DNA from: Bdellovibrionales bacterium
GTDB taxonomy: Bacteria; Bdellovibrionota; Bdellovibrionia; Bdellovibrionales; UBA1609
Assembly: GCA_020628165.1 (NCBI GenBank)
Contig: JAHDFM010000001.1
Location: 93,826 to 157,825, forward strand
Direction of reading: 5' to 3'
DNA: 64,000 bases
Under the pieces are notes generated by a model. That model worked only from the letters and a program-made list of their open reading frames with translations. It was not told the DNA's origin and made no database searches. Positions 1 through 64,000 of this stretch are shown here, piece after piece. Position 1 is the first letter of the stretch. The number at the start of each line of letters is the position of its first letter. Both the position numbers and the translations under genes were made by a program.

Positions 1-20
1 GTCACTCTAAGCAAGCCACC

Positions 21-98
21 GTCATCCAAGGCGAAGCGAAGGACCTATCGCAAATTTAAGAATCATGAGTTTTGCTCCTTCGCTTCGCTCATAATGAC
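21..98. repeat. Palindromic dispersed repeat, two inverted arms
   Basis: The left arm (21-51) reads GTCATCC, then GCGAAGCGAAGGACC. The right arm (74-98) is its reverse complement in outline (TCCTTCGCTTCGCTC, then ATGAC). About 22 bases separate the arms. Related arms occur at 9751-9783, 21080-21124, 48931-48951 and 62431-62556. Bases 1-20 look like a more degenerate copy. This is a small non-coding repeat family; the mechanism of spread is unknown. Confidence 0.7.
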
Positions 99-149
99 GG
101 GTTAGTAGTAGTGGCAGAGCTTTTATCTTTTAAAGCTCTGCTCTTTTTT

Positions 150-3100
150 TTAGTTGCTAGCTTGTTTGACCTCTTTGTAGCCAACTCCAGTGATGTCTCT
201 TTGGACAGTCAGAGATTTGTTCTGGCTGGTGTAGTCTATTTTTATGGTGTCTAAATAACTTTTTGCCTCATCCGGGCTAAATTCGACGGAGATCGTGCAA
301 GTTGCAGTTATTTTCTTTTTACTACAAGTGCCACCAGTGCCAGGGAACTCTCCTCCAGTGAATGAAAAACCAGTGCCTTCAAAATAAACTTTTTTAATCT
401 TAGCAGGTGAGTCTCCACTATGAGCAATAGTAAAGAGGTGCCCCTCAGTTTGACCAATTTGAACGGAGCCATAATCATACCTTGGACCATCTGAAATGCT
501 TAATACAGCTGGAACATTGTTGGTGTCTAAGTAATAATGGGCAACGTAATCACATGTGCTTAGATTTCCAGAGGAGTCTGCAACTTGAGCGTAAAAGACT
601 TTATGACCATCATCACTGCCGTCATTTTCATATCTGAACGAAAGCGACACTGTCGACCCTGTTATGATTGCTCCTTGAGATATGATTGTACAAGATGAAT
701 TTTCATAGATTCTTAACTCAAAATCTTGTTGATGAGCAGGTATTGAGCTTGCCTGTAATAAGGGAGTGTTGTCTAGCGAACGGCTTCCCATAGGAATGCC
801 AGCAAGCTCCCAAGCCCATCTGCCCGGCGAAACAGGAGGAGTTGAGATAATGCCTTGCCCAAGCAAGTCTGCTGTGACGTTATTAGAAAAGACACCATCG
901 TAGTAACTAACTGTTAAATCCTCACTGTACTTAACAGCTATTGATGGTTGAAAGGAAAGAACAATTGTACAGCTTGTTGAACTACCCAGAGCTCCGCCAG
1001 CAATGCAGGTGCCACCGGTACCTGGAAAGGTGCCTCCCTCAAACTGAAAATCATTATTGGTAAATAGACCATCGATTAACACCGCTTGAGACTCTCCCTC
1101 ATTAGTTATTGTAAGAGTTCGCTTATGAGAGATATTAGAATCAACTGGCACTTTTCCAAAATCAATGGGTGATGGAATTATGGTTAGGGTTGCTGGTGCA
1201 ATGGCCGAGCCGACAATATCACGAGTCGCAGTTTGAGCAGCAGCACCATCATTGTAATTTAGAGTGATACTGTCAGAGTCTGATAGACTAGAACCAGTTG
1301 GTGCATATTCAACACTTATAGTGCATGTGGCGCCTGGTGAGAGGGTTGTTGTACATGTTCCAAGAGTTCCTGGGTAGCTACCTCCCGTAAAGGAAAAAGG
1401 TGCTGATAACCCTGTCTCGGATATAGCTAATGCAGCGTAACCACCAGTGTTGGTAATGGTAAAGATGTGTGTTGTTGTTGAGTTGACAGTGACAGAACCA
1501 AAATTGTATGGATCTGATTCACTGATTGTTAATAGAGCAGAGACAGTTGCTGTGCCTTGTACACTTCGACTTGTAGTTGCAGCCGTCACACCATTGTAAT
1601 AGTGAATATCAAGAGTATCAAACATAAGACCGGTAGACGTAGGTGCAAACTCAACGACTAAAGTGCATTTTCCGCCATTTCCAGCTAAACTTGATGAACA
1701 GTCACCACCTGTGCCTGGGTAACCACCACCTTTGAAGAAAAAAGGAGGTACTAATCCTGATACTGAAATGGCAGTAGCTGGTGATGAACCATTGTTAGTC
1801 AAAGTGAAGGTGTGTTCGGTAGAACCACCTACGGGTACTGTGCCAAAATTAAAGGGATCGACCTCACTGATTGATAAGTTTGCTGGTTGAATGCCAGTGC
1901 CTATTAGATCTCGTGTTGTATTCACAGTTGTGGAGCCATTGAAGTAACTGATTACAATAGTTTCTGCTTGTACTCCTGCAAGTGATGGTTCAAATTGAAC
2001 CACGACATTGCATGTACTACCAGAACCAGAAAGTGATTGTCCACAATCTCCACCTGTCCCAGGAAACACACCGTCTTTAAATGAAAATGGCAGAGCTAAT
2101 CCAATTTCTACCAGAGATGTTGCAGCTGAGGAGCCACTGTTAGTTAAAGTAAAAGTGTGCTCAGCTATGCTGCCCGTTGTGATTGTTCCAAAATCAAAGG
2201 GATCAAACTCACTGATTGTTAGATATGCTGGGCCTGTGCCAGTTCCTTGTAAGTCTAAAGCTATTGATTGTATAACGACACCATCATCATAATCGAGAAA
2301 GAGAGTAGTTGAATAAAAGGTCTCTTTTTTGGGCTGAAATTCAATGACAATATCACAAGTGCTGCCAGCTGACAGAGCTCCAAAAAGAGGACAAGTTCCA
2401 CCTGTTCCAGGGTAACTTCCGCCCTCAAAGTGAAAACCATAGTTAGTATTTAAAGAGCTAGTTATACTCTGAGCAGGACTTCCTCCAGCATTGGAAACTG
2501 TAAAAGTGTGTATAATTGTGCTGCCAATAGCATGGACTCCGAAATCAAAAGGGTTTGGACCACTAATAGCTAGCACAGCAGGGGTTACCCCTGTGCCAGT
2601 AAGTTCACGAGAAGCAATTTGTGCAGCGACACCACTGTCATAAATAATTTCTAAAGTTTCAACTTGCATGCCACTACCCGTAGGTTGAAATGTGACTTCA
2701 ACAGTGCAGGAGTTACCAGCAGAGAGTGTTGTTGTGCAGTTACCTCCTGTGCCGGGATAAGTTCCCCCACTGAATTCAAATGGTCTTACTAGGCCACTAC
2801 CTGACATATTCGTAGCTGCACCCGCTCCAGAGTTGACAATAGTAAATATGTGAGATGCTTGTCCTCCAATGGCGACATCTGAAAAATCAAAGTTTGGTCC
2901 ATCACTTATAGTTAAAAGAGCTGGGGTTATTACTGTTGCACTCACAGTGATTTCAGCGGAGGCGCTGTCGTTGAGTCCGTCATTGTAATTCAACCGAAAA
3001 TCTTCAGACAGCGTTCCTGTTTTATCAGCATTAAAAACTAACACCATTTGACAGCTGCTGCCTTTGCTTAAAGTGAATGTGCAATTGCCACCAACCCCTG

Positions 3101-3488
3101 GATACCCACCTCCTTTAAATTGTATACGACCATCAGTAAGTTCTGGGGTTATGTCTGTTGCGTTTTGATTGCCTGTGTTCACAACCTCTAGCAAGAATGT
3201 TCGAGGGCCTTTGCTGATATCACCAAGGTCGAAGGGGTTTGAGTGATTGAATTTGAGCTTAGCTAAGGTTTCTGGCTCTGGTTTTTTATCTTTGAGTATA
3301 TTATAGGCCTCATATAATTTTACATAAGCTTCATTGACTTGCTTTTTAGTATGTTGATAGCGCAATTCATGCTCAATAGTGTTGATGATTTCATAAAGAG
3401 GGAATTTGTCTTTTTCTTGATCAGCTGGTGGGCTTGCGAAAATATTTTGTGAGAGTAAAAAAAATAGGACAAAAAAGGTGCGTAACAT
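150..3488 (-). CDS. Secreted protein with eight HYDIN-like (choice-of-anchor D) repeats
   Basis: The 1112-residue product has an N-terminal signal peptide (about residues 1-18) and a short charged region. It then carries eight repeats of about 110-115 residues. Each repeat has an F(D/N)FG core, a TFT(L/I/V)xN strand, a GGxYPGTGGxC loop and a second Cys about 10 residues later, so each could form its own disulfide. A different, roughly 110-residue domain sits between repeats 7 and 8. The layout matches ASPM/SPD-2/Hydin-type beta-sandwich repeats of large extracellular proteins. No C-terminal anchor is evident. The start is supported by AAGGAG eight bases upstream of ATG. A surface or adhesion role is inference. 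Confidence 0.8.
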   Translation of the reverse strand: MLRTFFVLFFLLSQNIFASPPADQEKDKFPLYEIINTIEHELRYQHTKKQVNEAYVKLYEAYNILKDKKPEPETLAKLKFNHSNPFDLGDISKGPRTFLLEVVNTGNQNATDITPELTDGRIQFKGGGYPGVGGNCTFTLSKGSSCQMVLVFNADKTGTLSEDFRLNYNDGLNDSASAEITVSATVITPALLTISDGPNFDFSDVAIGGQASHIFTIVNSGAGAATNMSGSGLVRPFEFSGGTYPGTGGNCTTTLSAGNSCTVEVTFQPTGSGMQVETLEIIYDSGVAAQIASRELTGTGVTPAVLAISGPNPFDFGVHAIGSTIIHTFTVSNAGGSPAQSITSSLNTNYGFHFEGGSYPGTGGTCPLFGALSAGSTCDIVIEFQPKKETFYSTTLFLDYDDGVVIQSIALDLQGTGTGPAYLTISEFDPFDFGTITTGSIAEHTFTLTNSGSSAATSLVEIGLALPFSFKDGVFPGTGGDCGQSLSGSGSTCNVVVQFEPSLAGVQAETIVISYFNGSTTVNTTRDLIGTGIQPANLSISEVDPFNFGTVPVGGSTEHTFTLTNNGSSPATAISVSGLVPPFFFKGGGYPGTGGDCSSSLAGNGGKCTLVVEFAPTSTGLMFDTLDIHYYNGVTAATTSRSVQGTATVSALLTISESDPYNFGSVTVNSTTTHIFTITNTGGYAALAISETGLSAPFSFTGGSYPGTLGTCTTTLSPGATCTISVEYAPTGSSLSDSDSITLNYNDGAAAQTATRDIVGSAIAPATLTIIPSPIDFGKVPVDSNISHKRTLTITNEGESQAVLIDGLFTNNDFQFEGGTFPGTGGTCIAGGALGSSTSCTIVLSFQPSIAVKYSEDLTVSYYDGVFSNNVTADLLGQGIISTPPVSPGRWAWELAGIPMGSRSLDNTPLLQASSIPAHQQDFELRIYENSSCTIISQGAIITGSTVSLSFRYENDGSDDGHKVFYAQVADSSGNLSTCDYVAHYYLDTNNVPAVLSISDGPRYDYGSVQIGQTEGHLFTIAHSGDSPAKIKKVYFEGTGFSFTGGEFPGTGGTCSKKKITATCTISVEFSPDEAKSYLDTIKIDYTSQNKSLTVQRDITGVGYKEVKQASN

Positions 3489-3709
3489 TTTTGTGGTCTC
3501 CTTTCCAAAGTTTTAAAAACATCGTGTTTTATAACGGATATATTGTCTTCATAACTTGAGGTCTAGGTCAAAGAAAATTAACTCTAGGCGCGGCATTGAG
3601 GGGAGTGTTGGCAGTCTTGCCAAAGCTCAAAGTCTGCATTGGCAAAAAATGATTGCTATTTGCCAAAAGCGGCATAAACTTATTTTTAGACAAATATCAA
3701 GGAGGACCT

Positions 3710-4564
3710 TTGTCACAAAAATTTCAAAAAGATATTTTTGAATTCAATTGCTATCATACTTTTCTCAACGAGTATGTGAACTTTAAAAAAGAAACTCAAT
3801 CCAACTGGAGTTACAGTCAGTGGGCTAGAGACCTCAATTTAAAATCAACCTCTTCAATCACCAAAGTATTAACGAACGAACGCCTACCAGGTAAAAGCAT
3901 TGCTAAAAGCTTGATCACTTATTTTGGTTTCAACGATAAAGAATCGTATTATTTTTTAGACCTCATAGAACTTGAAAAAACCAAAGACAACCCAGCTCTA
4001 CAAAAAACTTTTATTCAAAGAGTGAAAGCCAATAAAGTTCTTAAATCGTTTGATGAACTACAGCTCAGTCAATTTAAACTCGTTAGTGATTGGTATTATT
4101 TTGCCATACGAGAGCTCACTCGCGTAAAAGGGTTTAAACCATCATCTTATTGGATTCATAAAGCCTTTAAAAAAAGAATTACCATTAAACAAATCAATGA
4201 GGCCATTAAATCTTTGCTTCAGCTTGGATTATTAGAAAAAAAAGAAGAAGAGTTGGTCTACACTGAAAAATCAATCAACACTCAAAATGACTTCAGTAGC
4301 CTTGCCATCAAGTCATATCACTCGCAAGTTCTGCATGAAGCCAATGACAGCCTTTACAACGATGATGTCAAGGTGCGTGAGTTTCAGGCGGGTTGTTTTT
4401 CGTTTAAGAAAAAAGACTTACCTCAAGCTAAAGAAATGATACGTAACTTCATTCAAGAATTTGCATCTTTACACAGTAAAGACAATGGGGAGGATGTGTA
4501 TCAATTTGCCGTTCAATTCTTTCCCCTGACCGACAATCAAAACAACAAAGCAGGTACAAAATGA
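3710..4564 (+). CDS. TIGR02147-family (DUF4423) regulatory protein
   Basis: The product is about 284 residues. The start is set at TTG 3710 because AAGGAGG lies four to five bases upstream; the open frame runs further up but without a ribosome binding site. The N-terminus carries a helix-turn-helix-like stretch (WSYSQWARDLNLKS, then SITKVLTNERLPG). The rest has the NPALQ and helical C-terminal pattern of the TIGR02147/DUF4423 family, which is greatly expanded in Bdellovibrio relatives. It ends overlapping the next gene by four bases (ATGA), so the two are probably translationally coupled. DNA binding is inferred from the family; targets are unknown. Confidence 0.75.
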   Translation: MSQKFQKDIFEFNCYHTFLNEYVNFKKETQSNWSYSQWARDLNLKSTSSITKVLTNERLPGKSIAKSLITYFGFNDKESYYFLDLIELEKTKDNPALQKTFIQRVKANKVLKSFDELQLSQFKLVSDWYYFAIRELTRVKGFKPSSYWIHKAFKKRITIKQINEAIKSLLQLGLLEKKEEELVYTEKSINTQNDFSSLAIKSYHSQVLHEANDSLYNDDVKVREFQAGCFSFKKKDLPQAKEMIRNFIQEFASLHSKDNGEDVYQFAVQFFPLTDNQNNKAGTK

Positions 4565-5838
4565 AAATTATTTTTTTACTGTTTATAAGCTTTAATTTAA
4601 TAAACATGGCTCAAGCAGGCTCATGGTCAGGAGTCGGCAATGGTGGTTTTATCATTGAGTGTGATGGCCACAAAGAAATCTTTGATTACTATGAAGCGAA
4701 ACAAGATGGGCTCAACTTAGAGTATCAAATTCCAGGTGAGAGTTTATCAGAGAAGTTAGACTTTTTATTTAAGCGTTTACAATGGATAGATCCCAATAGG
4801 TATTTGAATTATAAGTATCAGTACGACAACTACTGGCAGCTAGCTACAAAACTAAGTTCACCCATTTTAGTTTTGGATCATGAAGACGTCAAAGATAAGG
4901 AATATCAAGAAGAGTTTGGCTTAGGGGATATTGAAATCCCTGAAAACTGCACTTTGAATTTAGTGATTAAGCAAGAAGAGCCTGATTACGATGACGATAA
5001 AGTCACTCGAACAGGACGCCTTGATTTAAAAATATTTACCAACGAGTGGGATGAATTGAATAGCGACATACAAGCGGCACTCATAATGCACGAATTGTTT
5101 TATCGTGAGAATATTTTAAGGCGAGAGCACTTCACTTCTCAAAAAATTCGACGTCTCAATGCTTTGTTAAACTCAAACACCTTTGACAACCTAACCAAAG
5201 ATAACTGGCACCAACACTTAGTTGAGAGCTATCTTTACCCAATGTTCCCGAACTTTTCCCCGATTGAAGACAATGTTGAAAGTTTAGATCTCGAGGTCGC
5301 TTGGACGGGCATTCCTGGTTATTTGTTGTATGACTATAGTGAGCCCATTTTAAAAGGTGTCATCGAGTTCGATGGTATCAAGGGTCTTCCTGTCGTGGCT
5401 CAGTCGCCTTTGTTTCTCGATGGTTTTTACCCGGAATATTTCAGCTTACAGTCGGAGAGAAACTTAGATCTCTCTTTTTTGACAGACAGATCACTTGTCG
5501 TAGGGGTCGACAGTCAGTGCATTTTTAAAATGGGTTTTGTGCGTTTACAAAAATCACCGACCTTGTTGTCTTTAGGTTTAAATCAAAGCTTTGACAGAGA
5601 TGAAAATTGTACGGCCTATCTTCAAGACAAACCAAAATATAAAAATGAAAAAATCAAACACAGTGGCACTGTTCCTGTGACTTTTGTTAAAGATCCTCGT
5701 GCTGAAGTGGTCAATCAGCTGACACTTTATAAAACTGAGTTGAATATCCTTAAATTAAAAATCGCTAATAAGTTTGTAAAGGTCTCAAAAATTGTAGTCA
5801 ATTTATCGAATGGAGAAATTGTAGATTTTAAAAAATAG
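4561..5838 (+). CDS. Secreted GNGG/HELFY protein coupled to the TIGR02147 regulator
   Basis: The 425-residue product has a signal peptide (about residues 1-19). Directly after it comes a GVGNGG motif followed by a Cys and a DYYEA motif, a combination I associate with exported proteins of Bdellovibrio-type bacteria. Near residue 178 is MHELFYRE, resembling a short His-Glu metal-site motif but lacking the HExxH second His. Four Cys are visible in the mature part. The start ATG overlaps the upstream stop. The biochemical function is unknown. An envelope or periplasmic role is inferred from the signal peptide. Confidence 0.65.
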   Translation: MKIIFLLFISFNLINMAQAGSWSGVGNGGFIIECDGHKEIFDYYEAKQDGLNLEYQIPGESLSEKLDFLFKRLQWIDPNRYLNYKYQYDNYWQLATKLSSPILVLDHEDVKDKEYQEEFGLGDIEIPENCTLNLVIKQEEPDYDDDKVTRTGRLDLKIFTNEWDELNSDIQAALIMHELFYRENILRREHFTSQKIRRLNALLNSNTFDNLTKDNWHQHLVESYLYPMFPNFSPIEDNVESLDLEVAWTGIPGYLLYDYSEPILKGVIEFDGIKGLPVVAQSPLFLDGFYPEYFSLQSERNLDLSFLTDRSLVVGVDSQCIFKMGFVRLQKSPTLLSLGLNQSFDRDENCTAYLQDKPKYKNEKIKHSGTVPVTFVKDPRAEVVNQLTLYKTELNILKLKIANKFVKVSKIVVNLSNGEIVDFKK

Positions 5839-5935
5839 ATTTTATAATCTGTAATTAAGTTTAATGAATTGAGTATTGAAGAATTAAACCATCACTTGAG
5901 TCATGGTTTTGCCATAACTCAAGTTATAAATAAGT

Positions 5936-7564
5936 TTATTTCTGAACAAAACCAAAGTTAACATTATTAGTAGTTTCAGTCGTAGGTGACAGTGCTTGAA
6001 TTTTATTGAGTAACAGTCCGACACTGTTGGCTGCATTTGCTGCGTCTGTTTTAACACTTGCAAGAGTCGTAACATCATTTTTATCATTTTCTGGATCAGC
6101 GATTGCGTTTAAACTTTGTTGAATGGATGTTAGTTGTCCAACAACAGCTTGTGCTTGGTTCACACTTGCCTTGTCTTCGGCATCAATTTCATTGCCTCGA
6201 GTGTCAGCATAAGTGGTAATGATTTGAAAGGCCACATAAAGAGGGTTATTGTTATTCCACTCATTGGCTGTGCTTGCAAAGTCTGCTGCTCCATCATCAA
6301 TCACTGTCTCACTTTTAGACGGAATGGGAAGCTGAGATATAAACACATTAATAGCTGTTAAGCGATCGTCTCTCAAGTACGACTGAATGGTGTTGTTTTT
6401 TAACTCTTGTTTTTGAGCTTCGGTTGATCCCGTTTCTGCTTTATTAAAAAGTTCAAAGGCAAGTTCGTAACGAGCACGTGAAGCTCGTCGATACAAATTA
6501 CGGATTCCAGCAGCCTCAAGTTCCGCTTCGTTGCTCTCAATATAATATTCCCTCATCAGTATAATAAAATCATTTTCTTTTAACTGTTGGCAGCCAGACT
6601 TGTTAGTCGCAAAGTGAAGGCTTGCAGCTTTTGTTAACAGATTTTCAACGCTGTTATCATCATTAGCAATTACTGTCTCTTCATTATTATCAGAAGTGTT
6701 CGTGTTTTCACCATCAGTAGATGAGGCCTCACCACACTGTGCTTGTATGAAATTAGCTGCTTTAATATCAGTTTCTAAGTACTGTTTCCATTCGGCTAGA
6801 GTGATGCTTTTGTTTTTAGTGTCATTATCATTGCCAGTTTCATTATTGTCTTGTGGTGGATTAACGATGCCCGTTGTTGTTGGCGGTGTGGTTTCATTGT
6901 TATCACTTTCGCTGTCATCATTAGTTGGTTCATTACCATCTGAAGTTTCATCATTCTCTGCTACTTCAGTTGTACCACTCTCAGCATCTCGCTTTTCTTT
7001 GGCTTTTCTTTGTTTTTCTTGCTCTTTTTGATACGCATAGTAATTAGCAACCGCTTGGTGACACTCTGCTTTTTCTTCAGCGTCAGTTATATCCCCGCAG
7101 TGCTCTTTCATCATGTTTTGAATCTTAGCCTGTTCTTTAGCTTGCTCTTCGGCCTTTTTGATTTCTTCTTCTGTTTGTGGCTCTTTTTTCTCCGTAGTTT
7201 CTGGGACTTTTTTAGCAACATTTTCACGAGGGCCGCCTTCGCCGGCGCCATTTAAGGTGCCACCATTTGGATTGTGAAATTCATGTGCACGAGTTTGCAC
7301 AAGTGTCGGGGAGTTTTGTGCAACTTTCTGGCGAAACTGAGCGACTTTGCTCTGCATGTTTTTCTTACGTTTTAATTGGATCTCTTTCACCTTTGGTTTA
7401 ACAAACGGCGTGAACTCGTTCACTTCGGGCTCTTCATTGAGGTCATCTTGAGCGTATTGATTGCGCTCAAAGACATCGGCGTTGTTACTTGTAGTGAACA
7501 ACGACTTGAAGCCGAAAAAGGCGATTATTAATATAGATACTATTATTATATTTCTTTTATTCAT
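5936..7564 (-). CDS. Membrane-anchored acidic, low-complexity protein of unknown function
   Basis: The frame extends to 7822, but the likely start is ATG 7564, with GGGGGGAT about seven bases upstream, giving 542 residues. Residues 4-20 form a single hydrophobic anchor. Next come a basic segment, a Glu/Lys-rich probably coiled-coil stretch, and a long Asp/Asn/Glu/Thr-rich linker. The C-terminal half is mostly helical, with four Cys across the mature protein. The gene is divergent from meaB. I recognise no family. An envelope-spanning or exported role is inferred from the anchor. Confidence 0.65.
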   Translation of the reverse strand: MNKRNIIIVSILIIAFFGFKSLFTTSNNADVFERNQYAQDDLNEEPEVNEFTPFVKPKVKEIQLKRKKNMQSKVAQFRQKVAQNSPTLVQTRAHEFHNPNGGTLNGAGEGGPRENVAKKVPETTEKKEPQTEEEIKKAEEQAKEQAKIQNMMKEHCGDITDAEEKAECHQAVANYYAYQKEQEKQRKAKEKRDAESGTTEVAENDETSDGNEPTNDDSESDNNETTPPTTTGIVNPPQDNNETGNDNDTKNKSITLAEWKQYLETDIKAANFIQAQCGEASSTDGENTNTSDNNEETVIANDDNSVENLLTKAASLHFATNKSGCQQLKENDFIILMREYYIESNEAELEAAGIRNLYRRASRARYELAFELFNKAETGSTEAQKQELKNNTIQSYLRDDRLTAINVFISQLPIPSKSETVIDDGAADFASTANEWNNNNPLYVAFQIITTYADTRGNEIDAEDKASVNQAQAVVGQLTSIQQSLNAIADPENDKNDVTTLASVKTDAANAANSVGLLLNKIQALSPTTETTNNVNFGFVQK

Positions 7565-7764
7565 CGTAGTATCCCCCCTACTTACAGTAGTATTAAGCAC
7601 AAACGGTGCCGATTTATTGGATTTCAAGTTGTTGAAATCATTTGATTTTGCAAGTGTGCCAATTTCATATTGCCTGGGTTGCCAACAGCATTGTGACAAT
7701 CTAAAAAAGTGCTTTAAAAAGCTTAATGTTTTCGGTATGTTAAGTCTAATAAGTGGGGTTTCAC

Positions 7765-8664
7765 ATGGGTGACCAATTTTGTAAACTGATTGAAGGGTGT
7801 CGACAAAAAGATGAACGCTCATTAGCTAAGCTGCTGACTTTAATAGAAAAGTCAGGAACCACCAGCCTTCAACAACAAGAGCTCCTGCAGCCAAAAACAC
7901 AAAGCTTTCGCTTGGGAATAACAGGGCCTCCTGGGGCAGGGAAGTCGACCTTGATCAATCAACTGATCACCCAGTTGCGCAAAAATGACTTAACAGTGGG
8001 TGTTTTAGCAGTTGATCCATCAAGCCCACTGACAGGTGGAGCTGTGCTCGGGGATCGTATTCGCTACATCGATCACTTTTTAGATGAGGGTGTTTTTATT
8101 CGTTCTTTAGGAACACGTGGAAGTCTTGGCGGTCTGTGCTCTTCGGCTTACTTAATGTTACGAGCTTACGATTTGTATCATTTTGATACTGTGATTGTAG
8201 AAACAGTAGGTGTGGGGCAGTCAGAGCTAGATATCGTTAACGTTGCTGATCATGTTTCTATTTTGTTAGTGCCAGAGTCGGGGGACTCCATTCAGATGAT
8301 GAAATGTGGAATCATAGAAGTGGGTGACAGTTTTATCGTTAATAAATCTGATCGTGCTGGTGCCGACAGTTTAGTGAAAGAGTTGCAAGCAGAGCTCGCT
8401 CAGTCTGACCACACCAAAACAAAAAATATTTATAAAACCTCGGCCGTTTCTGGAAATGGCGTTGAAAATTATTTTTCTGAAGTTGTGTTAAAGCAAAAAG
8501 GAAACCTTAAACGCAATTCTCCTGAGCGTCTCAAAAAAGAGGGCAAAGCCTTACTGCAAAGTACTTTTGAATCATACTGGGATAACGAGTCTCAAAATTT
8601 AACGGATGTTTCGCAACTTTGTGAAACTATAGAACGTTTTCAAAATAAATTACGCAACGCATAA
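7765..8664 (+). CDS. meaB: MeaB/ArgK-type P-loop GTPase
   Basis: The product is about 299 residues. It has a P-loop (GPPGAGKS, around residues 53-60), the family block VDPSSPLTGGAVLGDR, the switch region VETVGVGQSE and the NKSD guanine-specificity motif. MeaB proteins load and protect adenosylcobalamin in methylmalonyl-CoA mutase, which is not in this window. The C-terminus is somewhat shorter than the roughly 330 residues usual for the family. The start could be ATG 7765 or GTG 7753; neither has a strong ribosome binding site. It is divergent from the acidic protein upstream and monocistronic before the flagellin promoter. Confidence 0.88.
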   Translation: MGDQFCKLIEGCRQKDERSLAKLLTLIEKSGTTSLQQQELLQPKTQSFRLGITGPPGAGKSTLINQLITQLRKNDLTVGVLAVDPSSPLTGGAVLGDRIRYIDHFLDEGVFIRSLGTRGSLGGLCSSAYLMLRAYDLYHFDTVIVETVGVGQSELDIVNVADHVSILLVPESGDSIQMMKCGIIEVGDSFIVNKSDRAGADSLVKELQAELAQSDHTKTKNIYKTSAVSGNGVENYFSEVVLKQKGNLKRNSPERLKKEGKALLQSTFESYWDNESQNLTDVSQLCETIERFQNKLRNA

Positions 8665-8672
8665 AATAATAC

Positions 8673-8699
8673 TAAAGTCCTGACGCTTTGTGTCGATAG
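8673..8699 (+). promoter_or_regulatory. Sigma28 (FliA)-type promoter of flagellin 1
   Basis: TAAAGTCC, 11 bases, then GTCGATAG closely matches the FliA consensus TAAAGTTT-N11-GCCGATAA. Predicted transcription would start near 8706, about 85 bases before the flagellin start codon. Confidence 0.7.
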
Positions 8700-8720
8700 G
8701 GTCATTGTAACTGTTGAAAC

Positions 8721-8752
8721 TGCTGGTCCAAAGCCCTGGCCGAGGACCAGCA
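8721..8752 (+). promoter_or_regulatory. 9-bp stem-loop in the flagellin 1 leader
   Basis: TGCTGGTCC (8721-8729) pairs perfectly with GGACCAGCA (8744-8752) around a 14-base loop. It lies between the predicted start site and the ribosome binding site at 8780-8785. There is no T-run, so it is not a terminator; a role in mRNA stability or protein binding is possible. Confidence 0.55.
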
Positions 8753-8791
8753 ATTTAACCATATCAATGCTGTACGTATAAGGAGAGTAAT

Positions 8792-9619
8792 ATGTCAATT
8801 GGAGTAAACTCTAATATTTCGTCTTTAATAAGCCAAAGGCACTTATCAAATAATAATAGAGATGTGAATGATTCAATGAGAGCCATCACTACAGGTTCAC
8901 GTGTATCACGAGCTGGTGACGATCCAGCAAGTTTTGCTATCTCTGAGTCTCTTAGAGGGCAACTGGCAGGAGTTCAACAAGCAGCTTACAACGCTGAAAA
9001 TGCTCAAAGCATGGTGGGTGCTGCTGAAGGTGGCCTTAACCAACAAAATAACATTTTAATTCGTTTAAGAGAGTTAGCAGTGCAAGGTGCCAGTGACACT
9101 CTTGGCGATAAAGAAAGAGAATTGATCGATGTTGAGTATCAACAACTCACAAACGAATTTGATAGAATAGCCAACTCAACAAAGTTTGGTCATAAGTCAC
9201 TACTTAACGGAGAAACTGAGTCTTACGAATTTCAGGTAGGTCCGAACTCAACTGAGAGTGATGTGATTCGTTTCGATTTAGATTCTGACACAACATCATC
9301 AGCTTTAAGCATTGATAGTTTATCAGTGTCTGATCAAGGTGACGCTATCGATGCACTTAACCAATTAGATGGGGCAATGGAGAAGTTATCTTCAGTAAGA
9401 ACTAAGTTCGGTTCTTTCCAATCACGATTAGATTACACTATTAACAATTTAGGTACACAAGCTGAAAGCATTGAATCGGCTAAGTCAGTCATGGCCGACA
9501 CGGATGTCGCCGAGGAGATGTCAAAGCTCACTCAGAGTCAAGTTAAGCAAGACTTATCAACTGCAATGTTAGCTATGTCGAATCAAAACTCCCAGAGGGT
9601 CTTAAGTCTTCTAGGTTAA
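8792..9619 (+). CDS. fliC: Flagellin (filament subunit 1)
   Basis: The 275-residue product has conserved flagellin N-terminal (NSNISSLISQRHL, SGSRV-type ITTGSRVSRAGDDPA) and C-terminal (NQNSQRVLSLLG) D0/D1 helices and almost no variable D2/D3 domain. This short form is common where filaments contain several flagellin types. AAGGAG lies seven bases before the ATG. It is expressed alone, from a FliA-type promoter to a strong terminator at 9651. It is a paralogue of the flagellin at 12470. Export through the flagellar type III system is expected. Confidence 0.95.
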   Translation: MSIGVNSNISSLISQRHLSNNNRDVNDSMRAITTGSRVSRAGDDPASFAISESLRGQLAGVQQAAYNAENAQSMVGAAEGGLNQQNNILIRLRELAVQGASDTLGDKERELIDVEYQQLTNEFDRIANSTKFGHKSLLNGETESYEFQVGPNSTESDVIRFDLDSDTTSSALSIDSLSVSDQGDAIDALNQLDGAMEKLSSVRTKFGSFQSRLDYTINNLGTQAESIESAKSVMADTDVAEEMSKLTQSQVKQDLSTAMLAMSNQNSQRVLSLLG

Positions 9620-9650
9620 GAGACTTAAATTTAAAAAAGGTTGTTGGAAA

Positions 9651-9677
9651 GCCTCTCTTAATAAGAGAGGCTTTTTT
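9651..9677 (+). terminator. Rho-independent terminator of flagellin 1
   Basis: GCCTCTCTTA and TAAGAGAGGC form a near-continuous hairpin followed by six T. Confidence 0.9.
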
Positions 9678-9750
9678 GTTTATTTAAATAGTTAACCCTG
9701 AGCACATTATTGTAATAGTGAGCGAAGTGTTTTCACATTGAGCAGATCCT

Positions 9751-9783
9751 GTCATCCTGAGCGAAGCTAAGGACCTATCGCAT
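9751..9783. repeat. Dispersed repeat arm
   Basis: The clearest single arm of the family in this window: GTCATCCTGAGCGAAGC followed by TAAGGACCTATCGCA. Degenerate partial copies (GTGAGCGAAGTG, CCTGAGCAC) lie just upstream in 9690-9750. Confidence 0.75.
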
Positions 9784-9796
9784 ACAAGAAAAAACT

Positions 9797-10501
9797 TTAT
9801 AAATTCAACTCTTCAATAGCCTTTTTCACATAAGATTGAAACTCAGCCGTAGCCACTAACCCTAATTCTTTCTTTGGAGTTTCTTTATCCATTTTAATAA
9901 TTTTTTTTGTTAAACTAGGATGATTCTTTTTCCAGTATTGAGCATATTGATCCCATTTCTTAGCCATTACTTTAACTCTAGGATCGCTCACAGAAAGTCC
10001 CTCTTTAAATGCGTCCAGCAATCCATCATACCAACTTTCTTTTTCTTTATTTAAAGTATTTATTTGTTGGTTGTTTTCATTGATCGATTCAATTCTTTTA
10101 ATTTCTTGCAATGAAAAGTACTTTTCACCCCTCGAAAGCTTATTAATAGTTTCCATCATTTTATCGCAGTCGCCTGTTTCTTGAATAATTTTTTGAGCCA
10201 CTTTAATTCTATACATCTCATGTTTTTTTTGTGAAATTTCATGAGCAACTCTATTTTTTTGTAATTTCAGTGACTTTGTTAATGAAGGAATCTCATCACT
10301 TAAAAGGCCTTGAATTTCTATGAGTGAAAAATTTAATTTTTTAAGAGCTTTTATCTTTTTTAATTTTTTAAAACTACTTTCAGAATAAATTCTATGACCC
10401 GACTCATTAACCTCCTTAGGTATTAATAATTCCATTTCATGATAGAGATGAAGAGTTTTAATTGAAACATCTCCCATTTTTGCGAATTCTCCTATTTTCA
10501 T
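9797..10501 (-). CDS. MerR-family transcriptional regulator with TipAS-like C-terminus
   Basis: The 234-residue product opens with the MerR winged helix (MKIGEFAKMGDVSIKTLHLYHEMELL, shown here as one motif starting at residue 1). It contains the GHRIY wing and a long dimerisation coiled coil to about residue 110. The C-terminal part (about 150-234) resembles TipAS/antibiotic-recognition helices. No metal-binding Cys pattern is present, so a small organic ligand is more likely than a metal. GGGAGA precedes the ATG. The promoter upstream has MerR-type geometry with an internal dyad, suggesting autoregulation. No obvious target operon is adjacent. Confidence 0.8.
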   Translation of the reverse strand: MKIGEFAKMGDVSIKTLHLYHEMELLIPKEVNESGHRIYSESSFKKLKKIKALKKLNFSLIEIQGLLSDEIPSLTKSLKLQKNRVAHEISQKKHEMYRIKVAQKIIQETGDCDKMMETINKLSRGEKYFSLQEIKRIESINENNQQINTLNKEKESWYDGLLDAFKEGLSVSDPRVKVMAKKWDQYAQYWKKNHPSLTKKIIKMDKETPKKELGLVATAEFQSYVKKAIEELNL

Positions 10502-10529
10502 ACAATCTCCCTTTGCGAATGTAGTATAA

Positions 10530-10560
10530 ATCGTAGAACCTCCGCTAGGGTTAGTTTCAA
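10530..10560 (-). promoter_or_regulatory. MerR-type promoter with 19-base spacer and operator dyad
   Basis: On the minus strand, TTGAAA (10560-10555) and TACGAT (10535-10530) are separated by 19 bases. The spacer contains AACC and GGTT half sites (10552-10537). An overlong spacer with a central dyad is the hallmark of promoters remodelled by MerR proteins. Confidence 0.55.
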
Positions 10561-10733
10561 GTAGAAATATTAACGCGACGCTAACTTGTTAAAGTCTTAT
10601 AATTGTAAACGTTTACTTATAGGTAAAGAGTGACGAGGTATTGTTAGCACAGCTTGATCACACTGAGTGCAGCTTTCCTAAGGGTGACGTTACTTTCCTT
10701 AAGACAACGAGCTATGCTAATTATGACAGAAAT

Positions 10734-12041
10734 TTATTCCAGATACTGCACGTCGACCTCTTCGTTGTGGGCGGTGTGATCGCAGGATAAGTGTTGTCTA
10801 TTATTTTTATTAACAAGTGGTGAGTTTGACACACTAAAAATTGATGAGCCTAGCTCTAGATTGGGGCACTTCTCTTCTTTGCACTTCTTTTGAATGCCTT
10901 CTAAAAAGCTAATATCGACAGGGACTCCGTCTTCAGGAACATAAAAATCGTCGGTGTCATCGTCACTATCTATAGTTTCATCTTTATCAGGCGAAGGCTG
11001 ATGATCGTTCATTCTTGGTGGTGCGTTTGTTGCAATTTGTACATACTCGGCCATTGGAATACAGCGGACGTTTCTTTGTGGGCATACGTCTTTTATAAAT
11101 CGAACCAAACCTTTAAAATAGGCACCGCGATTCCATGTTGAGAAGTGGTTGCCAATAATAACAGGAGTGTTGTTCTTTTTAACACTTTTATTGAAATAGC
11201 CTTTTAAACTTTTGTAGTATCTTTCTTCATACAAGTTAGTGTTTGCACTGTTTTTATCAAAACTAGCTCCAGAGTCATTGACGTAAAAATTATAGTCCAT
11301 TGCGATGGTTTCTTTATCAGTGCCATGAACAGTGACTAACCCTAACGGAAGATCCCATAGTCCTCCTTTAGTCTTTTGAAAGTGGGAATAGTGTTTGGCA
11401 CTGCTTGAATCATAACTGTAGTTGTGAGTAAAGCCGTTAGGGAAATAGGTTTGTGATAAGGCAGTGAACATGTTGTTATTGGTACTGAGGTTAGGGGCGC
11501 GGAATCCATGCATTTGCATGGACATTAAGTTTTTCCAATCGGTCATCCAACGAGTGTTAAAGTCAATATTGTTGATGGTGTGACTGTCCCAAACAAAGTG
11601 ATTAAAGCTGGTGAGCTCATGAACCCATTGGTCAAAGCTCCAATTCTCACCTTCTGTTTTGCCTAACCACTTAACAAGTCCTCCTTGAAAATGACCATTG
11701 GCATGTGATGAAATTTCATGTCGTTCCGTCATAGCTTGTTTGACATAAAGTAAACGTTGCTCGACGTGTTCTTTTTCACCTCCAAACCCAATAAAAGATC
11801 TTCCAATGCGTCCTGAAGGAGCGCGGTAGAGATCACTGTTTTCATCTGTTAAAAAATAGACGCCGCTTACAAAGAATGTGAAGCGTGCGTTGTTTTTTCT
11901 GCCAACATCTAAAACCTTTTTCCACATGGATAAAGTTTTAGAGCCATCAAAACTAATAAGTACATACTGAGTATTTTGTTGGGCATGACTACTCAAAAAG
12001 AAAAACAAAGTGATAAGTAAAAGAAAATTTTTTTTATACAT
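10734..12041 (-). CDS. Exported polysaccharide deacetylase-like protein
   Basis: The 435-residue product has a signal peptide (about 1-20). A NodB-like fold begins at YVLISFDGS, with a single Asp where the family often has two. The motif HEISSHANGH supplies candidate metal-binding His residues, and a His-containing IIGNHFSTW lies late in the domain. Residues 340-435 form an acidic, Ser/Asp-rich tail ending in a Cys/His-containing segment not typical of the family. A role in trimming peptidoglycan or another polysaccharide is plausible; the substrate cannot be read from sequence. AAAGG lies about seven bases before the ATG. It is convergent with nothing and stands alone. Confidence 0.75.
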   Translation of the reverse strand: MYKKNFLLLITLFFFLSSHAQQNTQYVLISFDGSKTLSMWKKVLDVGRKNNARFTFFVSGVYFLTDENSDLYRAPSGRIGRSFIGFGGEKEHVEQRLLYVKQAMTERHEISSHANGHFQGGLVKWLGKTEGENWSFDQWVHELTSFNHFVWDSHTINNIDFNTRWMTDWKNLMSMQMHGFRAPNLSTNNNMFTALSQTYFPNGFTHNYSYDSSSAKHYSHFQKTKGGLWDLPLGLVTVHGTDKETIAMDYNFYVNDSGASFDKNSANTNLYEERYYKSLKGYFNKSVKKNNTPVIIGNHFSTWNRGAYFKGLVRFIKDVCPQRNVRCIPMAEYVQIATNAPPRMNDHQPSPDKDETIDSDDDTDDFYVPEDGVPVDISFLEGIQKKCKEEKCPNLELGSSIFSVSNSPLVNKNNRQHLSCDHTAHNEEVDVQYLE

Positions 12042-12469
12042 TTACATACCTTTAGGTCAGAGTTGTTACGTTCAAAGTGTCTAAGTGTTCAACAAAGTTA
12101 GAAAGAAAATAAATGAACCTTAATAAAAAGACAAAAAAGCATTGCGAAGTGAAGTGATTATAGGGAGTAAAAAAATAGGTAATTACAATTTTACTGAAAA
12201 AAATTAACTTTTTTTTGTTTAGTTATTTAAGAAATATCAGTCACTAGACGCGTTGCGAAAAATAAAACTAGACCAAGGCCCTAAAGTTTCCTAGACCATG
12301 GCCGAGGAGCTTTATGACAACTGATGTATTACTAAGGTTAATTTGTTTCAACAGTTACGAGGCGAAACAGTCTGCTCTAGTGATTCTATCAAATTTTATC
12401 AATATTTGCATGAGTCCATGCCGGCGCTGAGCTGCGCATGCATGAAGTTATGCGTAACTAGGAGCTACT
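12042..12469. other. 428-base intergenic region upstream of flagellin 2
   Basis: Bases 12042-12240 are AT-rich with no gene that I can support. The FliA-type promoter is at 12282-12308. The remainder is a leader of about 155 bases with small dyads (GCATG/CATGC at 12408-12421; GTTA/TAAC at 12447-12458) and ends in AGGAG five bases before the ATG. An open frame starting at 12343 runs through the leader into the gene in another frame and is not supported. Confidence 0.6.
12282..12308 (+). promoter_or_regulatory. Sigma28 (FliA)-type promoter of flagellin 2
   Basis: TAAAGTTT, exactly 11 bases, then GCCGAGGA: a full -35 match and a six-of-eight -10 match to the FliA consensus. Confidence 0.8.
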
Positions 12470-13297
12470 ATGGGCCTAAGAATAAATACGAACGTATCCT
12501 CGATAAATGCGCAAAGACATTTATCAACCCAACAAAAACGGTTAAATCACGCACAAGCTGCTGTGGCGTCAGGAAGCCGAATAGTGACATCTGCAGACGA
12601 TGCTGCAGGACATGCCATCTCTGAAAACATAAGAGCACAAATCGCTGGTGTTAACAAAGCGAAAGACAATGCTTTCAGTGCACAATCCATGTTTCAAATT
12701 GGTGAAAGTGCATTGAACGAAGTGAATAATATTTTAATTCGCGTCAGAGAGTTAGGTATACAAAGTGCAAGTGACAATGTGAGTGACAAAGAAAGAGCAT
12801 TGATCGATCAAGAAGTTCAACACTTACTTGAAGAGTCAGACAGAATTGCTCAGTCCACTCGCTTTGGTAATTTAAGTATATTAGATGGTGGAATTGAAGA
12901 AATGGAATTTCATGTTGGCCCATACGGTTCTGATGAAAACGTCATCCGAGTTGAAGTCGATGCCAACGCTACAAATAGTGCACTTGGAACAGATAGTATT
13001 TCCTTAGCTGATAAAGACGGCGCTAAAGATTCATTAGAGTCTGTAGATAATGCCTTAGATAGTTTAGCTAAGATGAGAGCCGATTTTGGTGCTGTTCAAA
13101 GTCGTTTACAAAGAACAGTTTCTAATTTAGAAAATCAAAATGTGAACTTATCAGCTGCAAAAGCAAGAATTAGTGATGCAGACATCGCTAAAGAATCTGC
13201 AGAACTAGCATCAGCACAAGTTTTACAACAAGCTGGTGTTTCAATTTTATCACAAGCCAACCAAAATGGTGCCGCTGCTTTAAGATTGATTGGATAA
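12470..13297 (+). CDS. fliC: Flagellin (filament subunit 2)
   Basis: The 275-residue product has the conserved D0/D1 N-terminus (INTNVSSINAQRHLS, ASGSRI) and C-terminus (SILSQANQNGAAALRLIG) with no sizeable variable domain. It has the same length as the flagellin at 8792 but is clearly diverged, so the pair is an old duplication. Each copy has its own FliA-type promoter and terminator, which allows independent dosage in the filament. AGGAG precedes the ATG. Confidence 0.95.
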   Translation: MGLRINTNVSSINAQRHLSTQQKRLNHAQAAVASGSRIVTSADDAAGHAISENIRAQIAGVNKAKDNAFSAQSMFQIGESALNEVNNILIRVRELGIQSASDNVSDKERALIDQEVQHLLEESDRIAQSTRFGNLSILDGGIEEMEFHVGPYGSDENVIRVEVDANATNSALGTDSISLADKDGAKDSLESVDNALDSLAKMRADFGAVQSRLQRTVSNLENQNVNLSAAKARISDADIAKESAELASAQVLQQAGVSILSQANQNGAAALRLIG

Positions 13298-13342
13298 CTC
13301 ATTTTTAACTAAGTAACTCTTTACTCTTAAGCCCACAACCAT

Positions 13343-13374
13343 ACCAGAGAGCGGTATATGCTCTCTGGTTTTTT
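13343..13374 (+). terminator. Rho-independent terminator of flagellin 2
   Basis: ACCAGAGAGC and GCTCTCTGGT form a 10-bp stem with a seven-base loop, followed by a T-run. Confidence 0.9.
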
Positions 13375-13431
13375 CATTGAGTGTTACTCCAATTTAATTG
13401 ATTATGATGGCCTATTTTTAGAAATATTTAT

Positions 13432-13707
13432 TTAACCAGCATCGCCAGTCGTATCGCCCCTATCAAGAATATTACCATCAAAGCGAATGAAGTATCTATC
13501 AACTGAGGAGTCACAAGTGTTATCTTCACTATTAGCAGGGATTTTGATCACTTCAACTTTATAACCAGGGCGTTTGTATCTTAACTCTGCTGCAGCTTCA
13601 TTGGCGGCAGATAGTGTTCCGAAATAGAAAGAGCAAACTTTAGGTTGGCCATATCCGATGTTTGAAAAACTTAACAACAATACGATGAATATCAATTTTA
13701 TTCTCAT
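13432..13707 (-). CDS. Small exported protein of unknown function
   Basis: The 91-residue product has a clear signal peptide (about 1-20), leaving about 70 residues with two Cys (one soon after cleavage, one near the C-terminus) that could form a disulfide. The layout FYFGTLSAANEAAAELRYK, then KVEVIKI and FIRFDG vaguely recalls a SPOR-like fold, but I cannot assign it. CAGGAG lies about seven bases before the ATG. It is transcribed against the flagellin unit. Confidence 0.6.
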   Translation of the reverse strand: MRIKLIFIVLLLSFSNIGYGQPKVCSFYFGTLSAANEAAAELRYKRPGYKVEVIKIPANSEDNTCDSSVDRYFIRFDGNILDRGDTTGDAG

Positions 13708-13877
13708 GTATTTTCTCCTGAAAATTGAATTATATATCTTTAAATATAGGTGAGTTGACTTTCAGAAACCCGCTTTTTCTAGTGATTTGAAAACAAATCA
13801 TGAAGTGTCAAATAGTTAGGCATGGAAAGGGCTTAAAGTAACTGTTATTTAAGAGCCTAAATCTTTTGTTAGATTTT

Positions 13878-14414
13878 TCAGAGCTGGTGACTATCTATTT
13901 TTTGTAGTAATTCGTTTGAGTCTGAATGACTTTTCATATGATGGTACTTAACTTGAGGGTAAATGTTTGAATTTATAATATCATTATATCTTTGTTTATA
14001 AACCTTCCTAGTTTTTAGAATCCACATAAGCAATGAGTCTGACTTTAAAAGGTTATTCCAAAGACTCTCCTTGTTGCTATTCCAAAGCTCTTCACGCTTA
14101 AAAGCTCTAACAAAGGAGCGTTTAAAAAATTGTGATAAAATTAATTTAATAGGGTAGTCTAGCCAAATAACATCCGTTGCACGGCTCCAAACGAGGTCTC
14201 TAATTTTGCTATAATTACCATCAATCACCCACTCATTAGTTTGAGTGAGTTGTTCTACTCGATTTATAAAAACATCAGGGTCGGCTTCTTTCCAGTTGGC
14301 CTCCCAAAAAAACTCATCAAGCTCCTGATGTTTAATATTTAACTTCTTAGAGATATTTTTTGCTAACGTAGTTTTTCCTGTTGAACTGCTGCCTACGATA
14401 ACAATCCTATGCAT
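13878..14414 (-). CDS. Adenylate kinase-like P-loop NTPase (topology-modulation/FlaR-like family)
   Basis: The 178-residue product opens with a P-loop (GSSSTGKTT). It then has the family motifs LDEFFWEANW and WVIDGNYSKIRD, followed by IWLDYP (a Walker B-like Asp). These are typical of small kinase-like proteins annotated as DNA topology modulation protein or shikimate/adenylate kinase-like. The true substrate of this family is poorly established. AAGGA precedes the ATG. Its place between flagellar units on the opposite strand looks incidental. Confidence 0.75.
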   Translation of the reverse strand: MHRIVIVGSSSTGKTTLAKNISKKLNIKHQELDEFFWEANWKEADPDVFINRVEQLTQTNEWVIDGNYSKIRDLVWSRATDVIWLDYPIKLILSQFFKRSFVRAFKREELWNSNKESLWNNLLKSDSLLMWILKTRKVYKQRYNDIINSNIYPQVKYHHMKSHSDSNELLQKIDSHQL

Positions 14415-14595
14415 AAAAAAAGTCCTTTATTATGAGTTTTAATGCATTCAACTTTAACTAAGTCACATGTTTTTTTCAAGATTGCTAAGTGTGTAGAGAT
14501 CATATTTTTTTTTGAGAATGTGGTTTTAACTTGTTCTAGTTATTATAATAAGATTCCTAAAACTTAAATTTAACCGTTCTCATCGACTTTTACCC

Positions 14596-14623
14596 TAAAG
14601 TTCTTATTCAAATGTACCGATAT
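14596..14623 (+). promoter_or_regulatory. Possible sigma28-type promoter of the flaG-like gene
   Basis: TAAA, 16 bases, then ACCGATAT resembles TAAA-N15-GCCGATAA with one extra spacer base. The predicted start site (about 14630) falls at the likely start codon, so the mRNA would be leaderless. Confidence 0.45.
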
Positions 14624-14630
14624 GAGGCAC

Positions 14631-15002
14631 ATGGATGGTAAAACAATCAAAGGCAAACTCTCTGAAGTTCTGCCCAATTTGCGTTTAGCTCCGACTCGAG
14701 ATGTGAAATCACAGGAGAGTCACAAAGAGCGTGATGCCGATGGTAAAAAATACAAGCAAGAAGCGCCCAATAAAAAGCTGACTGAAGAAGAAGTTCAAAA
14801 AGCCATCGCTATCATTAAAGAGCTTCCTGGTTTTAAAAAAAATAACCTTAAGATTCGCACGGAGTTAAAAAATTCTTTTTACATCGTCTATATAGAAGAC
14901 CAGTTTAACAAAGTGATTCGAAGAATTGAAGAGTCAGAACTTTGTCAGTTATTAGATCTAAGTCCTACAAAAAAGGGCAAAATTTTTAATAAATCAGCCT
15001 AA
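14631..15002 (+). CDS. FlaG-like flagellar protein
   Basis: The product is 123 residues from ATG 14631 (126 from ATG 14622). The first 60 residues are polar and probably disordered. The C-terminal part (LKIRTELKNSFYIVYIEDQFNKVIRRI, described as a beta-rich segment around residues 75-105) matches the FlaG pattern of a short sheet followed by a final helix with ESE. FlaG genes usually sit next to fliD, as here. FlaG influences filament length in other bacteria. Start choice is uncertain because the possible promoter abuts the gene. Confidence 0.6.
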   Translation: MDGKTIKGKLSEVLPNLRLAPTRDVKSQESHKERDADGKKYKQEAPNKKLTEEEVQKAIAIIKELPGFKKNNLKIRTELKNSFYIVYIEDQFNKVIRRIEESELCQLLDLSPTKKGKIFNKSA

Positions 15003-15259
15003 CAAAAATTTAAATTCAAATATACATTTTGCCTCATAAAAAGAGCTCCATAAAAATCTCGCCAATTTACAATCAGTTAGAAAGTGAAATGTTCAAACTG
15101 CAACATTGCCCTTTGAATAAGGTCTTTTAAGAAGAACCAGTTGTCTTGCTTTTGGTCTAATTTTTGTAAAATCTGGGGCACCTAGACTGCCATTTTATTG
15201 ACTCACTTCCAATGCTCATAGGGGGCATAATGAAAGTATAACTTTATTGAGGAAAAAAC

Positions 15260-16627
15260 TTGGCAATAAACATGACAGGAATGGGTGGAAGTAATATGCC
15301 TCCCAACATTGTAGAGCAACTGATGCAAGCAGAACGCGTGCCGATTCGCAATAAAGAATTTAATAAAGGCAACAAACAATCTAAGCTGAATTTATTAAAA
15401 GATTTAGAAAATAAAGTGAAATCTATTCACACATCTCTAGGGGAGATTGGTGACCGTAATGGCTATAAAGATTTAGTTCTTAACTCAAGCAATGAAAAGG
15501 TTTTAAAAGGCTCACCAACACCTGGAGTGACTCCAACTGGCGAGTGGGGTGTAGAAGTGGCAAAACTTGCTAAAAAAGCCTCAGCCATTACTAATGGTTT
15601 TCCTGATTTAGATGAAACGAAAGCTGGTGTTGGTTATATTCGCTTTGTTACCCGCGAAGGGGAAGAAAAAGAAATTTATATATCTGAAGCGGGCAGCACC
15701 TTGCAAAAAATAGCAGACACAATCAATCGCTCAGGCGTTGGAGTCAAAGCTTCTATTGTTAATGATCGTGACGACTTAGAATCTCCATATCGTTTAATAG
15801 TTTCTGGGTCAGAAATGGGGAGTGAAAACAACTTAGGTTTCCCTAACTTATACTTTTTAGACGGTGAACAAGATCTATATTTTGCTGAAAATAAAGAAGC
15901 TGAAAATGGTGTGATCATTGTTGACGGATTTCCCATTGGTATTGCAGACAATAAAATTGAAAATTTCATTCCTGGTGTGACACTCGATATAGGACATGCA
16001 AGCCCTGGAGAGCCAGTCACCTTGAGTATTACTGAAGACTACGAAAAAATTGAAGCCAAGTTAGATGGCTTCGTAAATTCGACCAACGAAATCTTATCTT
16101 TCATTCAGCAACAAAATAATTTAAATAAAGACACTGACACTTCGAAAACTTTAGGTGGAGACTCAATACTCTCAAACGTACAAAGAGCCCTAGTGAGAGT
16201 GATTCAAGGGCGTGTTCTAGACACAGATAGCAGTATAAAACGCATTCAAGAGTTAGGGGTGGAGTTTAACCGAAATGGAACCTTAGAGTTTAAACGTGAA
16301 AAATTTAATAACTACTTAAAATCAAACCCTGAAGATGTGCTCAATTTCGTTATTGGTGATGGCTTTAGCACTGGTTTTTTTTCCAAACTAAAAGAAGATA
16401 TGAAGAGCTTTACAGATCCGCAGTTCGGATCGGTGGTGAGTCGTAGAAAGTCTATGGAGCGTGTGATTCAAAACATAGATAAAGACATTGAAAGAACTGA
16501 AAAGCGTTTAGTCACCAAGGAAAAAATGTTGCGAGATAAATTTTCAAAACTTGAAGAGTCGCTAGCTAAAATTAAAAGTCAAGGAGCTGCTTTTGGTGGG
16601 GCCGGCCTGATGGCAAAAGGATTTTAA
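15260..16627 (+). CDS. fliD: Flagellar hook-associated protein 2 (filament cap)
   Basis: The 455-residue product starts at TTG 15260, with GAGG about nine bases upstream. It has the FliD N-terminal coiled coil (VEQLMQAERVPI), an AAKLAKKA-like segment and the C-terminal FliD domain (residues about 250-440) with LGGDSILSNVQRAL and GVEFNRNGTLEF. A helical tail ends with GAGLMAKGF. FliD caps the filament and promotes flagellin folding. It is followed after three bases by fliS. Confidence 0.93.
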   Translation: MAINMTGMGGSNMPPNIVEQLMQAERVPIRNKEFNKGNKQSKLNLLKDLENKVKSIHTSLGEIGDRNGYKDLVLNSSNEKVLKGSPTPGVTPTGEWGVEVAKLAKKASAITNGFPDLDETKAGVGYIRFVTREGEEKEIYISEAGSTLQKIADTINRSGVGVKASIVNDRDDLESPYRLIVSGSEMGSENNLGFPNLYFLDGEQDLYFAENKEAENGVIIVDGFPIGIADNKIENFIPGVTLDIGHASPGEPVTLSITEDYEKIEAKLDGFVNSTNEILSFIQQQNNLNKDTDTSKTLGGDSILSNVQRALVRVIQGRVLDTDSSIKRIQELGVEFNRNGTLEFKREKFNNYLKSNPEDVLNFVIGDGFSTGFFSKLKEDMKSFTDPQFGSVVSRRKSMERVIQNIDKDIERTEKRLVTKEKMLRDKFSKLEESLAKIKSQGAAFGGAGLMAKGF

Positions 16628-16630
16628 TAG

Positions 16631-17035
16631 ATGAGTAAGAAAAAACTAAATCAGTATAAAAAAACATCCATTCAGAGTGCTAGTAAGGAAAAACTTCTTT
16701 TGATGCTCTATGAAGGTGCGATCAAATACATGAAAAGAGCGAAGCGAGCCATTCAATTGGGTGAGATCAGAACTAAGGGTGAAAATATAGGAAATGCCTA
16801 CGACATCATAGCAGAACTTAACAACACCTTAGACCATAATGTTGGAGGCGAGATCGCAGCCAATTTAGAACGGCTTTACATGTTTGTAAATGACAAGCTT
16901 GTTGAGGCAAACATTAAGAATTCAGAAAAATCCATCGATGAAGCCATTAAGGTGATTGAGATTCTTTACGAGGGTTGGGTGGAAGCTATTGAAAAATTAA
17001 AATCAGAAAATAAACAAGAGAACAAAGCATCATAA
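16631..17035 (+). CDS. fliS: Flagellin export chaperone
   Basis: The 134-residue all-helical product has the family pattern (N-terminal YKKTSIQSASKEKLLLMLYEGAIKYM, split here as residues 8-33; RAKRAIQLGE; ISELN-type IIAELNNTLDHNVGGEIAANLERLY). FliS binds the flagellin C-terminus in the cytosol. It is tightly linked to fliD upstream and the FliT/FlgN-like gene downstream. Confidence 0.93.
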   Translation: MSKKKLNQYKKTSIQSASKEKLLLMLYEGAIKYMKRAKRAIQLGEIRTKGENIGNAYDIIAELNNTLDHNVGGEIAANLERLYMFVNDKLVEANIKNSEKSIDEAIKVIEILYEGWVEAIEKLKSENKQENKAS

Positions 17036-17049
17036 TAAGAGAGGTATAT

Positions 17050-17457
17050 ATGATAAGAATAGTCAATTTGTTGGAAGAAAAGAACTTGTATTTAGAGAAG
17101 TTTTATAAGTTGAATGAAGCGGAGTTAGTGAACTTAGCGGATGATATTCACGACAACATTGAAAACTTCTACGCTGCCCGTGAGGGGTTGCTTAAGATGG
17201 TCAGTAAAATTGATGACTTAGTTGAAGAGCAAATTAAGATTAATGACATTGATATAAAAAAAGCAACTGGTTTAGTTAAAAAACGCATTATTAATGCCTT
17301 CTCGATTAAAAATGAACTGGTTAATTTAATACTGTCACAAGATTTACAAATTATTTCTTATATTGAAAAAGCGAAATCAAGTCTTATTCAAGAATTGTCA
17401 GAAGTGAACAAAGCGAGAAATGTCATGCAAGCTTACAAAAGCAATAGAAAAATTTAA
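17050..17457 (+). CDS. FliT/FlgN-like flagellar chaperone candidate
   Basis: The 135-residue helical protein has LNEAELVNL and REGLLKMV segments and ends in ELSEVNKARNVMQAYKSN. The C-terminal pattern of a helix ending in a tyrosine-lysine tail is common in FlgN/FliT chaperones. Position directly behind fliS supports a fliT role. Sequence alone does not prove it. It ends at the strong terminator at 17489. Confidence 0.6.
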   Translation: MIRIVNLLEEKNLYLEKFYKLNEAELVNLADDIHDNIENFYAAREGLLKMVSKIDDLVEEQIKINDIDIKKATGLVKKRIINAFSIKNELVNLILSQDLQIISYIEKAKSSLIQELSEVNKARNVMQAYKSNRKI

Positions 17458-17488
17458 AACCACCTCTCTTGTAATAAAATTACTTTTA

Positions 17489-17518
17489 AAAAGCGTCAAT
17501 TACATGACGCTTTTTTTT
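17489..17518 (+). terminator. Rho-independent terminator after the fliD-fliS unit
   Basis: AAAAGCGTCA and TGACGC plus T-run form a short strong hairpin with eight T. Confidence 0.88.
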
Positions 17519-17587
17519 ATTCAGTCAAATCTTCAACAACAATAAAAATTTTTATCAATTAAAATTAACTATTTAATAGTTGGCACT

Positions 17588-18253
17588 GTGTTTGCTCATA
17601 TTTGGGGTATGAATGAATTTGGGTCCAATGACAATAGACAAAAGTATAGCTCTGAGTCTCTTGAAAATTATTTACTGGATAATCAACTCTATTTTGAACT
17701 CGCTAATTTTTATCGCGCACAAAAAAATTATATCGATGCCATTTATTATTTAAAAAAGCAACTGAGAAGATCAGACGCTATTGCTTACAAGCTAAATCTT
17801 GTCGATTGCTATATCGAGCAGGGAAGTTTTGAACAGGCTTTGATTTTTGTAAATCAAGCTTTAGAACAAGTGCATAACAAAGGTGAATTGCATTATATAA
17901 TTAGTATTTTAAAAATTGAATGTTTAATTAATAGTAATAGAATTGATACTGCCTTCATGTTGATTGATGAGCTTTTTAAATATTACAAAGCTGAAGAAGA
18001 GATCTACGCTTGGCAAGCAGTCGCTTACTTGAAGACAAATCAAGTTGAAAACGCCAAAAATAGTTACGCCGAATGCGTGCGCTTGAACCCTTTACAAGAA
18101 AGAGCTTGGCTCGGTTTAGGCAGTGTTCATTGTATTAAGGGCGACTACGAACTCGGATTGAGTTGTTTTAAAAGAGTTTTAGACATTAATCCAACCCACT
18201 TCGCAGCTCACAAAATGATTCAAAAATACAGAGGGAAGACAGAACATGAATAA
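17588..18253 (+). CDS. Tetratricopeptide-repeat protein in flagellar cassette
   Basis: The 221-residue product has about five TPR-like helical hairpins. The clearest are near residues 35-75 and 135-210, where A-W-LGLGSVH and Y-LGLSCFKRVLDINP patterns occur. No signal peptide is evident, so it is cytosolic. The start may be GTG 17588 or ATG 17609; neither has a good ribosome binding site. It overlaps the next gene by eight bases. A scaffold role for the neighbouring GT9 enzyme or for flagellin handling is inference from context. Confidence 0.75.
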   Translation: MFAHIWGMNEFGSNDNRQKYSSESLENYLLDNQLYFELANFYRAQKNYIDAIYYLKKQLRRSDAIAYKLNLVDCYIEQGSFEQALIFVNQALEQVHNKGELHYIISILKIECLINSNRIDTAFMLIDELFKYYKAEEEIYAWQAVAYLKTNQVENAKNSYAECVRLNPLQERAWLGLGSVHCIKGDYELGLSCFKRVLDINPTHFAAHKMIQKYRGKTEHE

Positions 18254-18701
18254 AAAGTTGATGGTGACATTAGAAAGCCAGGCTAAAAATTACTTTAAAA
18301 ATCAAAAGATGGTTTCTTACGATGAAACCACAAGGCTCATAGTTAGAAACATTGATTGGTCGGAACAGTTAGATTTTACAAGCGAGTACAAAGAAATCAC
18401 TACAATGAGTAAGTCACTACAGCGTTTGGATTACTACTATGAGCAAATTTTAAAAGAAGTTTCAATGGTCGGCGAAACAGACCTACAGCATGGTAAGTAT
18501 ATTGATTTCTGGCAGTTGCTCGAGAAAATGAATATCAAGAGGTATTTTCTTCGCTATGAAGGGATCGTTTTAAATGATCTCAATTTATTCTCGTTTTTGT
18601 CGACGGTGAAGCAAAGAATGAAAGAGTTGCAGTTTATTAACACATTTAAATTAAAATCATTAGAAATGTTAGAAGTTAAAAAGGGGTTTAACAATGTCTA
18701 A
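18246..18701 (+). CDS. Unknown small helical protein in flagellar cassette
   Basis: The 151-residue product has no signal peptide or membrane segment. It is predicted to be mostly helical from its charged amphipathic pattern, and I recognise no family. It overlaps both neighbours by eight bases (TPR gene before, 62-residue gene after), so it is translated from the same mRNA. Context suggests a flagellin secretion or modification accessory. Confidence 0.65.
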   Translation: MNKKLMVTLESQAKNYFKNQKMVSYDETTRLIVRNIDWSEQLDFTSEYKEITTMSKSLQRLDYYYEQILKEVSMVGETDLQHGKYIDFWQLLEKMNIKRYFLRYEGIVLNDLNLFSFLSTVKQRMKELQFINTFKLKSLEMLEVKKGFNNV

Positions 18702-18882
18702 AAATCAATTCTCTGAGCAAGAGCTAAGAGAAAAACTTGCGAAATTAGAAAAGTTATCTAAAAAAATACTAGAGTCCAACGGGTATACAAAAGAAGCCAA
18801 TAAAATTCTTTTATTACAGGAACTCATAAAGGAGCAACTAAGAAATGAAAGTACTCATTATACAACTAGCAAGGCTCGGTGA
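18694..18882 (+). CDS. Very small helical protein preceding the GT9 gene
   Basis: The 62-residue product is Lys/Glu/Leu-rich (EQELREKLAKLEKLSKKILE) and should form a single amphipathic or coiled-coil helix. AAGGGG lies before the ATG. Its 3' end overlaps the GT9 start by 38 bases in another frame. The overlap and good ribosome site support a real coupled gene, but the size keeps confidence moderate. Confidence 0.55.
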   Translation: MSKNQFSEQELREKLAKLEKLSKKILESNGYTKEANKILLLQELIKEQLRNESTHYTTSKAR

Positions 18883-20314
18883 TAACTATCAGGTCTGGCC
18901 AGTTGTAAAAAGCTTCAAGCGCAACAATCCAGATGTAGAACTTCATTACTTGTGTCGCTCAAGTTTCCGTGGAGCCATCACAGGCTTAGATGAAGTGGAT
19001 CGTTTGTGGGAGTTATCTTCAGCTGATCATGTTGACCATGTTTTGAATTGTTCTGATGAAAAGTTAACAGACAAAATGGAACGACAGATTCAAGATTTGA
19101 AAACTGAAAAATACGACCAAGTGGTCAATTTAACCTTTTCGCCACTTTCAAGTTATTTGACTGAAGCCATCTCCAATGAGGATACAAAAGTTCTTGGTTA
19201 TACGAGACATGAAGATGGTTATTTAGATATTCCAGATGACGCCAGTGCCTTATTCTTCGGGCAGCTGGGAGTTGGCAAATTTAACAGAATACACATCACG
19301 CGCTTGTTTTCAGCGGTTATGGGTGTAGACTTGCTGGAAGAAGATTGGCAAGTGCCTGGGTCTATTCTTGCGAAGGGGGCTTTGAGGTTCCCAAATCTTC
19401 CAGAAAACTATTTAGCCATACATATTGGTGGCAGCACGAATAATAAATTGCTATCAGCAAAGCAGTGGAGTGCCATTTTAGACTCAGTCCACAAGCACAA
19501 TAAAGATTTGTCTTTTGTGCTTTTAGGGAGTCAAAAAGAACGTGATCTTGCCAGTGCTATCACTATTCAGAACCCAGAGCGTTTACTAAACTTGGCAGGT
19601 GACACTGAGGTTGATGATTTATTTCATATTATCAAACATTCAAGGTTATTGATCGCTCCAGATAGTTCCTTGGTACATATTAGTAGTTTATTAAACAAAC
19701 AATGTATAAATTTGTCGTTTGCTTCAGTAAACTTTTGGGAAACAGGGCCACTGGCGCAAAATAGCTATGTGCTTTGGAATAAATCACCTCTGCATTTTGA
19801 CACTGACTCCGCGATGAGTGCGATCAACTCTATTTTAAGCAATGAGCCCGTGCAAGTACGTCACGCTAAGGTGAAAGAAAATTCAAGCTTAGAGGCATAT
19901 GAATTGATAGGGTATGATGACCGTGACTTTGAATGGAACCTTATCAAGGCTATTTACCTTGGACACGAGTTTCCAATCTTAGATGACCTCGATGTGTATC
20001 AAGCCTTTAAACAATTGGCAGAGCTCACAGACATGGCCATACGCGATTTAGAGATGGTGAGATCTGGACAGTTTCAAAATATGAACTTAGAGATCATTAG
20101 TAATGTTGAAAAATTGGTGGAAACACTCGAAAAGCTTGTGCCACAAGTTAGGCCCATCATTTGGTGGTTCAATACGGAAAAAATCAGAGTGGGCCCATGG
20201 TCCGATCAAAAGGTGTTTGACCGCAACTTTGATATCTACACTCAGTTGAGAACCTTGCTTGCGATCTATGTGGGAACGAGCTTCACTCACAGTCAGATTG
20301 TCGAACAAAAATAA
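18845..20314 (+). CDS. Glycosyltransferase family 9 (heptosyltransferase-like)
   Basis: The 489-residue product opens with VLIIQLARLGDNYQVWPVV, the GT9 N-terminal motif. The donor-binding C-lobe has AIHIGGS, LGSQKERDLA and a late LIAPDSSLVHISS motif. Residues about 340-489 are a helical extension beyond the usual heptosyltransferase length. Such GT9 enzymes beside fliD/fliS in related bacteria suggest glycosylation of flagellin rather than LPS core, but this is inference. AAGGAG precedes the ATG. Transcription ends at the terminator at 20320. Confidence 0.82.
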   Translation: MKVLIIQLARLGDNYQVWPVVKSFKRNNPDVELHYLCRSSFRGAITGLDEVDRLWELSSADHVDHVLNCSDEKLTDKMERQIQDLKTEKYDQVVNLTFSPLSSYLTEAISNEDTKVLGYTRHEDGYLDIPDDASALFFGQLGVGKFNRIHITRLFSAVMGVDLLEEDWQVPGSILAKGALRFPNLPENYLAIHIGGSTNNKLLSAKQWSAILDSVHKHNKDLSFVLLGSQKERDLASAITIQNPERLLNLAGDTEVDDLFHIIKHSRLLIAPDSSLVHISSLLNKQCINLSFASVNFWETGPLAQNSYVLWNKSPLHFDTDSAMSAINSILSNEPVQVRHAKVKENSSLEAYELIGYDDRDFEWNLIKAIYLGHEFPILDDLDVYQAFKQLAELTDMAIRDLEMVRSGQFQNMNLEIISNVEKLVETLEKLVPQVRPIIWWFNTEKIRVGPWSDQKVFDRNFDIYTQLRTLLAIYVGTSFTHSQIVEQK

Positions 20315-20319
20315 ATGAG

Positions 20320-20351
20320 AGATCTAGACAATAAGAGTCTAGATCTTTTTT
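20320..20351 (+). terminator. Rho-independent terminator after GT9 gene
   Basis: AGATCTAGAC and GTCTAGATCT form a 10-bp stem with a seven-base loop and six T. Confidence 0.9.
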
Positions 20352-20413
20352 AAATCACCTTTTGCAAGATATTATTGCTGGTTTTGTTAGCTACGAGTCG
20401 TTAAGATATAGCA

Positions 20414-21958
20414 GTGGAACCTGTAAAGATTGAAAGAAAACTCATTCAATTTGTCGATCACTTATCAGATTTAAGTGATGTCGATTCAATATTTCATTAT
20501 TTAGATGAACAACTGGGTAAGGTGCCAGGGGTTTCAGACACGATCTTATGCATTTCGCCCATCCGTAACCGTAATGTTATTTATTTTAGAGAAAAAAACA
20601 AAGTGCTAGTGAAACCAGCGCAACGACTTTGGTTGCAAAACACACTAATAAGAAAAGATAACATTGAAGACAGTCAGTTTCTAGCTGACCACCTCAGGCG
20701 CCCCGTTGGACAGATCATCGCCTTTCCAATAAAGATGGTGCAGCTTGAAAAGCTCAGCCAAACAACGGTGCCAGCCACCTTATTCATTGAAAACTCAGTC
20801 ACTGATAGCGAGAAAGACTTGCTAATTAAAAACTTAATTAACTACATTCAGCCCATCCAGTTTTCGTTGGAAAAAGCGTTTATACAGCTTTATTTAGATA
20901 ATTCAGCCATTGAGTGGCAGTCGACCTTTGATGGCCTACGAGACCCTATTTGTATTTTTGATCTCGATAAAAATATTTTACGTTCAAATCACGCCTTCAA
21001 AGCCTTAGTTAACGGAACAGAAGTCAGCGATTTACTACTGAAAAGCAACGACCCCAAGGTTCAGTCAGAGTCAGGTAGAGGCATCATCCTAAGCGAAGCG
21101 AAAGGACTATCGCTACACGCGAACACTCTCACCCAAAGGCGAATCCACTTCAAAGACAAAGAGTTCGAAATATACTCATACCCCATAGTGGTCAAAGACA
21201 AAGAAGCCCCAACAACTTTCGTGAACTATTACATCGATATCACCAAAAAACAGTCTCTAAAAAGTAAAATGTTACAAGGGGAAAAACTCGCCATTATAGG
21301 TCAGCTCGCTGGCAACATTTCACATGAACTTAACAACCCATTAACGGGCATTAAGTCATTAGCAGACCTCATTGCAAGAGACCCCAATTGTGATCGCCAA
21401 ACCAAAAACGATTTGATGGAAATTTCAGTAGCTACTGATCGCTGTCAAAGAATCATCGATAATCTAATGATGTTCTCTAATGATAAGATTCGACCCGAAA
21501 GAAAAGTGGTGAATTTAAATGAACAAATAAAAATTGCGATCACCCTATCGAAGTCATTACTTGGTTCTGTGGAGCTACACCAGCTTTACACAGAGGATGA
21601 CACCAGTGTCTTCGTGATTCCTGAACTGTTAGTACAAGTGATTTACAACTTAATTCAGAATGCCTGTCAGGCCACACAAAAACAAAGCTCAGTTATTAAA
21701 CTAGAAACTCGATTGAACAAAAACATGGTTGAACTACGGGTGATTGATAACGGTACTGGCATAGAGGCTTCAACTCTCGCTAACATATTTAAACCTTTTT
21801 TTACTACTAAAAAAATTGGCGAAGGAACTGGGTTAGGCTTAAGTATGAGTTTGGGTGTGATTAAAAGCTTCAACGGTCGTATCGATGTGAACAGCGAGGT
21901 TGGTCAAGGTAGCGAGTTTGTTGTGACCTTGCCAAAAGCAATGGACTCAATCTCATGA
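20414..21958 (+). CDS. Soluble sensor histidine kinase with GAF-like and PAS domains
   Basis: The 514-residue product starts at GTG and lacks membrane segments. Residues 1-155 look GAF-like and about 165-280 PAS-like. The phosphoacceptor motif NISHELNNPLTG places His at 304. The ATP-binding domain has N, G1 and G2 boxes (LIQNACQAT, DNGTGI, GEGTGLGLS). Residues 223-237 (21080-21124) are encoded by a copy of the dispersed intergenic repeat, inserted in frame inside the PAS region. It overlaps the receiver gene by four bases. Confidence 0.9.
   Translation: MEPVKIERKLIQFVDHLSDLSDVDSIFHYLDEQLGKVPGVSDTILCISPIRNRNVIYFREKNKVLVKPAQRLWLQNTLIRKDNIEDSQFLADHLRRPVGQIIAFPIKMVQLEKLSQTTVPATLFIENSVTDSEKDLLIKNLINYIQPIQFSLEKAFIQLYLDNSAIEWQSTFDGLRDPICIFDLDKNILRSNHAFKALVNGTEVSDLLLKSNDPKVQSESGRGIILSEAKGLSLHANTLTQRRIHFKDKEFEIYSYPIVVKDKEAPTTFVNYYIDITKKQSLKSKMLQGEKLAIIGQLAGNISHELNNPLTGIKSLADLIARDPNCDRQTKNDLMEISVATDRCQRIIDNLMMFSNDKIRPERKVVNLNEQIKIAITLSKSLLGSVELHQLYTEDDTSVFVIPELLVQVIYNLIQNACQATQKQSSVIKLETRLNKNMVELRVIDNGTGIEASTLANIFKPFFTTKKIGEGTGLGLSMSLGVIKSFNGRIDVNSEVGQGSEFVVTLPKAMDSIS
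21080..21124. repeat. Dispersed repeat arm embedded in the sensor kinase
   Basis: CATCCTAAGCGAAGCGAAAG followed by GACTATCGCTACAC aligns with the intergenic arms at 21-51 and 9751-9783. It is translated as GIILSEAKGLSLHAN in the kinase frame without a stop. Confidence 0.75.
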
Positions 21959-22320
21959 AAAAAATTTTGATCATCGACGATGAATCGATCATTCGCAGAG
22001 CCTTGCAGAGGGCTTTTAACTCTAAAGGGTACGAAACCTTTGTGGCTGCGGATGCATTTATGGGTGAAGGCTTATGGAAAGAACAAGATCCCGACCTAGT
22101 GATCATTGATGTTATAATGCCCAATAAAACAGGTCCAGAACTGATCGCTGAAATGAAAAGTTACATAGCTGATAAAAATTTCAAAATTGTTTTAATTTCA
22201 GCCTATTCAGGTGACTACGATACCAATTTGGCAAAATATAAGAATATCGATTTATTTATAAAAAAGCCATTTGTTAATATTTTTAAAGTGGTGGAACAGA
22301 TGGAAGGGCTGTTGGTTTGA
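21955..22320 (+). CDS. Single-domain response regulator (receiver only)
   Basis: The 121-residue CheY-like receiver has the acidic pair DDE near residue 8, phosphoacceptor Asp52 (VIIDVIMP), a conserved Ser/Thr region (VLISAYSG) and KKPF Lys near residue 103. It has no output domain. It is coupled to the kinase gene (ATGA overlap), so it is probably its partner and passes the signal through protein contact or a phosphorelay. Confidence 0.92.
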   Translation: MKKILIIDDESIIRRALQRAFNSKGYETFVAADAFMGEGLWKEQDPDLVIIDVIMPNKTGPELIAEMKSYIADKNFKIVLISAYSGDYDTNLAKYKNIDLFIKKPFVNIFKVVEQMEGLLV

Positions 22321-22865
22321 GAATTATTTCAGGTAGATTTCGCGGGCGACGTTTGCAAGCCTTTAAGGCCAGTCATTTACGTCCAACTACGGATCAAATC
22401 AAAGAAGTGATTTTTAATAAGTTGATGGGTTATGTTGATGGTGCTCGAGTGTTAGATCTTTTTGCTGGCACAGGCAACTTATCTATAGAGGCGTTATCTC
22501 GCGGGGCGAGCGATGTCACTGCTATTGAAAAGCACCCTAAGTCTGTTCAGATCATCCGCAAAAACTTAACAGAATTAGATATACTATCAGAAATCAAACT
22601 TATACAAAAAGATGTGTTCTCTTTTTTAAAGCAAGAGGAGCAAAATCCGTTCGACATTATTTTGATCGACCCTCCGTTCACTAAAAAAATTGCCGATCAA
22701 GTGTTAGTTGCTCTTTCGGATACGAAATTATTTCACTCAGACACCCAAATCTTTATTGAATCGACGAAACATGAAGACATCAACGATCAGTACGGGCAGA
22801 TCATTTTACAAAACCGTAAGTCTTACGGGGATAAGTTTTTATCCAATTACATAGTGTCAAAATAA
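22317..22865 (+). CDS. rsmD: 16S rRNA (guanine(966)-N2)-methyltransferase
   Basis: The 182-residue product starts at TTG, overlapping the receiver stop. The family N-terminus (RIISGRFRGRRL, then RPTTDQIKEVIFN), the SAM motif (LDLFAGTGNLSIEALSRGA) and the catalytic DPPF motif (LIDPPFTKK) are intact. RsmD methylates 16S rRNA G966 during 30S assembly. The gene pair rsmD-coaD is a common bacterial neighbourhood. Confidence 0.93.
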   Translation: MRIISGRFRGRRLQAFKASHLRPTTDQIKEVIFNKLMGYVDGARVLDLFAGTGNLSIEALSRGASDVTAIEKHPKSVQIIRKNLTELDILSEIKLIQKDVFSFLKQEEQNPFDIILIDPPFTKKIADQVLVALSDTKLFHSDTQIFIESTKHEDINDQYGQIILQNRKSYGDKFLSNYIVSK

Positions 22866-22868
22866 GAA

Positions 22869-22901
22869 GTGATTGATATCACATTTCAATAATAGTAATC
22901 T
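22869..22901 (+). promoter_or_regulatory. Candidate coaD promoter and FNR/CRP-like dyad
   Basis: TTGATA (22873-22878), 17 bases, then TAATCT (22896-22901) is a plausible sigma70 promoter. GTGAT-N4-ATCAC (22869-22882) overlaps its -35 and resembles a CRP/FNR-family site. Confidence 0.35.
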
Positions 22902-22909
22902 TGAATCTT

Positions 22910-23395
22910 ATGAAACGTGCGATATACCCGGGAAGTTTTGACCCCATTACAGTTGGTCACATTGATATTATTCAAAGAGTAGCCGGTTTGTTTGACGAGC
23001 TCATTGTCCTTGTTGCGAATTCTACGTCTAAAAAATATTTATTCTCAATAGATGAGCGCAAGCAATTGATCACAGATTCTTTGATTGATCCCAAAATTAA
23101 AGTGGAGTCCTACGAGGGGCTTCTTGCCGATTATGCTAGAGATCACAACGCTCATATTATTGTTCGTGGCATTCGTGCAGTGTCTGATTTTGAATATGAA
23201 ATGACGATGGCCAATATGAATAAAAAGTTAAATGAGAACTTAGAGACCGTGACCGTATTTGCTGACCCCAATTTGAATTACATTTCCTCGTCTATCATTA
23301 AAGAGATCGCAAAACTAGGTGGAGATTTGACGACCTTAACTCCTCCCAATGTGCATGAGGCATTGGTTAAAAAATTTAATAAAGGTAATAACTAA
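22910..23395 (+). CDS. coaD: Phosphopantetheine adenylyltransferase
   Basis: The product is 161 residues from ATG 22910, the usual family start (MKRAIYPGSFDP). The nucleotidyltransferase motif is GSFDPITVGH, followed by RGIRAVSDFEYE and the late YISSSIIKE. CoaD transfers AMP to 4'-phosphopantetheine in coenzyme A synthesis. The frame opens at 22901 (TTG) but the first three residues are not conserved. No ribosome binding site is visible. Confidence 0.95.
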   Translation: MKRAIYPGSFDPITVGHIDIIQRVAGLFDELIVLVANSTSKKYLFSIDERKQLITDSLIDPKIKVESYEGLLADYARDHNAHIIVRGIRAVSDFEYEMTMANMNKKLNENLETVTVFADPNLNYISSSIIKEIAKLGGDLTTLTPPNVHEALVKKFNKGNN

Positions 23396-23397
23396 AA

Positions 23398-24600
23398 ATG
23401 ACAATAAAACCATCGAGCCAAGTTCTGAAGATTGAACCATCGCCAACATTAGTTCTAGTTTCTAAAGCAAAACAATTAGCAGCTGAAGGCAAGGATGTGA
23501 TTTCTTTGTCTGTTGGCGAGCCCGATTGGCCGACACTTGCTGTTGCTAAGCAAGCAGGAGTCAATGCCATCAACGAAGACTTTACTCGTTACACACCAGC
23601 TAGAGGAATCGCCCCTTTGCGCCAAGCTATTGTCGATCAAGCTAACAAAGATTTTAATACAAACTACGACACCAACAATGTCACTGTAGCTACGGGTGGC
23701 AAATTTGTGATTTACAGTCTGCTTTATTCATTGCTTGAGCCAGGAGATGAGGTTTTAATTCCAGAACCCTTTTGGGTGAGTTATCCCACCATTGTTTCTA
23801 TTTGTGGAGGTGTTGTAAAGCCGTTAGAAACTAAAGAGGCTAACGGTTTCAAGTTGACGGCAAGCGAACTAGAAAAATCGATCACTGATAAAACACGTTT
23901 GCTACTTTTAAACAGTCCAAGCAACCCGACTGGAAATTTATACACTCAAACGGAACTCAACGAACTAGCTGCAGTTATTGAAAAGCACCCAAACTTATTA
24001 GTGCTCAGTGATGATATATATAATCGTTTGAGTTTTGATTTTGAAGTTGCCCCTCATTTATTAAAATCAGGTTGTAACATTGCTGATCAGGTTTTCCTTG
24101 TGAACGGAATTTCAAAGTCTTATGCAATGACGGGTTGGCGCATAGGTTGGGCAATTGGCAACAATGAAATTATGGCTGCAATGGGCAGTTTTCAAAGTCA
24201 AACAACAAGCAGCGCTTGTTCTATCTCTCAAAAAGCTGCACTGGCAGCAATCCAATGTGATCCGGCCGAGCTCACTGAAATAAAGACTCAGTTGAAAGAG
24301 CGCAGAGATTTTGCTGTTTCTAAATTTAATTCCATAGACATGTTGTCTTGCGCACAACCAGACGGAGCTTTTTATATTTGGTTAGACGTTTCAAAAACAT
24401 TCGGCAAGTCATACAAAGGATCAGTCATTCACGGATCTTCAGAGTTTGCAAAATATCTGTTAGACGACTACCACGTTGTCGTTGTACCCGGAAAGCCATT
24501 CAACGGCGAAGGTTATGTAAGAGTTAGTTATGCCGTAAACACAGAAAGAATGACCCAAGCTTTAGAAAGACTCCAAACCTTCCTAAATACCCTGACATAA
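23398..24600 (+). CDS. Class I pyridoxal-phosphate aminotransferase (aspartate-type)
   Basis: The 400-residue product has the fold type I pattern: VSLSVGEPDWPT, YTPARGIAPLR, NSPSNPTGN, a DDIYNRL Asp/Tyr pair, the Schiff-base lysine in NGISKSYAMTGWRIG, and the C-terminal RVSYA arginine. It looks like an aspartate (subgroup Ib) aminotransferase. Specificity for Asp versus aromatic or prephenate substrates cannot be settled by eye. It follows coaD after two bases and is probably co-transcribed. Confidence 0.88.
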   Translation: MTIKPSSQVLKIEPSPTLVLVSKAKQLAAEGKDVISLSVGEPDWPTLAVAKQAGVNAINEDFTRYTPARGIAPLRQAIVDQANKDFNTNYDTNNVTVATGGKFVIYSLLYSLLEPGDEVLIPEPFWVSYPTIVSICGGVVKPLETKEANGFKLTASELEKSITDKTRLLLLNSPSNPTGNLYTQTELNELAAVIEKHPNLLVLSDDIYNRLSFDFEVAPHLLKSGCNIADQVFLVNGISKSYAMTGWRIGWAIGNNEIMAAMGSFQSQTTSSACSISQKAALAAIQCDPAELTEIKTQLKERRDFAVSKFNSIDMLSCAQPDGAFYIWLDVSKTFGKSYKGSVIHGSSEFAKYLLDDYHVVVVPGKPFNGEGYVRVSYAVNTERMTQALERLQTFLNTLT

Positions 24601-24762
24601 CCAAAAAGTACCTTTTGCTTGCCTAGACAAAGGTTTTGATTCTTTGTTGTTTACGGTTGGTTTTGGACCAAAGGCCGTTGTTCTCTAGATTTATAAAACA
24701 TAAAATGTAACAAGGGTTTAGCTCTGCTTGGCCCATAAAAATGTTTTTAGGGGATCACTGTT

Positions 24763-25923
24763 ATGTCTATTTGGTTAATAGCACAAATTTTATTCAATAC
24801 GATCACAACGCTTATTATTTTTATTTTATGGGCGAAGCTTAAAAGACCACCACAAGAAGATCCAAGGTTGAGTCGTGGTTTACAGTTATTGCAGAGTAAA
24901 ATTGCGATCATTGAAAACTTGTCTGACAAAACAGAAGAGCAATTTAAAAATATAAACGATTTGATTGAAAAAAAATCCGAGAAACTACAAAAGTTTATTA
25001 TTAAATCAGAAGAACAGATTGGACGCTTAGAAAGTTCTATGAAAAAAAGCAATGAGATTGCCAATATTTTTCAAGACAAGATTCCTCACGATGAAGTGAT
25101 CAAAAGAAAACAAAGCATGCAAATGATTACGGCGGCAAGAATGGCTCACGGCGGAGCTTCGGTTGATGAGATTGTAGATAAAGTTAAATTGCCAAAAGCG
25201 CAAGTTGAGCTCATTACCAAGGTGAATAAAGAGCACTTAGTTTTTGATAACCAAAATTTACCAGCTTGGGTAAAGAATATGGAAAAGGTTGACTTTGCAG
25301 GTGATCAAAAAAGCCAAGACGAAGTCCAGGTGCAAGCAGATATAGAGTCATTGAGTGAAGGTTGGGTTCAAGGTTCAGCTCATGAAGTTTTTGATGGTGA
25401 TGCTTTGATAGGTCGGGAAGAATTTGACCGAGTGAAACAAATGGGCGCTGATTTTAAAGAGTTGTGCACTAACTACGAACAGAGACAACGTGAGCTTGAC
25501 TTTGAAATTGAAAATAATTTAACACAAAGAATGATTAATGGTGCTGAAAAAGCCAGCCATGTGGTTGCTCGCAATGTCGGCGAAGCCTCTCACGTTATAG
25601 CTAGAAATATGAGTGATGTTGGCCAAGTCATAGCAAGCAATGTGGGAGACGTTTCAAGCAAAGTAGCTAAAAACGTAAGTGCCAATGTTCAACAAGTTTC
25701 TGCAAAAGTCAGAGAGCGAGCCGACGGTGTGGGTCAACAAGTCTATTCTCATGTTTCCGAAGTCACCAAAAGAGTGACAGATAACGCCAATATGGTGGGC
25801 AATAAAATTGTAGAAAAAACTTCACTCGTTCTCGAACCAAGTGAGCGAAGAAATGAAACTGAAAAAACTAAAATTAAAAAAGTGAAGTTTCCTACAATAG
25901 ATTCAGATAAAGATATCTTCTAA
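24763..25923 (+). CDS. DUF2802-like membrane-anchored protein with nine hendecad repeats
   Basis: The 386-residue product has an N-terminal membrane helix (residues 4-25) and a coiled coil (about 40-105). A helix-turn-helix-like block follows (AARMAHGGASVDEIVDKVKLP, around 124-144, written here as the DUF2802 signature) that resembles SwrB/DUF2802 proteins found near flagellar genes. Residues 260-358 are nine uninterrupted 11-residue repeats with Val at fixed positions, forming an extended amphipathic helix. GGGGATC lies upstream of the ATG. The small gene at 25924 follows immediately. Function is unknown; membrane or polar assembly is an inference. Confidence 0.7.
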   Translation: MSIWLIAQILFNTITTLIIFILWAKLKRPPQEDPRLSRGLQLLQSKIAIIENLSDKTEEQFKNINDLIEKKSEKLQKFIIKSEEQIGRLESSMKKSNEIANIFQDKIPHDEVIKRKQSMQMITAARMAHGGASVDEIVDKVKLPKAQVELITKVNKEHLVFDNQNLPAWVKNMEKVDFAGDQKSQDEVQVQADIESLSEGWVQGSAHEVFDGDALIGREEFDRVKQMGADFKELCTNYEQRQRELDFEIENNLTQRMINGAEKASHVVARNVGEASHVIARNMSDVGQVIASNVGDVSSKVAKNVSANVQQVSAKVRERADGVGQQVYSHVSEVTKRVTDNANMVGNKIVEKTSLVLEPSERRNETEKTKIKKVKFPTIDSDKDIF

Positions 25924-26154
25924 ATGTATAAAAAATCAATCAAACAACTTCGTGTTGGACAATTGATAAAGCTAAAAGTGATTGAAAACAACGACGCAAC
26001 AGTGATCGTAAGTTTCAATGGTGACTTAATGAGAGTCTCAAACAAAACAGGTCAATATTTTGAAGAAGATGATTTGATCGAATTAGTTGTCAAAAAAATA
26101 AATCCTCTAGAATTCGCCCTCTCTAAAAACTCAGGCCTCAACGTTTGGGTCTAA
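25924..26154 (+). CDS. Small OB-fold-like protein
   Basis: The 76-residue product is beta-rich (LRVGQLIKLKVIENN, VIVSFNGDLMRVSN, DDLIELVVKKINPLEFAL). The pattern is like a compact S1/OB or flagellar-assembly-type barrel, but no family is certain. It begins directly after the stop of the DUF2802-like gene, so the two form an operon. No signal peptide. Confidence 0.6.
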   Translation: MYKKSIKQLRVGQLIKLKVIENNDATVIVSFNGDLMRVSNKTGQYFEEDDLIELVVKKINPLEFALSKNSGLNVWV

Positions 26155-26391
26155 GTGCAGTAAAACTAACAGATTTCCTATATTTGTGCAGTTGTGAAAA
26201 CAATAAGAATAAAGCACCTTTAGCTGTTACATAAATACAGTGAGTTCTATAAACTTTTCAAGTCAAGTACCTTACTCTGTCCATCTATTGACCTGCTAGG
26301 GCTATAAGAATAACAAATGTCTTATGTAATAAACATTTATTGCTAGTTAGCAGTGTCTGTTTATAAATATAACATAAACAGGAGAGAATTT

Positions 26392-28122
26392 ATGAAAATT
26401 ATTTTACTTTCAAGTGTCTTTGCTTTGGCCTTGGCTTCCGTTGCAAATGCTGAGTCTGGTTTTAGCTTAAGTTATAAATATGAAGATGGAGCAACAAATC
26501 AAATTATAAAAAACTCGGTTGAAGTTCAGATACCAAGTTTGAGTGAATCGTTCATTGAAGTTCCGAAAATGAAAAAAACTTTAGCTGTTATAAAATTAAC
26601 GGAAGCTATTAGTACTTCACTAATTGATTTTCAAAAAACTTGTGATGATATTAAAGAACAAAATACTCAAAATGATAACGAAGAAAATTCTTCTCAAGAA
26701 AAAAAATCAAACACATCAATCATTCAGCCACCTGTGACAATTCCAACTCCCATTCGTCCAACACCTGGTCCAGGTCAAGACCCTGAATTTACTGATGCAT
26801 GCTTAGCTGAGAAAGTAGCAGTTGCAGACGCGTTAGAAGCTGCAGTTAAAGACTTCGAAAATGAAATACCAAAAATAGAAAATGATTTAATGACTTCATT
26901 CGTTGAAGCAGGGATGAATGCATCAAAAGCTCAAAAAGCGGCTACGGATCTTAAGATGAATGATGCTGTTGAGTTAAATTTAAAGCTTGTTGGTTTAATG
27001 CGTGAAGCGAAACCACAACAAGTTTTTGCAATGTTAGAAATGGCGAGATCATTTTCTCCGAAATTGGCAATCACAACTGGTGGAGCACAAGATGCTCGAA
27101 AATTTAGAGACACGATCAATAATGAAGAAGTCCCTAAGCCGAATGATTTTGTTGCCTACGGTTATATTAATGAATTTGATTTAGCAGTTGAAGTGAACTG
27201 TGATGAAGTTGTTTGTTCGCAACCGAAAGTTGCTTACGATGCCGACGCAAAAAAAATATATGTTCAAGCTGGCCTTGGAACAAATGTGACTGAAGATAAC
27301 TTTGCAAGAAGGCCTTTAAATATGGGCATTTTAATAGATATCAGTGGTTCTATGAGTGCAACTGACAATACTGACAAAACACGTTTAGAGTGGGCAAAAG
27401 AGGCTGTTAGAAGAACTTTAGAAAACTTAGTTGTTGGTCAAGATTTTTTAACAATATCTACATTCACCAATGATGCAAAACAAGTTTGGCCAGCTGAAGG
27501 TGCTGAATTAGCTCCAATCACTCAAGAAGATAAAGAACAAATTAAAGAGATGTTGCGCACTATAGAGACTTCTGGAAGCACCAACTTAAGAGCTGGACTT
27601 ACTTTAAGTTATGACAACTTAAAAGCCGCTCAAAAAACAATGAGAAGTGACAAAGAAAACTACGAGCATAGAGTTGTCATGGTGACGGATGCCAATTTAA
27701 ATTACGGTGATACTGACGAGAGTGGTGCTGTAGTAGAAGTTGATAAGATGTCTAGAACAAGAGGTATCAATACAACTGTGATTGGTGTTGGGTTAAACTT
27801 CTTTCAGGATTTTGTTAATAACATCACAATGGTTCGCGGTGGTAACTACATTTTTGCCCAGAATGGCCAAGATATGGTTGAGTACTTTGATCAATTCGAC
27901 ACCCTTGTCACACCTGCTGCTTATGATTTTGTTGCAGACTTCGAAATTGACGAAACTAAATACAAATTTGTTAAAGCACACGGTGTTCCGGAAGAGATTA
28001 AGGCTGAAGGTGATACTTCCAAGCCAACGGACAATGTTATAGATATTTCAACATTATTTTTTGTCAGAACAAAAACATCTGGTGGTGGTGCACGCGTCTT
28101 AGAGTTTGACGTGATCGATTAA
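26392..28122 (+). CDS. Exported von Willebrand factor A protein
   Basis: The product is 576 residues from ATG 26392, preceded by CAGGAGAG; the frame opens earlier at 26353 without a ribosome site. It has a signal peptide (1-20), a low-complexity Asn/Gln/Ser stretch and a Pro/Thr-rich linker (about 105-128). A mid region of helices leads to a VWA domain from about residue 308. The metal-ion site is complete: DISGS near 315, a Thr in GSTN near 395 and Asp in VTDAN near 431. Divalent-metal-dependent protein binding in the periplasm or outside the cell is expected. It has its own terminator. Confidence 0.82.
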   Translation: MKIILLSSVFALALASVANAESGFSLSYKYEDGATNQIIKNSVEVQIPSLSESFIEVPKMKKTLAVIKLTEAISTSLIDFQKTCDDIKEQNTQNDNEENSSQEKKSNTSIIQPPVTIPTPIRPTPGPGQDPEFTDACLAEKVAVADALEAAVKDFENEIPKIENDLMTSFVEAGMNASKAQKAATDLKMNDAVELNLKLVGLMREAKPQQVFAMLEMARSFSPKLAITTGGAQDARKFRDTINNEEVPKPNDFVAYGYINEFDLAVEVNCDEVVCSQPKVAYDADAKKIYVQAGLGTNVTEDNFARRPLNMGILIDISGSMSATDNTDKTRLEWAKEAVRRTLENLVVGQDFLTISTFTNDAKQVWPAEGAELAPITQEDKEQIKEMLRTIETSGSTNLRAGLTLSYDNLKAAQKTMRSDKENYEHRVVMVTDANLNYGDTDESGAVVEVDKMSRTRGINTTVIGVGLNFFQDFVNNITMVRGGNYIFAQNGQDMVEYFDQFDTLVTPAAYDFVADFEIDETKYKFVKAHGVPEEIKAEGDTSKPTDNVIDISTLFFVRTKTSGGGARVLEFDVID

Positions 28123-28147
28123 AATTTAAGTACATTAAAAAAAACTA

Positions 28148-28178
28148 AAAAGCAGGCCTTTAGGCTTGCTTTTTTTTG
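28148..28178 (+). terminator. Rho-independent terminator of the VWA gene
   Basis: AAGCAGGCC and GGCTTGCTT (one G-U pair) with a four-base loop, followed by eight T. Confidence 0.85.
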
Positions 28179-28186
28179 TAAAGGCA

Positions 28187-28232
28187 CCTGATTCCCTTTG
28201 GTTGTGAACATACACAACCAAAGGGAATTAGG
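28187..28232. repeat. Long near-perfect inverted repeat between VWA and LamG genes
   Basis: Two 20-base arms (28187-28206 and 28213-28232) pair completely apart from one position that would be G-U in RNA. The loop is six bases. No T-run follows on the plus strand. Its size and symmetry exceed the ordinary terminator directly upstream. Confidence 0.7.
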
Positions 28233-28266
28233 CATCTTATGGCAGTCTCATACTGAAGCGTTTAGT

Positions 28267-31200
28267 ATGAAATTTAAGAATAATTATAATTATTTAGCTA
28301 AAAATACCGATAAATTATCAATGTGTTTTTTGTTTTTTAAAGATTTAACTAAAGTTATAACTAACACTGTAGCTGTTGCAATTTTACTTTTTGCAACTTC
28401 TTGTAGTTACGAAAAAACAGAACTCACACTTGGATCTGCCTTTGATAGGACCTGGGATTTTAACTCTGGAAGTAATTATGAATTTGATGAGAACTTGGTT
28501 CAGTTTCAAAATGGCAAGGTGGTTTTAAAGGCATTAGATTTAGAAGATACAGCCAATGAATTAAGTCAAAATGCTTACTTTGAGACCCAATCGAGCGCTG
28601 AAAGTGTAACTATAGCAGTTCAGCCAAAATTAAACTCATCACATGTTAATTCGATATTACCAAACCAGTTGAACGATTTAGTAGCTTATTGGCGATTTGA
28701 TGGAAATTTTAGTGATGTATCAAATTCGTCAATAGTTCATAATGGTTCTGCAATTGGTGATACTCACATATCTATTGAATCGAATATCGGTTCAGGTTCA
28801 ATTTCATTTGATGGAACTGCCGACTTTATGAGAACTGAGGCTGCAGTGTTGCCAACAGTTGACCCACTACAACCGGTAAGTGTTTGTTTTTGGATTAAAA
28901 CTACAGGTAGTAACGGTGGTATTGTCACTCAATATGATTATTCAGCAAGTAGTAATAATTTACGTTTTGGTCTTCGCTTTCAATCGGGTGTCTTCTCTTA
29001 TTGGAAAGATGGTGTTTACTTAGCTAGTTCAACAGCACTGATTAATTCTGGAAACTGGGAGCATGTTTGTACAACGAAAGCGTCTGATGGTGCATTAAAT
29101 ATTTATATCAATGGTATACTTGATGGGACGGGTTCTGATTTAAATTCTTTTCAAGATGTCCCATTGAAAGTTGGAGCTTTCGATACAACCGTTGTAGTTA
29201 TGAATGGGCAGGTAGATGAACTAGCTATTTGGCATAATGAACTATCACATGAAGATGTTAGAAGTTTATATACTTTTCAAGCCACAAACTTTAATGAATT
29301 GTCTCCAAGCTGGATATCGGACTGGAGTGACCTCATCGGTTACTGGAAGATGGACGGCAATTGGTTAGATTCTTCTGGTAGTGGAAATCATGGAACTCTC
29401 TTAAATACTCCAGAGTTTGATAGTGCTGTCGTTAAAATTGGCTCTAATGCAGGGGGCTTTATAACAGGCGATCAAGATGCCGTGAATGTTGATTTACTCA
29501 ATAATGATGTCAACGCACAAACAGGAGCCATCACAGCATGGGTCAATCGCAGTTCGGTGAATCAAACAGGTTGCATTTTATGTATACATAGTAATTCAAC
29601 AAATTATATCAGACTTGTTTTTACTGATGATAGTGGCGATGAGCTACGTGCCGTTTACTATGCAAATCCAACTTGGAGATCCGCTAGATTTAATGCAGAT
29701 ATTATGGGAGCTAATAAATGGCACTTTATTGCCATGACTTGGGATATTCCTGCTGGTGAATTGACGGTCTATTTAGATGGTCAGTTAATGAGTTTGGAAA
29801 CTGGAGTATCAACTGCAATTGCAAGTTCTTTTACGACATCAAGAATTGGACGAAGTGGAATTGATACTCATCACTATAATGGAAAGGTTGATGATCTTGG
29901 AGTTTGGAGTGATAGTTTATCATCACAAGAAATAAGCTTAATTTACAACCGCCAAAAACAAAAGTACGCCAGTCACTACGATTCAGAAGTTATGGATTTA
30001 GGAAGTGCAACCTCTACATGGCCAGATCTCAAGTGGGTTACTAACTTACCTTTTGGTAAAGAGCTTGTTGGAGATTTTGATAATGATGGTAACCCCGATA
30101 ACGATAGTTCATTAAACTACGTCAGCTTAAGTGGTGACTTGAGTGAAGGCTTAGTTGGTTATTGGTCGCTCAATGAGAAAGTGGCAGGAACTGCACCTGG
30201 AGCAACAGACTTTAAAGATATAAGTGGTGCGGGCAACCACTTAACAGCTGGTGGTTCACTAGTTTATGGTGAGAAAGGTATTTTATCAGCCTCGTTTTCA
30301 ACAAACGCTTCTAGCAGTGGACATGCACAGGTCAACAATGGGATTAATAATACGAGCGAATCTTTCACCGTAGCTTCTTGGGTTTTGATAAGAGATATAA
30401 ATTTGTCAGCAGGAAATAGAACTGCAGTTTCGCAACAAGGCAGTGCATACCCTGCATATTTTGTTGGAATGGATGGTGTTTCTAAGCGGCCTCGTTTATC
30501 AATTTGTGATTCTGACTCTCCAGCGATTTCCTGCTCATTTGCCTACGGTCCAGACCCTTTTGAAAACAACAGGTGGTATTTCTTAGTCGGTACTTACAAC
30601 TCAATCACTCAGCAAATACAATTTTACGTTGACGGAGTGTCAGGTGGCGAACAAAGTGGTCGCGCCGTTTTTAATGCCACAAACAAATTTGAAATTGGTC
30701 GAAGTTTATGGAACTCAACAATAACCGATAGGTGGCCAGGTTCTATAGATGAGGTCGCTGTTTGGGACCGGGTCCTTACAAGTGACGAAGTTCAACAACT
30801 TTATCGCCGTGGCGCCAATCGAATAAAACTACAAGTGAAAAGCTGTATCGATCCATCTTGTAACTGCAAAAGTTACAACGTTGCTCCAGCAGGAAGCGAA
30901 GCTGACTGTGACGGAGATGGAACACCCAATGCTTCTGATAACGAAGACCTTCACAAAGCTGAATTCATTGGCCCAGGTGGTGATGGCAGAACTTACTACA
31001 GTGAGCTGTACAACCGAACACCTGCAGACATCACATTCAATTGCGCGTTAAACACTACCGACAGCAATCCTGGTGTTTGTGTTCCCGATGAGATTACTAG
31101 AGCCGGAAGTTCAAAACCCTCAGGCCCTGAGTTTTTTAACATCGATTACACTCAATTTGTAACACCAACAACAAACAGATACGCCCAGTACCGAGTTTAT

Positions 31201-31608
31201 ATGGAAGCCGATGAGAACACAGCTTGCGCAGGTGAACCTTGCTTACCAGAACTTACATCCGTCAGTCTCAACCCAGCAAACACAGTTAAGTACGCCAGCG
31301 AATATGTCGAAGTGAACCCAAAATCTGCAATTAGTTTTACAAGCATTCAAGATGCAAGTATCAAAGCAGATACCTGTGCAAGCTTTAGGCTACATAGAAA
31401 TCCGAACACCTATTACCACGATGGAACATCATGGGTATTAGTGGGCGATGAGTCTCACAGAAACATAGCCTCAGAAGTCATAACCAATATTAAACAATTT
31501 GCCACCCAGTTTGGAGCGGGTGAATTAGAAGTGATCGGTTATCTTAAATCAGACCCAACTCAAACCAACCAATGCTCCATCGATGAAATCGATATTAACT
31601 ACAACTAA
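28267..31608 (+). CDS. Large lipoprotein with three LamG-like domains
   Basis: About 1113 residues from ATG 28267; ATG 28321 is an alternative. The frame continues up to 28198, but that start lies inside the hairpin. A hydrophobic segment ends in LFATSC, a relaxed lipobox. Three concanavalin A/LamG-like domains follow, opening with VAYWRFDG, IGYWKMDG and VGYWSLNE (about 138-335, 352-564, 626-848). DFDNDGNPDND and DCDGDGTPNASD resemble calcium-binding thrombospondin type 3 loops. The last 200 residues are Cys-containing and unassigned. Surface carbohydrate or protein binding is inferred. Confidence 0.75.
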   Translation: MKFKNNYNYLAKNTDKLSMCFLFFKDLTKVITNTVAVAILLFATSCSYEKTELTLGSAFDRTWDFNSGSNYEFDENLVQFQNGKVVLKALDLEDTANELSQNAYFETQSSAESVTIAVQPKLNSSHVNSILPNQLNDLVAYWRFDGNFSDVSNSSIVHNGSAIGDTHISIESNIGSGSISFDGTADFMRTEAAVLPTVDPLQPVSVCFWIKTTGSNGGIVTQYDYSASSNNLRFGLRFQSGVFSYWKDGVYLASSTALINSGNWEHVCTTKASDGALNIYINGILDGTGSDLNSFQDVPLKVGAFDTTVVVMNGQVDELAIWHNELSHEDVRSLYTFQATNFNELSPSWISDWSDLIGYWKMDGNWLDSSGSGNHGTLLNTPEFDSAVVKIGSNAGGFITGDQDAVNVDLLNNDVNAQTGAITAWVNRSSVNQTGCILCIHSNSTNYIRLVFTDDSGDELRAVYYANPTWRSARFNADIMGANKWHFIAMTWDIPAGELTVYLDGQLMSLETGVSTAIASSFTTSRIGRSGIDTHHYNGKVDDLGVWSDSLSSQEISLIYNRQKQKYASHYDSEVMDLGSATSTWPDLKWVTNLPFGKELVGDFDNDGNPDNDSSLNYVSLSGDLSEGLVGYWSLNEKVAGTAPGATDFKDISGAGNHLTAGGSLVYGEKGILSASFSTNASSSGHAQVNNGINNTSESFTVASWVLIRDINLSAGNRTAVSQQGSAYPAYFVGMDGVSKRPRLSICDSDSPAISCSFAYGPDPFENNRWYFLVGTYNSITQQIQFYVDGVSGGEQSGRAVFNATNKFEIGRSLWNSTITDRWPGSIDEVAVWDRVLTSDEVQQLYRRGANRIKLQVKSCIDPSCNCKSYNVAPAGSEADCDGDGTPNASDNEDLHKAEFIGPGGDGRTYYSELYNRTPADITFNCALNTTDSNPGVCVPDEITRAGSSKPSGPEFFNIDYTQFVTPTTNRYAQYRVYMEADENTACAGEPCLPELTSVSLNPANTVKYASEYVEVNPKSAISFTSIQDASIKADTCASFRLHRNPNTYYHDGTSWVLVGDESHRNIASEVITNIKQFATQFGAGELEVIGYLKSDPTQTNQCSIDEIDINYN

Positions 31609-31617
31609 AGGTGTCTT

Positions 31618-32112
31618 TTAGCGGGCGCTTTCTTTTATGAATCTTGAGAAGTAGTAGCGGACCATATTGTTCATTTTGATTTCTTGCCCTTGGTACTTCC
31701 AAGTGAGTTCGCCAAATGGGCCAGTGGTTGCAATAATGAGGGCTTCATTTGGGTCCGTCTTGTCTTCTTCGGTGAATTGAGGCACAAGAGCGCCGATGTT
31801 GTGAAAGCGAATTGAGATGGTGCCAGGCTCTTTCATGGAAAAGATCAGCTTGTAGCCATTACGAAAAAGCATAAAGTCAGCTTCTTTGCCAGAAATGCCG
31901 TAAATCTTGACCGAACCTTCTAAGTTGCTGCGCAGTTGATTAAATGCTGCTGATATTTCAATAAAATTTGTTTTGAGTTCTGTTAAAAATTCTGTGCTTT
32001 CGCTTTTTAAATCTGTTGAAAAACCGATGTCTGTGGAAAAATCGATCACTCCATCTTCTTCCATTTTTTGCTCAGAAAGAACCAAGTCTCTAATCCAATT
32101 TAATTTTTCCAT
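31618..32112 (-). CDS. Unknown cytosolic protein
   Basis: The 164-residue product has no signal peptide, no membrane segment and no Cys. The N-terminal half is acidic and helical. The C-terminal half is beta-rich (ISIRFHNIGALVPQF, ALIIATTGPFGELTWKYQG). AAGGAAGG lies close to the ATG. It is convergent with the LamG lipoprotein, nine bases apart, and divergent from pal. No family recognised. Confidence 0.65.
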   Translation of the reverse strand: MEKLNWIRDLVLSEQKMEEDGVIDFSTDIGFSTDLKSESTEFLTELKTNFIEISAAFNQLRSNLEGSVKIYGISGKEADFMLFRNGYKLIFSMKEPGTISIRFHNIGALVPQFTEEDKTDPNEALIIATTGPFGELTWKYQGQEIKMNNMVRYYFSRFIKESAR

Positions 32113-32413
32113 ATCCTTCCTTTTAGGCCCAGGCAGCTTGATACGAGGGTTTTACTCTTATGAAGACAACACAGGTCCCTGCAACGGTGAAATTATATTT
32201 AAAAATAGATTGCCACGAAATTACACTTTGCTGACATAGTTGCACCACATCATTATTTATGATGAGATGTTATTAGATAAAAGTCAAGGTGACTCACAGT
32301 TGACAAAAAAGCTTGTTATTTTAAAATGTTAATACTCTTTTGCGGTTCCATTTGGAGGCCCAATTGAGAAAATAACGAGTGGTTCAGGATTCAACCCATC
32401 AAGGAGTGATTGT
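32113..32413. other. Intergenic region between the 164-residue gene and pal
   Basis: Holds the pal promoter at 32300-32327 and GGAGTG before the pal start. A frame at 31973-32239 crosses it in antisense to the upstream gene and is not supported. I see nothing else. Confidence 0.5.
32300..32327 (+). promoter_or_regulatory. Sigma70-type promoter of the pal operon
   Basis: TTGACA, 16 bases, TAAAAT; the transcript would begin near 32334, about 80 bases before pal. Confidence 0.55.
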
Positions 32414-32965
32414 ATGTTTGCAAATAATTTTAAAGCTTTAGTAACTGGTCTTTGTGTTGTCGGTTTATTAGGTTTATCAGCCTGTTCAAGTAAAGACAAA
32501 ATACCTGATATTAACTCTGGTGATAACGGTCAAATCACTGGTCTTGATGGCAACCCTGTGCCGGGCATCGATACTGGAGATAATTCACTCAGCTCTGCCT
32601 TTGATCAAGGAGGTAGCGACACTGGAAATATCTCAGGTCTTAACACAATCTTTTTTGATTATGACTCATCAAAGTTAACTGAAACAAATAAACAGTTGCT
32701 AACCTCCAATGCCGAGTGGTTAAAAGCTAATCCTGGCTTAACTCTCCTCATTGAAGGGCATTGTGACCAAAGAGGATCTACTGAATACAACTTAGCTTTG
32801 GGTGAAAGACGCGCACAAACTGTTAAAAATTATCTGATCAGCATTGGTGTGGATCCCAACAGTTTAACAATCATTAGTTACGGCAAAGAAAGACCACTTG
32901 ATCTTACGGGCGCAGACACATCGTTCAGTCGCAATCGCCGTGCTAACTTTGTACCAGTGAGATAA
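32414..32965 (+). CDS. pal: Peptidoglycan-associated lipoprotein
   Basis: The 183-residue product has a lipoprotein signal ending in LSAC, a Gly/Asp-rich linker and a C-terminal OmpA-like domain. The domain holds IFFDYDSSKL, EGHCDQRGSTEYNLALGERRA and ISYGKERP. Pal links the outer membrane to peptidoglycan and works with Tol proteins; tolQRAB are not in this window. It overlaps the next lipoprotein gene by one base. Confidence 0.93.
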   Translation: MFANNFKALVTGLCVVGLLGLSACSSKDKIPDINSGDNGQITGLDGNPVPGIDTGDNSLSSAFDQGGSDTGNISGLNTIFFDYDSSKLTETNKQLLTSNAEWLKANPGLTLLIEGHCDQRGSTEYNLALGERRAQTVKNYLISIGVDPNSLTIISYGKERPLDLTGADTSFSRNRRANFVPVR

Positions 32966-33270
32966 TGTTAAAGTTCGTTGTTCTGGTTTTTGTTATTAAT
33001 CTAGTAGCTTGTGCTGGTCCAAAACCATTGCAGGATTATTCATTATCTAAATCGGCTCTTGATTACGCAAGAAAAGCAGGAGCTGAAAGTTTAGCGAGTG
33101 GCTGGTATTACAAAGCAGACACTACATTTAAACAAGCTGAAAGTGCCTACAAAAATAATGAAAACTTAAAAGCTAAAGAGCTTTTTATCAAAGCAAGAAA
33201 ATTCGCTGAAAGAGCTGAGAACAGCTCTAGAGTGCAAAAATTTAAATCAGGAGACGGACCCGTTGATTAA
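32965..33270 (+). CDS. DUF4398-like small lipoprotein
   Basis: The 101-residue product has a lipobox-like LVAC after a short hydrophobic stretch. It then has a helical, Ala/Lys-rich body with YYKADTTFKQAESAYKNNE and AKELFIKARKFAERAE, typical of DUF4398. It lies between pal and cpoB/ybgF, overlapping both, so it belongs to the same envelope operon. Function unknown; probably assists outer-membrane or peptidoglycan linkage. Confidence 0.75.
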   Translation: MLKFVVLVFVINLVACAGPKPLQDYSLSKSALDYARKAGAESLASGWYYKADTTFKQAESAYKNNENLKAKELFIKARKFAERAENSSRVQKFKSGDGPVD

Positions 33271-33982
33271 ATTAATAATGACCATCACTTCCATTTTATT
33301 ATTAACTTCTTGCCTTCGCACTCGCGGGGACATTGGTGGTTACGAGCGACCAGGTGACTACAAACCAGCACAGCAAACTGCTAAAAACCAAGGTTATCAA
33401 GCTAATCCAAACTTCGTGCCTCCTCAGCAACAAAAAGTTGTTACAACATCAAGCACCGCAAGTAATCAGCCAATCACAAATATCAACAATAAAGATTTGG
33501 CGCGATTGCAAATCAGCTTACAAGAAATCAATGACCAAATTAGAGTGTTAAACGGTCGCATTGAGGTGCTAGAGAAAAAAGTGAGCGACGGTCAAGCACA
33601 AGCAAACGCCATCAATATAGATAGTAAATTAAAAAACTACGAACAGGCTTTAGCAAACTTAGAGGCGCAAGTGCAGACCCTTAAAGGGGGAGTAGCTAAT
33701 GTATCGACGGTCGCTAAGCCAGCAGTGCAGTTGAACGCTTTTGGCCGCGGCGAAAAAGCCTTCCGTGAAAAAAACTGGCAAAAAGCCATCTCTGAGTACC
33801 AGCTTTACCGAGAGCAATATCCAAAAGGTAAAGATTACTCAGAAGCTACTTATAAAATAGGTGTTTGTTTTCAAGAGCTTAATATGAAAAGCGAAGCCAG
33901 AGCCTTTTATCAAGAGGCCGTCAGTAAATACCCAAGCTCAAAAGCCGGCAAAAAAGCCAAATTTCGCTTGAAACAGCTATAA
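33263..33982 (+). CDS. cpoB: Tol-Pal cell division coordinator (YbgF/CpoB-like)
   Basis: The 239-residue product starts at TTG and has a lipoprotein-type leader (ILLLTSC), unlike the soluble E. coli protein. A coiled coil (about 65-145) is followed by a TPR region (ARGEKAFREKNWQKAISEYQLYREQYPKGKDYSEATYKIGVCFQEL, spanning about 160-205). CpoB/YbgF coordinates Tol-Pal with peptidoglycan synthesis at division. Membrane anchoring of this copy is the main difference. Confidence 0.85.
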   Translation: MIKLIMTITSILLLTSCLRTRGDIGGYERPGDYKPAQQTAKNQGYQANPNFVPPQQQKVVTTSSTASNQPITNINNKDLARLQISLQEINDQIRVLNGRIEVLEKKVSDGQAQANAINIDSKLKNYEQALANLEAQVQTLKGGVANVSTVAKPAVQLNAFGRGEKAFREKNWQKAISEYQLYREQYPKGKDYSEATYKIGVCFQELNMKSEARAFYQEAVSKYPSSKAGKKAKFRLKQL

Positions 33983-34005
33983 GATTAAGCCATATATGGT
34001 TGCTA

Positions 34006-35055
34006 ATGTCTTATGAAAAAGTGATCTCTATAGAAACCAGTTGTGATGACACATCCATAGCGATTGTGGGTCATGATGGCTATGTTTTCGGTCAAGTCAG
34101 TGCCAATCAAGATTTAGCTCACCAACCTTTTGGTGGCGTTGTGCCTGAAATCGCCGGGCGCAATCACAGTATAAAAATTTTACCCCTTATTGAAGCATGT
34201 CTCGAAAAAACAAACTTATCTTGGGACGACATCGACGGCATTGCTGTCACCAATCGCCCTGGGCTTATGGGCTCACTGCTGGTTGGAGTTGTTACAGCTA
34301 AGACTCTGTCATTAACCAAAGAAAAACCATATATCGGTGTTAATCATTTAGAGGGGCATCTGATGGCTCCATTCTTAAAAGATGATAAGTTCCAAGCTCC
34401 AGAGGATTTTTCGTATCCATTTATCGGGCTTGCTGTGAGTGGTGGACACTCACAAATTTATTTAGTTGAAGAGTTTGGTTCTTACAAAGTTTTAGGGCAA
34501 ACCATCGACGATGCCGCCGGTGAAGCTTTTGATAAGTTTGCTAAAATGGTGGGTTTAGGCTTCCCGGGTGGAGCTAAAGTCGACAAGCACGCCAAAGAAG
34601 GGCGCGTAGATGCTTTCTCGTACCCGCGTCCAATGATTCATGAAAAAAATATGAATATGAGCTTTTCGGGCCTCAAAGCGGCTGCAAAACGACAGCTTGA
34701 AAAGATGTCAGACAAAGAAATTCAAACTCAGTTGAATGACCTGTGCGCCAGTTACCAACAAGCAATCATTGATGTGTTAATTTCTAAACTCAACCGTGCC
34801 TATCAAGAGCATTCGAGCATTAAGAGCATCGTACTAACAGGTGGTGTGAGTGCCAACTCAGCATTGCGCTTTCAAGCAGGAGAATGGGCCGAAAAAAACG
34901 GTTTAACCTTGGCCGTGCCACCGCTTAGGTACTGCACAGACAACGCTGCTATGATAGGCTACGCCGGTATCCAGCGCCTGAACCGTGGAGAAAAGTCTGA
35001 GCAAACCCTAGCTCCAAGCCCAAAAGTATATCCTGGTGACTTCATTGTCAGATAA
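34006..35055 (+). CDS. tsaD: tRNA threonylcarbamoyladenosine synthase subunit
   Basis: About 349 residues from ATG 34006; the frame opens at TTG 34000. It has the Kae1/TsaD fold motifs: ISIETSCDDTSIAI, the HLEGH metal site, GLAVSGGHSQIYLV, DDAAGEAFDK and the late LTGGVSANSALR. TsaD transfers threonylcarbamoyl to A37 of ANN-decoding tRNAs with TsaB and TsaE, which lie elsewhere. It overlaps rsmA by about 20 bases. Confidence 0.95.
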   Translation: MSYEKVISIETSCDDTSIAIVGHDGYVFGQVSANQDLAHQPFGGVVPEIAGRNHSIKILPLIEACLEKTNLSWDDIDGIAVTNRPGLMGSLLVGVVTAKTLSLTKEKPYIGVNHLEGHLMAPFLKDDKFQAPEDFSYPFIGLAVSGGHSQIYLVEEFGSYKVLGQTIDDAAGEAFDKFAKMVGLGFPGGAKVDKHAKEGRVDAFSYPRPMIHEKNMNMSFSGLKAAAKRQLEKMSDKEIQTQLNDLCASYQQAIIDVLISKLNRAYQEHSSIKSIVLTGGVSANSALRFQAGEWAEKNGLTLAVPPLRYCTDNAAMIGYAGIQRLNRGEKSEQTLAPSPKVYPGDFIVR

Positions 35056-35866
35056 AGGGGAGTTAGCGCGCATCAAAGAGCTTATGCAAGAACTTGGTGT
35101 GTCTCCCAATAAAAAACTAGGTCAAAATTTTTTAATCAATGAAGCTGTCATTCAAAAAATAATCACAGCAACAGACATTGTTAATAAACATGTCGTTGAA
35201 ATCGGTCCGGGCCTTGGTGCTTTGACCTTAAGAATAAAAGAACAAACTGACCACCTTCATTTGGTGGAGTATGATTCCGGCTTGTATCAATACTGGCAAG
35301 ATAAGGGTTTTAGTATAGAGCACATCGATGCTCTCAAAAAAAAATGGAGTGATGTCGACTCTAATTTTCAAACACTCATTAGCAATTTACCCTATGACAT
35401 CTCTTCGTCCATTGTGATTCATTTATCTACGTTTACAAGCCCCATTCAAAACATGGTGTTGATGTTTCAAAAAGAAGTGGCCCAAAGAATCACTGCGGGT
35501 ATCAATCTTAAAAATTATGGGCTGTTATCTGTCATTGCTCAAAACACTTGGGATGTAAAAAAAATCGCTGACTTAAGACCACGAGATTTTTACCCGGCTC
35601 CAAAAGTAGAAAGCCGTGTCCTCTTATTTGAAAAAAAACCAGAAGCTCAGTTTGATGCCAAGTTTTTAAGTTTTGTGAAGCACTGTTTTCTAAACCGCCG
35701 TAAGATGGTGATTAAAAATTTAAAGTCTTACGGGAAGTCATTAAATATCACTGAAAACACCATAGAAGAGCAGATGCTTGCATTGGGTGTTGATTTAAAA
35801 AGCCGTGCTGAAAACATCACTCCTGAAAAATACCTTGAGTTATTCACAAAACTCAAACATAAGTAA
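35036..35866 (+). CDS. rsmA: 16S rRNA (adenine(1518/1519)-N6)-dimethyltransferase
   Basis: The 276-residue product starts at GTG, inside the tsaD 3' end; TTG 35045 is an alternative. Motifs are KKLGQNFLIN, VEIGPGLGALTLRI (SAM binding) and the catalytic NLPYDIS. RsmA/KsgA dimethylates two adjacent adenines late in 30S assembly. The gene runs into smpB after a short gap, making tsaD-rsmA-smpB a translation operon. Confidence 0.93.
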   Translation: MTSLSDKGELARIKELMQELGVSPNKKLGQNFLINEAVIQKIITATDIVNKHVVEIGPGLGALTLRIKEQTDHLHLVEYDSGLYQYWQDKGFSIEHIDALKKKWSDVDSNFQTLISNLPYDISSSIVIHLSTFTSPIQNMVLMFQKEVAQRITAGINLKNYGLLSVIAQNTWDVKKIADLRPRDFYPAPKVESRVLLFEKKPEAQFDAKFLSFVKHCFLNRRKMVIKNLKSYGKSLNITENTIEEQMLALGVDLKSRAENITPEKYLELFTKLKHK

Positions 35867-35879
35867 GAGAAGGTATTTT

Positions 35880-36332
35880 ATGGGCATAAAGATAATAGCA
35901 AACAATAAAAAGGCTCGGTTCGATTACACTATCATCGATACCTATGAGGCGGGGTTGTCTTTGAAGGGCAGTGAAGTGAAGTCTTTGCGGGCGGGAGCTT
36001 GTAATTTAAAAGATGCCTATGTCAGCTTTAAAGGTCATGAGGCTTTTTTACAAAACGCTCACATCAGTGAGTTCAAAGCCAGTAGTTATAACAATCACGA
36101 GCCAGAACGCTTGCGAAAATTACTTATGCACAAGCATGAGCTAGTAAAAATATATTCTAATATGCGAGAAAAAGGTTACAGCTGTGTGCCCTTAAAAATT
36201 TATTTTAAAAACGGCCGCATCAAACTAGAAATTGCCACGGTGAAAGGTAAAAAGCTGCACGACAAAAGGCAGTCTATCAAAGAGAAATCCTCTAAAAGAG
36301 ACATTCAAAGACAGCTAAAGAGAAGCAGGTAA
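35880..36332 (+). CDS. smpB: SsrA (tmRNA)-binding protein
   Basis: 150 residues from ATG 35880, preceded by GAGAAGG; the frame opens upstream inside rsmA. It has the OB-fold core (IIANNKKARFDY, SLKGSEVKSLRAG, NLKDAYV), an HEPERLRKLL-like segment and the basic C-terminal tail (KKLHDKRQSIKEKSSKRD) that contacts the ribosome. The tmRNA gene is not visible in this window. Confidence 0.95.
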   Translation: MGIKIIANNKKARFDYTIIDTYEAGLSLKGSEVKSLRAGACNLKDAYVSFKGHEAFLQNAHISEFKASSYNNHEPERLRKLLMHKHELVKIYSNMREKGYSCVPLKIYFKNGRIKLEIATVKGKKLHDKRQSIKEKSSKRDIQRQLKRSR

Positions 36333-36335
36333 TTT

Positions 36336-36809
36336 TTAACTATAACAATGTCCTGTAGTTAATCTTTCGTTTAATTCCCACAAGCCAATCTTGTTTGTGT
36401 CAAAAGTTAAGAGTTTATGAGCTTCAGTATAACAGCACCACCTTGAAGATTTATGTTCAGAAGACAATTTAATTTCAAAGTCAGTCACATCCACTGCAAA
36501 ATAGTGTTCTGGTATAATAAGTAAGTTTGTGTCCCAGTGAGAAGACTCAGACATTTTGATCAAACTTCTAGGAAGTGATGAACGCATATCAAGCTGAATA
36601 AAGTTAAAATTTATAGGAATGCCTAGCTCTTCAAAGGCCTCTCTTCGAGCTGTTTCCTTTGTCGTTTCATTATTTTCAACACCACCTGAGACACCTTGCC
36701 AAATAGAATTATCTGCTCTTTGTAACAGTAGAAATTCAAAATTTCCTGCAGTTGATTTTCTAAAAGGTAACACTAAAATTTGGATGGGTTGTCTAATTTG
36801 AGACTCCAA
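36336..36809 (-). CDS. NUDIX hydrolase
   Basis: The 157-residue product has a full Nudix box (GGVENNETTKETARREAFEELG). The N-terminal LVLPFRKS and QRADNSIWQGVSG resemble dihydroneopterin triphosphate/dATP pyrophosphatase types. Substrate cannot be determined. The start is TTG 36809 without a clear ribosome site, so the N-terminus is uncertain. It is convergent with smpB, three bases apart. Confidence 0.82.
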   Translation of the reverse strand: MESQIRQPIQILVLPFRKSTAGNFEFLLLQRADNSIWQGVSGGVENNETTKETARREAFEELGIPINFNFIQLDMRSSLPRSLIKMSESSHWDTNLLIIPEHYFAVDVTDFEIKLSSEHKSSRWCCYTEAHKLLTFDTNKIGLWELNERLTTGHCYS

Positions 36810-36902
36810 GTTGTATGAATTAACAGAATGAAAATTTATGAAAGCCGACGTATAGAGTTTCTAATTAAGAGCAATAAACAAAGTTTTTAATAGAGAAATT
36901 AT

Positions 36903-37157
36903 TTACTCAACACAAGTAACAACTACACTGATATCAACCGTCTTGCCGAGTTCATCGATAGAAACAAGACCTTTAAGTTCAAAAAACTCTCTGATTTCAT
37001 TACAGCTAGCTAAATCAGAAAGGCTAGAAACATCTACTCCTTGCATAATACCCATGCCAGCTGCTAACTGAGTTTTCATTTCAGAAATTGTGATTTTTTC
37101 ACTCGCAAAAGACAAAGGTGAAAACAAAAAAATAAGTGAAATAATTAATTTAATCAT
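36903..37157 (-). CDS. Small exported protein of unknown function
   Basis: 84 residues from ATG 37157, chosen for AAGGAG nine bases upstream; the frame continues to 37238 without support. It has a signal peptide (about 1-18). The mature part is about 65 residues with two Cys (one in SCNEIREFF, one at VVTCVE). It stands alone. No family recognised. Confidence 0.6.
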   Translation of the reverse strand: MIKLIISLIFLFSPLSFASEKITISEMKTQLAAGMGIMQGVDVSSLSDLASCNEIREFFELKGLVSIDELGKTVDISVVVTCVE

Positions 37158-37317
37158 TATTTGGGCTCCTTGTGACACTTTTAGTAAGTTTATTTTATGC
37201 TGAGCGAATAATACGATGTTTAGATGAGAAGTCATCAAAAATATAATGCCACAAAACTAGAGAAGAATAGCTAACTAAGTTAATAGAAAGACTGTTAATT
37301 TTAAAAATAAATCAATA

Positions 37318-37800
37318 TCAAAGGTAATGCTTTTTTTGCAGTTGTTTCAGCGTCGATTTGTAATTCATCAACTGCATTTCTTGTTCAGTGATGATTTTTT
37401 GCATTTTATTAAGCCTCAGCTCATATTGTTGCAAAACGGAGTTTTGTCTGGCGATGAGATCTTGCACTTTCATTTGTTCGATGGACCTTTCATTCACTTT
37501 AGAAGTGAGTCGGCTAAACTTATTCAAGATGTTTTGCAAATTGGACTTAACCGCTGTTTCAAGGCGTTTGATATTAGCCTGGTTTTTTTCAAACAAATTT
37601 TTATTCAAACCTTCAAGCTGGGGGATTTTTAAGTGGATTTTTTGTAACTCTTGGGTGAGTTGTTGAATTTTTCGTTCTTGATGGTTGATTTTATATGATA
37701 AATCTTGAGCCATGTGATCTGGTGATTGAGGTGATTTATTGTTAAGAGGCTGAGCTGACGGTTGATCGCCAAATAAATTCTTGTTGAGTTGTCTTGGCAT
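37318..37800 (-). CDS. Coiled-coil protein of unknown function
   Basis: 160 residues from ATG 37800, chosen for GGGAGGGG seven bases upstream. The first 45 residues are polar (KNLFGDQPSAQPL). The rest is a nearly continuous coiled coil rich in Gln, Lys and Leu. No signal peptide or membrane segment. It is divergent from the 317-residue gene at 37945. A structural or scaffolding role is inferred from the coiled coil alone. Confidence 0.65.
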   Translation of the reverse strand: MPRQLNKNLFGDQPSAQPLNNKSPQSPDHMAQDLSYKINHQERKIQQLTQELQKIHLKIPQLEGLNKNLFEKNQANIKRLETAVKSNLQNILNKFSRLTSKVNERSIEQMKVQDLIARQNSVLQQYELRLNKMQKIITEQEMQLMNYKSTLKQLQKKHYL

Positions 37801-37944
37801 GATAACACCCCTCCCGTCTAATTCCTTGAAATCATAGCATTCTTGCCTCAAAAAGTAAAAACTTTGATTCTGAGGCGTCCAAATTTTCAATGAATCATTA
37901 GATTTTCATGGACGAACTGGGAAATTAGCACTCATACTATTACT

Positions 37945-38898
37945 ATGGCTGCAGTTGCTGATTTCCTAAAGTTTGTTAAAAAAAAGAACGGATCTGCGTT
38001 ACACAATAAAATTCATAATATTCTTAAATTCACCAGTCCAAACACTCACCAAAAACTATCAAATATGAATCTCCTTAATTTGGTGCAGTTCTTTTGTCAT
38101 TCCATTCCTAGCTCAAAAGACAAACTCATCTTTGCAACGACATTTTCACAGCTTTTGAATGAGTTTAGTAAAGTTCACCCCATTGAGCTCGACATTGATT
38201 ACATTTGCAAAAGTGTTGACCACCAAATTTTAATTATTGAAAAAGATATTGAGCTTATTAAGCAAGTAGGCAAACACTTAAACAAAAAACACAAAGATAA
38301 AAAAATCAAACTAAAGATTCAAAATTCAGGCGTTATTGCATTGGTCCTCGATGATCACAACTGTCTGACTGTAGAGCTTTATAGCTCGCGAGTGCAATTG
38401 CAATCGGGTCAGTTGGTGCCGCTGACTCCTGTGACTCAGCTCTATTACGATGCTGCTATGGAGTTACGCGAAGACTTGGCTCATTTTTTTGCCACCGATG
38501 ACTATTTTTACTCATTCACCATGAGAGATCAAAAGATGAAAGGGTATAAGCTATCACCGAGGGATCTCACCATCAAACAAAGCCTCTCAGGCCCACTCAA
38601 TATTGAAAACGACCTTTTCTTTATGCTAAAGGCGTTTGAAAAAAACTACATCGACCTAGCTTCAGACCCTTTTTACCAAGAGCTGTGCGGTAAGCTCGAC
38701 CGAGCCATTGAATCCTTGAAGTTGCGTCAACCAGAGTCTATCTTATTTGCAAAAAAATCTATAAAACTTGCATACTTAGCCCTAAAGTACGTTTTTGATG
38801 ATGACAATTACCTCAAATATAAACTATTAGAGTTAGAAAGAACTATCAAAGCGGAAGTAGAATGGGCAAAACAGGCACAAACAATAAAACAAGTCTGA
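37945..38898 (+). CDS. Unknown cytosolic protein coupled to rluB
   Basis: The 317-residue product has no signal peptide or membrane segment. The N-terminus is basic and helical, the middle (about 130-175) is beta-rich, and the C-terminal 150 residues are helical. I recognise no family. Its 3' end overlaps the rluB start by 37 bases, so the two are translationally linked. Confidence 0.65.
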   Translation: MAAVADFLKFVKKKNGSALHNKIHNILKFTSPNTHQKLSNMNLLNLVQFFCHSIPSSKDKLIFATTFSQLLNEFSKVHPIELDIDYICKSVDHQILIIEKDIELIKQVGKHLNKKHKDKKIKLKIQNSGVIALVLDDHNCLTVELYSSRVQLQSGQLVPLTPVTQLYYDAAMELREDLAHFFATDDYFYSFTMRDQKMKGYKLSPRDLTIKQSLSGPLNIENDLFFMLKAFEKNYIDLASDPFYQELCGKLDRAIESLKLRQPESILFAKKSIKLAYLALKYVFDDDNYLKYKLLELERTIKAEVEWAKQAQTIKQV

Positions 38899-39692
38899 TC
38901 AGGCTAAATAAGTACATCTCACAATCTGGGGTCGCTAGCCGCAGAAAGGCCGATGAGCTCATCGAAGCAGGCTCAGTGAAACTCAATGGCAAAACCACTT
39001 ATGAGCTCGGTCTGAAGGTGGATCCATACAAAGATAAGATCACTGTGAAAGGCAAGCCATTACAGCTCACCAAAGAAAAAGTTTATTACATTTTTAACAA
39101 ACCCAAACAAGTGCTCACCACTATGGATGACCCTGAAGGTCGCCCATGTGTTGCAGATTTTATGAAACGATTGAAAAAAAAGCGTTTGTTTCCGGTCGGG
39201 CGTTTGGATTGGGACACTGAAGGTTTATTGCTTTTAACCAATGATGGTGACTTTGCTCAACGAGTGATTCATCCAAGCGAGGGCATTCCTAAAGTTTATC
39301 TCGCCAAATTAAGTGGGACACCCACACAAGAACAGCTGTCTAAGTTGGTTAAAGGAGTCACTATAGTGGGTGGCCGGGTGAGGGCTTTATATGCAGAAAC
39401 AGTTAGAACAAAAACATCTAAAAAGTACGACTGGGTTAAAATTGCTATTACTGAAGGTAAAAACAGACAGATCAAAAAGATGTTCGCCAAGATCGGGTTT
39501 GATGTTAAAAAACTTAAAAGGACAGCCATTGGACAGTTGAAGCTGGGTAATTTAAGCTCAGGGACCTATGCACAACTCAACCAATTTCAAATCAATAAAA
39601 TCTTTCATGATGTGAAGAAAAAAACCAACAAGCCTGAAGCTAGAAAAAAAGTGACAAAAAAAGTTAGAAAGAAAACAACTCGTAAGAAGTAA
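38862..39692 (+). CDS. rluB: 23S rRNA pseudouridine synthase, RluB/RsuA family
   Basis: The 276-residue product has an S4 RNA-binding domain (IRLNKYISQSGVASRRKADELI, residues about 13-34), then the RsuA/RluB catalytic core. The core has the family motif GRLDWDTEGLLLLTNDGD supplying the catalytic Asp, and EGKNRQIKKMF. A Lys/Arg-rich tail (about 245-276) extends it, as in many RluB proteins. Assignment to RluB rather than RluE/RsuA rests on the S4 domain and the basic tail. It overlaps the next gene by one base. Confidence 0.9.
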   Translation: MGKTGTNNKTSLIRLNKYISQSGVASRRKADELIEAGSVKLNGKTTYELGLKVDPYKDKITVKGKPLQLTKEKVYYIFNKPKQVLTTMDDPEGRPCVADFMKRLKKKRLFPVGRLDWDTEGLLLLTNDGDFAQRVIHPSEGIPKVYLAKLSGTPTQEQLSKLVKGVTIVGGRVRALYAETVRTKTSKKYDWVKIAITEGKNRQIKKMFAKIGFDVKKLKRTAIGQLKLGNLSSGTYAQLNQFQINKIFHDVKKKTNKPEARKKVTKKVRKKTTRKK

Positions 39693-40297
39693 TGAAGCAT
39701 TTAATTCTTATAGTCGTATTTTTTTTAATAAATAGTGCTTTCGCGAATGTTGAAGTTAAGTTTGTGTCTTATATTAAGGCCAACGGCTCAGAACGACTTT
39801 CAACATTCAAGGATTTCCCAAAAGAAAAAAGAATGCATGTTGCGATTAAGATTAACGGCTATTGGTATGAGATGATCCCTAAATTTGGTTTTTATAAGTC
39901 AGAAATGTTTCAAGCGGGTAAAATGCCAAGAACACGCAAAGGACCCGATGGTAAAAACTATCATTTGTTAGTTGAAACACTTTATAACGAAACGTTAACT
40001 CTTCCTGACGTAAACCCCGAAGCCTACAAATATGTTAAATTTGATTGGTACTCTCGGTGGGATGACCCTATAACAAGTCACTGCTCAAAATTTGTTGGGC
40101 AGCTTTTGGGTCTGGATCCAAGAAAGCCTCAACATACAGGTGCTGAAGGATTTTTTTATCCAGTGAGCTTTTCACTGTCACCAGATGACATTTTTGATAT
40201 TTTGTCGAACGACGATGATTGGGTGAACTTGGCTCAGGCTCAACTCTCATGCCAACAAGTGATTAAATCCGGAAAAAAAAGACGCAAAAGAAAATAA
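39692..40297 (+). CDS. Exported protein with possible papain-like Cys motif
   Basis: The 201-residue product has a signal peptide (about 1-18). The mature part has a WYEMIPKFGF segment and SHCSKFVGQLLG, which resembles the active-site Cys helix of permuted NlpC/P60-like enzymes. A candidate catalytic His earlier (KNYHLLVETLYN) would fit a permuted order. The C-terminus is a basic tail. Enzyme activity is uncertain. ATG overlaps the rluB stop. Confidence 0.6.
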   Translation: MKHLILIVVFFLINSAFANVEVKFVSYIKANGSERLSTFKDFPKEKRMHVAIKINGYWYEMIPKFGFYKSEMFQAGKMPRTRKGPDGKNYHLLVETLYNETLTLPDVNPEAYKYVKFDWYSRWDDPITSHCSKFVGQLLGLDPRKPQHTGAEGFFYPVSFSLSPDDIFDILSNDDDWVNLAQAQLSCQQVIKSGKKRRKRK

Positions 40298-40360
40298 ATA
40301 GAAATTCTTGCAAAGCTTTTTTTAAAGACGGGCCTATTATTTAAAATAGAATGAATATAT

Positions 40361-42130
40361 TTATTTACTAATTAATTTTATTAAACGTTTTATAAAGCGT
40401 TGTTCATCTTCGAAACCAAAAAGAGTGAGCTCTTTTCTGTAGCTTCCTTGTTCGTCATAAAAAACGATGTGTGGAAGGCCTTTGATATTGTACTTCTTGC
40501 GAACGGTTTCGTAGTCTTTGGGTTGAATGGTGGCATTGTACTTCACCCAGATAAAATTCTTTGTTAGCTCTTGCACTTTTTGAGTGTTAAAGGTTTTCTT
40601 TTCTAACTCTATACAGGCTGCACACCAATCGGCATAAAAATCAATGATAAGACCTTTATTTTGCTTTTTAGCAACGTCATAAATATTTGGGCTATAAGTT
40701 GTCCAATCGGGTGCGTAAGGGTCTTTTGCTGTGAACAAGCTTTTAAATTTATAGTTAAGACCAGGCATGGACATCGCAGATGATAGCACCATTCCACCAA
40801 CTAGTAATGATAATATAATCATTTTTAAGGTGCGCTGAAAAATCAATTTTTGGGCAAAGTGAAAACACAAAGAGCAAGCAAGAATTGGAATCATATATTT
40901 AAACGGTCGATCAAAAACAGGCATGAGGTAATAGGCGGCGGCTCCCACCATGACAGCGCCAAAAATAAATTTGGTCGCCTCCATCCAGCTTCCTGAGCGC
41001 GGTAATTTATCAATAAGGTGACTGAACAAACCAATCACAATAAAGATCACCCCTAGACCCATAGCAAAAGTGAATAAATATAAAAAGCCGACAAAAAGAT
41101 CGCCACTTTGGGCGACGTACGTTAGAATCCCAATAAGCACCGGTCCAACACAAGGGCTTGCGATGATTCCAGCAACCAATCCAGTAGCAAATGCTCCTAA
41201 GTAGTTTTGCTTAAATTTTTTATTCGTGAGTTTGTTGCGCAAAAAAGCGGGAGCTTGCAGTTGAAAAACTCCAAACATACTGAGAGCCATTAATACAAAC
41301 AACAGCCCTATACCAACGCGAACATAAGGGTGATTCAAATAAGAGCCAAACAGCCCTCCGGTCGTAGCTGCAAGCACGCCCAAGGCAGAGTATGTGAGTG
41401 CTATACCTAGAACATAAGAAAGGCTTAGAAAAAATTTGCGTGAGATACTTTGCTTATGGCTGGAGTGGCCAAGCACAGCTAGAGTGATAGGTATCATAGG
41501 GTAGATGCAAGGAGTGAAGCTTGTTAAAAAGCCCGCTAAAAAGATCAATAGTAAAATGGAAAGGAGTGACGTCTGCGTACTGTCGAGATTGATATTGGTT
41601 AGTGAAAACGAGCGAGGCTCTTTGTAATTTGGGTTAACGACATTGGCTTCCACTAAAAAGGGGAGATCAATGGGCATCAAACAGTAATCTTTAGTGCAGG
41701 CTTGGTACTGCAAAGCAAACTCAAGCTTTTGCTGACCTGGTTTTAAAGACTCAGGAACTTCAAAAGAAGTGGTGATGGTTGCTTTGTTTTTTATTCCCTT
41801 TTTAGTTTTCTTAGCGAGATTATCAAAGAACTCAACTTCTGGGTTTATGAGAAGTTTCCGAGTTTTTAGGTTTTTGATTTGAGTTTTAACTTTAAATTGT
41901 TTTGAGTAGGCATGGTGTTTTTCTGCAAGATCGACATTGATTCTTAACTCAACCTCTTCAAGTGCATTGATAGTAGATTTAGTTAAGAAACTCGTTTGAA
42001 TACTGAGTGGGTTTTCGTTGATTTGCGCCAATGACATTGGAGCCACTGCACTTAAGAAAACAATAAGAACGCAGCTTAAAAAAGCATAGAGGTGTTTTGC
42101 AAAAAAGCATGAAACCCACTTTAAACCCAT
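40361..42130 (-). CDS. dsbD: Thiol:disulfide interchange protein DsbD
   Basis: The 589-residue product has an N-terminal periplasmic domain with a Cys pair (CTKDYC; C-x4-C rather than the usual C-x5-C). Eight membrane helices follow, containing FTPCIYP and SPCVGPV, the two transmembrane Cys. The C-terminal thioredoxin domain has a WCAAC active site. DsbD passes electrons from cytosolic thioredoxin to periplasmic reductases. All six redox Cys are present. It is divergent from the EamA gene. Confidence 0.93.
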   Translation of the reverse strand: MGLKWVSCFFAKHLYAFLSCVLIVFLSAVAPMSLAQINENPLSIQTSFLTKSTINALEEVELRINVDLAEKHHAYSKQFKVKTQIKNLKTRKLLINPEVEFFDNLAKKTKKGIKNKATITTSFEVPESLKPGQQKLEFALQYQACTKDYCLMPIDLPFLVEANVVNPNYKEPRSFSLTNINLDSTQTSLLSILLLIFLAGFLTSFTPCIYPMIPITLAVLGHSSHKQSISRKFFLSLSYVLGIALTYSALGVLAATTGGLFGSYLNHPYVRVGIGLLFVLMALSMFGVFQLQAPAFLRNKLTNKKFKQNYLGAFATGLVAGIIASPCVGPVLIGILTYVAQSGDLFVGFLYLFTFAMGLGVIFIVIGLFSHLIDKLPRSGSWMEATKFIFGAVMVGAAAYYLMPVFDRPFKYMIPILACSLCFHFAQKLIFQRTLKMIILSLLVGGMVLSSAMSMPGLNYKFKSLFTAKDPYAPDWTTYSPNIYDVAKKQNKGLIIDFYADWCAACIELEKKTFNTQKVQELTKNFIWVKYNATIQPKDYETVRKKYNIKGLPHIVFYDEQGSYRKELTLFGFEDEQRFIKRLIKLISK

Positions 42131-42419
42131 ATTACTAGTATACCTGCTTTCATAATAAATGCTAGAAAGGAGGCCATGGCAGTGTCAACTTTCAGTCAAT
42201 TTATAAAGTGTGTTTTGGCTCCTGAGTGCTTCCATTTTTTAAGAGTATTTACCAGGCTAAAGGTTTGTTGCCCCCCCAAACCCTTATTGTTATAGCCTAT
42301 AGCCTGAGTCTCTCATATATGGCCAAAAATGAGACAAAACTAGGGAGGCTCAGTCAGTAAATTCTTTATAGCCTTATTTTTGATTGAACCCTCATCTTCT
42401 TTGGTCTATGTCCCTATCT

Positions 42420-43304
42420 ATGAATGAAAATATGCCTTATTTATTGGCCTACAGCGCCACAGCTGTATTTGGATTGTCGTGCATCTTTTACACGGTCTTC
42501 GCCAATAGAATATCGCCCATTTGGGTGAACACCATCAAAGCTTGTGTTGGCACTCTTGGTTTTTTTCTGACCACCACACTTTTTTATGAATGGAACAGCA
42601 TTTCTTGGCAAAGTCTCAGCAGTTTTTTTGTCAGTGGCTTTATTGGTCTTGGGATCGGCGATCTATTTTTGATTCTCGCTTTTACTCGCATTGGAGCCGC
42701 CAGAACTCTTATGGTGTTTTCCTGCGGTCCACTCTTCACTGGTTTGCAGGGGTACTTCTTTTTTGGTCAGACATTATCGATGAACAAACTGTTTGCCATT
42801 GTCTTTTTGATCACTTGTCTTTTTATTCTCAGCTATGAAGGTTACAAAGAAAAAGGTCAGTGGGAGTTCAAGGGAGTGGTCTTTGCCTTGCTAGGTGTTT
42901 TGTTTGATGCCATCGGCATTGGTCTTACTCGCTTTGGTTTTGAAAACTCAGCTCAAGTGATTCCCATAGAGGCCAACTTTTACAGGGCGATTGGCGCACT
43001 GGTCTTTTTTATAATTTACAATCAAGTGAGACCTATACACTTAGTAAGCGAGTTTAAAAAACTGATTCCCAAAGAAAAATCCATCATTTTACTCGCGAGC
43101 GTTATGGGAACTTATGTGTCGCTGTGGCTTTGGAACACGGCCGTTAAGTACGGACACCTGGCCAGTATCTCGGCCATAGCTGCTGCCGAGCCCTTCACTG
43201 TTGCTGTGTTTGAACATATTTATTTGAAGAAGTGGCCAACCAAATATTTACTCATTGCCAGTGTGTTCTTTAGTTGTGGTATGTTTTTTCTATTTTACAA
43301 ATGA
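42420..43304 (+). CDS. EamA/DMT-family transporter
   Basis: About 294 residues from ATG 42420; the frame opens at TTG 42384 and other in-frame ATGs exist, so the start is uncertain. Ten hydrophobic helices form two five-helix EamA repeats, with family features such as GIGDLFLILAFTRIGAARTLMVF and GHLASISAIAAAEPFTVAV. The substrate (metabolite or amino-acid export) cannot be read. Confidence 0.85.
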   Translation: MNENMPYLLAYSATAVFGLSCIFYTVFANRISPIWVNTIKACVGTLGFFLTTTLFYEWNSISWQSLSSFFVSGFIGLGIGDLFLILAFTRIGAARTLMVFSCGPLFTGLQGYFFFGQTLSMNKLFAIVFLITCLFILSYEGYKEKGQWEFKGVVFALLGVLFDAIGIGLTRFGFENSAQVIPIEANFYRAIGALVFFIIYNQVRPIHLVSEFKKLIPKEKSIILLASVMGTYVSLWLWNTAVKYGHLASISAIAAAEPFTVAVFEHIYLKKWPTKYLLIASVFFSCGMFFLFYK

Positions 43305-43338
43305 TATTTTTATATGAGTGCACTTAAAGAGGTGAGTG

Positions 43339-43983
43339 ATGCGAGATGTGATTTCTAAAAAAGATCAATACCTAAATGATCTTTATTATTTCGAGGATAA
43401 ACACTTACAAGCTATTTCTAATAGATTAAAAAACGACAATAAGTGGGGCATTAACATTGGCTACCACGAAATATCTTTGCTGCAGTTTTTCATTCAACAA
43501 TTTAAAGTTAAAAATATATTAGAGGTGGGAACACTTTATGGCTTTTCAACTTATGCCATGGCACAAGCTTTGCCTGAAGGTGGTGTTGTTACCTCGTTAG
43601 AAAAGAACAAAGAAAACCATCAAGCCGCCACGGAGTTACTAAGTGCAACTCCAGTTGAGACTAAGATTCAATTAATTCACCAAGATGCTAAGGACTATTT
43701 AGCGAATTGTCAGAAGACCTTTGATTTGATTTTTATCGATGCCAATAAGTCAGGTTACGCAGGTTATTTAACTAAATCTTTAGAGCTTCTCACTAAAGAG
43801 GGGCTTATCGTCGGAGATAACACTTTCTTGTTTGGTCACGTCTACGGAGAAGGAATAAACCGAACATCAGACGCAGCGATAAATTCAATGCAGTCTTTTA
43901 ATAAGAGCCTACTAGCCAATAAAGACTATCAAGTGATCACAATTCCGACCACAGAAGGCATGACGATCATAAAAAAACGATAG
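43339..43983 (+). CDS. O-methyltransferase (caffeoyl-CoA/catechol OMT-type)
   Basis: 214 residues from ATG 43339, with AAAGAGG upstream. The SAM motif is ILEVGTLYGFSTYAMAQALP; a metal/catalytic Asp lies in LIFIDANKSGY, followed by GDNTFLFG. This is the class I Mg-dependent OMT family seen in bacteria without known substrate. It follows the EamA gene on the same strand after about 34 bases. Confidence 0.88.
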   Translation: MRDVISKKDQYLNDLYYFEDKHLQAISNRLKNDNKWGINIGYHEISLLQFFIQQFKVKNILEVGTLYGFSTYAMAQALPEGGVVTSLEKNKENHQAATELLSATPVETKIQLIHQDAKDYLANCQKTFDLIFIDANKSGYAGYLTKSLELLTKEGLIVGDNTFLFGHVYGEGINRTSDAAINSMQSFNKSLLANKDYQVITIPTTEGMTIIKKR

Positions 43984-44105
43984 TTGTATATTTTTGTTTT
44001 ACTAAATTTTTTTATTGAACTAGCGCAGTTCAATTAGTTTTTTTTAGTTGGATAAAATAATTATACTAATTTCAATAAAAATTTTTCTTAAAAATAAAGA
44101 GTTAT

Positions 44106-44879
44106 TTAATGTGATTGGGGCGAGATGAGTGAATGCTGCTCTAGAAATTTCCCAACTTCACGGTAGTAAACTTCTTTTTCTAATTTCACACCCATAAGGT
44201 GTCCACAGTTCTTTAGCAACACTTGAGTTAAGTTCTCTTGAGGGTAAGTTTGCAAGCATTTATCAATGCTATCTACGGGAACAAGATTGTCCTGCTCAGC
44301 TCTAATAGATAGTAGTGGTACATTTTTACCAAACTGTTTAATGTTTCGTTTGGCTTGAGCTTTATAACATAGAGGGTTCCAATAAAGCCCTCCAAGGAAC
44401 AGTTGTAAAATTCGCAGTGGTAAAGGGTATTTAAAGGCATGTGTAAATAAGTTCCAATAACATTTAAAAATATCAAAGAAGGGCCCACCGTCGCAGATGA
44501 TGCCTTTGATGTTTTTTCCTTGAATGCGGTAGACGGCTTCAAGCACAGAATAAGACGGGTTTGAAAGGGTTAAAATGATTTTGTCACCTTCCACTAGCTT
44601 AAGAATTTCTTCAATGCGATCACTCCACATGTATCTTAAGCCCCACTGCCATCTTTTGCTGACGGGGGGAAGAAAGACTTTCTGGTTGTGAGCGCCTTCT
44701 AAATCAAAGGTCACGGCTGTAAAACCAAAGTGATTGACAAGGTTAACATGGCGACGCAGGGTGCGCCCACTGCCGCCATAATGATGAACGAGCACGAACA
44801 CCACATCTGATTTTTTTTCATCGGGTTCATGCACTCTTCCGTTGAAGGGAAGTTGATTTAGTTTTGAACTTTCGGCCAA
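44106..44879 (-). CDS. Alpha/beta hydrolase with altered nucleophile elbow
   Basis: The 257-residue product starts at TTG, inside the end of aceE (22-base overlap). It has an oxyanion-side HHYGGSG loop, FDLEGAHN, a likely nucleophile Ser in NPSYS where GxSxG is expected, Asp in EQDNLVP and His in NCGHLMG. The triad appears intact while both elbow glycines are replaced. Translational coupling with the pyruvate dehydrogenase E1 gene is unusual. The substrate is unknown. No signal peptide. Confidence 0.75.
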   Translation of the reverse strand: MAESSKLNQLPFNGRVHEPDEKKSDVVFVLVHHYGGSGRTLRRHVNLVNHFGFTAVTFDLEGAHNQKVFLPPVSKRWQWGLRYMWSDRIEEILKLVEGDKIILTLSNPSYSVLEAVYRIQGKNIKGIICDGGPFFDIFKCYWNLFTHAFKYPLPLRILQLFLGGLYWNPLCYKAQAKRNIKQFGKNVPLLSIRAEQDNLVPVDSIDKCLQTYPQENLTQVLLKNCGHLMGVKLEKEVYYREVGKFLEQHSLISPQSH

Positions 44880-47659
44880 AGCTCTTTCCAGTGAGTTCCT
44901 CTGGTTTGTTGATTAACACCTTGTAAAGCTTGCTGGCTCACTTTGACTTGCTCAAGAGCTGTTTCAGAGAGCGCCTTTCCACAAGCCTCAACAACGGCAT
45001 CACTGTCAATTTTGTGATATTTGTAAATTTCTTTTGGACGTCCACAGCGTGAGTGTTTTCGAACGGCTAAGCTTTCTTGTTTGACACCAACAATAGAGCC
45101 TATGTTGTCGAGCAAGCCTGGCTCACCATCATGAACACTTACAATTGGAATGCGTCGGCCTGCTAAAGTGCTCACTTCACCAGGTTTGGCAGAGCCATTC
45201 ATCATTGGTTGCAAATACAGATCAGCGTTCACACCGAGCTCATTGCGCAAGTAATTGTAGTTATCTTGATGTGCTAGGTTACCGACAAGTAAATCCGTAC
45301 AAGTGATTACAATGACGTTGGCATAGATACCTTTCTCGAGTAATTCGTGAGACGCTTTAATGGCTTCTGTAGTTAAGCTGCCGAGAGCAAAAATATTAAC
45401 TACATTGTCACCTGGCTCGTAACCTGCAAAGCCTTCGTAGTTGATCAAATAGTAGGCGCCGTTCAAAACATCATCTTTGATTGTATTCATAATTTCGGCG
45501 TCGCTAACAGTGGCGATACTCGATTCATCCACAGCACCCGGAAGAGCGTAACTCTTGTGATGCATTAATGTGTCTGCATTTGTTTTAAATCTTTTTTGTG
45601 TTTTTAAAAGTTTAAGCATGGCTTTTTGATCTGCACCACGAGTCACCCCACGGATGAAAACACCATTGCGTCCTTCGTTATCGTTAAGCATGTGCCTTTT
45701 TATGCTCTCTGCAAAAATCCAGTCGAGCTCCTGACAATAGAACGGCTCCCATGTGATTTGATTAGGAATCTGAATATCAGACTTCCAACCGTGCTGAGCT
45801 CCTTCAGGTGAAAGTGTCACCCCAGATGGTGTGCCTACCATGATAAAACTCGATTTCCAGTAAAGGTTGTAAAAGAATTGATCTAAAGCACGCTTTACGA
45901 AGAAGTCGTAAACAGTCATAAGTGGAAGTAAAGGGATACCAAGAATTTCACGGATTTTACCGTAAGAACCCATGCAAGACATCACGTTAGCTTCAGCTAT
46001 GTCAAACCGGATAAATCTGTCATTCACATCATTTCCTGGAACTAAATCAGGTCGTTTTTTATCTTTAACGTTAAACTCAGATTCCCAGTCATCAGTGTTT
46101 TCTGGACCGAAAACTTTGCCGTCCATTGCAGGGTTCAAGTTTGTACTCGTTCCCACATCTGGCGCCATGGGTACTAACATTTCAGCCGGCAGCTTCCAAA
46201 TTTTTTCAGCGTCAGTTAATGGTTTTTGTTTTTCTAAAAGTTTAGTTTCATCGACTGGAGTGTTTGAAATTCGAGTGAGCTTTGCGGTGAGCTGACCGAG
46301 CATCCACTGGGTGTGTGGGTAACTTGCCATTTTTAAATTGATGTCGAGTGTGTCGTTCATTTCACCATACTTGAAAGCTTCTTTTTTGAAGAACTCTTCA
46401 TTGTCGGCTTTGATTTTGTGCTGATCTTTAATGTCTTGGTAAAGTTTCTCGCTTCGTTGCTTTAAGAACTTACCTTCAGCGCTAGAGTCATCAAAGCGAG
46501 CAAATAAAACATCGTCAGAGATACCTTGAGCTTGTCTAAGCTCATCCATTTCAGCTTTGTTTGGAAGAGCTGAGTGGTTACCAGACGTAGCTGCCATCTT
46601 CAGATGCCACCCCTTAATGGTGTGTGCAACGATCATGCATGGACGCTTCGGATTTTTTTTACTTTTTTCGAGCGCTTCAATCATGGCCATAATGTCATTG
46701 CCACCAATGTCGTGTAGCCCTTTGTAGAAGTCCTCATCGCTGACGTTTTTTAAAAAGTCAGAGAGCTCTTTAAATTTGTTACTGACATTGTCCTTGAGTT
46801 CTTTAGGGTCTTCGATCAAAAGTAAAGTTTGATATTCAAAGTCAGTTAACGATTTTTCAAGCCACTGTTGGTAAGCCTCTCCGCCTTTTTTGTTGAAAAG
46901 CTTATTGCGGAAAGACCCGTGGCGAACTTGGATAACATCCCAACCGTTAGCTAGCATGGTGTTGCCAATGCGGTCGGCATCTGTTCCGTACATGATTTCT
47001 TGGTTGGTGATGCGTGTGCCATCAAGGCTTTGCCTGTTGTAATCAACTATCCAGGTGACATTGCCCAATTCACGTTCGGCAAAATCAGGGATGGCTTCAA
47101 ATAATGAGCCCTCTCTAAATTCAGCGTCACCCATCAAAGCCCAAAAGTGAGCGTCGGGAACGTTGTAACCTTGTTTTTTGGCAAAACGGTAAGCGTGCGC
47201 GAGGTAACCAATATTGACTGGTGGAATTCCCACGGTGCCTGTTGGTAAAAAGTTATGATAATCGGCATCGTAAGCTGAGTGATACGATTGAAAGACGTAC
47301 TCATTGTCTTTTGGAAATGCGCGCAACATGCTCATGGCATGGTTGCATTCTTCTAAGGTCAGTTTTGACAAGTCTTCGTTTAAAAAAAGATCTAATAAGT
47401 AGTTGAGTGAGTGGTCAGCAGGACTTGCATGGGGTTTGTTACAGATATGATCAAAACCTGATTTTACAAACAAGTGCAGTGCTGCCAGAATATGTAAAGC
47501 CCCTGAGGAGGCCGAGCTATGGCCACCAACTTTTGGGTCGCCCTTTTCTTTGTCTTTACGGTTGTTGGCCATAAAGATCATTTGATTTAATAAATAATGG
47601 GCGCGGTAAATGATATTATCGATTGTTTTTTGATCTTGTATTTTCAATTTTAACTCCAT
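44858..47659 (-). CDS. aceE: Pyruvate dehydrogenase E1 component, homodimeric type
   Basis: The 933-residue product (E. coli AceE is 887) has a thiamine diphosphate motif starting at MGDAEFREG and closing at DYN, with GDA in place of GDG. It contains the AceE-type segments SLDGTRITN, VAHTIKGWHLK and the C-terminal transketolase-like domains (VSCMGSYGKIREILGIPL-type, GTPSGVTLSPEGAQHGW). It decarboxylates pyruvate and feeds acetyl groups to an E2 enzyme, which is not in this window. A related 2-oxoacid specificity cannot be excluded. Confidence 0.85.
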   Translation of the reverse strand: MELKLKIQDQKTIDNIIYRAHYLLNQMIFMANNRKDKEKGDPKVGGHSSASSGALHILAALHLFVKSGFDHICNKPHASPADHSLNYLLDLFLNEDLSKLTLEECNHAMSMLRAFPKDNEYVFQSYHSAYDADYHNFLPTGTVGIPPVNIGYLAHAYRFAKKQGYNVPDAHFWALMGDAEFREGSLFEAIPDFAERELGNVTWIVDYNRQSLDGTRITNQEIMYGTDADRIGNTMLANGWDVIQVRHGSFRNKLFNKKGGEAYQQWLEKSLTDFEYQTLLLIEDPKELKDNVSNKFKELSDFLKNVSDEDFYKGLHDIGGNDIMAMIEALEKSKKNPKRPCMIVAHTIKGWHLKMAATSGNHSALPNKAEMDELRQAQGISDDVLFARFDDSSAEGKFLKQRSEKLYQDIKDQHKIKADNEEFFKKEAFKYGEMNDTLDINLKMASYPHTQWMLGQLTAKLTRISNTPVDETKLLEKQKPLTDAEKIWKLPAEMLVPMAPDVGTSTNLNPAMDGKVFGPENTDDWESEFNVKDKKRPDLVPGNDVNDRFIRFDIAEANVMSCMGSYGKIREILGIPLLPLMTVYDFFVKRALDQFFYNLYWKSSFIMVGTPSGVTLSPEGAQHGWKSDIQIPNQITWEPFYCQELDWIFAESIKRHMLNDNEGRNGVFIRGVTRGADQKAMLKLLKTQKRFKTNADTLMHHKSYALPGAVDESSIATVSDAEIMNTIKDDVLNGAYYLINYEGFAGYEPGDNVVNIFALGSLTTEAIKASHELLEKGIYANVIVITCTDLLVGNLAHQDNYNYLRNELGVNADLYLQPMMNGSAKPGEVSTLAGRRIPIVSVHDGEPGLLDNIGSIVGVKQESLAVRKHSRCGRPKEIYKYHKIDSDAVVEACGKALSETALEQVKVSQQALQGVNQQTRGTHWKELWPKVQN

Positions 47660-47830
47660 GCCATCTTGAGTAGGCGTGTCCGAAATTTTGATTAAAACAA
47701 ATTCTGTCAGACACTATTCATTTTTTTGTTTCTCGTCCAGTTGTATTATCGTTAAAATAGGGTTTTTACTTATAAAATTGTAATTATTAGCTTTTGTAAC
47801 TGCAGAATTATGTCTGGCTGCATTAAGCAT

Positions 47831-48739
47831 CTAAGCCTCGAGAACAAAATTCCAATTGATACGGATTTTACCATCGTTTTCTATGATCCCATCAGGTGGG
47901 TTGGGGAAGGGTTCAGCTTCTTTGAAAGCCTCTACGGCAGCGTCGTCGAGATCTCTGACACCACTGCCATCTCTCACCTGAACGTTGACTAAAGATCCGT
48001 GTTTATCCAGGGTGATAACAACAGCTGTTTTGTGGTCAACAGAGGCAAGCTTTCTTCCAGTTTCAAAGACATGCTTTACTTTGTCTTTGATCACTGGCTC
48101 CCAGTACTTTCTTATTTTACCGCGAATTCGTTCATAATAAGCGTAGTAGACAAATTCGCGCGTGTTTAAAACGGTTTGTTTACCTTCTTTTATACCTTTT
48201 AAGTAGTCATTGCTTTGACTGCGCTGGCCGGCAGTGGCTTCGTTAACTTCAAAGTTTTTAGCACTCGAGTAACTGTGTTGTGGAAGAAGGTTTTTAAGAC
48301 GAACGCCATCGATGGCTTTTTTTCTTTTTTTATTGGCCATTTTTTTCTTTTTAGCTTTGTCTTGTTTGGCTTTGCCGTTTTGTCCTTTGCCGGCATCGTT
48401 TTTGAAGTCACCATGATGACGAGCTTTTGTTTGTTCTTTAACAGTTTGATTTTTTCGACTTAAGAAAAACTGATCCTCTGGAATTTCATCATTGATAGAT
48501 TTTTCATTTTGTTCAACAACTTGAATATCTTTAGTTTCTAATTTCTTTTTTTGTTGGACAATTTTTTGTTCTTGAGGTTGTGGGGTGTTTTCAACAACAA
48601 CAAACTCTATGGTGTCTTGCACTTTTGCCGGTTTTTCATTGTTAACTAAGAAGAGAGCGAGATAAGTGATTAAGTGTATACCAAAAGAGAGCATGAGCGT
48701 GGCAATGGTGTATGATTTTACTTTTTCTATGCGCTTCAT
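47831..48739 (-). CDS. TonB-like energy-transducer protein
   Basis: The 302-residue product has an N-terminal membrane anchor (about residues 9-32). A long Gln/Lys/Glu-rich periplasm-spanning linker follows. The C-terminal TonB/TolA-like domain (about 200-302) has YYERIRGKIRKYW, VVITLDKHGSLVNVQVRDGSG and DDAAVEAFKEAEPFPNPP. No exbBD genes are adjacent. It could energise an outer-membrane transporter or serve in envelope function. Convergence with aceE is not seen; both lie on the minus strand, about 170 bases apart. Confidence 0.8.
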   Translation of the reverse strand: MKRIEKVKSYTIATLMLSFGIHLITYLALFLVNNEKPAKVQDTIEFVVVENTPQPQEQKIVQQKKKLETKDIQVVEQNEKSINDEIPEDQFFLSRKNQTVKEQTKARHHGDFKNDAGKGQNGKAKQDKAKKKKMANKKRKKAIDGVRLKNLLPQHSYSSAKNFEVNEATAGQRSQSNDYLKGIKEGKQTVLNTREFVYYAYYERIRGKIRKYWEPVIKDKVKHVFETGRKLASVDHKTAVVITLDKHGSLVNVQVRDGSGVRDLDDAAVEAFKEAEPFPNPPDGIIENDGKIRINWNFVLEA

Positions 48740-49045
48740 GTAGATTGTATCGGTTCGGATCGTTTTTTTTTAAACTGGTGTTCTGTCCAGAAGGACTGAA
48801 TTTTATAACTTTTTATACCATTAAGAATTCATCAAGTTTTGAGATGAAAACCAGTTTTTTTTTAAAAGAGCGACCTCTTAGACTTTGATATTGCACCTAC
48901 TAGAGGTGACTAAAAAGCAAAACTTAAGTCGAGCCCTTCGCTCAGGATGACTTTTCTTATTTTGAAAGTGTTTGTAAATAGTAATGGCAAAACAATTGAC
49001 CCTAGAGAATTCCTTTTGTTTAATTGCTCAAACTTAGGAAATAAT
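48740..49045. other. 306-base intergenic region with a dispersed repeat arm
   Basis: The region lies between the divergent TonB-like and AHSA1 genes. It holds one repeat arm (48931-48951, reverse orientation) and an AGGAAA ribosome site before 49046. The frame upstream of 49046 begins inside the repeat and is not supported. No clear promoter is seen by eye. Confidence 0.5.
48931..48951. repeat. Dispersed repeat arm, reverse orientation
   Basis: GAGCCCTTCGCTCAGGATGAC is the reverse complement of the arm at 9751, in shortened form. Confidence 0.7.
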
Positions 49046-49543
49046 ATGTTTTTTAAATTATACATAACTTTATCAATTTTCTTTTCATTTATACTTACAA
49101 TTAACGCTCTCGCTGATGAAAACGTTGAAATGATTTATAAGTCTATCCCAATAGAAGCTAGTAAAGATCAAGTTTGGAAGGCGGTGACCACAGCGCAGGG
49201 GTTAGCCTCCTGGTGGGGAGTAGGAGTTCGTTTAGAACCGTTTATTGGTGGAGAATTTTATGAGCCTTGGGGTGATGACCAACTGGCGACCGGTGTGGTT
49301 GTTGACGTCTCCTTAGAGCAGTCCATTAAATTCACCTGGCGTGAAAAGTATTTTTCAGACGAACAAAGTACAATTTGTGCTTTCTCCATGTCAGAATCTG
49401 ACGGCAAGACAATTTTTAGAATGCAACACTTTGGCTGGGAAAGCTTCAAAAATGAACAAAGGCGCAAAGAGCTTATCAATGGTTTCAACCAAGGGTGGGA
49501 TGTACTTTTGCCTAGGTTAAAAAAGCATTTAGAATCTAACTGA
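49046..49543 (+). CDS. Exported AHSA1/START-like (SRPBCC) protein
   Basis: About 165 residues from ATG 49046, with AGGAAA upstream. Residues 1-23 form a signal peptide (hydrophobic stretch ending in ALA). The rest has the AHSA1 pattern: IPIEASKDQVWKAVTTAQGLASWWG (spanning about 31-55), a GGEFYEPWG turn and a final helix GFNQGWDVLLPRLKKHL. AHSA1 domains usually act in the cytosol, so the leader is noteworthy. A ligand-binding role is inferred from the fold. Confidence 0.75.
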   Translation: MFFKLYITLSIFFSFILTINALADENVEMIYKSIPIEASKDQVWKAVTTAQGLASWWGVGVRLEPFIGGEFYEPWGDDQLATGVVVDVSLEQSIKFTWREKYFSDEQSTICAFSMSESDGKTIFRMQHFGWESFKNEQRRKELINGFNQGWDVLLPRLKKHLESN

Positions 49544-49618
49544 GCTTGCTTTTGGGCTTAGGTGGCCGTTTTTTTTGATTGGTCACCAAATCCAACTCTT
49601 ATTGAAGGACAGAACCTT

Positions 49619-49647
49619 TTGGCAGTTGTTAAAAATTAGTTTATAAT
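49619..49647 (+). promoter_or_regulatory. Sigma70-type promoter abutting the PP2C start codon
   Basis: TTGGCA, 17 bases, TATAAT. The -10 ends six bases before ATG 49654, so the expected transcript start coincides with the start codon. No ribosome binding site is present. Confidence 0.55.
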
Positions 49648-49653
49648 TTTGAT

Positions 49654-50379
49654 ATGTTAGTGAATGCATGGGGCCTGACTGACGTTGGCAAAAAAAGATC
49701 AGAAAACCAGGACAACATTTATTTAGACACGGAAAACCACTTGTACATTGTGGCAGATGGCATGGGTGGGCACTCAGGTGGTGAGATTGCTTCAGCACTT
49801 GCTATTGAAAGCCTGAAAGATGTTTTTGAAAATAAAATGTCTAAAATTAATAATATTTACACGCCCATAGATTTGTTTCGTGAAGCTTATTTAGAGGCCA
49901 CTCAACGCATTTTTAAAAAAGGCATTGAAGACTCTTTGCAAGGAATGGGAACCACATTGGTTTCTGCCTTTTTTTACAAAGGAACTATCTACATCGCAAA
50001 CGTTGGTGATTCGAGAGCCTATTATTTTAATAATCATCATCTGTGGCAAGTCACTGAAGATCACTCTTTGGTTTATGAGCAACTTAAAATGAGTAAGTTT
50101 AAAAATATTGACCCGGAACAACTCATAGGAAAAAACATCATCACTCGCAGTGTTGGCTTTGAAAGCACTATTCATGTGGATGTCATCCAAAAAGAAGTCA
50201 GCACTGGTGATCATTATTTTATGTGTTCAGATGGGGTCACTGGCATGGTTCCTGATGATCAACTCTTTGAATTGTTTTCAAGATCTGAGGCTGCTGAAGT
50301 ACCTGTAAAGTGTATTGAAATGGCCAACAATGCTGGTGGTGAAGACAATATTTCTGCCCTTTTTATAAAGTTCACATAA
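49654..50379 (+). CDS. PP2C-family serine/threonine phosphatase
   Basis: The 241-residue product has all signature motifs: SENQDNIYLD, VADGMGGHSGGE, GMGTTLV, NVGDSRAYY, EDHSLV, CSDGVTGMV and GGEDNIS, with the metal-binding Asp residues intact. It resembles Stp-type phosphatases that reverse Hanks-kinase phosphorylation; no such kinase gene is adjacent. The start codon is preceded by a promoter but no ribosome site, so leaderless translation is likely. No membrane segment. Confidence 0.92.
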   Translation: MLVNAWGLTDVGKKRSENQDNIYLDTENHLYIVADGMGGHSGGEIASALAIESLKDVFENKMSKINNIYTPIDLFREAYLEATQRIFKKGIEDSLQGMGTTLVSAFFYKGTIYIANVGDSRAYYFNNHHLWQVTEDHSLVYEQLKMSKFKNIDPEQLIGKNIITRSVGFESTIHVDVIQKEVSTGDHYFMCSDGVTGMVPDDQLFELFSRSEAAEVPVKCIEMANNAGGEDNISALFIKFT

Positions 50380-50540
50380 TCGCGAGTGATCATTGACGCA
50401 TAAAGTCTCTAGCGTTAGCCTAAGTGTTCAAAATAAACAGGTTTTAGTCTGAGTGGATTTTACAATTTATTATTTGAAATCCTCTTAAATTTAATCAAGA
50501 ACAGGGATTCTGCAAAACTCAACGGGCGAGGAGTAAAAGG

Positions 50541-51557
50541 TTGTCACAAAAGTCATACACGATTTTATTGACGAGCAATTCAAGCACAGATGTGAGGTCA
50601 GTGACCATATCTAAAGCTTGGGTGCATGCGATCCTTAGTGTCGTGGTGGTTGCCCTGGTGATATTATTTTGCATACTTTTCGATTATATCAAGGTTCTCT
50701 CATCTCATAAACAAACTAATGCTTTGTTGTCTGAAAACCTAATTTTAAAGCAAAAGTTCAGCATGGTTGAGAGCAAGTTGCTATCTGTCGAAAAAAAATT
50801 AAAGCGCGTGAGTAATATTTCTGCCAAGGTGGAGAAGTTGAGTTCGATGTATTCAACGAAAACTCCAAAGACCATTGCTAGTTCTAAAGGCATTAATCTC
50901 AGTGAAAATATCCACCAACAAAAACGACCTGTTGAAGCTATGGGGCCATTGCAGGCAAGTCTTTCTCCCATGCAAATGTTTTTTGATAAGTTAAAATTTT
51001 TTAAAAAAGCACCACTCGCAAAAAAATATGATGATGAGAAAATCAGTGATCAAATTGAGCAGGTTGATCAAAGAGTTATTGCCCTGCTAAAAAACTCAGA
51101 CAAACAAGAGCTTGTTGCTTTAAATAGTTGGGAAGGTCTTTCTCGTAAAAAAAATATTTATGATTCAACTCCAAATGTGAAGCCTGTACGCTCAGGCTGG
51201 TACACATCACCCTTTGGTATGCGCACAGATCCTTTTACTGGTGTGCAGACAATGCACTCTGGACTTGATATCGCCGCAGCACCTGGCACGCCCATCTACA
51301 GCCCCGCTGATGGAGTTGTTTCTTATGTTGGGTTTGAAAGTGGTTATGGAAACTTAGTGACCATTGATCACGGTTACGGAGTAAAAACAAGATACGCCCA
51401 TAACTCAGAAGTGTTTGTTAAGTTTGGTCAAAAAATTGAACGCGGTCAAAAGATTGCGGCTGTTGGCAATACCGGGCGGTCTTCCGGGTATCATTTGCAC
51501 TACGAAGTCCGCGTGAATGGTTTAGCGGTGAATCCAAAAAATTATATTTTTGATTGA
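50541..51557 (+). CDS. Membrane-anchored M23 peptidoglycan endopeptidase
   Basis: The 338-residue product starts at TTG behind GGCGAGGAG. An N-terminal membrane helix (about 28-50) is followed by a coiled coil (about 55-100), a linker and a LytM domain (about 215-335). Zinc ligands are in HSGLD and HLHYEV. It should hydrolyse peptide cross-links in the periplasm. The full Zn site suggests an active enzyme, not a degenerate activator. It precedes truA by three bases. Confidence 0.9.
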   Translation: MSQKSYTILLTSNSSTDVRSVTISKAWVHAILSVVVVALVILFCILFDYIKVLSSHKQTNALLSENLILKQKFSMVESKLLSVEKKLKRVSNISAKVEKLSSMYSTKTPKTIASSKGINLSENIHQQKRPVEAMGPLQASLSPMQMFFDKLKFFKKAPLAKKYDDEKISDQIEQVDQRVIALLKNSDKQELVALNSWEGLSRKKNIYDSTPNVKPVRSGWYTSPFGMRTDPFTGVQTMHSGLDIAAAPGTPIYSPADGVVSYVGFESGYGNLVTIDHGYGVKTRYAHNSEVFVKFGQKIERGQKIAAVGNTGRSSGYHLHYEVRVNGLAVNPKNYIFD

Positions 51558-51560
51558 GTC

Positions 51561-52343
51561 ATGAAAAAAATTAAAATGGAATTATCATACGATGGGGGTC
51601 GGTACTTTGGTTGGCAAAGACAGAAAGACAATGTCCTTACCATTCAAGGGCAAGTTGAATCTGCTTTAAGAAAACTATTTAAAGATGATAGCATTGCCAT
51701 TTGTGCTTCAGGAAGAACCGATGCCGGAGTTCATGCATACGCACAAGTCGCACATGCGTGGGTGCCTGATAAAGCAGAAAAAATGCCTTTGCTTCGCGGG
51801 CTCAACAGTTTGATTCCAGACGACATCAGTGTGCACTCTGTAGACCTAGTCAGTGATGACTTTCATGCCATTGGTTCGAGTGTTCAAAAAACATACCTTT
51901 ACAAGGTTTATAATTCACCCACTCCATTTGCTTTGAACAGTAAATATAAATTATGGGTGAGGCAGCCTCTTGATATTAAAAAGCTCAATGATTGGTCGCA
52001 AGTTTTGGTGGGGACACATGACTTTAAAAGTTTTATGACCACTGGGAGTGAAGTAAAGTCAACCGTAAGAGAAATTTTGCTAGCAGAGTGGTCTTATCTG
52101 CCAGAGACGCCTACTGATATACAGTTTTTAATTTCTGGAACGGGATTTTTAAAACAGATGGTAAGAAACATAGTTGGAACTTTACTGCACCTTCACTACA
52201 ATGGGGGCAGTGCTAGCGAGCTCAAGGATATTCTACAGGCGTTAGACCGCCGGAGGGCGTTTAAATCAGCACCCGCTCATGGTTTGTATTTGAAAGAAGT
52301 GGTCTACCCTGATGAGCTCGCTAAATCCTTTAAGGCACTGTAA
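51561..52343 (+). CDS. truA: tRNA pseudouridine(38-40) synthase
   Basis: The 260-residue product has the TruA pattern YDGGRYFGWQRQ, TIQGQVESAL and the catalytic motif SGRTDAGVHA. A later GTGFLKQMVRNIVGTLL is typical. It modifies the anticodon arm of many tRNAs. It is coupled to the M23 gene. Confidence 0.95.
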   Translation: MKKIKMELSYDGGRYFGWQRQKDNVLTIQGQVESALRKLFKDDSIAICASGRTDAGVHAYAQVAHAWVPDKAEKMPLLRGLNSLIPDDISVHSVDLVSDDFHAIGSSVQKTYLYKVYNSPTPFALNSKYKLWVRQPLDIKKLNDWSQVLVGTHDFKSFMTTGSEVKSTVREILLAEWSYLPETPTDIQFLISGTGFLKQMVRNIVGTLLHLHYNGGSASELKDILQALDRRRAFKSAPAHGLYLKEVVYPDELAKSFKAL

Positions 52344-52581
52344 TTATATAGAAATTACATATATTTCTGGAGTGTGAAGGGTTAAAAGTGCCAAAGAATT
52401 GATCACTTAAATCAGTTGAGATCGTAAGAAAAATATTAAGTGTTAATGATTTCAATAACTTATAAGACCATTTAAATTTTTAATTTGTTATAAAATTATT
52501 CAAAACTAGCAAATAGTTATTGTCATCCTTAAGCACCTGAAGTAAAAGACTCCTTTAATTGCAACTAGAAACGGGTGAACA
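52344..52581. promoter_or_regulatory. Leader region of the rplM-rpsI operon
   Basis: 238 bases of AT-rich sequence separate truA from rplM. The stretch 52521-52552 (GTCATCCTTAAGCACC and more) may be a decayed copy of the dispersed repeat. I see no convincing L13 autoregulatory hairpin or promoter by eye. Confidence 0.3.
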
Positions 52582-53010
52582 ATGAAAACATGGGTTCCAA
52601 AACAAGCAGATATGAATGAGAAATGGTGGATTATTGATGCCACTGATCAAACAGTGGGTCGTTTATCTACTAAGATTGCCAACAAATTAAGAGGCAAAGA
52701 TAAACCACAATTCACCCCACACGCAGATATGGGTGATCACGTTGTTGTTATCAATTCTGACAAAGTTAAGTTCACAGGTAATAAGTGGTTGCAAAAGAAA
52801 TATTACACAAGATCTCGTTTTTTTGGTTCACTCAGAGAAATGACAGCAAAAGAACTTCTTGAAAAAGACTCAACTCAAATCATTTACAAGTCAGTCACTG
52901 GCATGTTGCCTAAAAATAAATTGGCTAATAAGATTATTAAGAAATTAAAGGTTTACCCAGGCAGTGAGCATCCTCACGCAACTCAAAAACCAGAAGCTTT
53001 AAATTCGTAA
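52582..53010 (+). CDS. rplM: 50S ribosomal protein L13
   Basis: The 142-residue product has standard L13 motifs: W-IIDATDQTVGRLSTKIANKLRGK, DHVVVINSDKV, KWLQKKYYTRS and MLPKNKLANK. Length is typical. It is followed after 18 bases by rpsI, the near-universal gene order. Confidence 0.98.
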   Translation: MKTWVPKQADMNEKWWIIDATDQTVGRLSTKIANKLRGKDKPQFTPHADMGDHVVVINSDKVKFTGNKWLQKKYYTRSRFFGSLREMTAKELLEKDSTQIIYKSVTGMLPKNKLANKIIKKLKVYPGSEHPHATQKPEALNS

Positions 53011-53028
53011 AAAGGAAACAGTAAATAT

Positions 53029-53427
53029 ATGGCTGCTCAAGAAAAAGTTTATTACGCAACAGGAAAAAGAAAAACCAGCGCCGCTCGTGTGTTTTTAAAG
53101 CCCGGCTCTGGTAAGATCACAATCAACGGTAAAGATTCAGACAAATACATTTCTACTTCAACAGGAAAAATTGTTTTACAACAAGCCTTTGAAGTGACTG
53201 AGACAAAAAATAAATTCGATGCTTACATCACTGTGAAAGGTGGCGGAACGACTGGTCAAATTGAGGCCATACGCCACGGAATCTCAAGAGCACTTTTAGC
53301 TGTTGATGAAGACATGAGAGGAAAGCTTAAGAAATCAGGCTATCTTACTCGTGACTCAAGAATGGTTGAGAGAAAAAAGTACGGCCGTCACAAAGCAAGA
53401 CGTTCTACACAATTCTCAAAACGTTAA
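53029..53427 (+). CDS. rpsI: 30S ribosomal protein S9
   Basis: The 132-residue product has [21 protein letters not shown], the [19 protein letters not shown] core and the basic C-terminal tail ending in RRSTQFSKR that reaches the ribosomal P site. It ends the operon at a strong terminator. Confidence 0.98.
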
Positions 53428-53450
53428 TTCGTTACTTCCCATTTGGAATC

Positions 53451-53483
53451 AAAAAAAGCAGCTCAACTGGGCTGCTTTTTTTT
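53451..53483. terminator. Bidirectional terminator between rpsI and the outer-membrane gene
   Basis: AGCAGC and GCTGCT arms, flanked by seven A on the left and eight T on the right, can terminate both converging units. Confidence 0.85.
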
Positions 53484-53510
53484 GTATTTATCTTTATTCA
53501 AAATTGGGCT

Positions 53511-54506
53511 TTAAAAGTCGAAGGCCAAGCCGCCATTTATGAATGAGCCAGAAAAATCGTAAGAACCAGTGATATGAAAGTAATTGCGGAACTCACCTAC
53601 AAGATAAACAGAGTTAATGCCATAATCGCGGTCCAGTTCAACAACAGACCAATAATCAAGAAAGTTGATATTTAAGGCAAGGCCTAATGAAATATGACCG
53701 CCCAGCGATGCACCAAGTTTGGGGGCTCCTTCCCCTTCTTGAAACTCCATAAGGGTAAAGCCATCAAGGCCTGCATCTGCGTAGGGCACTAAGATTTGTT
53801 TATTCCAAAACTGCAGCTTATAAACAACGTTGGCACTGTTAGGGAGCATAAATAAAGAGAAATCTTCGAGAGGCTGTAAGCCATCTGGAGCATTGGGTGA
53901 GTTAAAACGTCCATTTCCTTGCGCGTAGTAGAGGCCTGTGCCCAGCTTGAATGATAAACGACCTAAAAATTGAAGCTGCCACTCCCAATCAAAAAGTAAT
54001 AATGGAGCATTTGAATCTTCATAAAGTTCATCAAAGAAAAATTGTCCATCTTCAGTTTGTAAATTGCTTGGGTTAAACATTCCAAAGCGAACTGAGACGT
54101 GTTTTGCTTGATCTGATTCATTGATTTTATAAAGGTATTCGCGATCTTTTGTGATTTTGTATAAACCTTTGGAGGCATAAGGGTGATCGATGAGTTTATT
54201 TTCTTTTGAGTAAGGAGTGATTTCACCACGGTAAACGTATGGGGTGATTTCGTCTTTTTCTAAGCTATTGGCGATGTCGTCTTCAATAGTTCCGTCTGAA
54301 AACTCATCATCTTCAATGCTGTTAGCAATGTCATCTTCTAAACCTTCATCACGCAGTGGGGGGAGATTTTGAGTTTCTTCATCAGCAAAGGGCTCAATTT
54401 CACTTTCTATCTCTGCCTCAATGTCTATGTTGTTTTGTGCCTGTATGTTCAATGGAGATGCTAAAAAGATAAATACTAGAAAGAGAAATGAAGATCTAAA
54501 CATCAT
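53511..54506 (-). CDS. Probable outer-membrane beta-barrel protein
   Basis: The 331-residue product has a signal peptide (about 1-23). An acidic linker contains two tandem copies of EDDIANS(I/L)E-x-DE (about 56-88). A C-terminal barrel-like domain with alternating hydrophobic strands ends in GGLAFDF (aromatic C-terminus typical of BAM substrates). The 54503 gene precedes it on the same strand and overlaps by four bases. Function unknown. Confidence 0.72.
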   Translation of the reverse strand: MMFRSSFLFLVFIFLASPLNIQAQNNIDIEAEIESEIEPFADEETQNLPPLRDEGLEDDIANSIEDDEFSDGTIEDDIANSLEKDEITPYVYRGEITPYSKENKLIDHPYASKGLYKITKDREYLYKINESDQAKHVSVRFGMFNPSNLQTEDGQFFFDELYEDSNAPLLLFDWEWQLQFLGRLSFKLGTGLYYAQGNGRFNSPNAPDGLQPLEDFSLFMLPNSANVVYKLQFWNKQILVPYADAGLDGFTLMEFQEGEGAPKLGASLGGHISLGLALNINFLDYWSVVELDRDYGINSVYLVGEFRNYFHITGSYDFSGSFINGGLAFDF

Positions 54507-55912
54507 GAAGCCCTCATTTTTTTTCTTTGTCTAACAAATACAAAAGTAAAGCTTGCAAGCAAAAGTATCATCAATGCGAGTGTGAAAAACACATGGGTGA
54601 GTAAGCTGAGTTTAGCAAAAACCCATACTGGTAAGAGGAGAACTCGGCTGATCAATTTTAAGCTTTTATACTCAACGATAAAATGTGAGGCCTTTGACCC
54701 CCAATTGTAGTAGCCCTTCACAAATTTTGATCCCAAAGTATTTGTCAATAGGAAGCGATTGCGAAACTCACGCAAGTCTTCGACAACAAAGTTCATACTT
54801 GATCCAAAGGTGGCTGTGGCTATAAAACAATTGAAGTCTTCAGCGAGGAGGCCGTTCACCTCCATCGTCAGGGTTGTATAAGCGCAGGCAAAAATATCAC
54901 TGATAGAAGAGCTTGTGCTATCAATGCCATTACAAACTGGAATGGCAGCAATCTGAGCGTTGGTTGGAGATAAATCAAAAATGTTTCCAGCTTTATCTTG
55001 TACGGCTAGGCGGGTAAAGACTTTAGTTTCATTGTCAAAGTTATCAATGAATGGTTCTTCGATGCTTGTGTCGTCTGGAAAAGTTCCAGTAAAAAATATT
55101 GTTTGGCTATCGGAAGACGTGTCGACATCAGCTAGAGCTGTTGTGTTATAGAAGGCAACGAGACTTGTGATCTCTCCACCAGTTGGACTGTTACCACTGT
55201 TAACTCCTGTAGCTTCACAAAACTCTAGTGCAGAGTTTGGAGCCACACGATCGGCATCTCCTTGTCCTGGAAAAAAAACTTTTTCATCACCTGGGAAGGC
55301 GCTGAAGTCTTTGATTCCAACATTGTAAGGAGCCGTTCCTGCCGTGCCATTGGAGCAGTCAGGTGAAACATCAGTAGGTAACACTGTGATGGTATAAACT
55401 TTCATAGTGATTGAGTCTGTTTGTGAACTATCACTTGAGTCCGCGACACCAAATGTGAAGTCAGCAGTGTCAATTGAGGCACAAGTGTTGTCATCGTTTG
55501 GCATTGCATCACATAGATCTGCCCAGCTAATGACAATAGTAGCTGTTCCGTTACTAGCAGTTGAGCCACTTTCAGGTGTGATGTCTGTTTCACCCTGCTT
55601 TAAAAAAGGCAATGTGTTAGATAAATTACTATCATAGGTAAAGCTGATAGTTATATTTGAGGCTGGGCTAATTTTACGTAAGTTACAAGGTTCTTCTTTG
55701 TCAGCGTTTCCTGTGCAACTGTTACATGTGTCAACGGTTCCATTAGAGGTGGAGTCGTGTGTGCAAGCTCCCGTCGTTGATCCCCAAACTTCAAGCACTC
55801 CGTCAGTGACGGCATTGTTTGAAGCTTTGACACTGAGGTCACTGCTAGTGATGGTTAATGAAAAGCTTAAAGCTGGGAAAAGTGCGTATAATAATAATGT
55901 AAAGAACCCCAT
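54503..55912 (-). CDS. Surface protein with C-terminal CFIATA membrane module
   Basis: The 469-residue product has a signal peptide (about 1-17). A Cys-rich N-terminal domain (CTHDSTSNGT, then CNSC) and an Ig-like or cadherin-like mid region follow. The C-terminal part has the NCFIATATFGS motif, an LREFRNRFLL helix and two hydrophobic segments ending in a basic tail. This module recurs at the C-termini of surface proteins. It overlaps the outer-membrane gene by four bases and is paralogous to the product of 56062. Confidence 0.72.
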   Translation of the reverse strand: MGFFTLLLYALFPALSFSLTITSSDLSVKASNNAVTDGVLEVWGSTTGACTHDSTSNGTVDTCNSCTGNADKEEPCNLRKISPASNITISFTYDSNLSNTLPFLKQGETDITPESGSTASNGTATIVISWADLCDAMPNDDNTCASIDTADFTFGVADSSDSSQTDSITMKVYTITVLPTDVSPDCSNGTAGTAPYNVGIKDFSAFPGDEKVFFPGQGDADRVAPNSALEFCEATGVNSGNSPTGGEITSLVAFYNTTALADVDTSSDSQTIFFTGTFPDDTSIEEPFIDNFDNETKVFTRLAVQDKAGNIFDLSPTNAQIAAIPVCNGIDSTSSSISDIFACAYTTLTMEVNGLLAEDFNCFIATATFGSSMNFVVEDLREFRNRFLLTNTLGSKFVKGYYNWGSKASHFIVEYKSLKLISRVLLLPVWVFAKLSLLTHVFFTLALMILLLASFTFVFVRQRKKMRAS

Positions 55913-56014
55913 AATTTTATGGCAACACAGTCAAAAAAAACTGTCAAATATAGGGGGCTTAGGGGTTTTACCAACTACAAGCAGTAAGGACTACAACAGG
56001 GATGTAAAAATAAT

Positions 56015-56047
56015 CTAGACCATCGTCATTCAGAGACAATGGTCTAG
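56015..56047 (-). terminator. Terminator-like hairpin downstream of the 349-residue gene
   Basis: CTAGACCAT and ATGGTCTAG arms (56015-56023/56039-56047) with inner GTC/GAC pairs; on the minus strand it is followed by ATTATTTTTA. Confidence 0.6.
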
Positions 56048-56061
56048 TGAAACAAAAGGTC

Positions 56062-57111
56062 TTATCTTCTTGGAGTGGCTGAGTATTTACAATTTAATAT
56101 ATCTGTATCTGTTGAGGTGGAGTCAATGCCGTTGCAAACAGAGTCAGCTGCAATTTCCGCCATAGTGGGTGAAAGATCTAAAATATTTCCAGCCTGATCT
56201 TGCACGGCCATTTTTACAAAAATAGGGTAACCGTTAAATAAGTTATCCATAGAGTTTTTTGTTAATAAAGTTTCGTGCGGAAAATGACCAATGAGTGGAA
56301 TAGTTAAAGATAATGAAGAAGTATCTACGCTAGCAAGGTCAGTGAAGTTGTAAAAAAGAATTAAGTTTTTGATGTTTCCGCCAGCGGGAGCATTGCCATT
56401 GTAAATACCAGTGTCGTCACAAAATGTTAAAACCTCTTTGGCAATGTCTTTATGCTTAGCTCCTGGAATATATATTTTTTCATCACTTGGTAAAATACTG
56501 AAGTCTCTAACTCCAAGGTTGTAAGGAGCTGATCCACTGGCAGAGTTACTACAATCTGGTGAAATATCTGATGGCAAAACAGTGACAGTGTAAACGCGCA
56601 TCTGCATAGTTTCTTGTATGTCGGTATCAAACGTATCGGCGACACCAAAAGTAAACATCCCTCGATCAATGGAGCTGCAAGTATTGTCGTTATAGGAGAG
56701 TGCTGAACAAACATCAGCCCAATTGAAAACTAAAGTTGCAACTTGACCATTTACAGTCGATCCAGATTCAATTGTTAATACTTGGTCGCCATATCTTAAA
56801 AAGGGATAACTTGTTTGAATATTTTTTGAGAAAGTAAAATTAATTGTTACATTAGAAGATGGACTTATCTTTTTGTTGTGGCACGGTTCTTCTTTATTCA
56901 AGTTTTCAGCACAACTGTTACAAACATCAGCTGTTCCATTAGAAGTAGTATTATGTGTGCATGTGCCTGTGGTAGAGCCCCAAATCTCTAAGTTATCATC
57001 GTTGATATTGTAGTTAGAGGTTTTACTGTTCATGTCATGGCTTATGATGGTGATCTTCCCATGACTTAATGGAATAAAAAATAAAAGAGATAAAATTAAA
57101 AAAAATTTCAT
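56062..57111 (-). CDS. Paralogue of the CFIATA surface protein, lacking the C-terminal module
   Basis: The 349-residue product has a signal peptide (about 1-18). Residues aligned to the neighbouring 469-residue protein match throughout the first 340 (for example EIWGSTTGTCTH and SVCNGIDSTS). It stops shortly after the CNGIDSTS region, before the CFIATA module. A terminator-like hairpin follows 15 bases after the stop, suggesting a natural end rather than a sequencing artefact. Loss of the membrane module predicts a soluble exported form. Confidence 0.7.
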   Translation of the reverse strand: MKFFLILSLLFFIPLSHGKITIISHDMNSKTSNYNINDDNLEIWGSTTGTCTHNTTSNGTADVCNSCAENLNKEEPCHNKKISPSSNVTINFTFSKNIQTSYPFLRYGDQVLTIESGSTVNGQVATLVFNWADVCSALSYNDNTCSSIDRGMFTFGVADTFDTDIQETMQMRVYTVTVLPSDISPDCSNSASGSAPYNLGVRDFSILPSDEKIYIPGAKHKDIAKEVLTFCDDTGIYNGNAPAGGNIKNLILFYNFTDLASVDTSSLSLTIPLIGHFPHETLLTKNSMDNLFNGYPIFVKMAVQDQAGNILDLSPTMAEIAADSVCNGIDSTSTDTDILNCKYSATPRR

Positions 57112-57205
57112 TACGACCTGTCCTTGGTTGAAAGTTGTTTATTTAAACATCTTCACAAAGATCAATAGCACAAGTCAATTATCGTATTGTCAAAATAAAT
57201 AAAGC

Positions 57206-58207
57206 TTAAACTTTGTCGTAGGCAATTAATTTTTGGGCAATTTGAAAGCCATTAAGAGCGGCGCCTTTTAACAAGTTATCGCCTACGACCCATAGAATCC
57301 AAGTGTTTTCATTGGCAATGTCTTTATGAATTCGGCTCACCGAAACATCGTGCTGACCGCCGCACTCCAGGGGAGTGTCGTAAGCTCTTGGGTCTTCAAA
57401 AGTTTTTAAACCCTCTTGAGATTTAAAGGCTGCAATGAGATCACTTCTTTCAGGACTATCCTTCAAAGTCACCCAAGCAACTTCTGCGTGAGAGTTGAAA
57501 CTGGGTATTCTAACTGTAAAAGCGCTGGCCAATAAGTTAGGCAAAGATAATATTTTTTTACTTTCGTTCATGATTTTCATTTCTTCACTGGTAAAATGAT
57601 CATCATTGAAACCACCAATGTGTGGGATGCAGTTATAAGCAATGGGCTTAGTGAAAGCCTCAGGTGTGTCACCATTATTGCTTGCCGTTTGCTTTTTAAG
57701 TTCCTCGATGCCATTGGTTCCAGCACCACTCACTGCCTGGTAAGAGGCCACAGTGATTTTTTCAACGCCAAATGGTTTTAAAGCATTCAGTGGTAGCATT
57801 AGCTGAATGGTTGAACAGTTTGGATTGGCGATCACTTGTGGATGAGACATACCCTTGATCAATTCACCGTTCACTTCAGGGACGATGAGTTGATGTTCAG
57901 GACTCATGCGGAACGCAGCAGAGTTATCAATGGCGTAAGCTCCACTTTTTACAGCTTGTGGAGCCCACTCCTTACTGATGTCATCACCACTGCTAAAAAA
58001 AACAAAGTCGAGGCCTTCAAAACAACCTTCTTTGAGAACTTGAATTTCACTATTGTAAAAAGGAACCTTTTTGCCGGCACTGCGCTCACTGGCAAAGGGT
58101 CTGAGTTCGTTAATTTGAATGTCTGAGTTATTTAGTAAGTTTAAAAACGTTTCTCCAACCACGCCTGTGGCTCCAACAAGTCCTACGTTATATTTTTTTT
58201 CACTCAT
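57206..58207 (-). CDS. asd: Aspartate-semialdehyde dehydrogenase
   Basis: 333 residues from ATG 58207, with CAGGAG upstream; the frame opens at 58231. It has the NADP-binding GLVGATGVVGE, the FFSSGDDIS segment, active-site Cys in NPNCSTIQ, and later RIPSFNSHAEVAW and CGGQHDVSVSRI. It reduces aspartyl-phosphate for lysine/DAP, threonine and methionine synthesis. It overlaps pssA by eight bases. Confidence 0.96.
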   Translation of the reverse strand: MSEKKYNVGLVGATGVVGETFLNLLNNSDIQINELRPFASERSAGKKVPFYNSEIQVLKEGCFEGLDFVFFSSGDDISKEWAPQAVKSGAYAIDNSAAFRMSPEHQLIVPEVNGELIKGMSHPQVIANPNCSTIQLMLPLNALKPFGVEKITVASYQAVSGAGTNGIEELKKQTASNNGDTPEAFTKPIAYNCIPHIGGFNDDHFTSEEMKIMNESKKILSLPNLLASAFTVRIPSFNSHAEVAWVTLKDSPERSDLIAAFKSQEGLKTFEDPRAYDTPLECGGQHDVSVSRIHKDIANENTWILWVVGDNLLKGAALNGFQIAQKLIAYDKV

Positions 58208-59000
58208 CGATAAACTCCTGTTCAATTTCATTTCTTTCAGAGCTTGATTTTTTTCCTAATTTAAAAACTCCAAATACACCACCCAACAAAGCATAAATAG
58301 AAAATAAAGCAAACAAAGTCACTTCAGGGCGAATTGCCACCATTGCAAAAATAAATACTGCGATCACTAAGTAATGAAACGGCAAACGGTGTTTAAAATC
58401 GAGATCTTTAAAACTTCTGTAGTTAAAGTTGCTCACCATGACAATGCCTAGCAGTAGAGTCATTACTAAAAGTGGAAAAGATTTGAGGGACTCCAATTCT
58501 AAATCTGTGAATGCTAGTACGGAGCTTGCTACAATTCCAGCGGCCATCGGGCTTGGTAAGCCTTCAAAGTAGGCTGGATCAGATACTTTTTTTTGCACAT
58601 TGAAACGCGCCAATCGCAAAGCCCCACAAGCAACATAGAAAAAACTCACTAACCAACCAACTCGACCAAAAGGTTGCAAGGCCCATAAGTAAAGAAGCAC
58701 TCCCGGTGCCATACAAAAACTCACTAAGTCAGAAAGGGAGTCATACTGCACACCGAACTCACTAGTTGAATTGGTTAAGCGAGCCACTCGTCCATCGAGC
58801 AAATCAAAAACAGCAGATGCAACAATGGCATAGCAAGCGAAGATAAACTCACCTTTTATGGCGTGAATGATGGCAAAAAAACCAAAAAACATATTTGCTG
58901 TAGTTAACAAGTTGGGAAGCACGTAAATATTTATATTAATTTTGTTAGAAATCTTTTTGGTGGAAGATTTAATTTTGTAAATGGATTTATTAGTGTTCAT
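58200..59000 (-). CDS. pssA: CDP-diacylglycerol-serine O-phosphatidyltransferase
   Basis: 266 residues from ATG 59000, preceded by TTGGAG and overlapping the upstream stop as ATGA. The CDP-alcohol phosphotransferase motif is exact: DGRVAR, eight residues, G, three, D, three, D. About seven membrane helices follow. The subgroup resembles the membrane-bound type II PssA. It makes phosphatidylserine, precursor of phosphatidylethanolamine. Confidence 0.94.
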   Translation of the reverse strand: MNTNKSIYKIKSSTKKISNKININIYVLPNLLTTANMFFGFFAIIHAIKGEFIFACYAIVASAVFDLLDGRVARLTNSTSEFGVQYDSLSDLVSFCMAPGVLLYLWALQPFGRVGWLVSFFYVACGALRLARFNVQKKVSDPAYFEGLPSPMAAGIVASSVLAFTDLELESLKSFPLLVMTLLLGIVMVSNFNYRSFKDLDFKHRLPFHYLVIAVFIFAMVAIRPEVTLFALFSIYALLGGVFGVFKLGKKSSSERNEIEQEFIDE

Positions 59001-59641
59001 ACAAAGGCTCCAAAGACATAGAAAAGAAACCACAAAGAAACTGCACTCATGACAGGAAGAGTGAAATTGTCGTCGAGCTTTCCTATGGGAATGAGCTCAG
59101 AGAGGGCTCCGATAAGTGCTGAAATCACAGCTACAAGAAAAATACGCTCTGTCATAATGTTGTATTTAAAGTAAAAAAAGTAAGAGATGAGAAAGCAGCA
59201 AAAAAAAGCAGCTAAGCTTCCTTGTAATGATTTGTTATTTATCAATTTGTCTTTGCCTTTATAAAAACCAACCAAGCTTGCTACTGGGTCGGCGATGGCC
59301 AAAAATAGTAATGACAAAGTAACGATTTTTGCTGGAAAAAATAAAATGATGATAAAGGCAGCTGAGAGCAAATAGGTGGTTCCAGCGATGGAGTTTCTCT
59401 CACTCTCTCGCATGAAGGGTTTCATAACCCCTGTAGCAAATTTATTGACTTTTGGGTTGTTGAGCCTAAAGACATCCACACAAATAAACAGTGACGCAAA
59501 AAAAGTGATGGCGATGATGGATTGAGTTCGAGTGAGAAGATTGAAAAGTACGATAATGAGCATGACACCTAGAAAGTGCCAAAGTTTTCGAGCTATATGT
59601 AAGTCTGCTTTCGTTTTGAAATTGTTCATTAGATCACTCAT
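58997..59641 (-). CDS. CTP-dependent polyprenol/diacylglycerol kinase-like membrane protein
   Basis: The 214-residue product has about six membrane helices and the family motifs HIARKLWHFLG, ADPVASLVGFYKGK, KSLQGSLAAF and the late GKLDDNFTLPVMSA, as in SEC59/COG0170 (phosphatidate cytidylyltransferase-like) proteins. The product likely phosphorylates a lipid alcohol with CTP. Coupling to pssA supports a phospholipid role. Exact substrate unknown. Confidence 0.82.
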   Translation of the reverse strand: MSDLMNNFKTKADLHIARKLWHFLGVMLIIVLFNLLTRTQSIIAITFFASLFICVDVFRLNNPKVNKFATGVMKPFMRESERNSIAGTTYLLSAAFIIILFFPAKIVTLSLLFLAIADPVASLVGFYKGKDKLINNKSLQGSLAAFFCCFLISYFFYFKYNIMTERIFLVAVISALIGALSELIPIGKLDDNFTLPVMSAVSLWFLFYVFGAFV

Positions 59642-59830
59642 ATTAAGCGCTTATTTGTATATGAGACTGACGAGATATTCAAAGGTATTTTACTGATATA
59701 GCACATATTTGAGTTGAAACTGTGAAATCTCTATAAGCCTTTTTATAGATTCATGATGTGAATATTTTATAAGTCATATTAATGGTTTATATAACCCAAG
59801 GCTTACGTCTTAAAAATGACTTCTATGTCT

Positions 59831-59857
59831 CAAAACAGAACAGTTTTTCGCCGATAA
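59831..59857 (+). promoter_or_regulatory. Sigma28-type promoter of an exported-protein gene
   Basis: CAAA, 15 bases, then a full-consensus GCCGATAA. The -10 ends nine bases before ATG 59867, so the transcript would start at or very near the start codon. Confidence 0.55.
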
Positions 59858-59866
59858 TATATTGAA

Positions 59867-60697
59867 ATGCGATTAGTGTTTAACTTCTGCCTTTTTTTGC
59901 TTTCTTTAATGATTAGTTGTTATGTCTTTGCAGAGTCTGGTCATCCTGGTTACATCAGCGATGTTAAAAAAGAAAAACATTTGAAGGTGGTTGAGTTTGT
60001 TTTGCCTCCAAAGGTTGAAGACACATCTGTTAATTTAAACAAACTCATTTTTACAGAAGATTTTTCTAAAGATATGATCAATCGTTATCATCGACGTTTT
60101 GGTTATACCGAAGTGCAAATCAATTTTACCACTCCTAATCGTTTTGAAGAGTTTACGAGTTTTGATGGAACACGAGTGACCATTGAAGAGGACGTTCGCA
60201 GAAAGCGAAAGTTTGCAGAGTATATGTTAAGAAAATTAACAGAGTATCATGTCGATCATTACTTAAAGAGTAATAAGAAAACTAAAAAACTATATGACAT
60301 TAAAGAAACAATCAGCAACACCCAGGTTGGATTAGTTGGTGGTTTTAAATTGCGCGCAAAGTATTCCTTTTCAGGGAAGACAATTAAATTGAAATTAAAA
60401 AACCCCTATGGCATTTGGAACGAGTTGATCATAGATTTGGACCCAGTTGAGACTGTGAGTGATGACGAAACTGAAGTTCAAGAACCAGACAGTGTTAACT
60501 ACATTGCCGGTTTGGGCTTTCCAATTTTCTGGGGTGTGGATATGAAAAATTATTATAACTTAAACAAAGAAGACATTACGACGGTTTTTGTTAAGCCATT
60601 CACCAACACGTTTAGTATGTCCCTAACAAACATTTACTCTTTTGATAAATTCAATGAGGAAAATCAAATTATTTTGGGTGTGGATTGGCGTTATTGA
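59867..60697 (+). CDS. Exported protein of unknown function under a sigma28-like promoter
   Basis: The 276-residue product has a signal peptide (about 1-22). The mature part is basic in its middle (YMLRKLTEYHVDHYLKSNKK, about 122-141) and beta-rich in its last 100 residues, where GLGFPIFWGVD and VDWRY hint at outer-membrane strands. No ribosome binding site precedes the ATG. Its promoter suggests co-expression with flagellin, though no flagellar motif is visible. No family recognised. Confidence 0.65.
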   Translation: MRLVFNFCLFLLSLMISCYVFAESGHPGYISDVKKEKHLKVVEFVLPPKVEDTSVNLNKLIFTEDFSKDMINRYHRRFGYTEVQINFTTPNRFEEFTSFDGTRVTIEEDVRRKRKFAEYMLRKLTEYHVDHYLKSNKKTKKLYDIKETISNTQVGLVGGFKLRAKYSFSGKTIKLKLKNPYGIWNELIIDLDPVETVSDDETEVQEPDSVNYIAGLGFPIFWGVDMKNYYNLNKEDITTVFVKPFTNTFSMSLTNIYSFDKFNEENQIILGVDWRY

Positions 60698-60733
60698 TTT
60701 CTAATGGTGATACCCAGTTTCAATATGTGGAAA

Positions 60734-61366
60734 TCACCAAAACTTCCACCAAGGTTTCTTTTTCTTAGCTTTGAAGACTGTGTCTAAAAGACTTTGGGCA
60801 TATCCCGAAGGGTTAAAGTCGCCTTCTTCCATTTTCTCTAGGCGGCGAAAGTCAGATAACTTTTTAGGAATTTTAATCTTGGCTTCGGCGATGTGTTTGT
60901 ACACTTTGACGGCTGCTTCTGATTTTTTTTCTACTTGGGGCTTTAATTCTGCAATGATGTTTTCCACCACGTAAAAGTAAGCAGACTTAACTTTAATAGG
61001 AGCCTCGTCATCGGCGATCACTCGTGCCGACTCTTTCACTAAAGAAGACAAAGTCGGGTGAAAGGCGTTGTATGAGTTCAAATGCTTTTCTACATCCGGC
61101 AACAACTTAACAGTCATATAGTCGCGGTTAGGTCGAGCTAAAACGAGCAGAGCCGCTTTCTTTAACTCGTAAATGACGTCGCCTTCTCTTTCTTTTTCGA
61201 CGCCTTCTTCTTGGCTCTTTATAGCGATATCTTCAGAAAGATTGATGTGCTTTCTTACCATCGATGACATTTGATCGAGGTTGAGAGTCATCAGCAAATT
61301 GGTATCAATAGTGTTTGCAAAACATACGAATGGGATCAGTACAAAAATAAGTGTGAGTGTTTTCAT
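60734..61366 (-). CDS. Exported helical protein of unknown function
   Basis: The 210-residue product has a signal peptide (about 1-17). The mature part is helical and Lys/Glu-rich, with segments such as SSMVRKHINLSEDIA and YFYVVENIIAEL. It ends with a basic, Trp-containing KKKPWWKFW tail, which could bind membrane. It is convergent with the gene at 59867. No family recognised. Confidence 0.65.
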   Translation of the reverse strand: MKTLTLIFVLIPFVCFANTIDTNLLMTLNLDQMSSMVRKHINLSEDIAIKSQEEGVEKEREGDVIYELKKAALLVLARPNRDYMTVKLLPDVEKHLNSYNAFHPTLSSLVKESARVIADDEAPIKVKSAYFYVVENIIAELKPQVEKKSEAAVKVYKHIAEAKIKIPKKLSDFRRLEKMEEGDFNPSGYAQSLLDTVFKAKKKKPWWKFW

Positions 61367-61600
61367 GTAGGTAATTGTAATATTTTAGTTTTTGTCTCTC
61401 AACTAATAGGCGTATGAGACATCAGCAGCTGTACCAAGGGCCAGGTTCAATAACTCACCAGGTCAACTGTGCTTGCGTGTATAGATCATATAATTATTGC
61501 TTGAACAGTGACAATTTCTTTACAAGTAGATGACATTGTAAAATAAATGCTGTGAAATAATGAAACCGTATTTATAGTCTAATTTCAAAAGAGGTTAATA

Positions 61601-62356
61601 ATGAAGTTAAAAATTGTCTTACTAGCATTGTTACTTGGAGTGACAACGTCTTGTTCAAAAATGGTTGAGGATGCGATCAAAAATAACCCTGAAATCGTAT
61701 TTAAGGCTATTGAATCTAAGCCAAAAGAGTTTTTTGAAACCATTCAAAAAGCACAGATGGAAGCTCAAAAAGTAGCTCAAGAGCAAGCTTCAAAAGAGAT
61801 GGAAAAACAACTTGAAGGTGAGTTTAAAAACCCTAAAAAGCCTGTTATCGAACCGGACCGTGCTGTTTTTGGTAATAAGAATGCACCCATCACAATAGTT
61901 GAGTACTCTGACTTTCAGTGCCCTTACTGTGCGAGAGCCGCCAATACAATGAATGAAGTTTTTGCTAAATATGGCGATAAAGTTAACTTAGTTTATAAGC
62001 ACTTGCCATTCAAAAGATTTGCTGAGCCTGCAGCGAGATATTATGAAGCCATTGCAATGCAAGATGCTGGCAAAGCTAAAAAGTTTCACGATATTCTTTA
62101 TGCAAATCAACCTAAAATCAATGGTGGTGAAGACTACTTAAAGTCTGTTGCTAAAGAGGTCGGTGCTAATTTGGCTAAGGTTGAAAAAGACAAAAACTCT
62201 GACACTGTAACAAAAAGAATTAACGCAGACCGTGCTGAGGCTGAGAAGTTTCAGATATCAGGAACACCTGGTTTTATCGTTAACGGTGTGACAGTAAAGG
62301 GTGCTTATCCTTTAGATCATTTTGTAAAAATCATTGATCGCCATCTTAAAAAGTAA
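61601..62356 (+). CDS. DsbA-like thioredoxin-fold lipoprotein
   Basis: The 251-residue product has a lipoprotein signal ending in TTSC, a coiled Lys/Gln/Glu segment (about 40-80) and a DsbA/DsbG-like domain from about residue 88. The CxxC active site is CPYC (in YSDFQCPYCARA); the cis-Pro loop is SGTPGFIVNG. Oxidation or isomerisation of periplasmic disulfides is expected; dsbD is in this window at 40361. AGAGGT precedes the ATG. Confidence 0.88.
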   Translation: MKLKIVLLALLLGVTTSCSKMVEDAIKNNPEIVFKAIESKPKEFFETIQKAQMEAQKVAQEQASKEMEKQLEGEFKNPKKPVIEPDRAVFGNKNAPITIVEYSDFQCPYCARAANTMNEVFAKYGDKVNLVYKHLPFKRFAEPAARYYEAIAMQDAGKAKKFHDILYANQPKINGGEDYLKSVAKEVGANLAKVEKDKNSDTVTKRINADRAEAEKFQISGTPGFIVNGVTVKGAYPLDHFVKIIDRHLKK

Positions 62357-62377
62357 TTTTTATATAAAAGAAAAATC

Positions 62378-62411
62378 AAAAAAAGCTCCTATCACGGGAG
62401 CTTTTTTTTTG
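62378..62411 (+). terminator. Rho-independent terminator of the DsbA-like gene
   Basis: AAAAGCTCC and GGAGCTTTT with a seven-base loop, followed by a T-run. Confidence 0.9.
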
Positions 62412-62430
62412 CTCTTATCGAACAAAGTGC

Positions 62431-62556
62431 AATCATCCAGAGGGAAGCAAAGGACCTCAAGAAACAATAACTAACTCAACGAACAGTAAGTAACATTAAA
62501 TTAAAAAATATCATTCACTATTTTGTGCCAACATCCTTCGCATCGCACAGGATGAT
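62431..62556. repeat. Dispersed repeat, decayed inverted pair
   Basis: Left arm ATCATCCAGAGGGAAGCAAA then GGACC (62432-62456) and right arm CATCCTTCGCATCGCACAGG then ATGAT (62532-62556) face each other across about 75 bases, like the element at 21-98 but more diverged. Confidence 0.55.
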
Positions 62557-62570
62557 ATTTTTTTAATGAG

Positions 62571-63326
62571 TTATAGTTTTACTTTTAGTTTTTTGACAGG
62601 AAGTAGACTGACTTCTGTTTTGCTAATATTACATTCAAGGGCTGTGATTTTGAGGCCTAGCTTTTTAGCTGCTTTTAAGGCGCTAGCGTAGTCGGGGTCA
62701 ATTTCAACAGCTGGTGAAAAGACATTGCAGTCGGTACGTTGAATTGTAAAAACAAGTTCACAGGTGTGGCCTTGTTCGATCAATTCAACAAGCTCATGAA
62801 CGTGTTTTAAAGCCCGCTTTGAAACTGCGTCTGGAAACAATGCTGTTTCGCCTTCAGCGTAGGTTACGTTTTTAACTTCTACAAAATGAAAAGAACTTCC
62901 ATTTTCAGTCAATTGTTTAAGGTCAGAAATCTTTTTAGCTTCCACTAAAATAGGGTCATTGCCAAAAACCAAATCTACTCGAGTTTTGTCATGAATTTTA
63001 ACTTCATTGCGAGCGTATTTATATTTTTTCCACGGCGTGTGTTCTTTGCTGTCATAAAGTTCTCTTACGATCTTATTCGGGAGTTGTGTGTTGACTCCAA
63101 CCCATGAATTTTTAGTTTTGATCATTTGAAGTGTGTATTTCAGTTTTCTCTTTGGGTCGTCAGACACTGAAACGTAGCAATCGGCATCTTCGATGATGCA
63201 AGATTTTAAGCTGCCTGTGTTGGGAACATGGGCTGTTTCGATGTTTTTTTCAAAATCAATGTCGGCGAAAAAGCGTTTATATCTTTTTTTAAATTTAGCT
63301 TTTTTTAAGGGGCTGGGAAACTTCAT
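62571..63326 (-). CDS. sfsA: SfsA-family protein (sugar fermentation stimulation homologue)
   Basis: 251 residues from ATG 63326, with GAGGT upstream; the frame opens at 63416. SfsA signatures are present: KRYKRFFADI, HVPNTGSLKSC, SDDPKRKLKYTLQ, WVGVNTQLPN, FVEVKNVTYA and FPDAVSKRALKHV. The family has a nuclease-like C-terminal core with Asp/Glu/Lys residues, but its physiological role remains unclear. It is divergent from lipA. Confidence 0.9.
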   Translation of the reverse strand: MKFPSPLKKAKFKKRYKRFFADIDFEKNIETAHVPNTGSLKSCIIEDADCYVSVSDDPKRKLKYTLQMIKTKNSWVGVNTQLPNKIVRELYDSKEHTPWKKYKYARNEVKIHDKTRVDLVFGNDPILVEAKKISDLKQLTENGSSFHFVEVKNVTYAEGETALFPDAVSKRALKHVHELVELIEQGHTCELVFTIQRTDCNVFSPAVEIDPDYASALKAAKKLGLKITALECNISKTEVSLLPVKKLKVKL

Positions 63327-63451
63327 TGGTGACCTCGTAGGTGAATCAATTACAGCCCAAAATTGACAAAAATTTGCTAAGAAGTAAACCTCTAAATCAT
63401 ATTGATTTCTAGGCACTTACTAACACCTTAAAATAACCCTGAAGCCTCTGA

Positions 63452-63465
63452 TGTGACGCATCACA
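63452..63465. promoter_or_regulatory. CRP/FNR-like dyad between sfsA and lipA
   Basis: TGTGA-CGCA-TCACA is a perfect 5-bp inverted repeat with a four-base spacer, about 95 bases before lipA. The CRP consensus has the same arms but a six-base spacer; FNR has a four-base spacer with other arms. Confidence 0.35.
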
Positions 63466-63559
63466 AGTGAGTGTTAAGCGAGTTGCTTGTCCCGCCTTTT
63501 CCACCTATAAAACTGTAATAAATACAGCGATTCACTTTTAAATGAACGAGGGTGTTAAA

Positions 63560-64000
63560 TTGAAAGATCAACAGCTCAAAATGCGCAAACCTAAGTGGCT
63601 CAAAATCAAACCGCCAAGTGGTGAAAAGTATTTAAACATAAAAAAATTATCTTCAGAGCTCAACATCGCAACTGTTTGCCAAGAGGCTAGATGTCCAAAC
63701 ATGGCCGAGTGTTGGGGAGGTGGCACCGCCACTTTTATGCTCATGGGCGAAGTTTGTACACGTGGTTGTCGTTTTTGTTCAGTAAAAACAGGAAACCCAA
63801 AAGGTGTTTTAGATCACGACGAACCTAAAAAGTTAGCTTATGCCATTTCAAAGATGGGTCTCGATTATGTCGTTCTAACAAGTGTTGACAGGGATGATCT
63901 CGAGGATGAAGGCTCTGGCCACTTTGCAAAATCAGTTCAGATGGTCAAAGAGTTAAAACCTAACATCATCGTTGAAGTTTTAACTCCAGACTTTCACGGA
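63560..64000 (+). CDS. lipA: Lipoyl synthase (partial, cut by window end)
   Basis: 147 residues are present before the window ends. The start is TTG 63560, with GAGGGTG upstream. The auxiliary cluster motif [12 protein letters not shown] and the radical-SAM motif CTRGCRFC are intact, followed by SVKTGNP and LTSVDRDDL. It inserts sulfur into octanoyl groups, supplying the lipoyl cofactor for enzymes such as the pyruvate dehydrogenase complex whose E1 gene is at 44858. Confidence 0.96.

Follow-up and report, generated by a model that had tools for sequence, protein, structure and literature searches.

A palindromic repeat arm probably captured in frame within the PAS loop of a Bdellovibrionales sensor histidine kinase

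Within the 64,000-nucleotide stretch of Bdellovibrionales DNA analysed here (the window), a sensor histidine kinase gene has very probably captured a palindromic repeat in frame, in a manner resembling Rickettsia palindromic elements (RPEs), and presumably tolerates it in a PAS loop whose cysteine input has probably decayed. According to the mechanism we propose, one arm of a mobile or formerly mobile repeat, with a net contribution of 30 bp, would have entered the gene in frame at the variable PAS segment, which follows the early strands of the domain and precedes its long final ones. In the orientation and frame of the presumed insertion the arm contains no stops (V-I-L-S-E-A-K-D-L-S), and a multiple of three would have been added. 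Owing to these two properties the kinase core could have been kept, and the loop could have tolerated the insert, which would remain as a disordered stretch at the surface. The mobility of the repeat, the tolerance of the insert and any effect on sensing are here what we infer from the comparisons described below.

The repeat family and its arm in the kinase gene

The genome that contains the window (G000) comprises 3.19 Mb, is 99% complete and holds about 134 recognisable arms of the repeat. The arm sequence is GTCATCCTGAGCG(A/C)AGCGAAGGACCTA, and most copies start with (C/T)GTCAT. For the 18-base core with at most three mismatches 100 matches were found in this genome, while the reversed control gave 0 in forward and 3 in reverse orientation. 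A calibrated sequence model returned 139 matches at E ≤ 10. Head-to-head dimers hold 62 of the 134 arms, with a commonest outer span of 77–78 bp. Folding of two dimers provided strong hairpins (z-scores of -6.7 and -14.3), and folding of a lone arm gave no strong hairpin (-3.7 kcal/mol, z-score of -0.55).

A simple ORF call placed 66 of the 134 arms in co-directional, 41 in convergent and 20 in divergent intergenic regions, with 5 undetermined and 2 overlapping an ORF. One of the latter two is the kinase copy; the other lies 22 bases from a predicted ORF start that is possibly misplaced. The kinase copy is therefore the sole one found deep in a gene of this genome (about 1 of 134 arms). The copies at 21–52 and 9751–9782, to which the original prediction had related the kinase segment, are real and intergenic. 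A weak arm remnant (8.5 bits, minus strand) is additionally seen between genes at window positions 48918–48951. The genome carries two ORFs of Y1-type transposases (C33:49544–49828 and C53:9377–9613), one of which is intact while the other contains three stops; the repeat is near neither of these two Y1_Tnp ORFs. A comparison with Rfam gave no credible match to the repeat, the hairpin yielding only sub-threshold, microRNA-like chance matches. Neither the repeat string nor its peptide was found in the literature searched, which was covered in part.

The kinase ORF matches HATPase_c (1.9e-23) and HisKA (5.9e-13) and, weakly, PAS at residues 168–200. Its H, N, G1, F and G2 motifs are all intact, and the column of His304 is invariant in the orthologue alignment. 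The response regulator encoded directly downstream is the probable partner of the kinase (Table 1).

Table 1. Positions of the repeat arms, the kinase gene and its neighbour in the window
Feature	Position	Strand	Remarks
Intergenic repeat copy, first arm of head-to-head dimer	21..52	+	
Second arm of the dimer begun at 21..52	65..98	-	
Single-arm intergenic copy	9751..9782	+	
Sensor histidine kinase, 514 aa	20414..21958	+	N-terminal sensor region, PAS, HisKA, HATPase_c
Fast-evolving PAS loop, residues 196-247	20999..21154	+	Cx(n)CxGCP in orthologues, no Cys here
Repeat arm within kinase gene, read as IILSEAKGLSL	21083..21114	+	Arm identity, matrix score, sequence model
Inferred net 30-bp insertion, residues 224-233 (IILSEAKGLS)	21083..21112	+	May be shifted by about one codon in either direction
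Codon of presumed phospho-accepting His304	21323..21325	+	H-box ISHELNNPLTG
Single-domain response regulator	21955..22320	+	Response_reg 2.5e-19; overlaps kinase stop
Diverged intergenic arm	62432..62463	+	
Diverged intergenic arm, orientation opposite to 62432	62523..62556	-	

Positions 21080–21124 lie in frame in the kinase ORF on the plus strand and are translated as GIILSEAKGLSLHAN, and 67 residues separate the repeat peptide from the downstream His304, both as first noted. The arm within this segment shares 78% identity with the copy at 21–52. A position-weight matrix was built from 99 other copies of the kinase's own genome, with the kinase site excluded. It assigned 29.3 bits to the kinase site, compared to 18.8–53.5 bits for known copies and to a maximum of 13.1 bits in random sequence (40 Markov-1 sequences of 128 kb, about 5 Mb). 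The calibrated sequence model, which is independent of the matrix, detected the site in the whole genome at E = 0.006, the E-values of this model being rough. Matrix score and model match together indicate that the similarity of the kinase site to the repeat is real.

By chance or convergence the kinase codons could merely resemble the repeat. This would agree with the matrix score of the site, which ranks among the weaker 13% of copies, and with a model E-value that is just 0.006 genome-wide. It is however at odds with the distance between the site and the random maximum, with an independent gap at the protein level that falls on the same residues as the repeat, and with the entry of the repeat into genes of relatives (see below for both), such that we regard it as very unlikely. 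Since the kinase copy is diverged, its insertion was presumably not recent. Next to it, neither a second arm nor a flanking unit of the repeat rose above shuffled sequence, and only one arm is recognisable.

Orthologues and the surrounding PAS loop

The kinase is present in three genomes of the same genus, in two of them at full length (46–47% identity) and in the third as fragments. Further, more distant orthologues were found across Bdellovibrionales. With 46–47% identity even the nearest orthologues are too distant to show an empty site. In the alignment, 10 residues are absent at the insert point in all three congeners, and the distant orthologues are also without the insert, as had been anticipated. 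Conservation of the peptide among orthologues was looked for, and it occurs in none of those aligned. The segment between the conserved Asn192 and SYPI258 comprises 57 residues in 15 of 30 orthologues, the three congeners included, versus 67 residues here. When a deletion of 10 residues was slid along this segment, the best fits to the congeners were obtained at residues 223–232, 225–234 and 224–233, i.e. at the repeat peptide. From the segment lengths and the best deletion placement we obtain a net gain of 10 residues (30 bp). The in-frame insert of the original prediction is thus retained, while its length of about 15 residues is not.

A further explanation reverses the direction of the transfer: the segment would be an ancient, selected element of the PAS domain, and the intergenic repeats would have been seeded from it or resemble it. 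The open reading frame agrees with such an origin, and nothing else in its favour was found. The segment is however missing from every orthologous segment compared, and the congener G003 has about 30 repeat copies while its kinase is without the segment. An ancient PAS element is thus the most improbable of the explanations considered.

In-frame capture, the preferred reading, places the insert in a loop that evolves fast. Leaving the insert aside, the loop shares 5–12% identity with the congeners, which share 40–48% among themselves; for the rest of the protein the corresponding values are 50% and 63%. With so little identity in the surrounding loop, part of the difference between 67 and 57 residues could stem from other changes. 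The Cx(n)CxGCP motif of the loop is kept by 25 of 31 sequences, whereas the loop of the window kinase is without cysteine. Judged from their sequence pattern, the loop cysteines may have a metal or redox role. Given the loss of the motif from the insert-bearing loop, the domain's input through these cysteines has probably been lost or altered. Kinases of Bdellovibrionales without C-x(n)-CxGCP in the PAS loop mostly have shortened loops (the motif is seen e.g. in L011, L012 and L069).

The structure of the window kinase was predicted using AlphaFold together with 19 relatives. The pLDDT was below 50 at residues 209–235, flanked by well-predicted PAS strands; the only other such stretches were residues 357–359 and the C-terminus. 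Low pLDDT and divergence of the loop are together in keeping with an insert in a loop that is exposed and unconstrained. One may alternatively consider that the insertion was adaptive, the repeat peptide having created a novel regulatory loop and thereby altered the signal sensed by the kinase. The insert and the loss of Cx(n)CxGCP share one loop, and kinase and response regulator are both intact, in agreement with such a role. Considering however that the insert is predicted to be disordered and that drift in a functionless loop accounts for the data equally well, we consider an adaptive insertion unlikely, though less so than the two explanations above.

The repeat in genes of related genomes

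According to the sequence model the congeners G001 and G002 carry a few arms each. A near-absence of the repeat from the congeners, suggested by a search with an 18-mer at one mismatch, was overturned by this model owing to the arms of G003. Throughout the phylum 12 of 291 genomes contain the exact 23-mer (reversed control: none), and some small genomes belonging to other families have many copies of it, among them G061, the metagenome-assembled genome of Deltaproteobacteria bacterium GWA2_38_16.

We considered a copy as deep when it lies at least 30 residues inside an ORF of at least 200 aa. Deep copies amount to 9 of 39 in G061, 5 of 34 in G070 and 4 of 14 in G089, versus 1 of 102 in the window genome. 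Pooling the small-genome relatives (18 of 87) gives a Fisher p of about 4e-6 for this contrast; the intragenic fractions are estimates, because two mismatches were allowed in the relatives versus three in the window genome and because some of the ORFs lack a known domain. The nine deep copies of G061 are located at L294, L302, L311, L319, L321, L325, L331, L333 and L312, and the genes that carry such copies there include CarB, LipB, DapB, LysA, ParB and an Fe-S oxidoreductase.

In the relatives the repeat is read as peptides in two sense frames (VILSEAKDL, HPERSEGS) and in two antisense frames (RSFASLRMT, ILRFAQDD). Compared to solved homologues, LipB has 9 extra residues at HPERSEGSL and CarB has 7 at RSFASLR. 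A PcrA/UvrD helicase of G062 (L305:483–2867) has about 60 extra residues, and these consist of several repeat-like peptides (ILRFAQDD, VIPVKAGIQIPAFAGMT, HCERSEAISI). LysA (L325) and CoaX (L291) are hardly or not at all longer than solved homologues, such that the repeat may in some cases have taken the place of loop sequence. Our tally of clear insertions leaves out these two as well as DapB (L333). In G062 the repeat core also forms a direct array with a period of 31 bases at a contig end (C21:7–148), and similar short arrays occur at C56 and C51.

It is well conceivable, although we propose it tentatively, that this repeat of the Bdellovibrionota, like the Rickettsia elements, inserts repeatedly into conserved genes in all of its open frames, mainly in small-genome lineages, and that the kinase represents a rare capture in a larger-genome lineage which accompanied the loss of the cysteine loop. 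The present case extends to Bdellovibrionota the insertion of intergenic palindromes into proteins, for which Rickettsia and some species rich in REPs have so far been the main examples. A usable contrast exists between one genome, in which about 134 arms include a single capture, and small-genome relatives, in which a fifth of the copies are in genes; it allows one to ask whether weak selection in small genomes admits repeats into proteins. In the kinase itself one could measure how signalling responds to a captured repeat.

Comparison with known palindromic repeats

CGTC-tagged REPs (Di Nocera et al. 2013, PMC3733652) resemble the window repeat in several respects: GTC at the start usually follows C or T, head-to-head dimers are numerous, the copies are mostly intergenic with some intragenic ones, and no linked transposase was found. 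The REP monomer is however defined by a stem of 8–9 bp, a loop of 4–5 nt and a CCA-like tail (PMC3733652), whereas the single arm of the window repeat is without such a stem and loop and a strong hairpin arises only in the head-to-head dimer. With tag and behaviour shared but the monomer hairpin absent, we do not file the repeat as a CGTC REP. A GTAG REP mobilised by a RAYT (REPIN) was also considered and rejected; the repeat flanks neither Y1_Tnp ORF of the window genome.

The elements QMITE1 and QMITE2 of Coxiella are MITEs with in-frame insertions in ORFs (PMC5896051). Like the window repeat they are small inverted-repeat elements that are at times found in frame in ORFs. They span 150–400 bp and have direct repeats, while the window repeat occurs as dimers of about 78 bp or arms of about 30 bp.

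Intragenic REPs have been described to include RPE-4 and RPE-6 as CGTC-tagged repeats, as well as inserts in DNA-repair genes (PMC3733652); the window repeat and RPE-4/RPE-6, as described there, have the CGTC/TGTC start in common. The likeness to RPEs put forward by the original prediction applies to behaviour, because in small-genome relatives conserved genes contain the same repeat in frame. It applies less well to the window genome, in which the capture is a single event, and it does not extend to the hairpin of CGTC REPs. The two systems, likened here by description, furthermore belong to different phyla, and intragenic copies make up about 1% in the window genome. In the kinase and in the relatives alike the copies lie in frame in conserved genes and are absent from orthologues. 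As for RPE-1, RPE-4 and RPE-6, a palindromic repeat thus has in-frame copies in conserved genes, with several reading frames tolerated.
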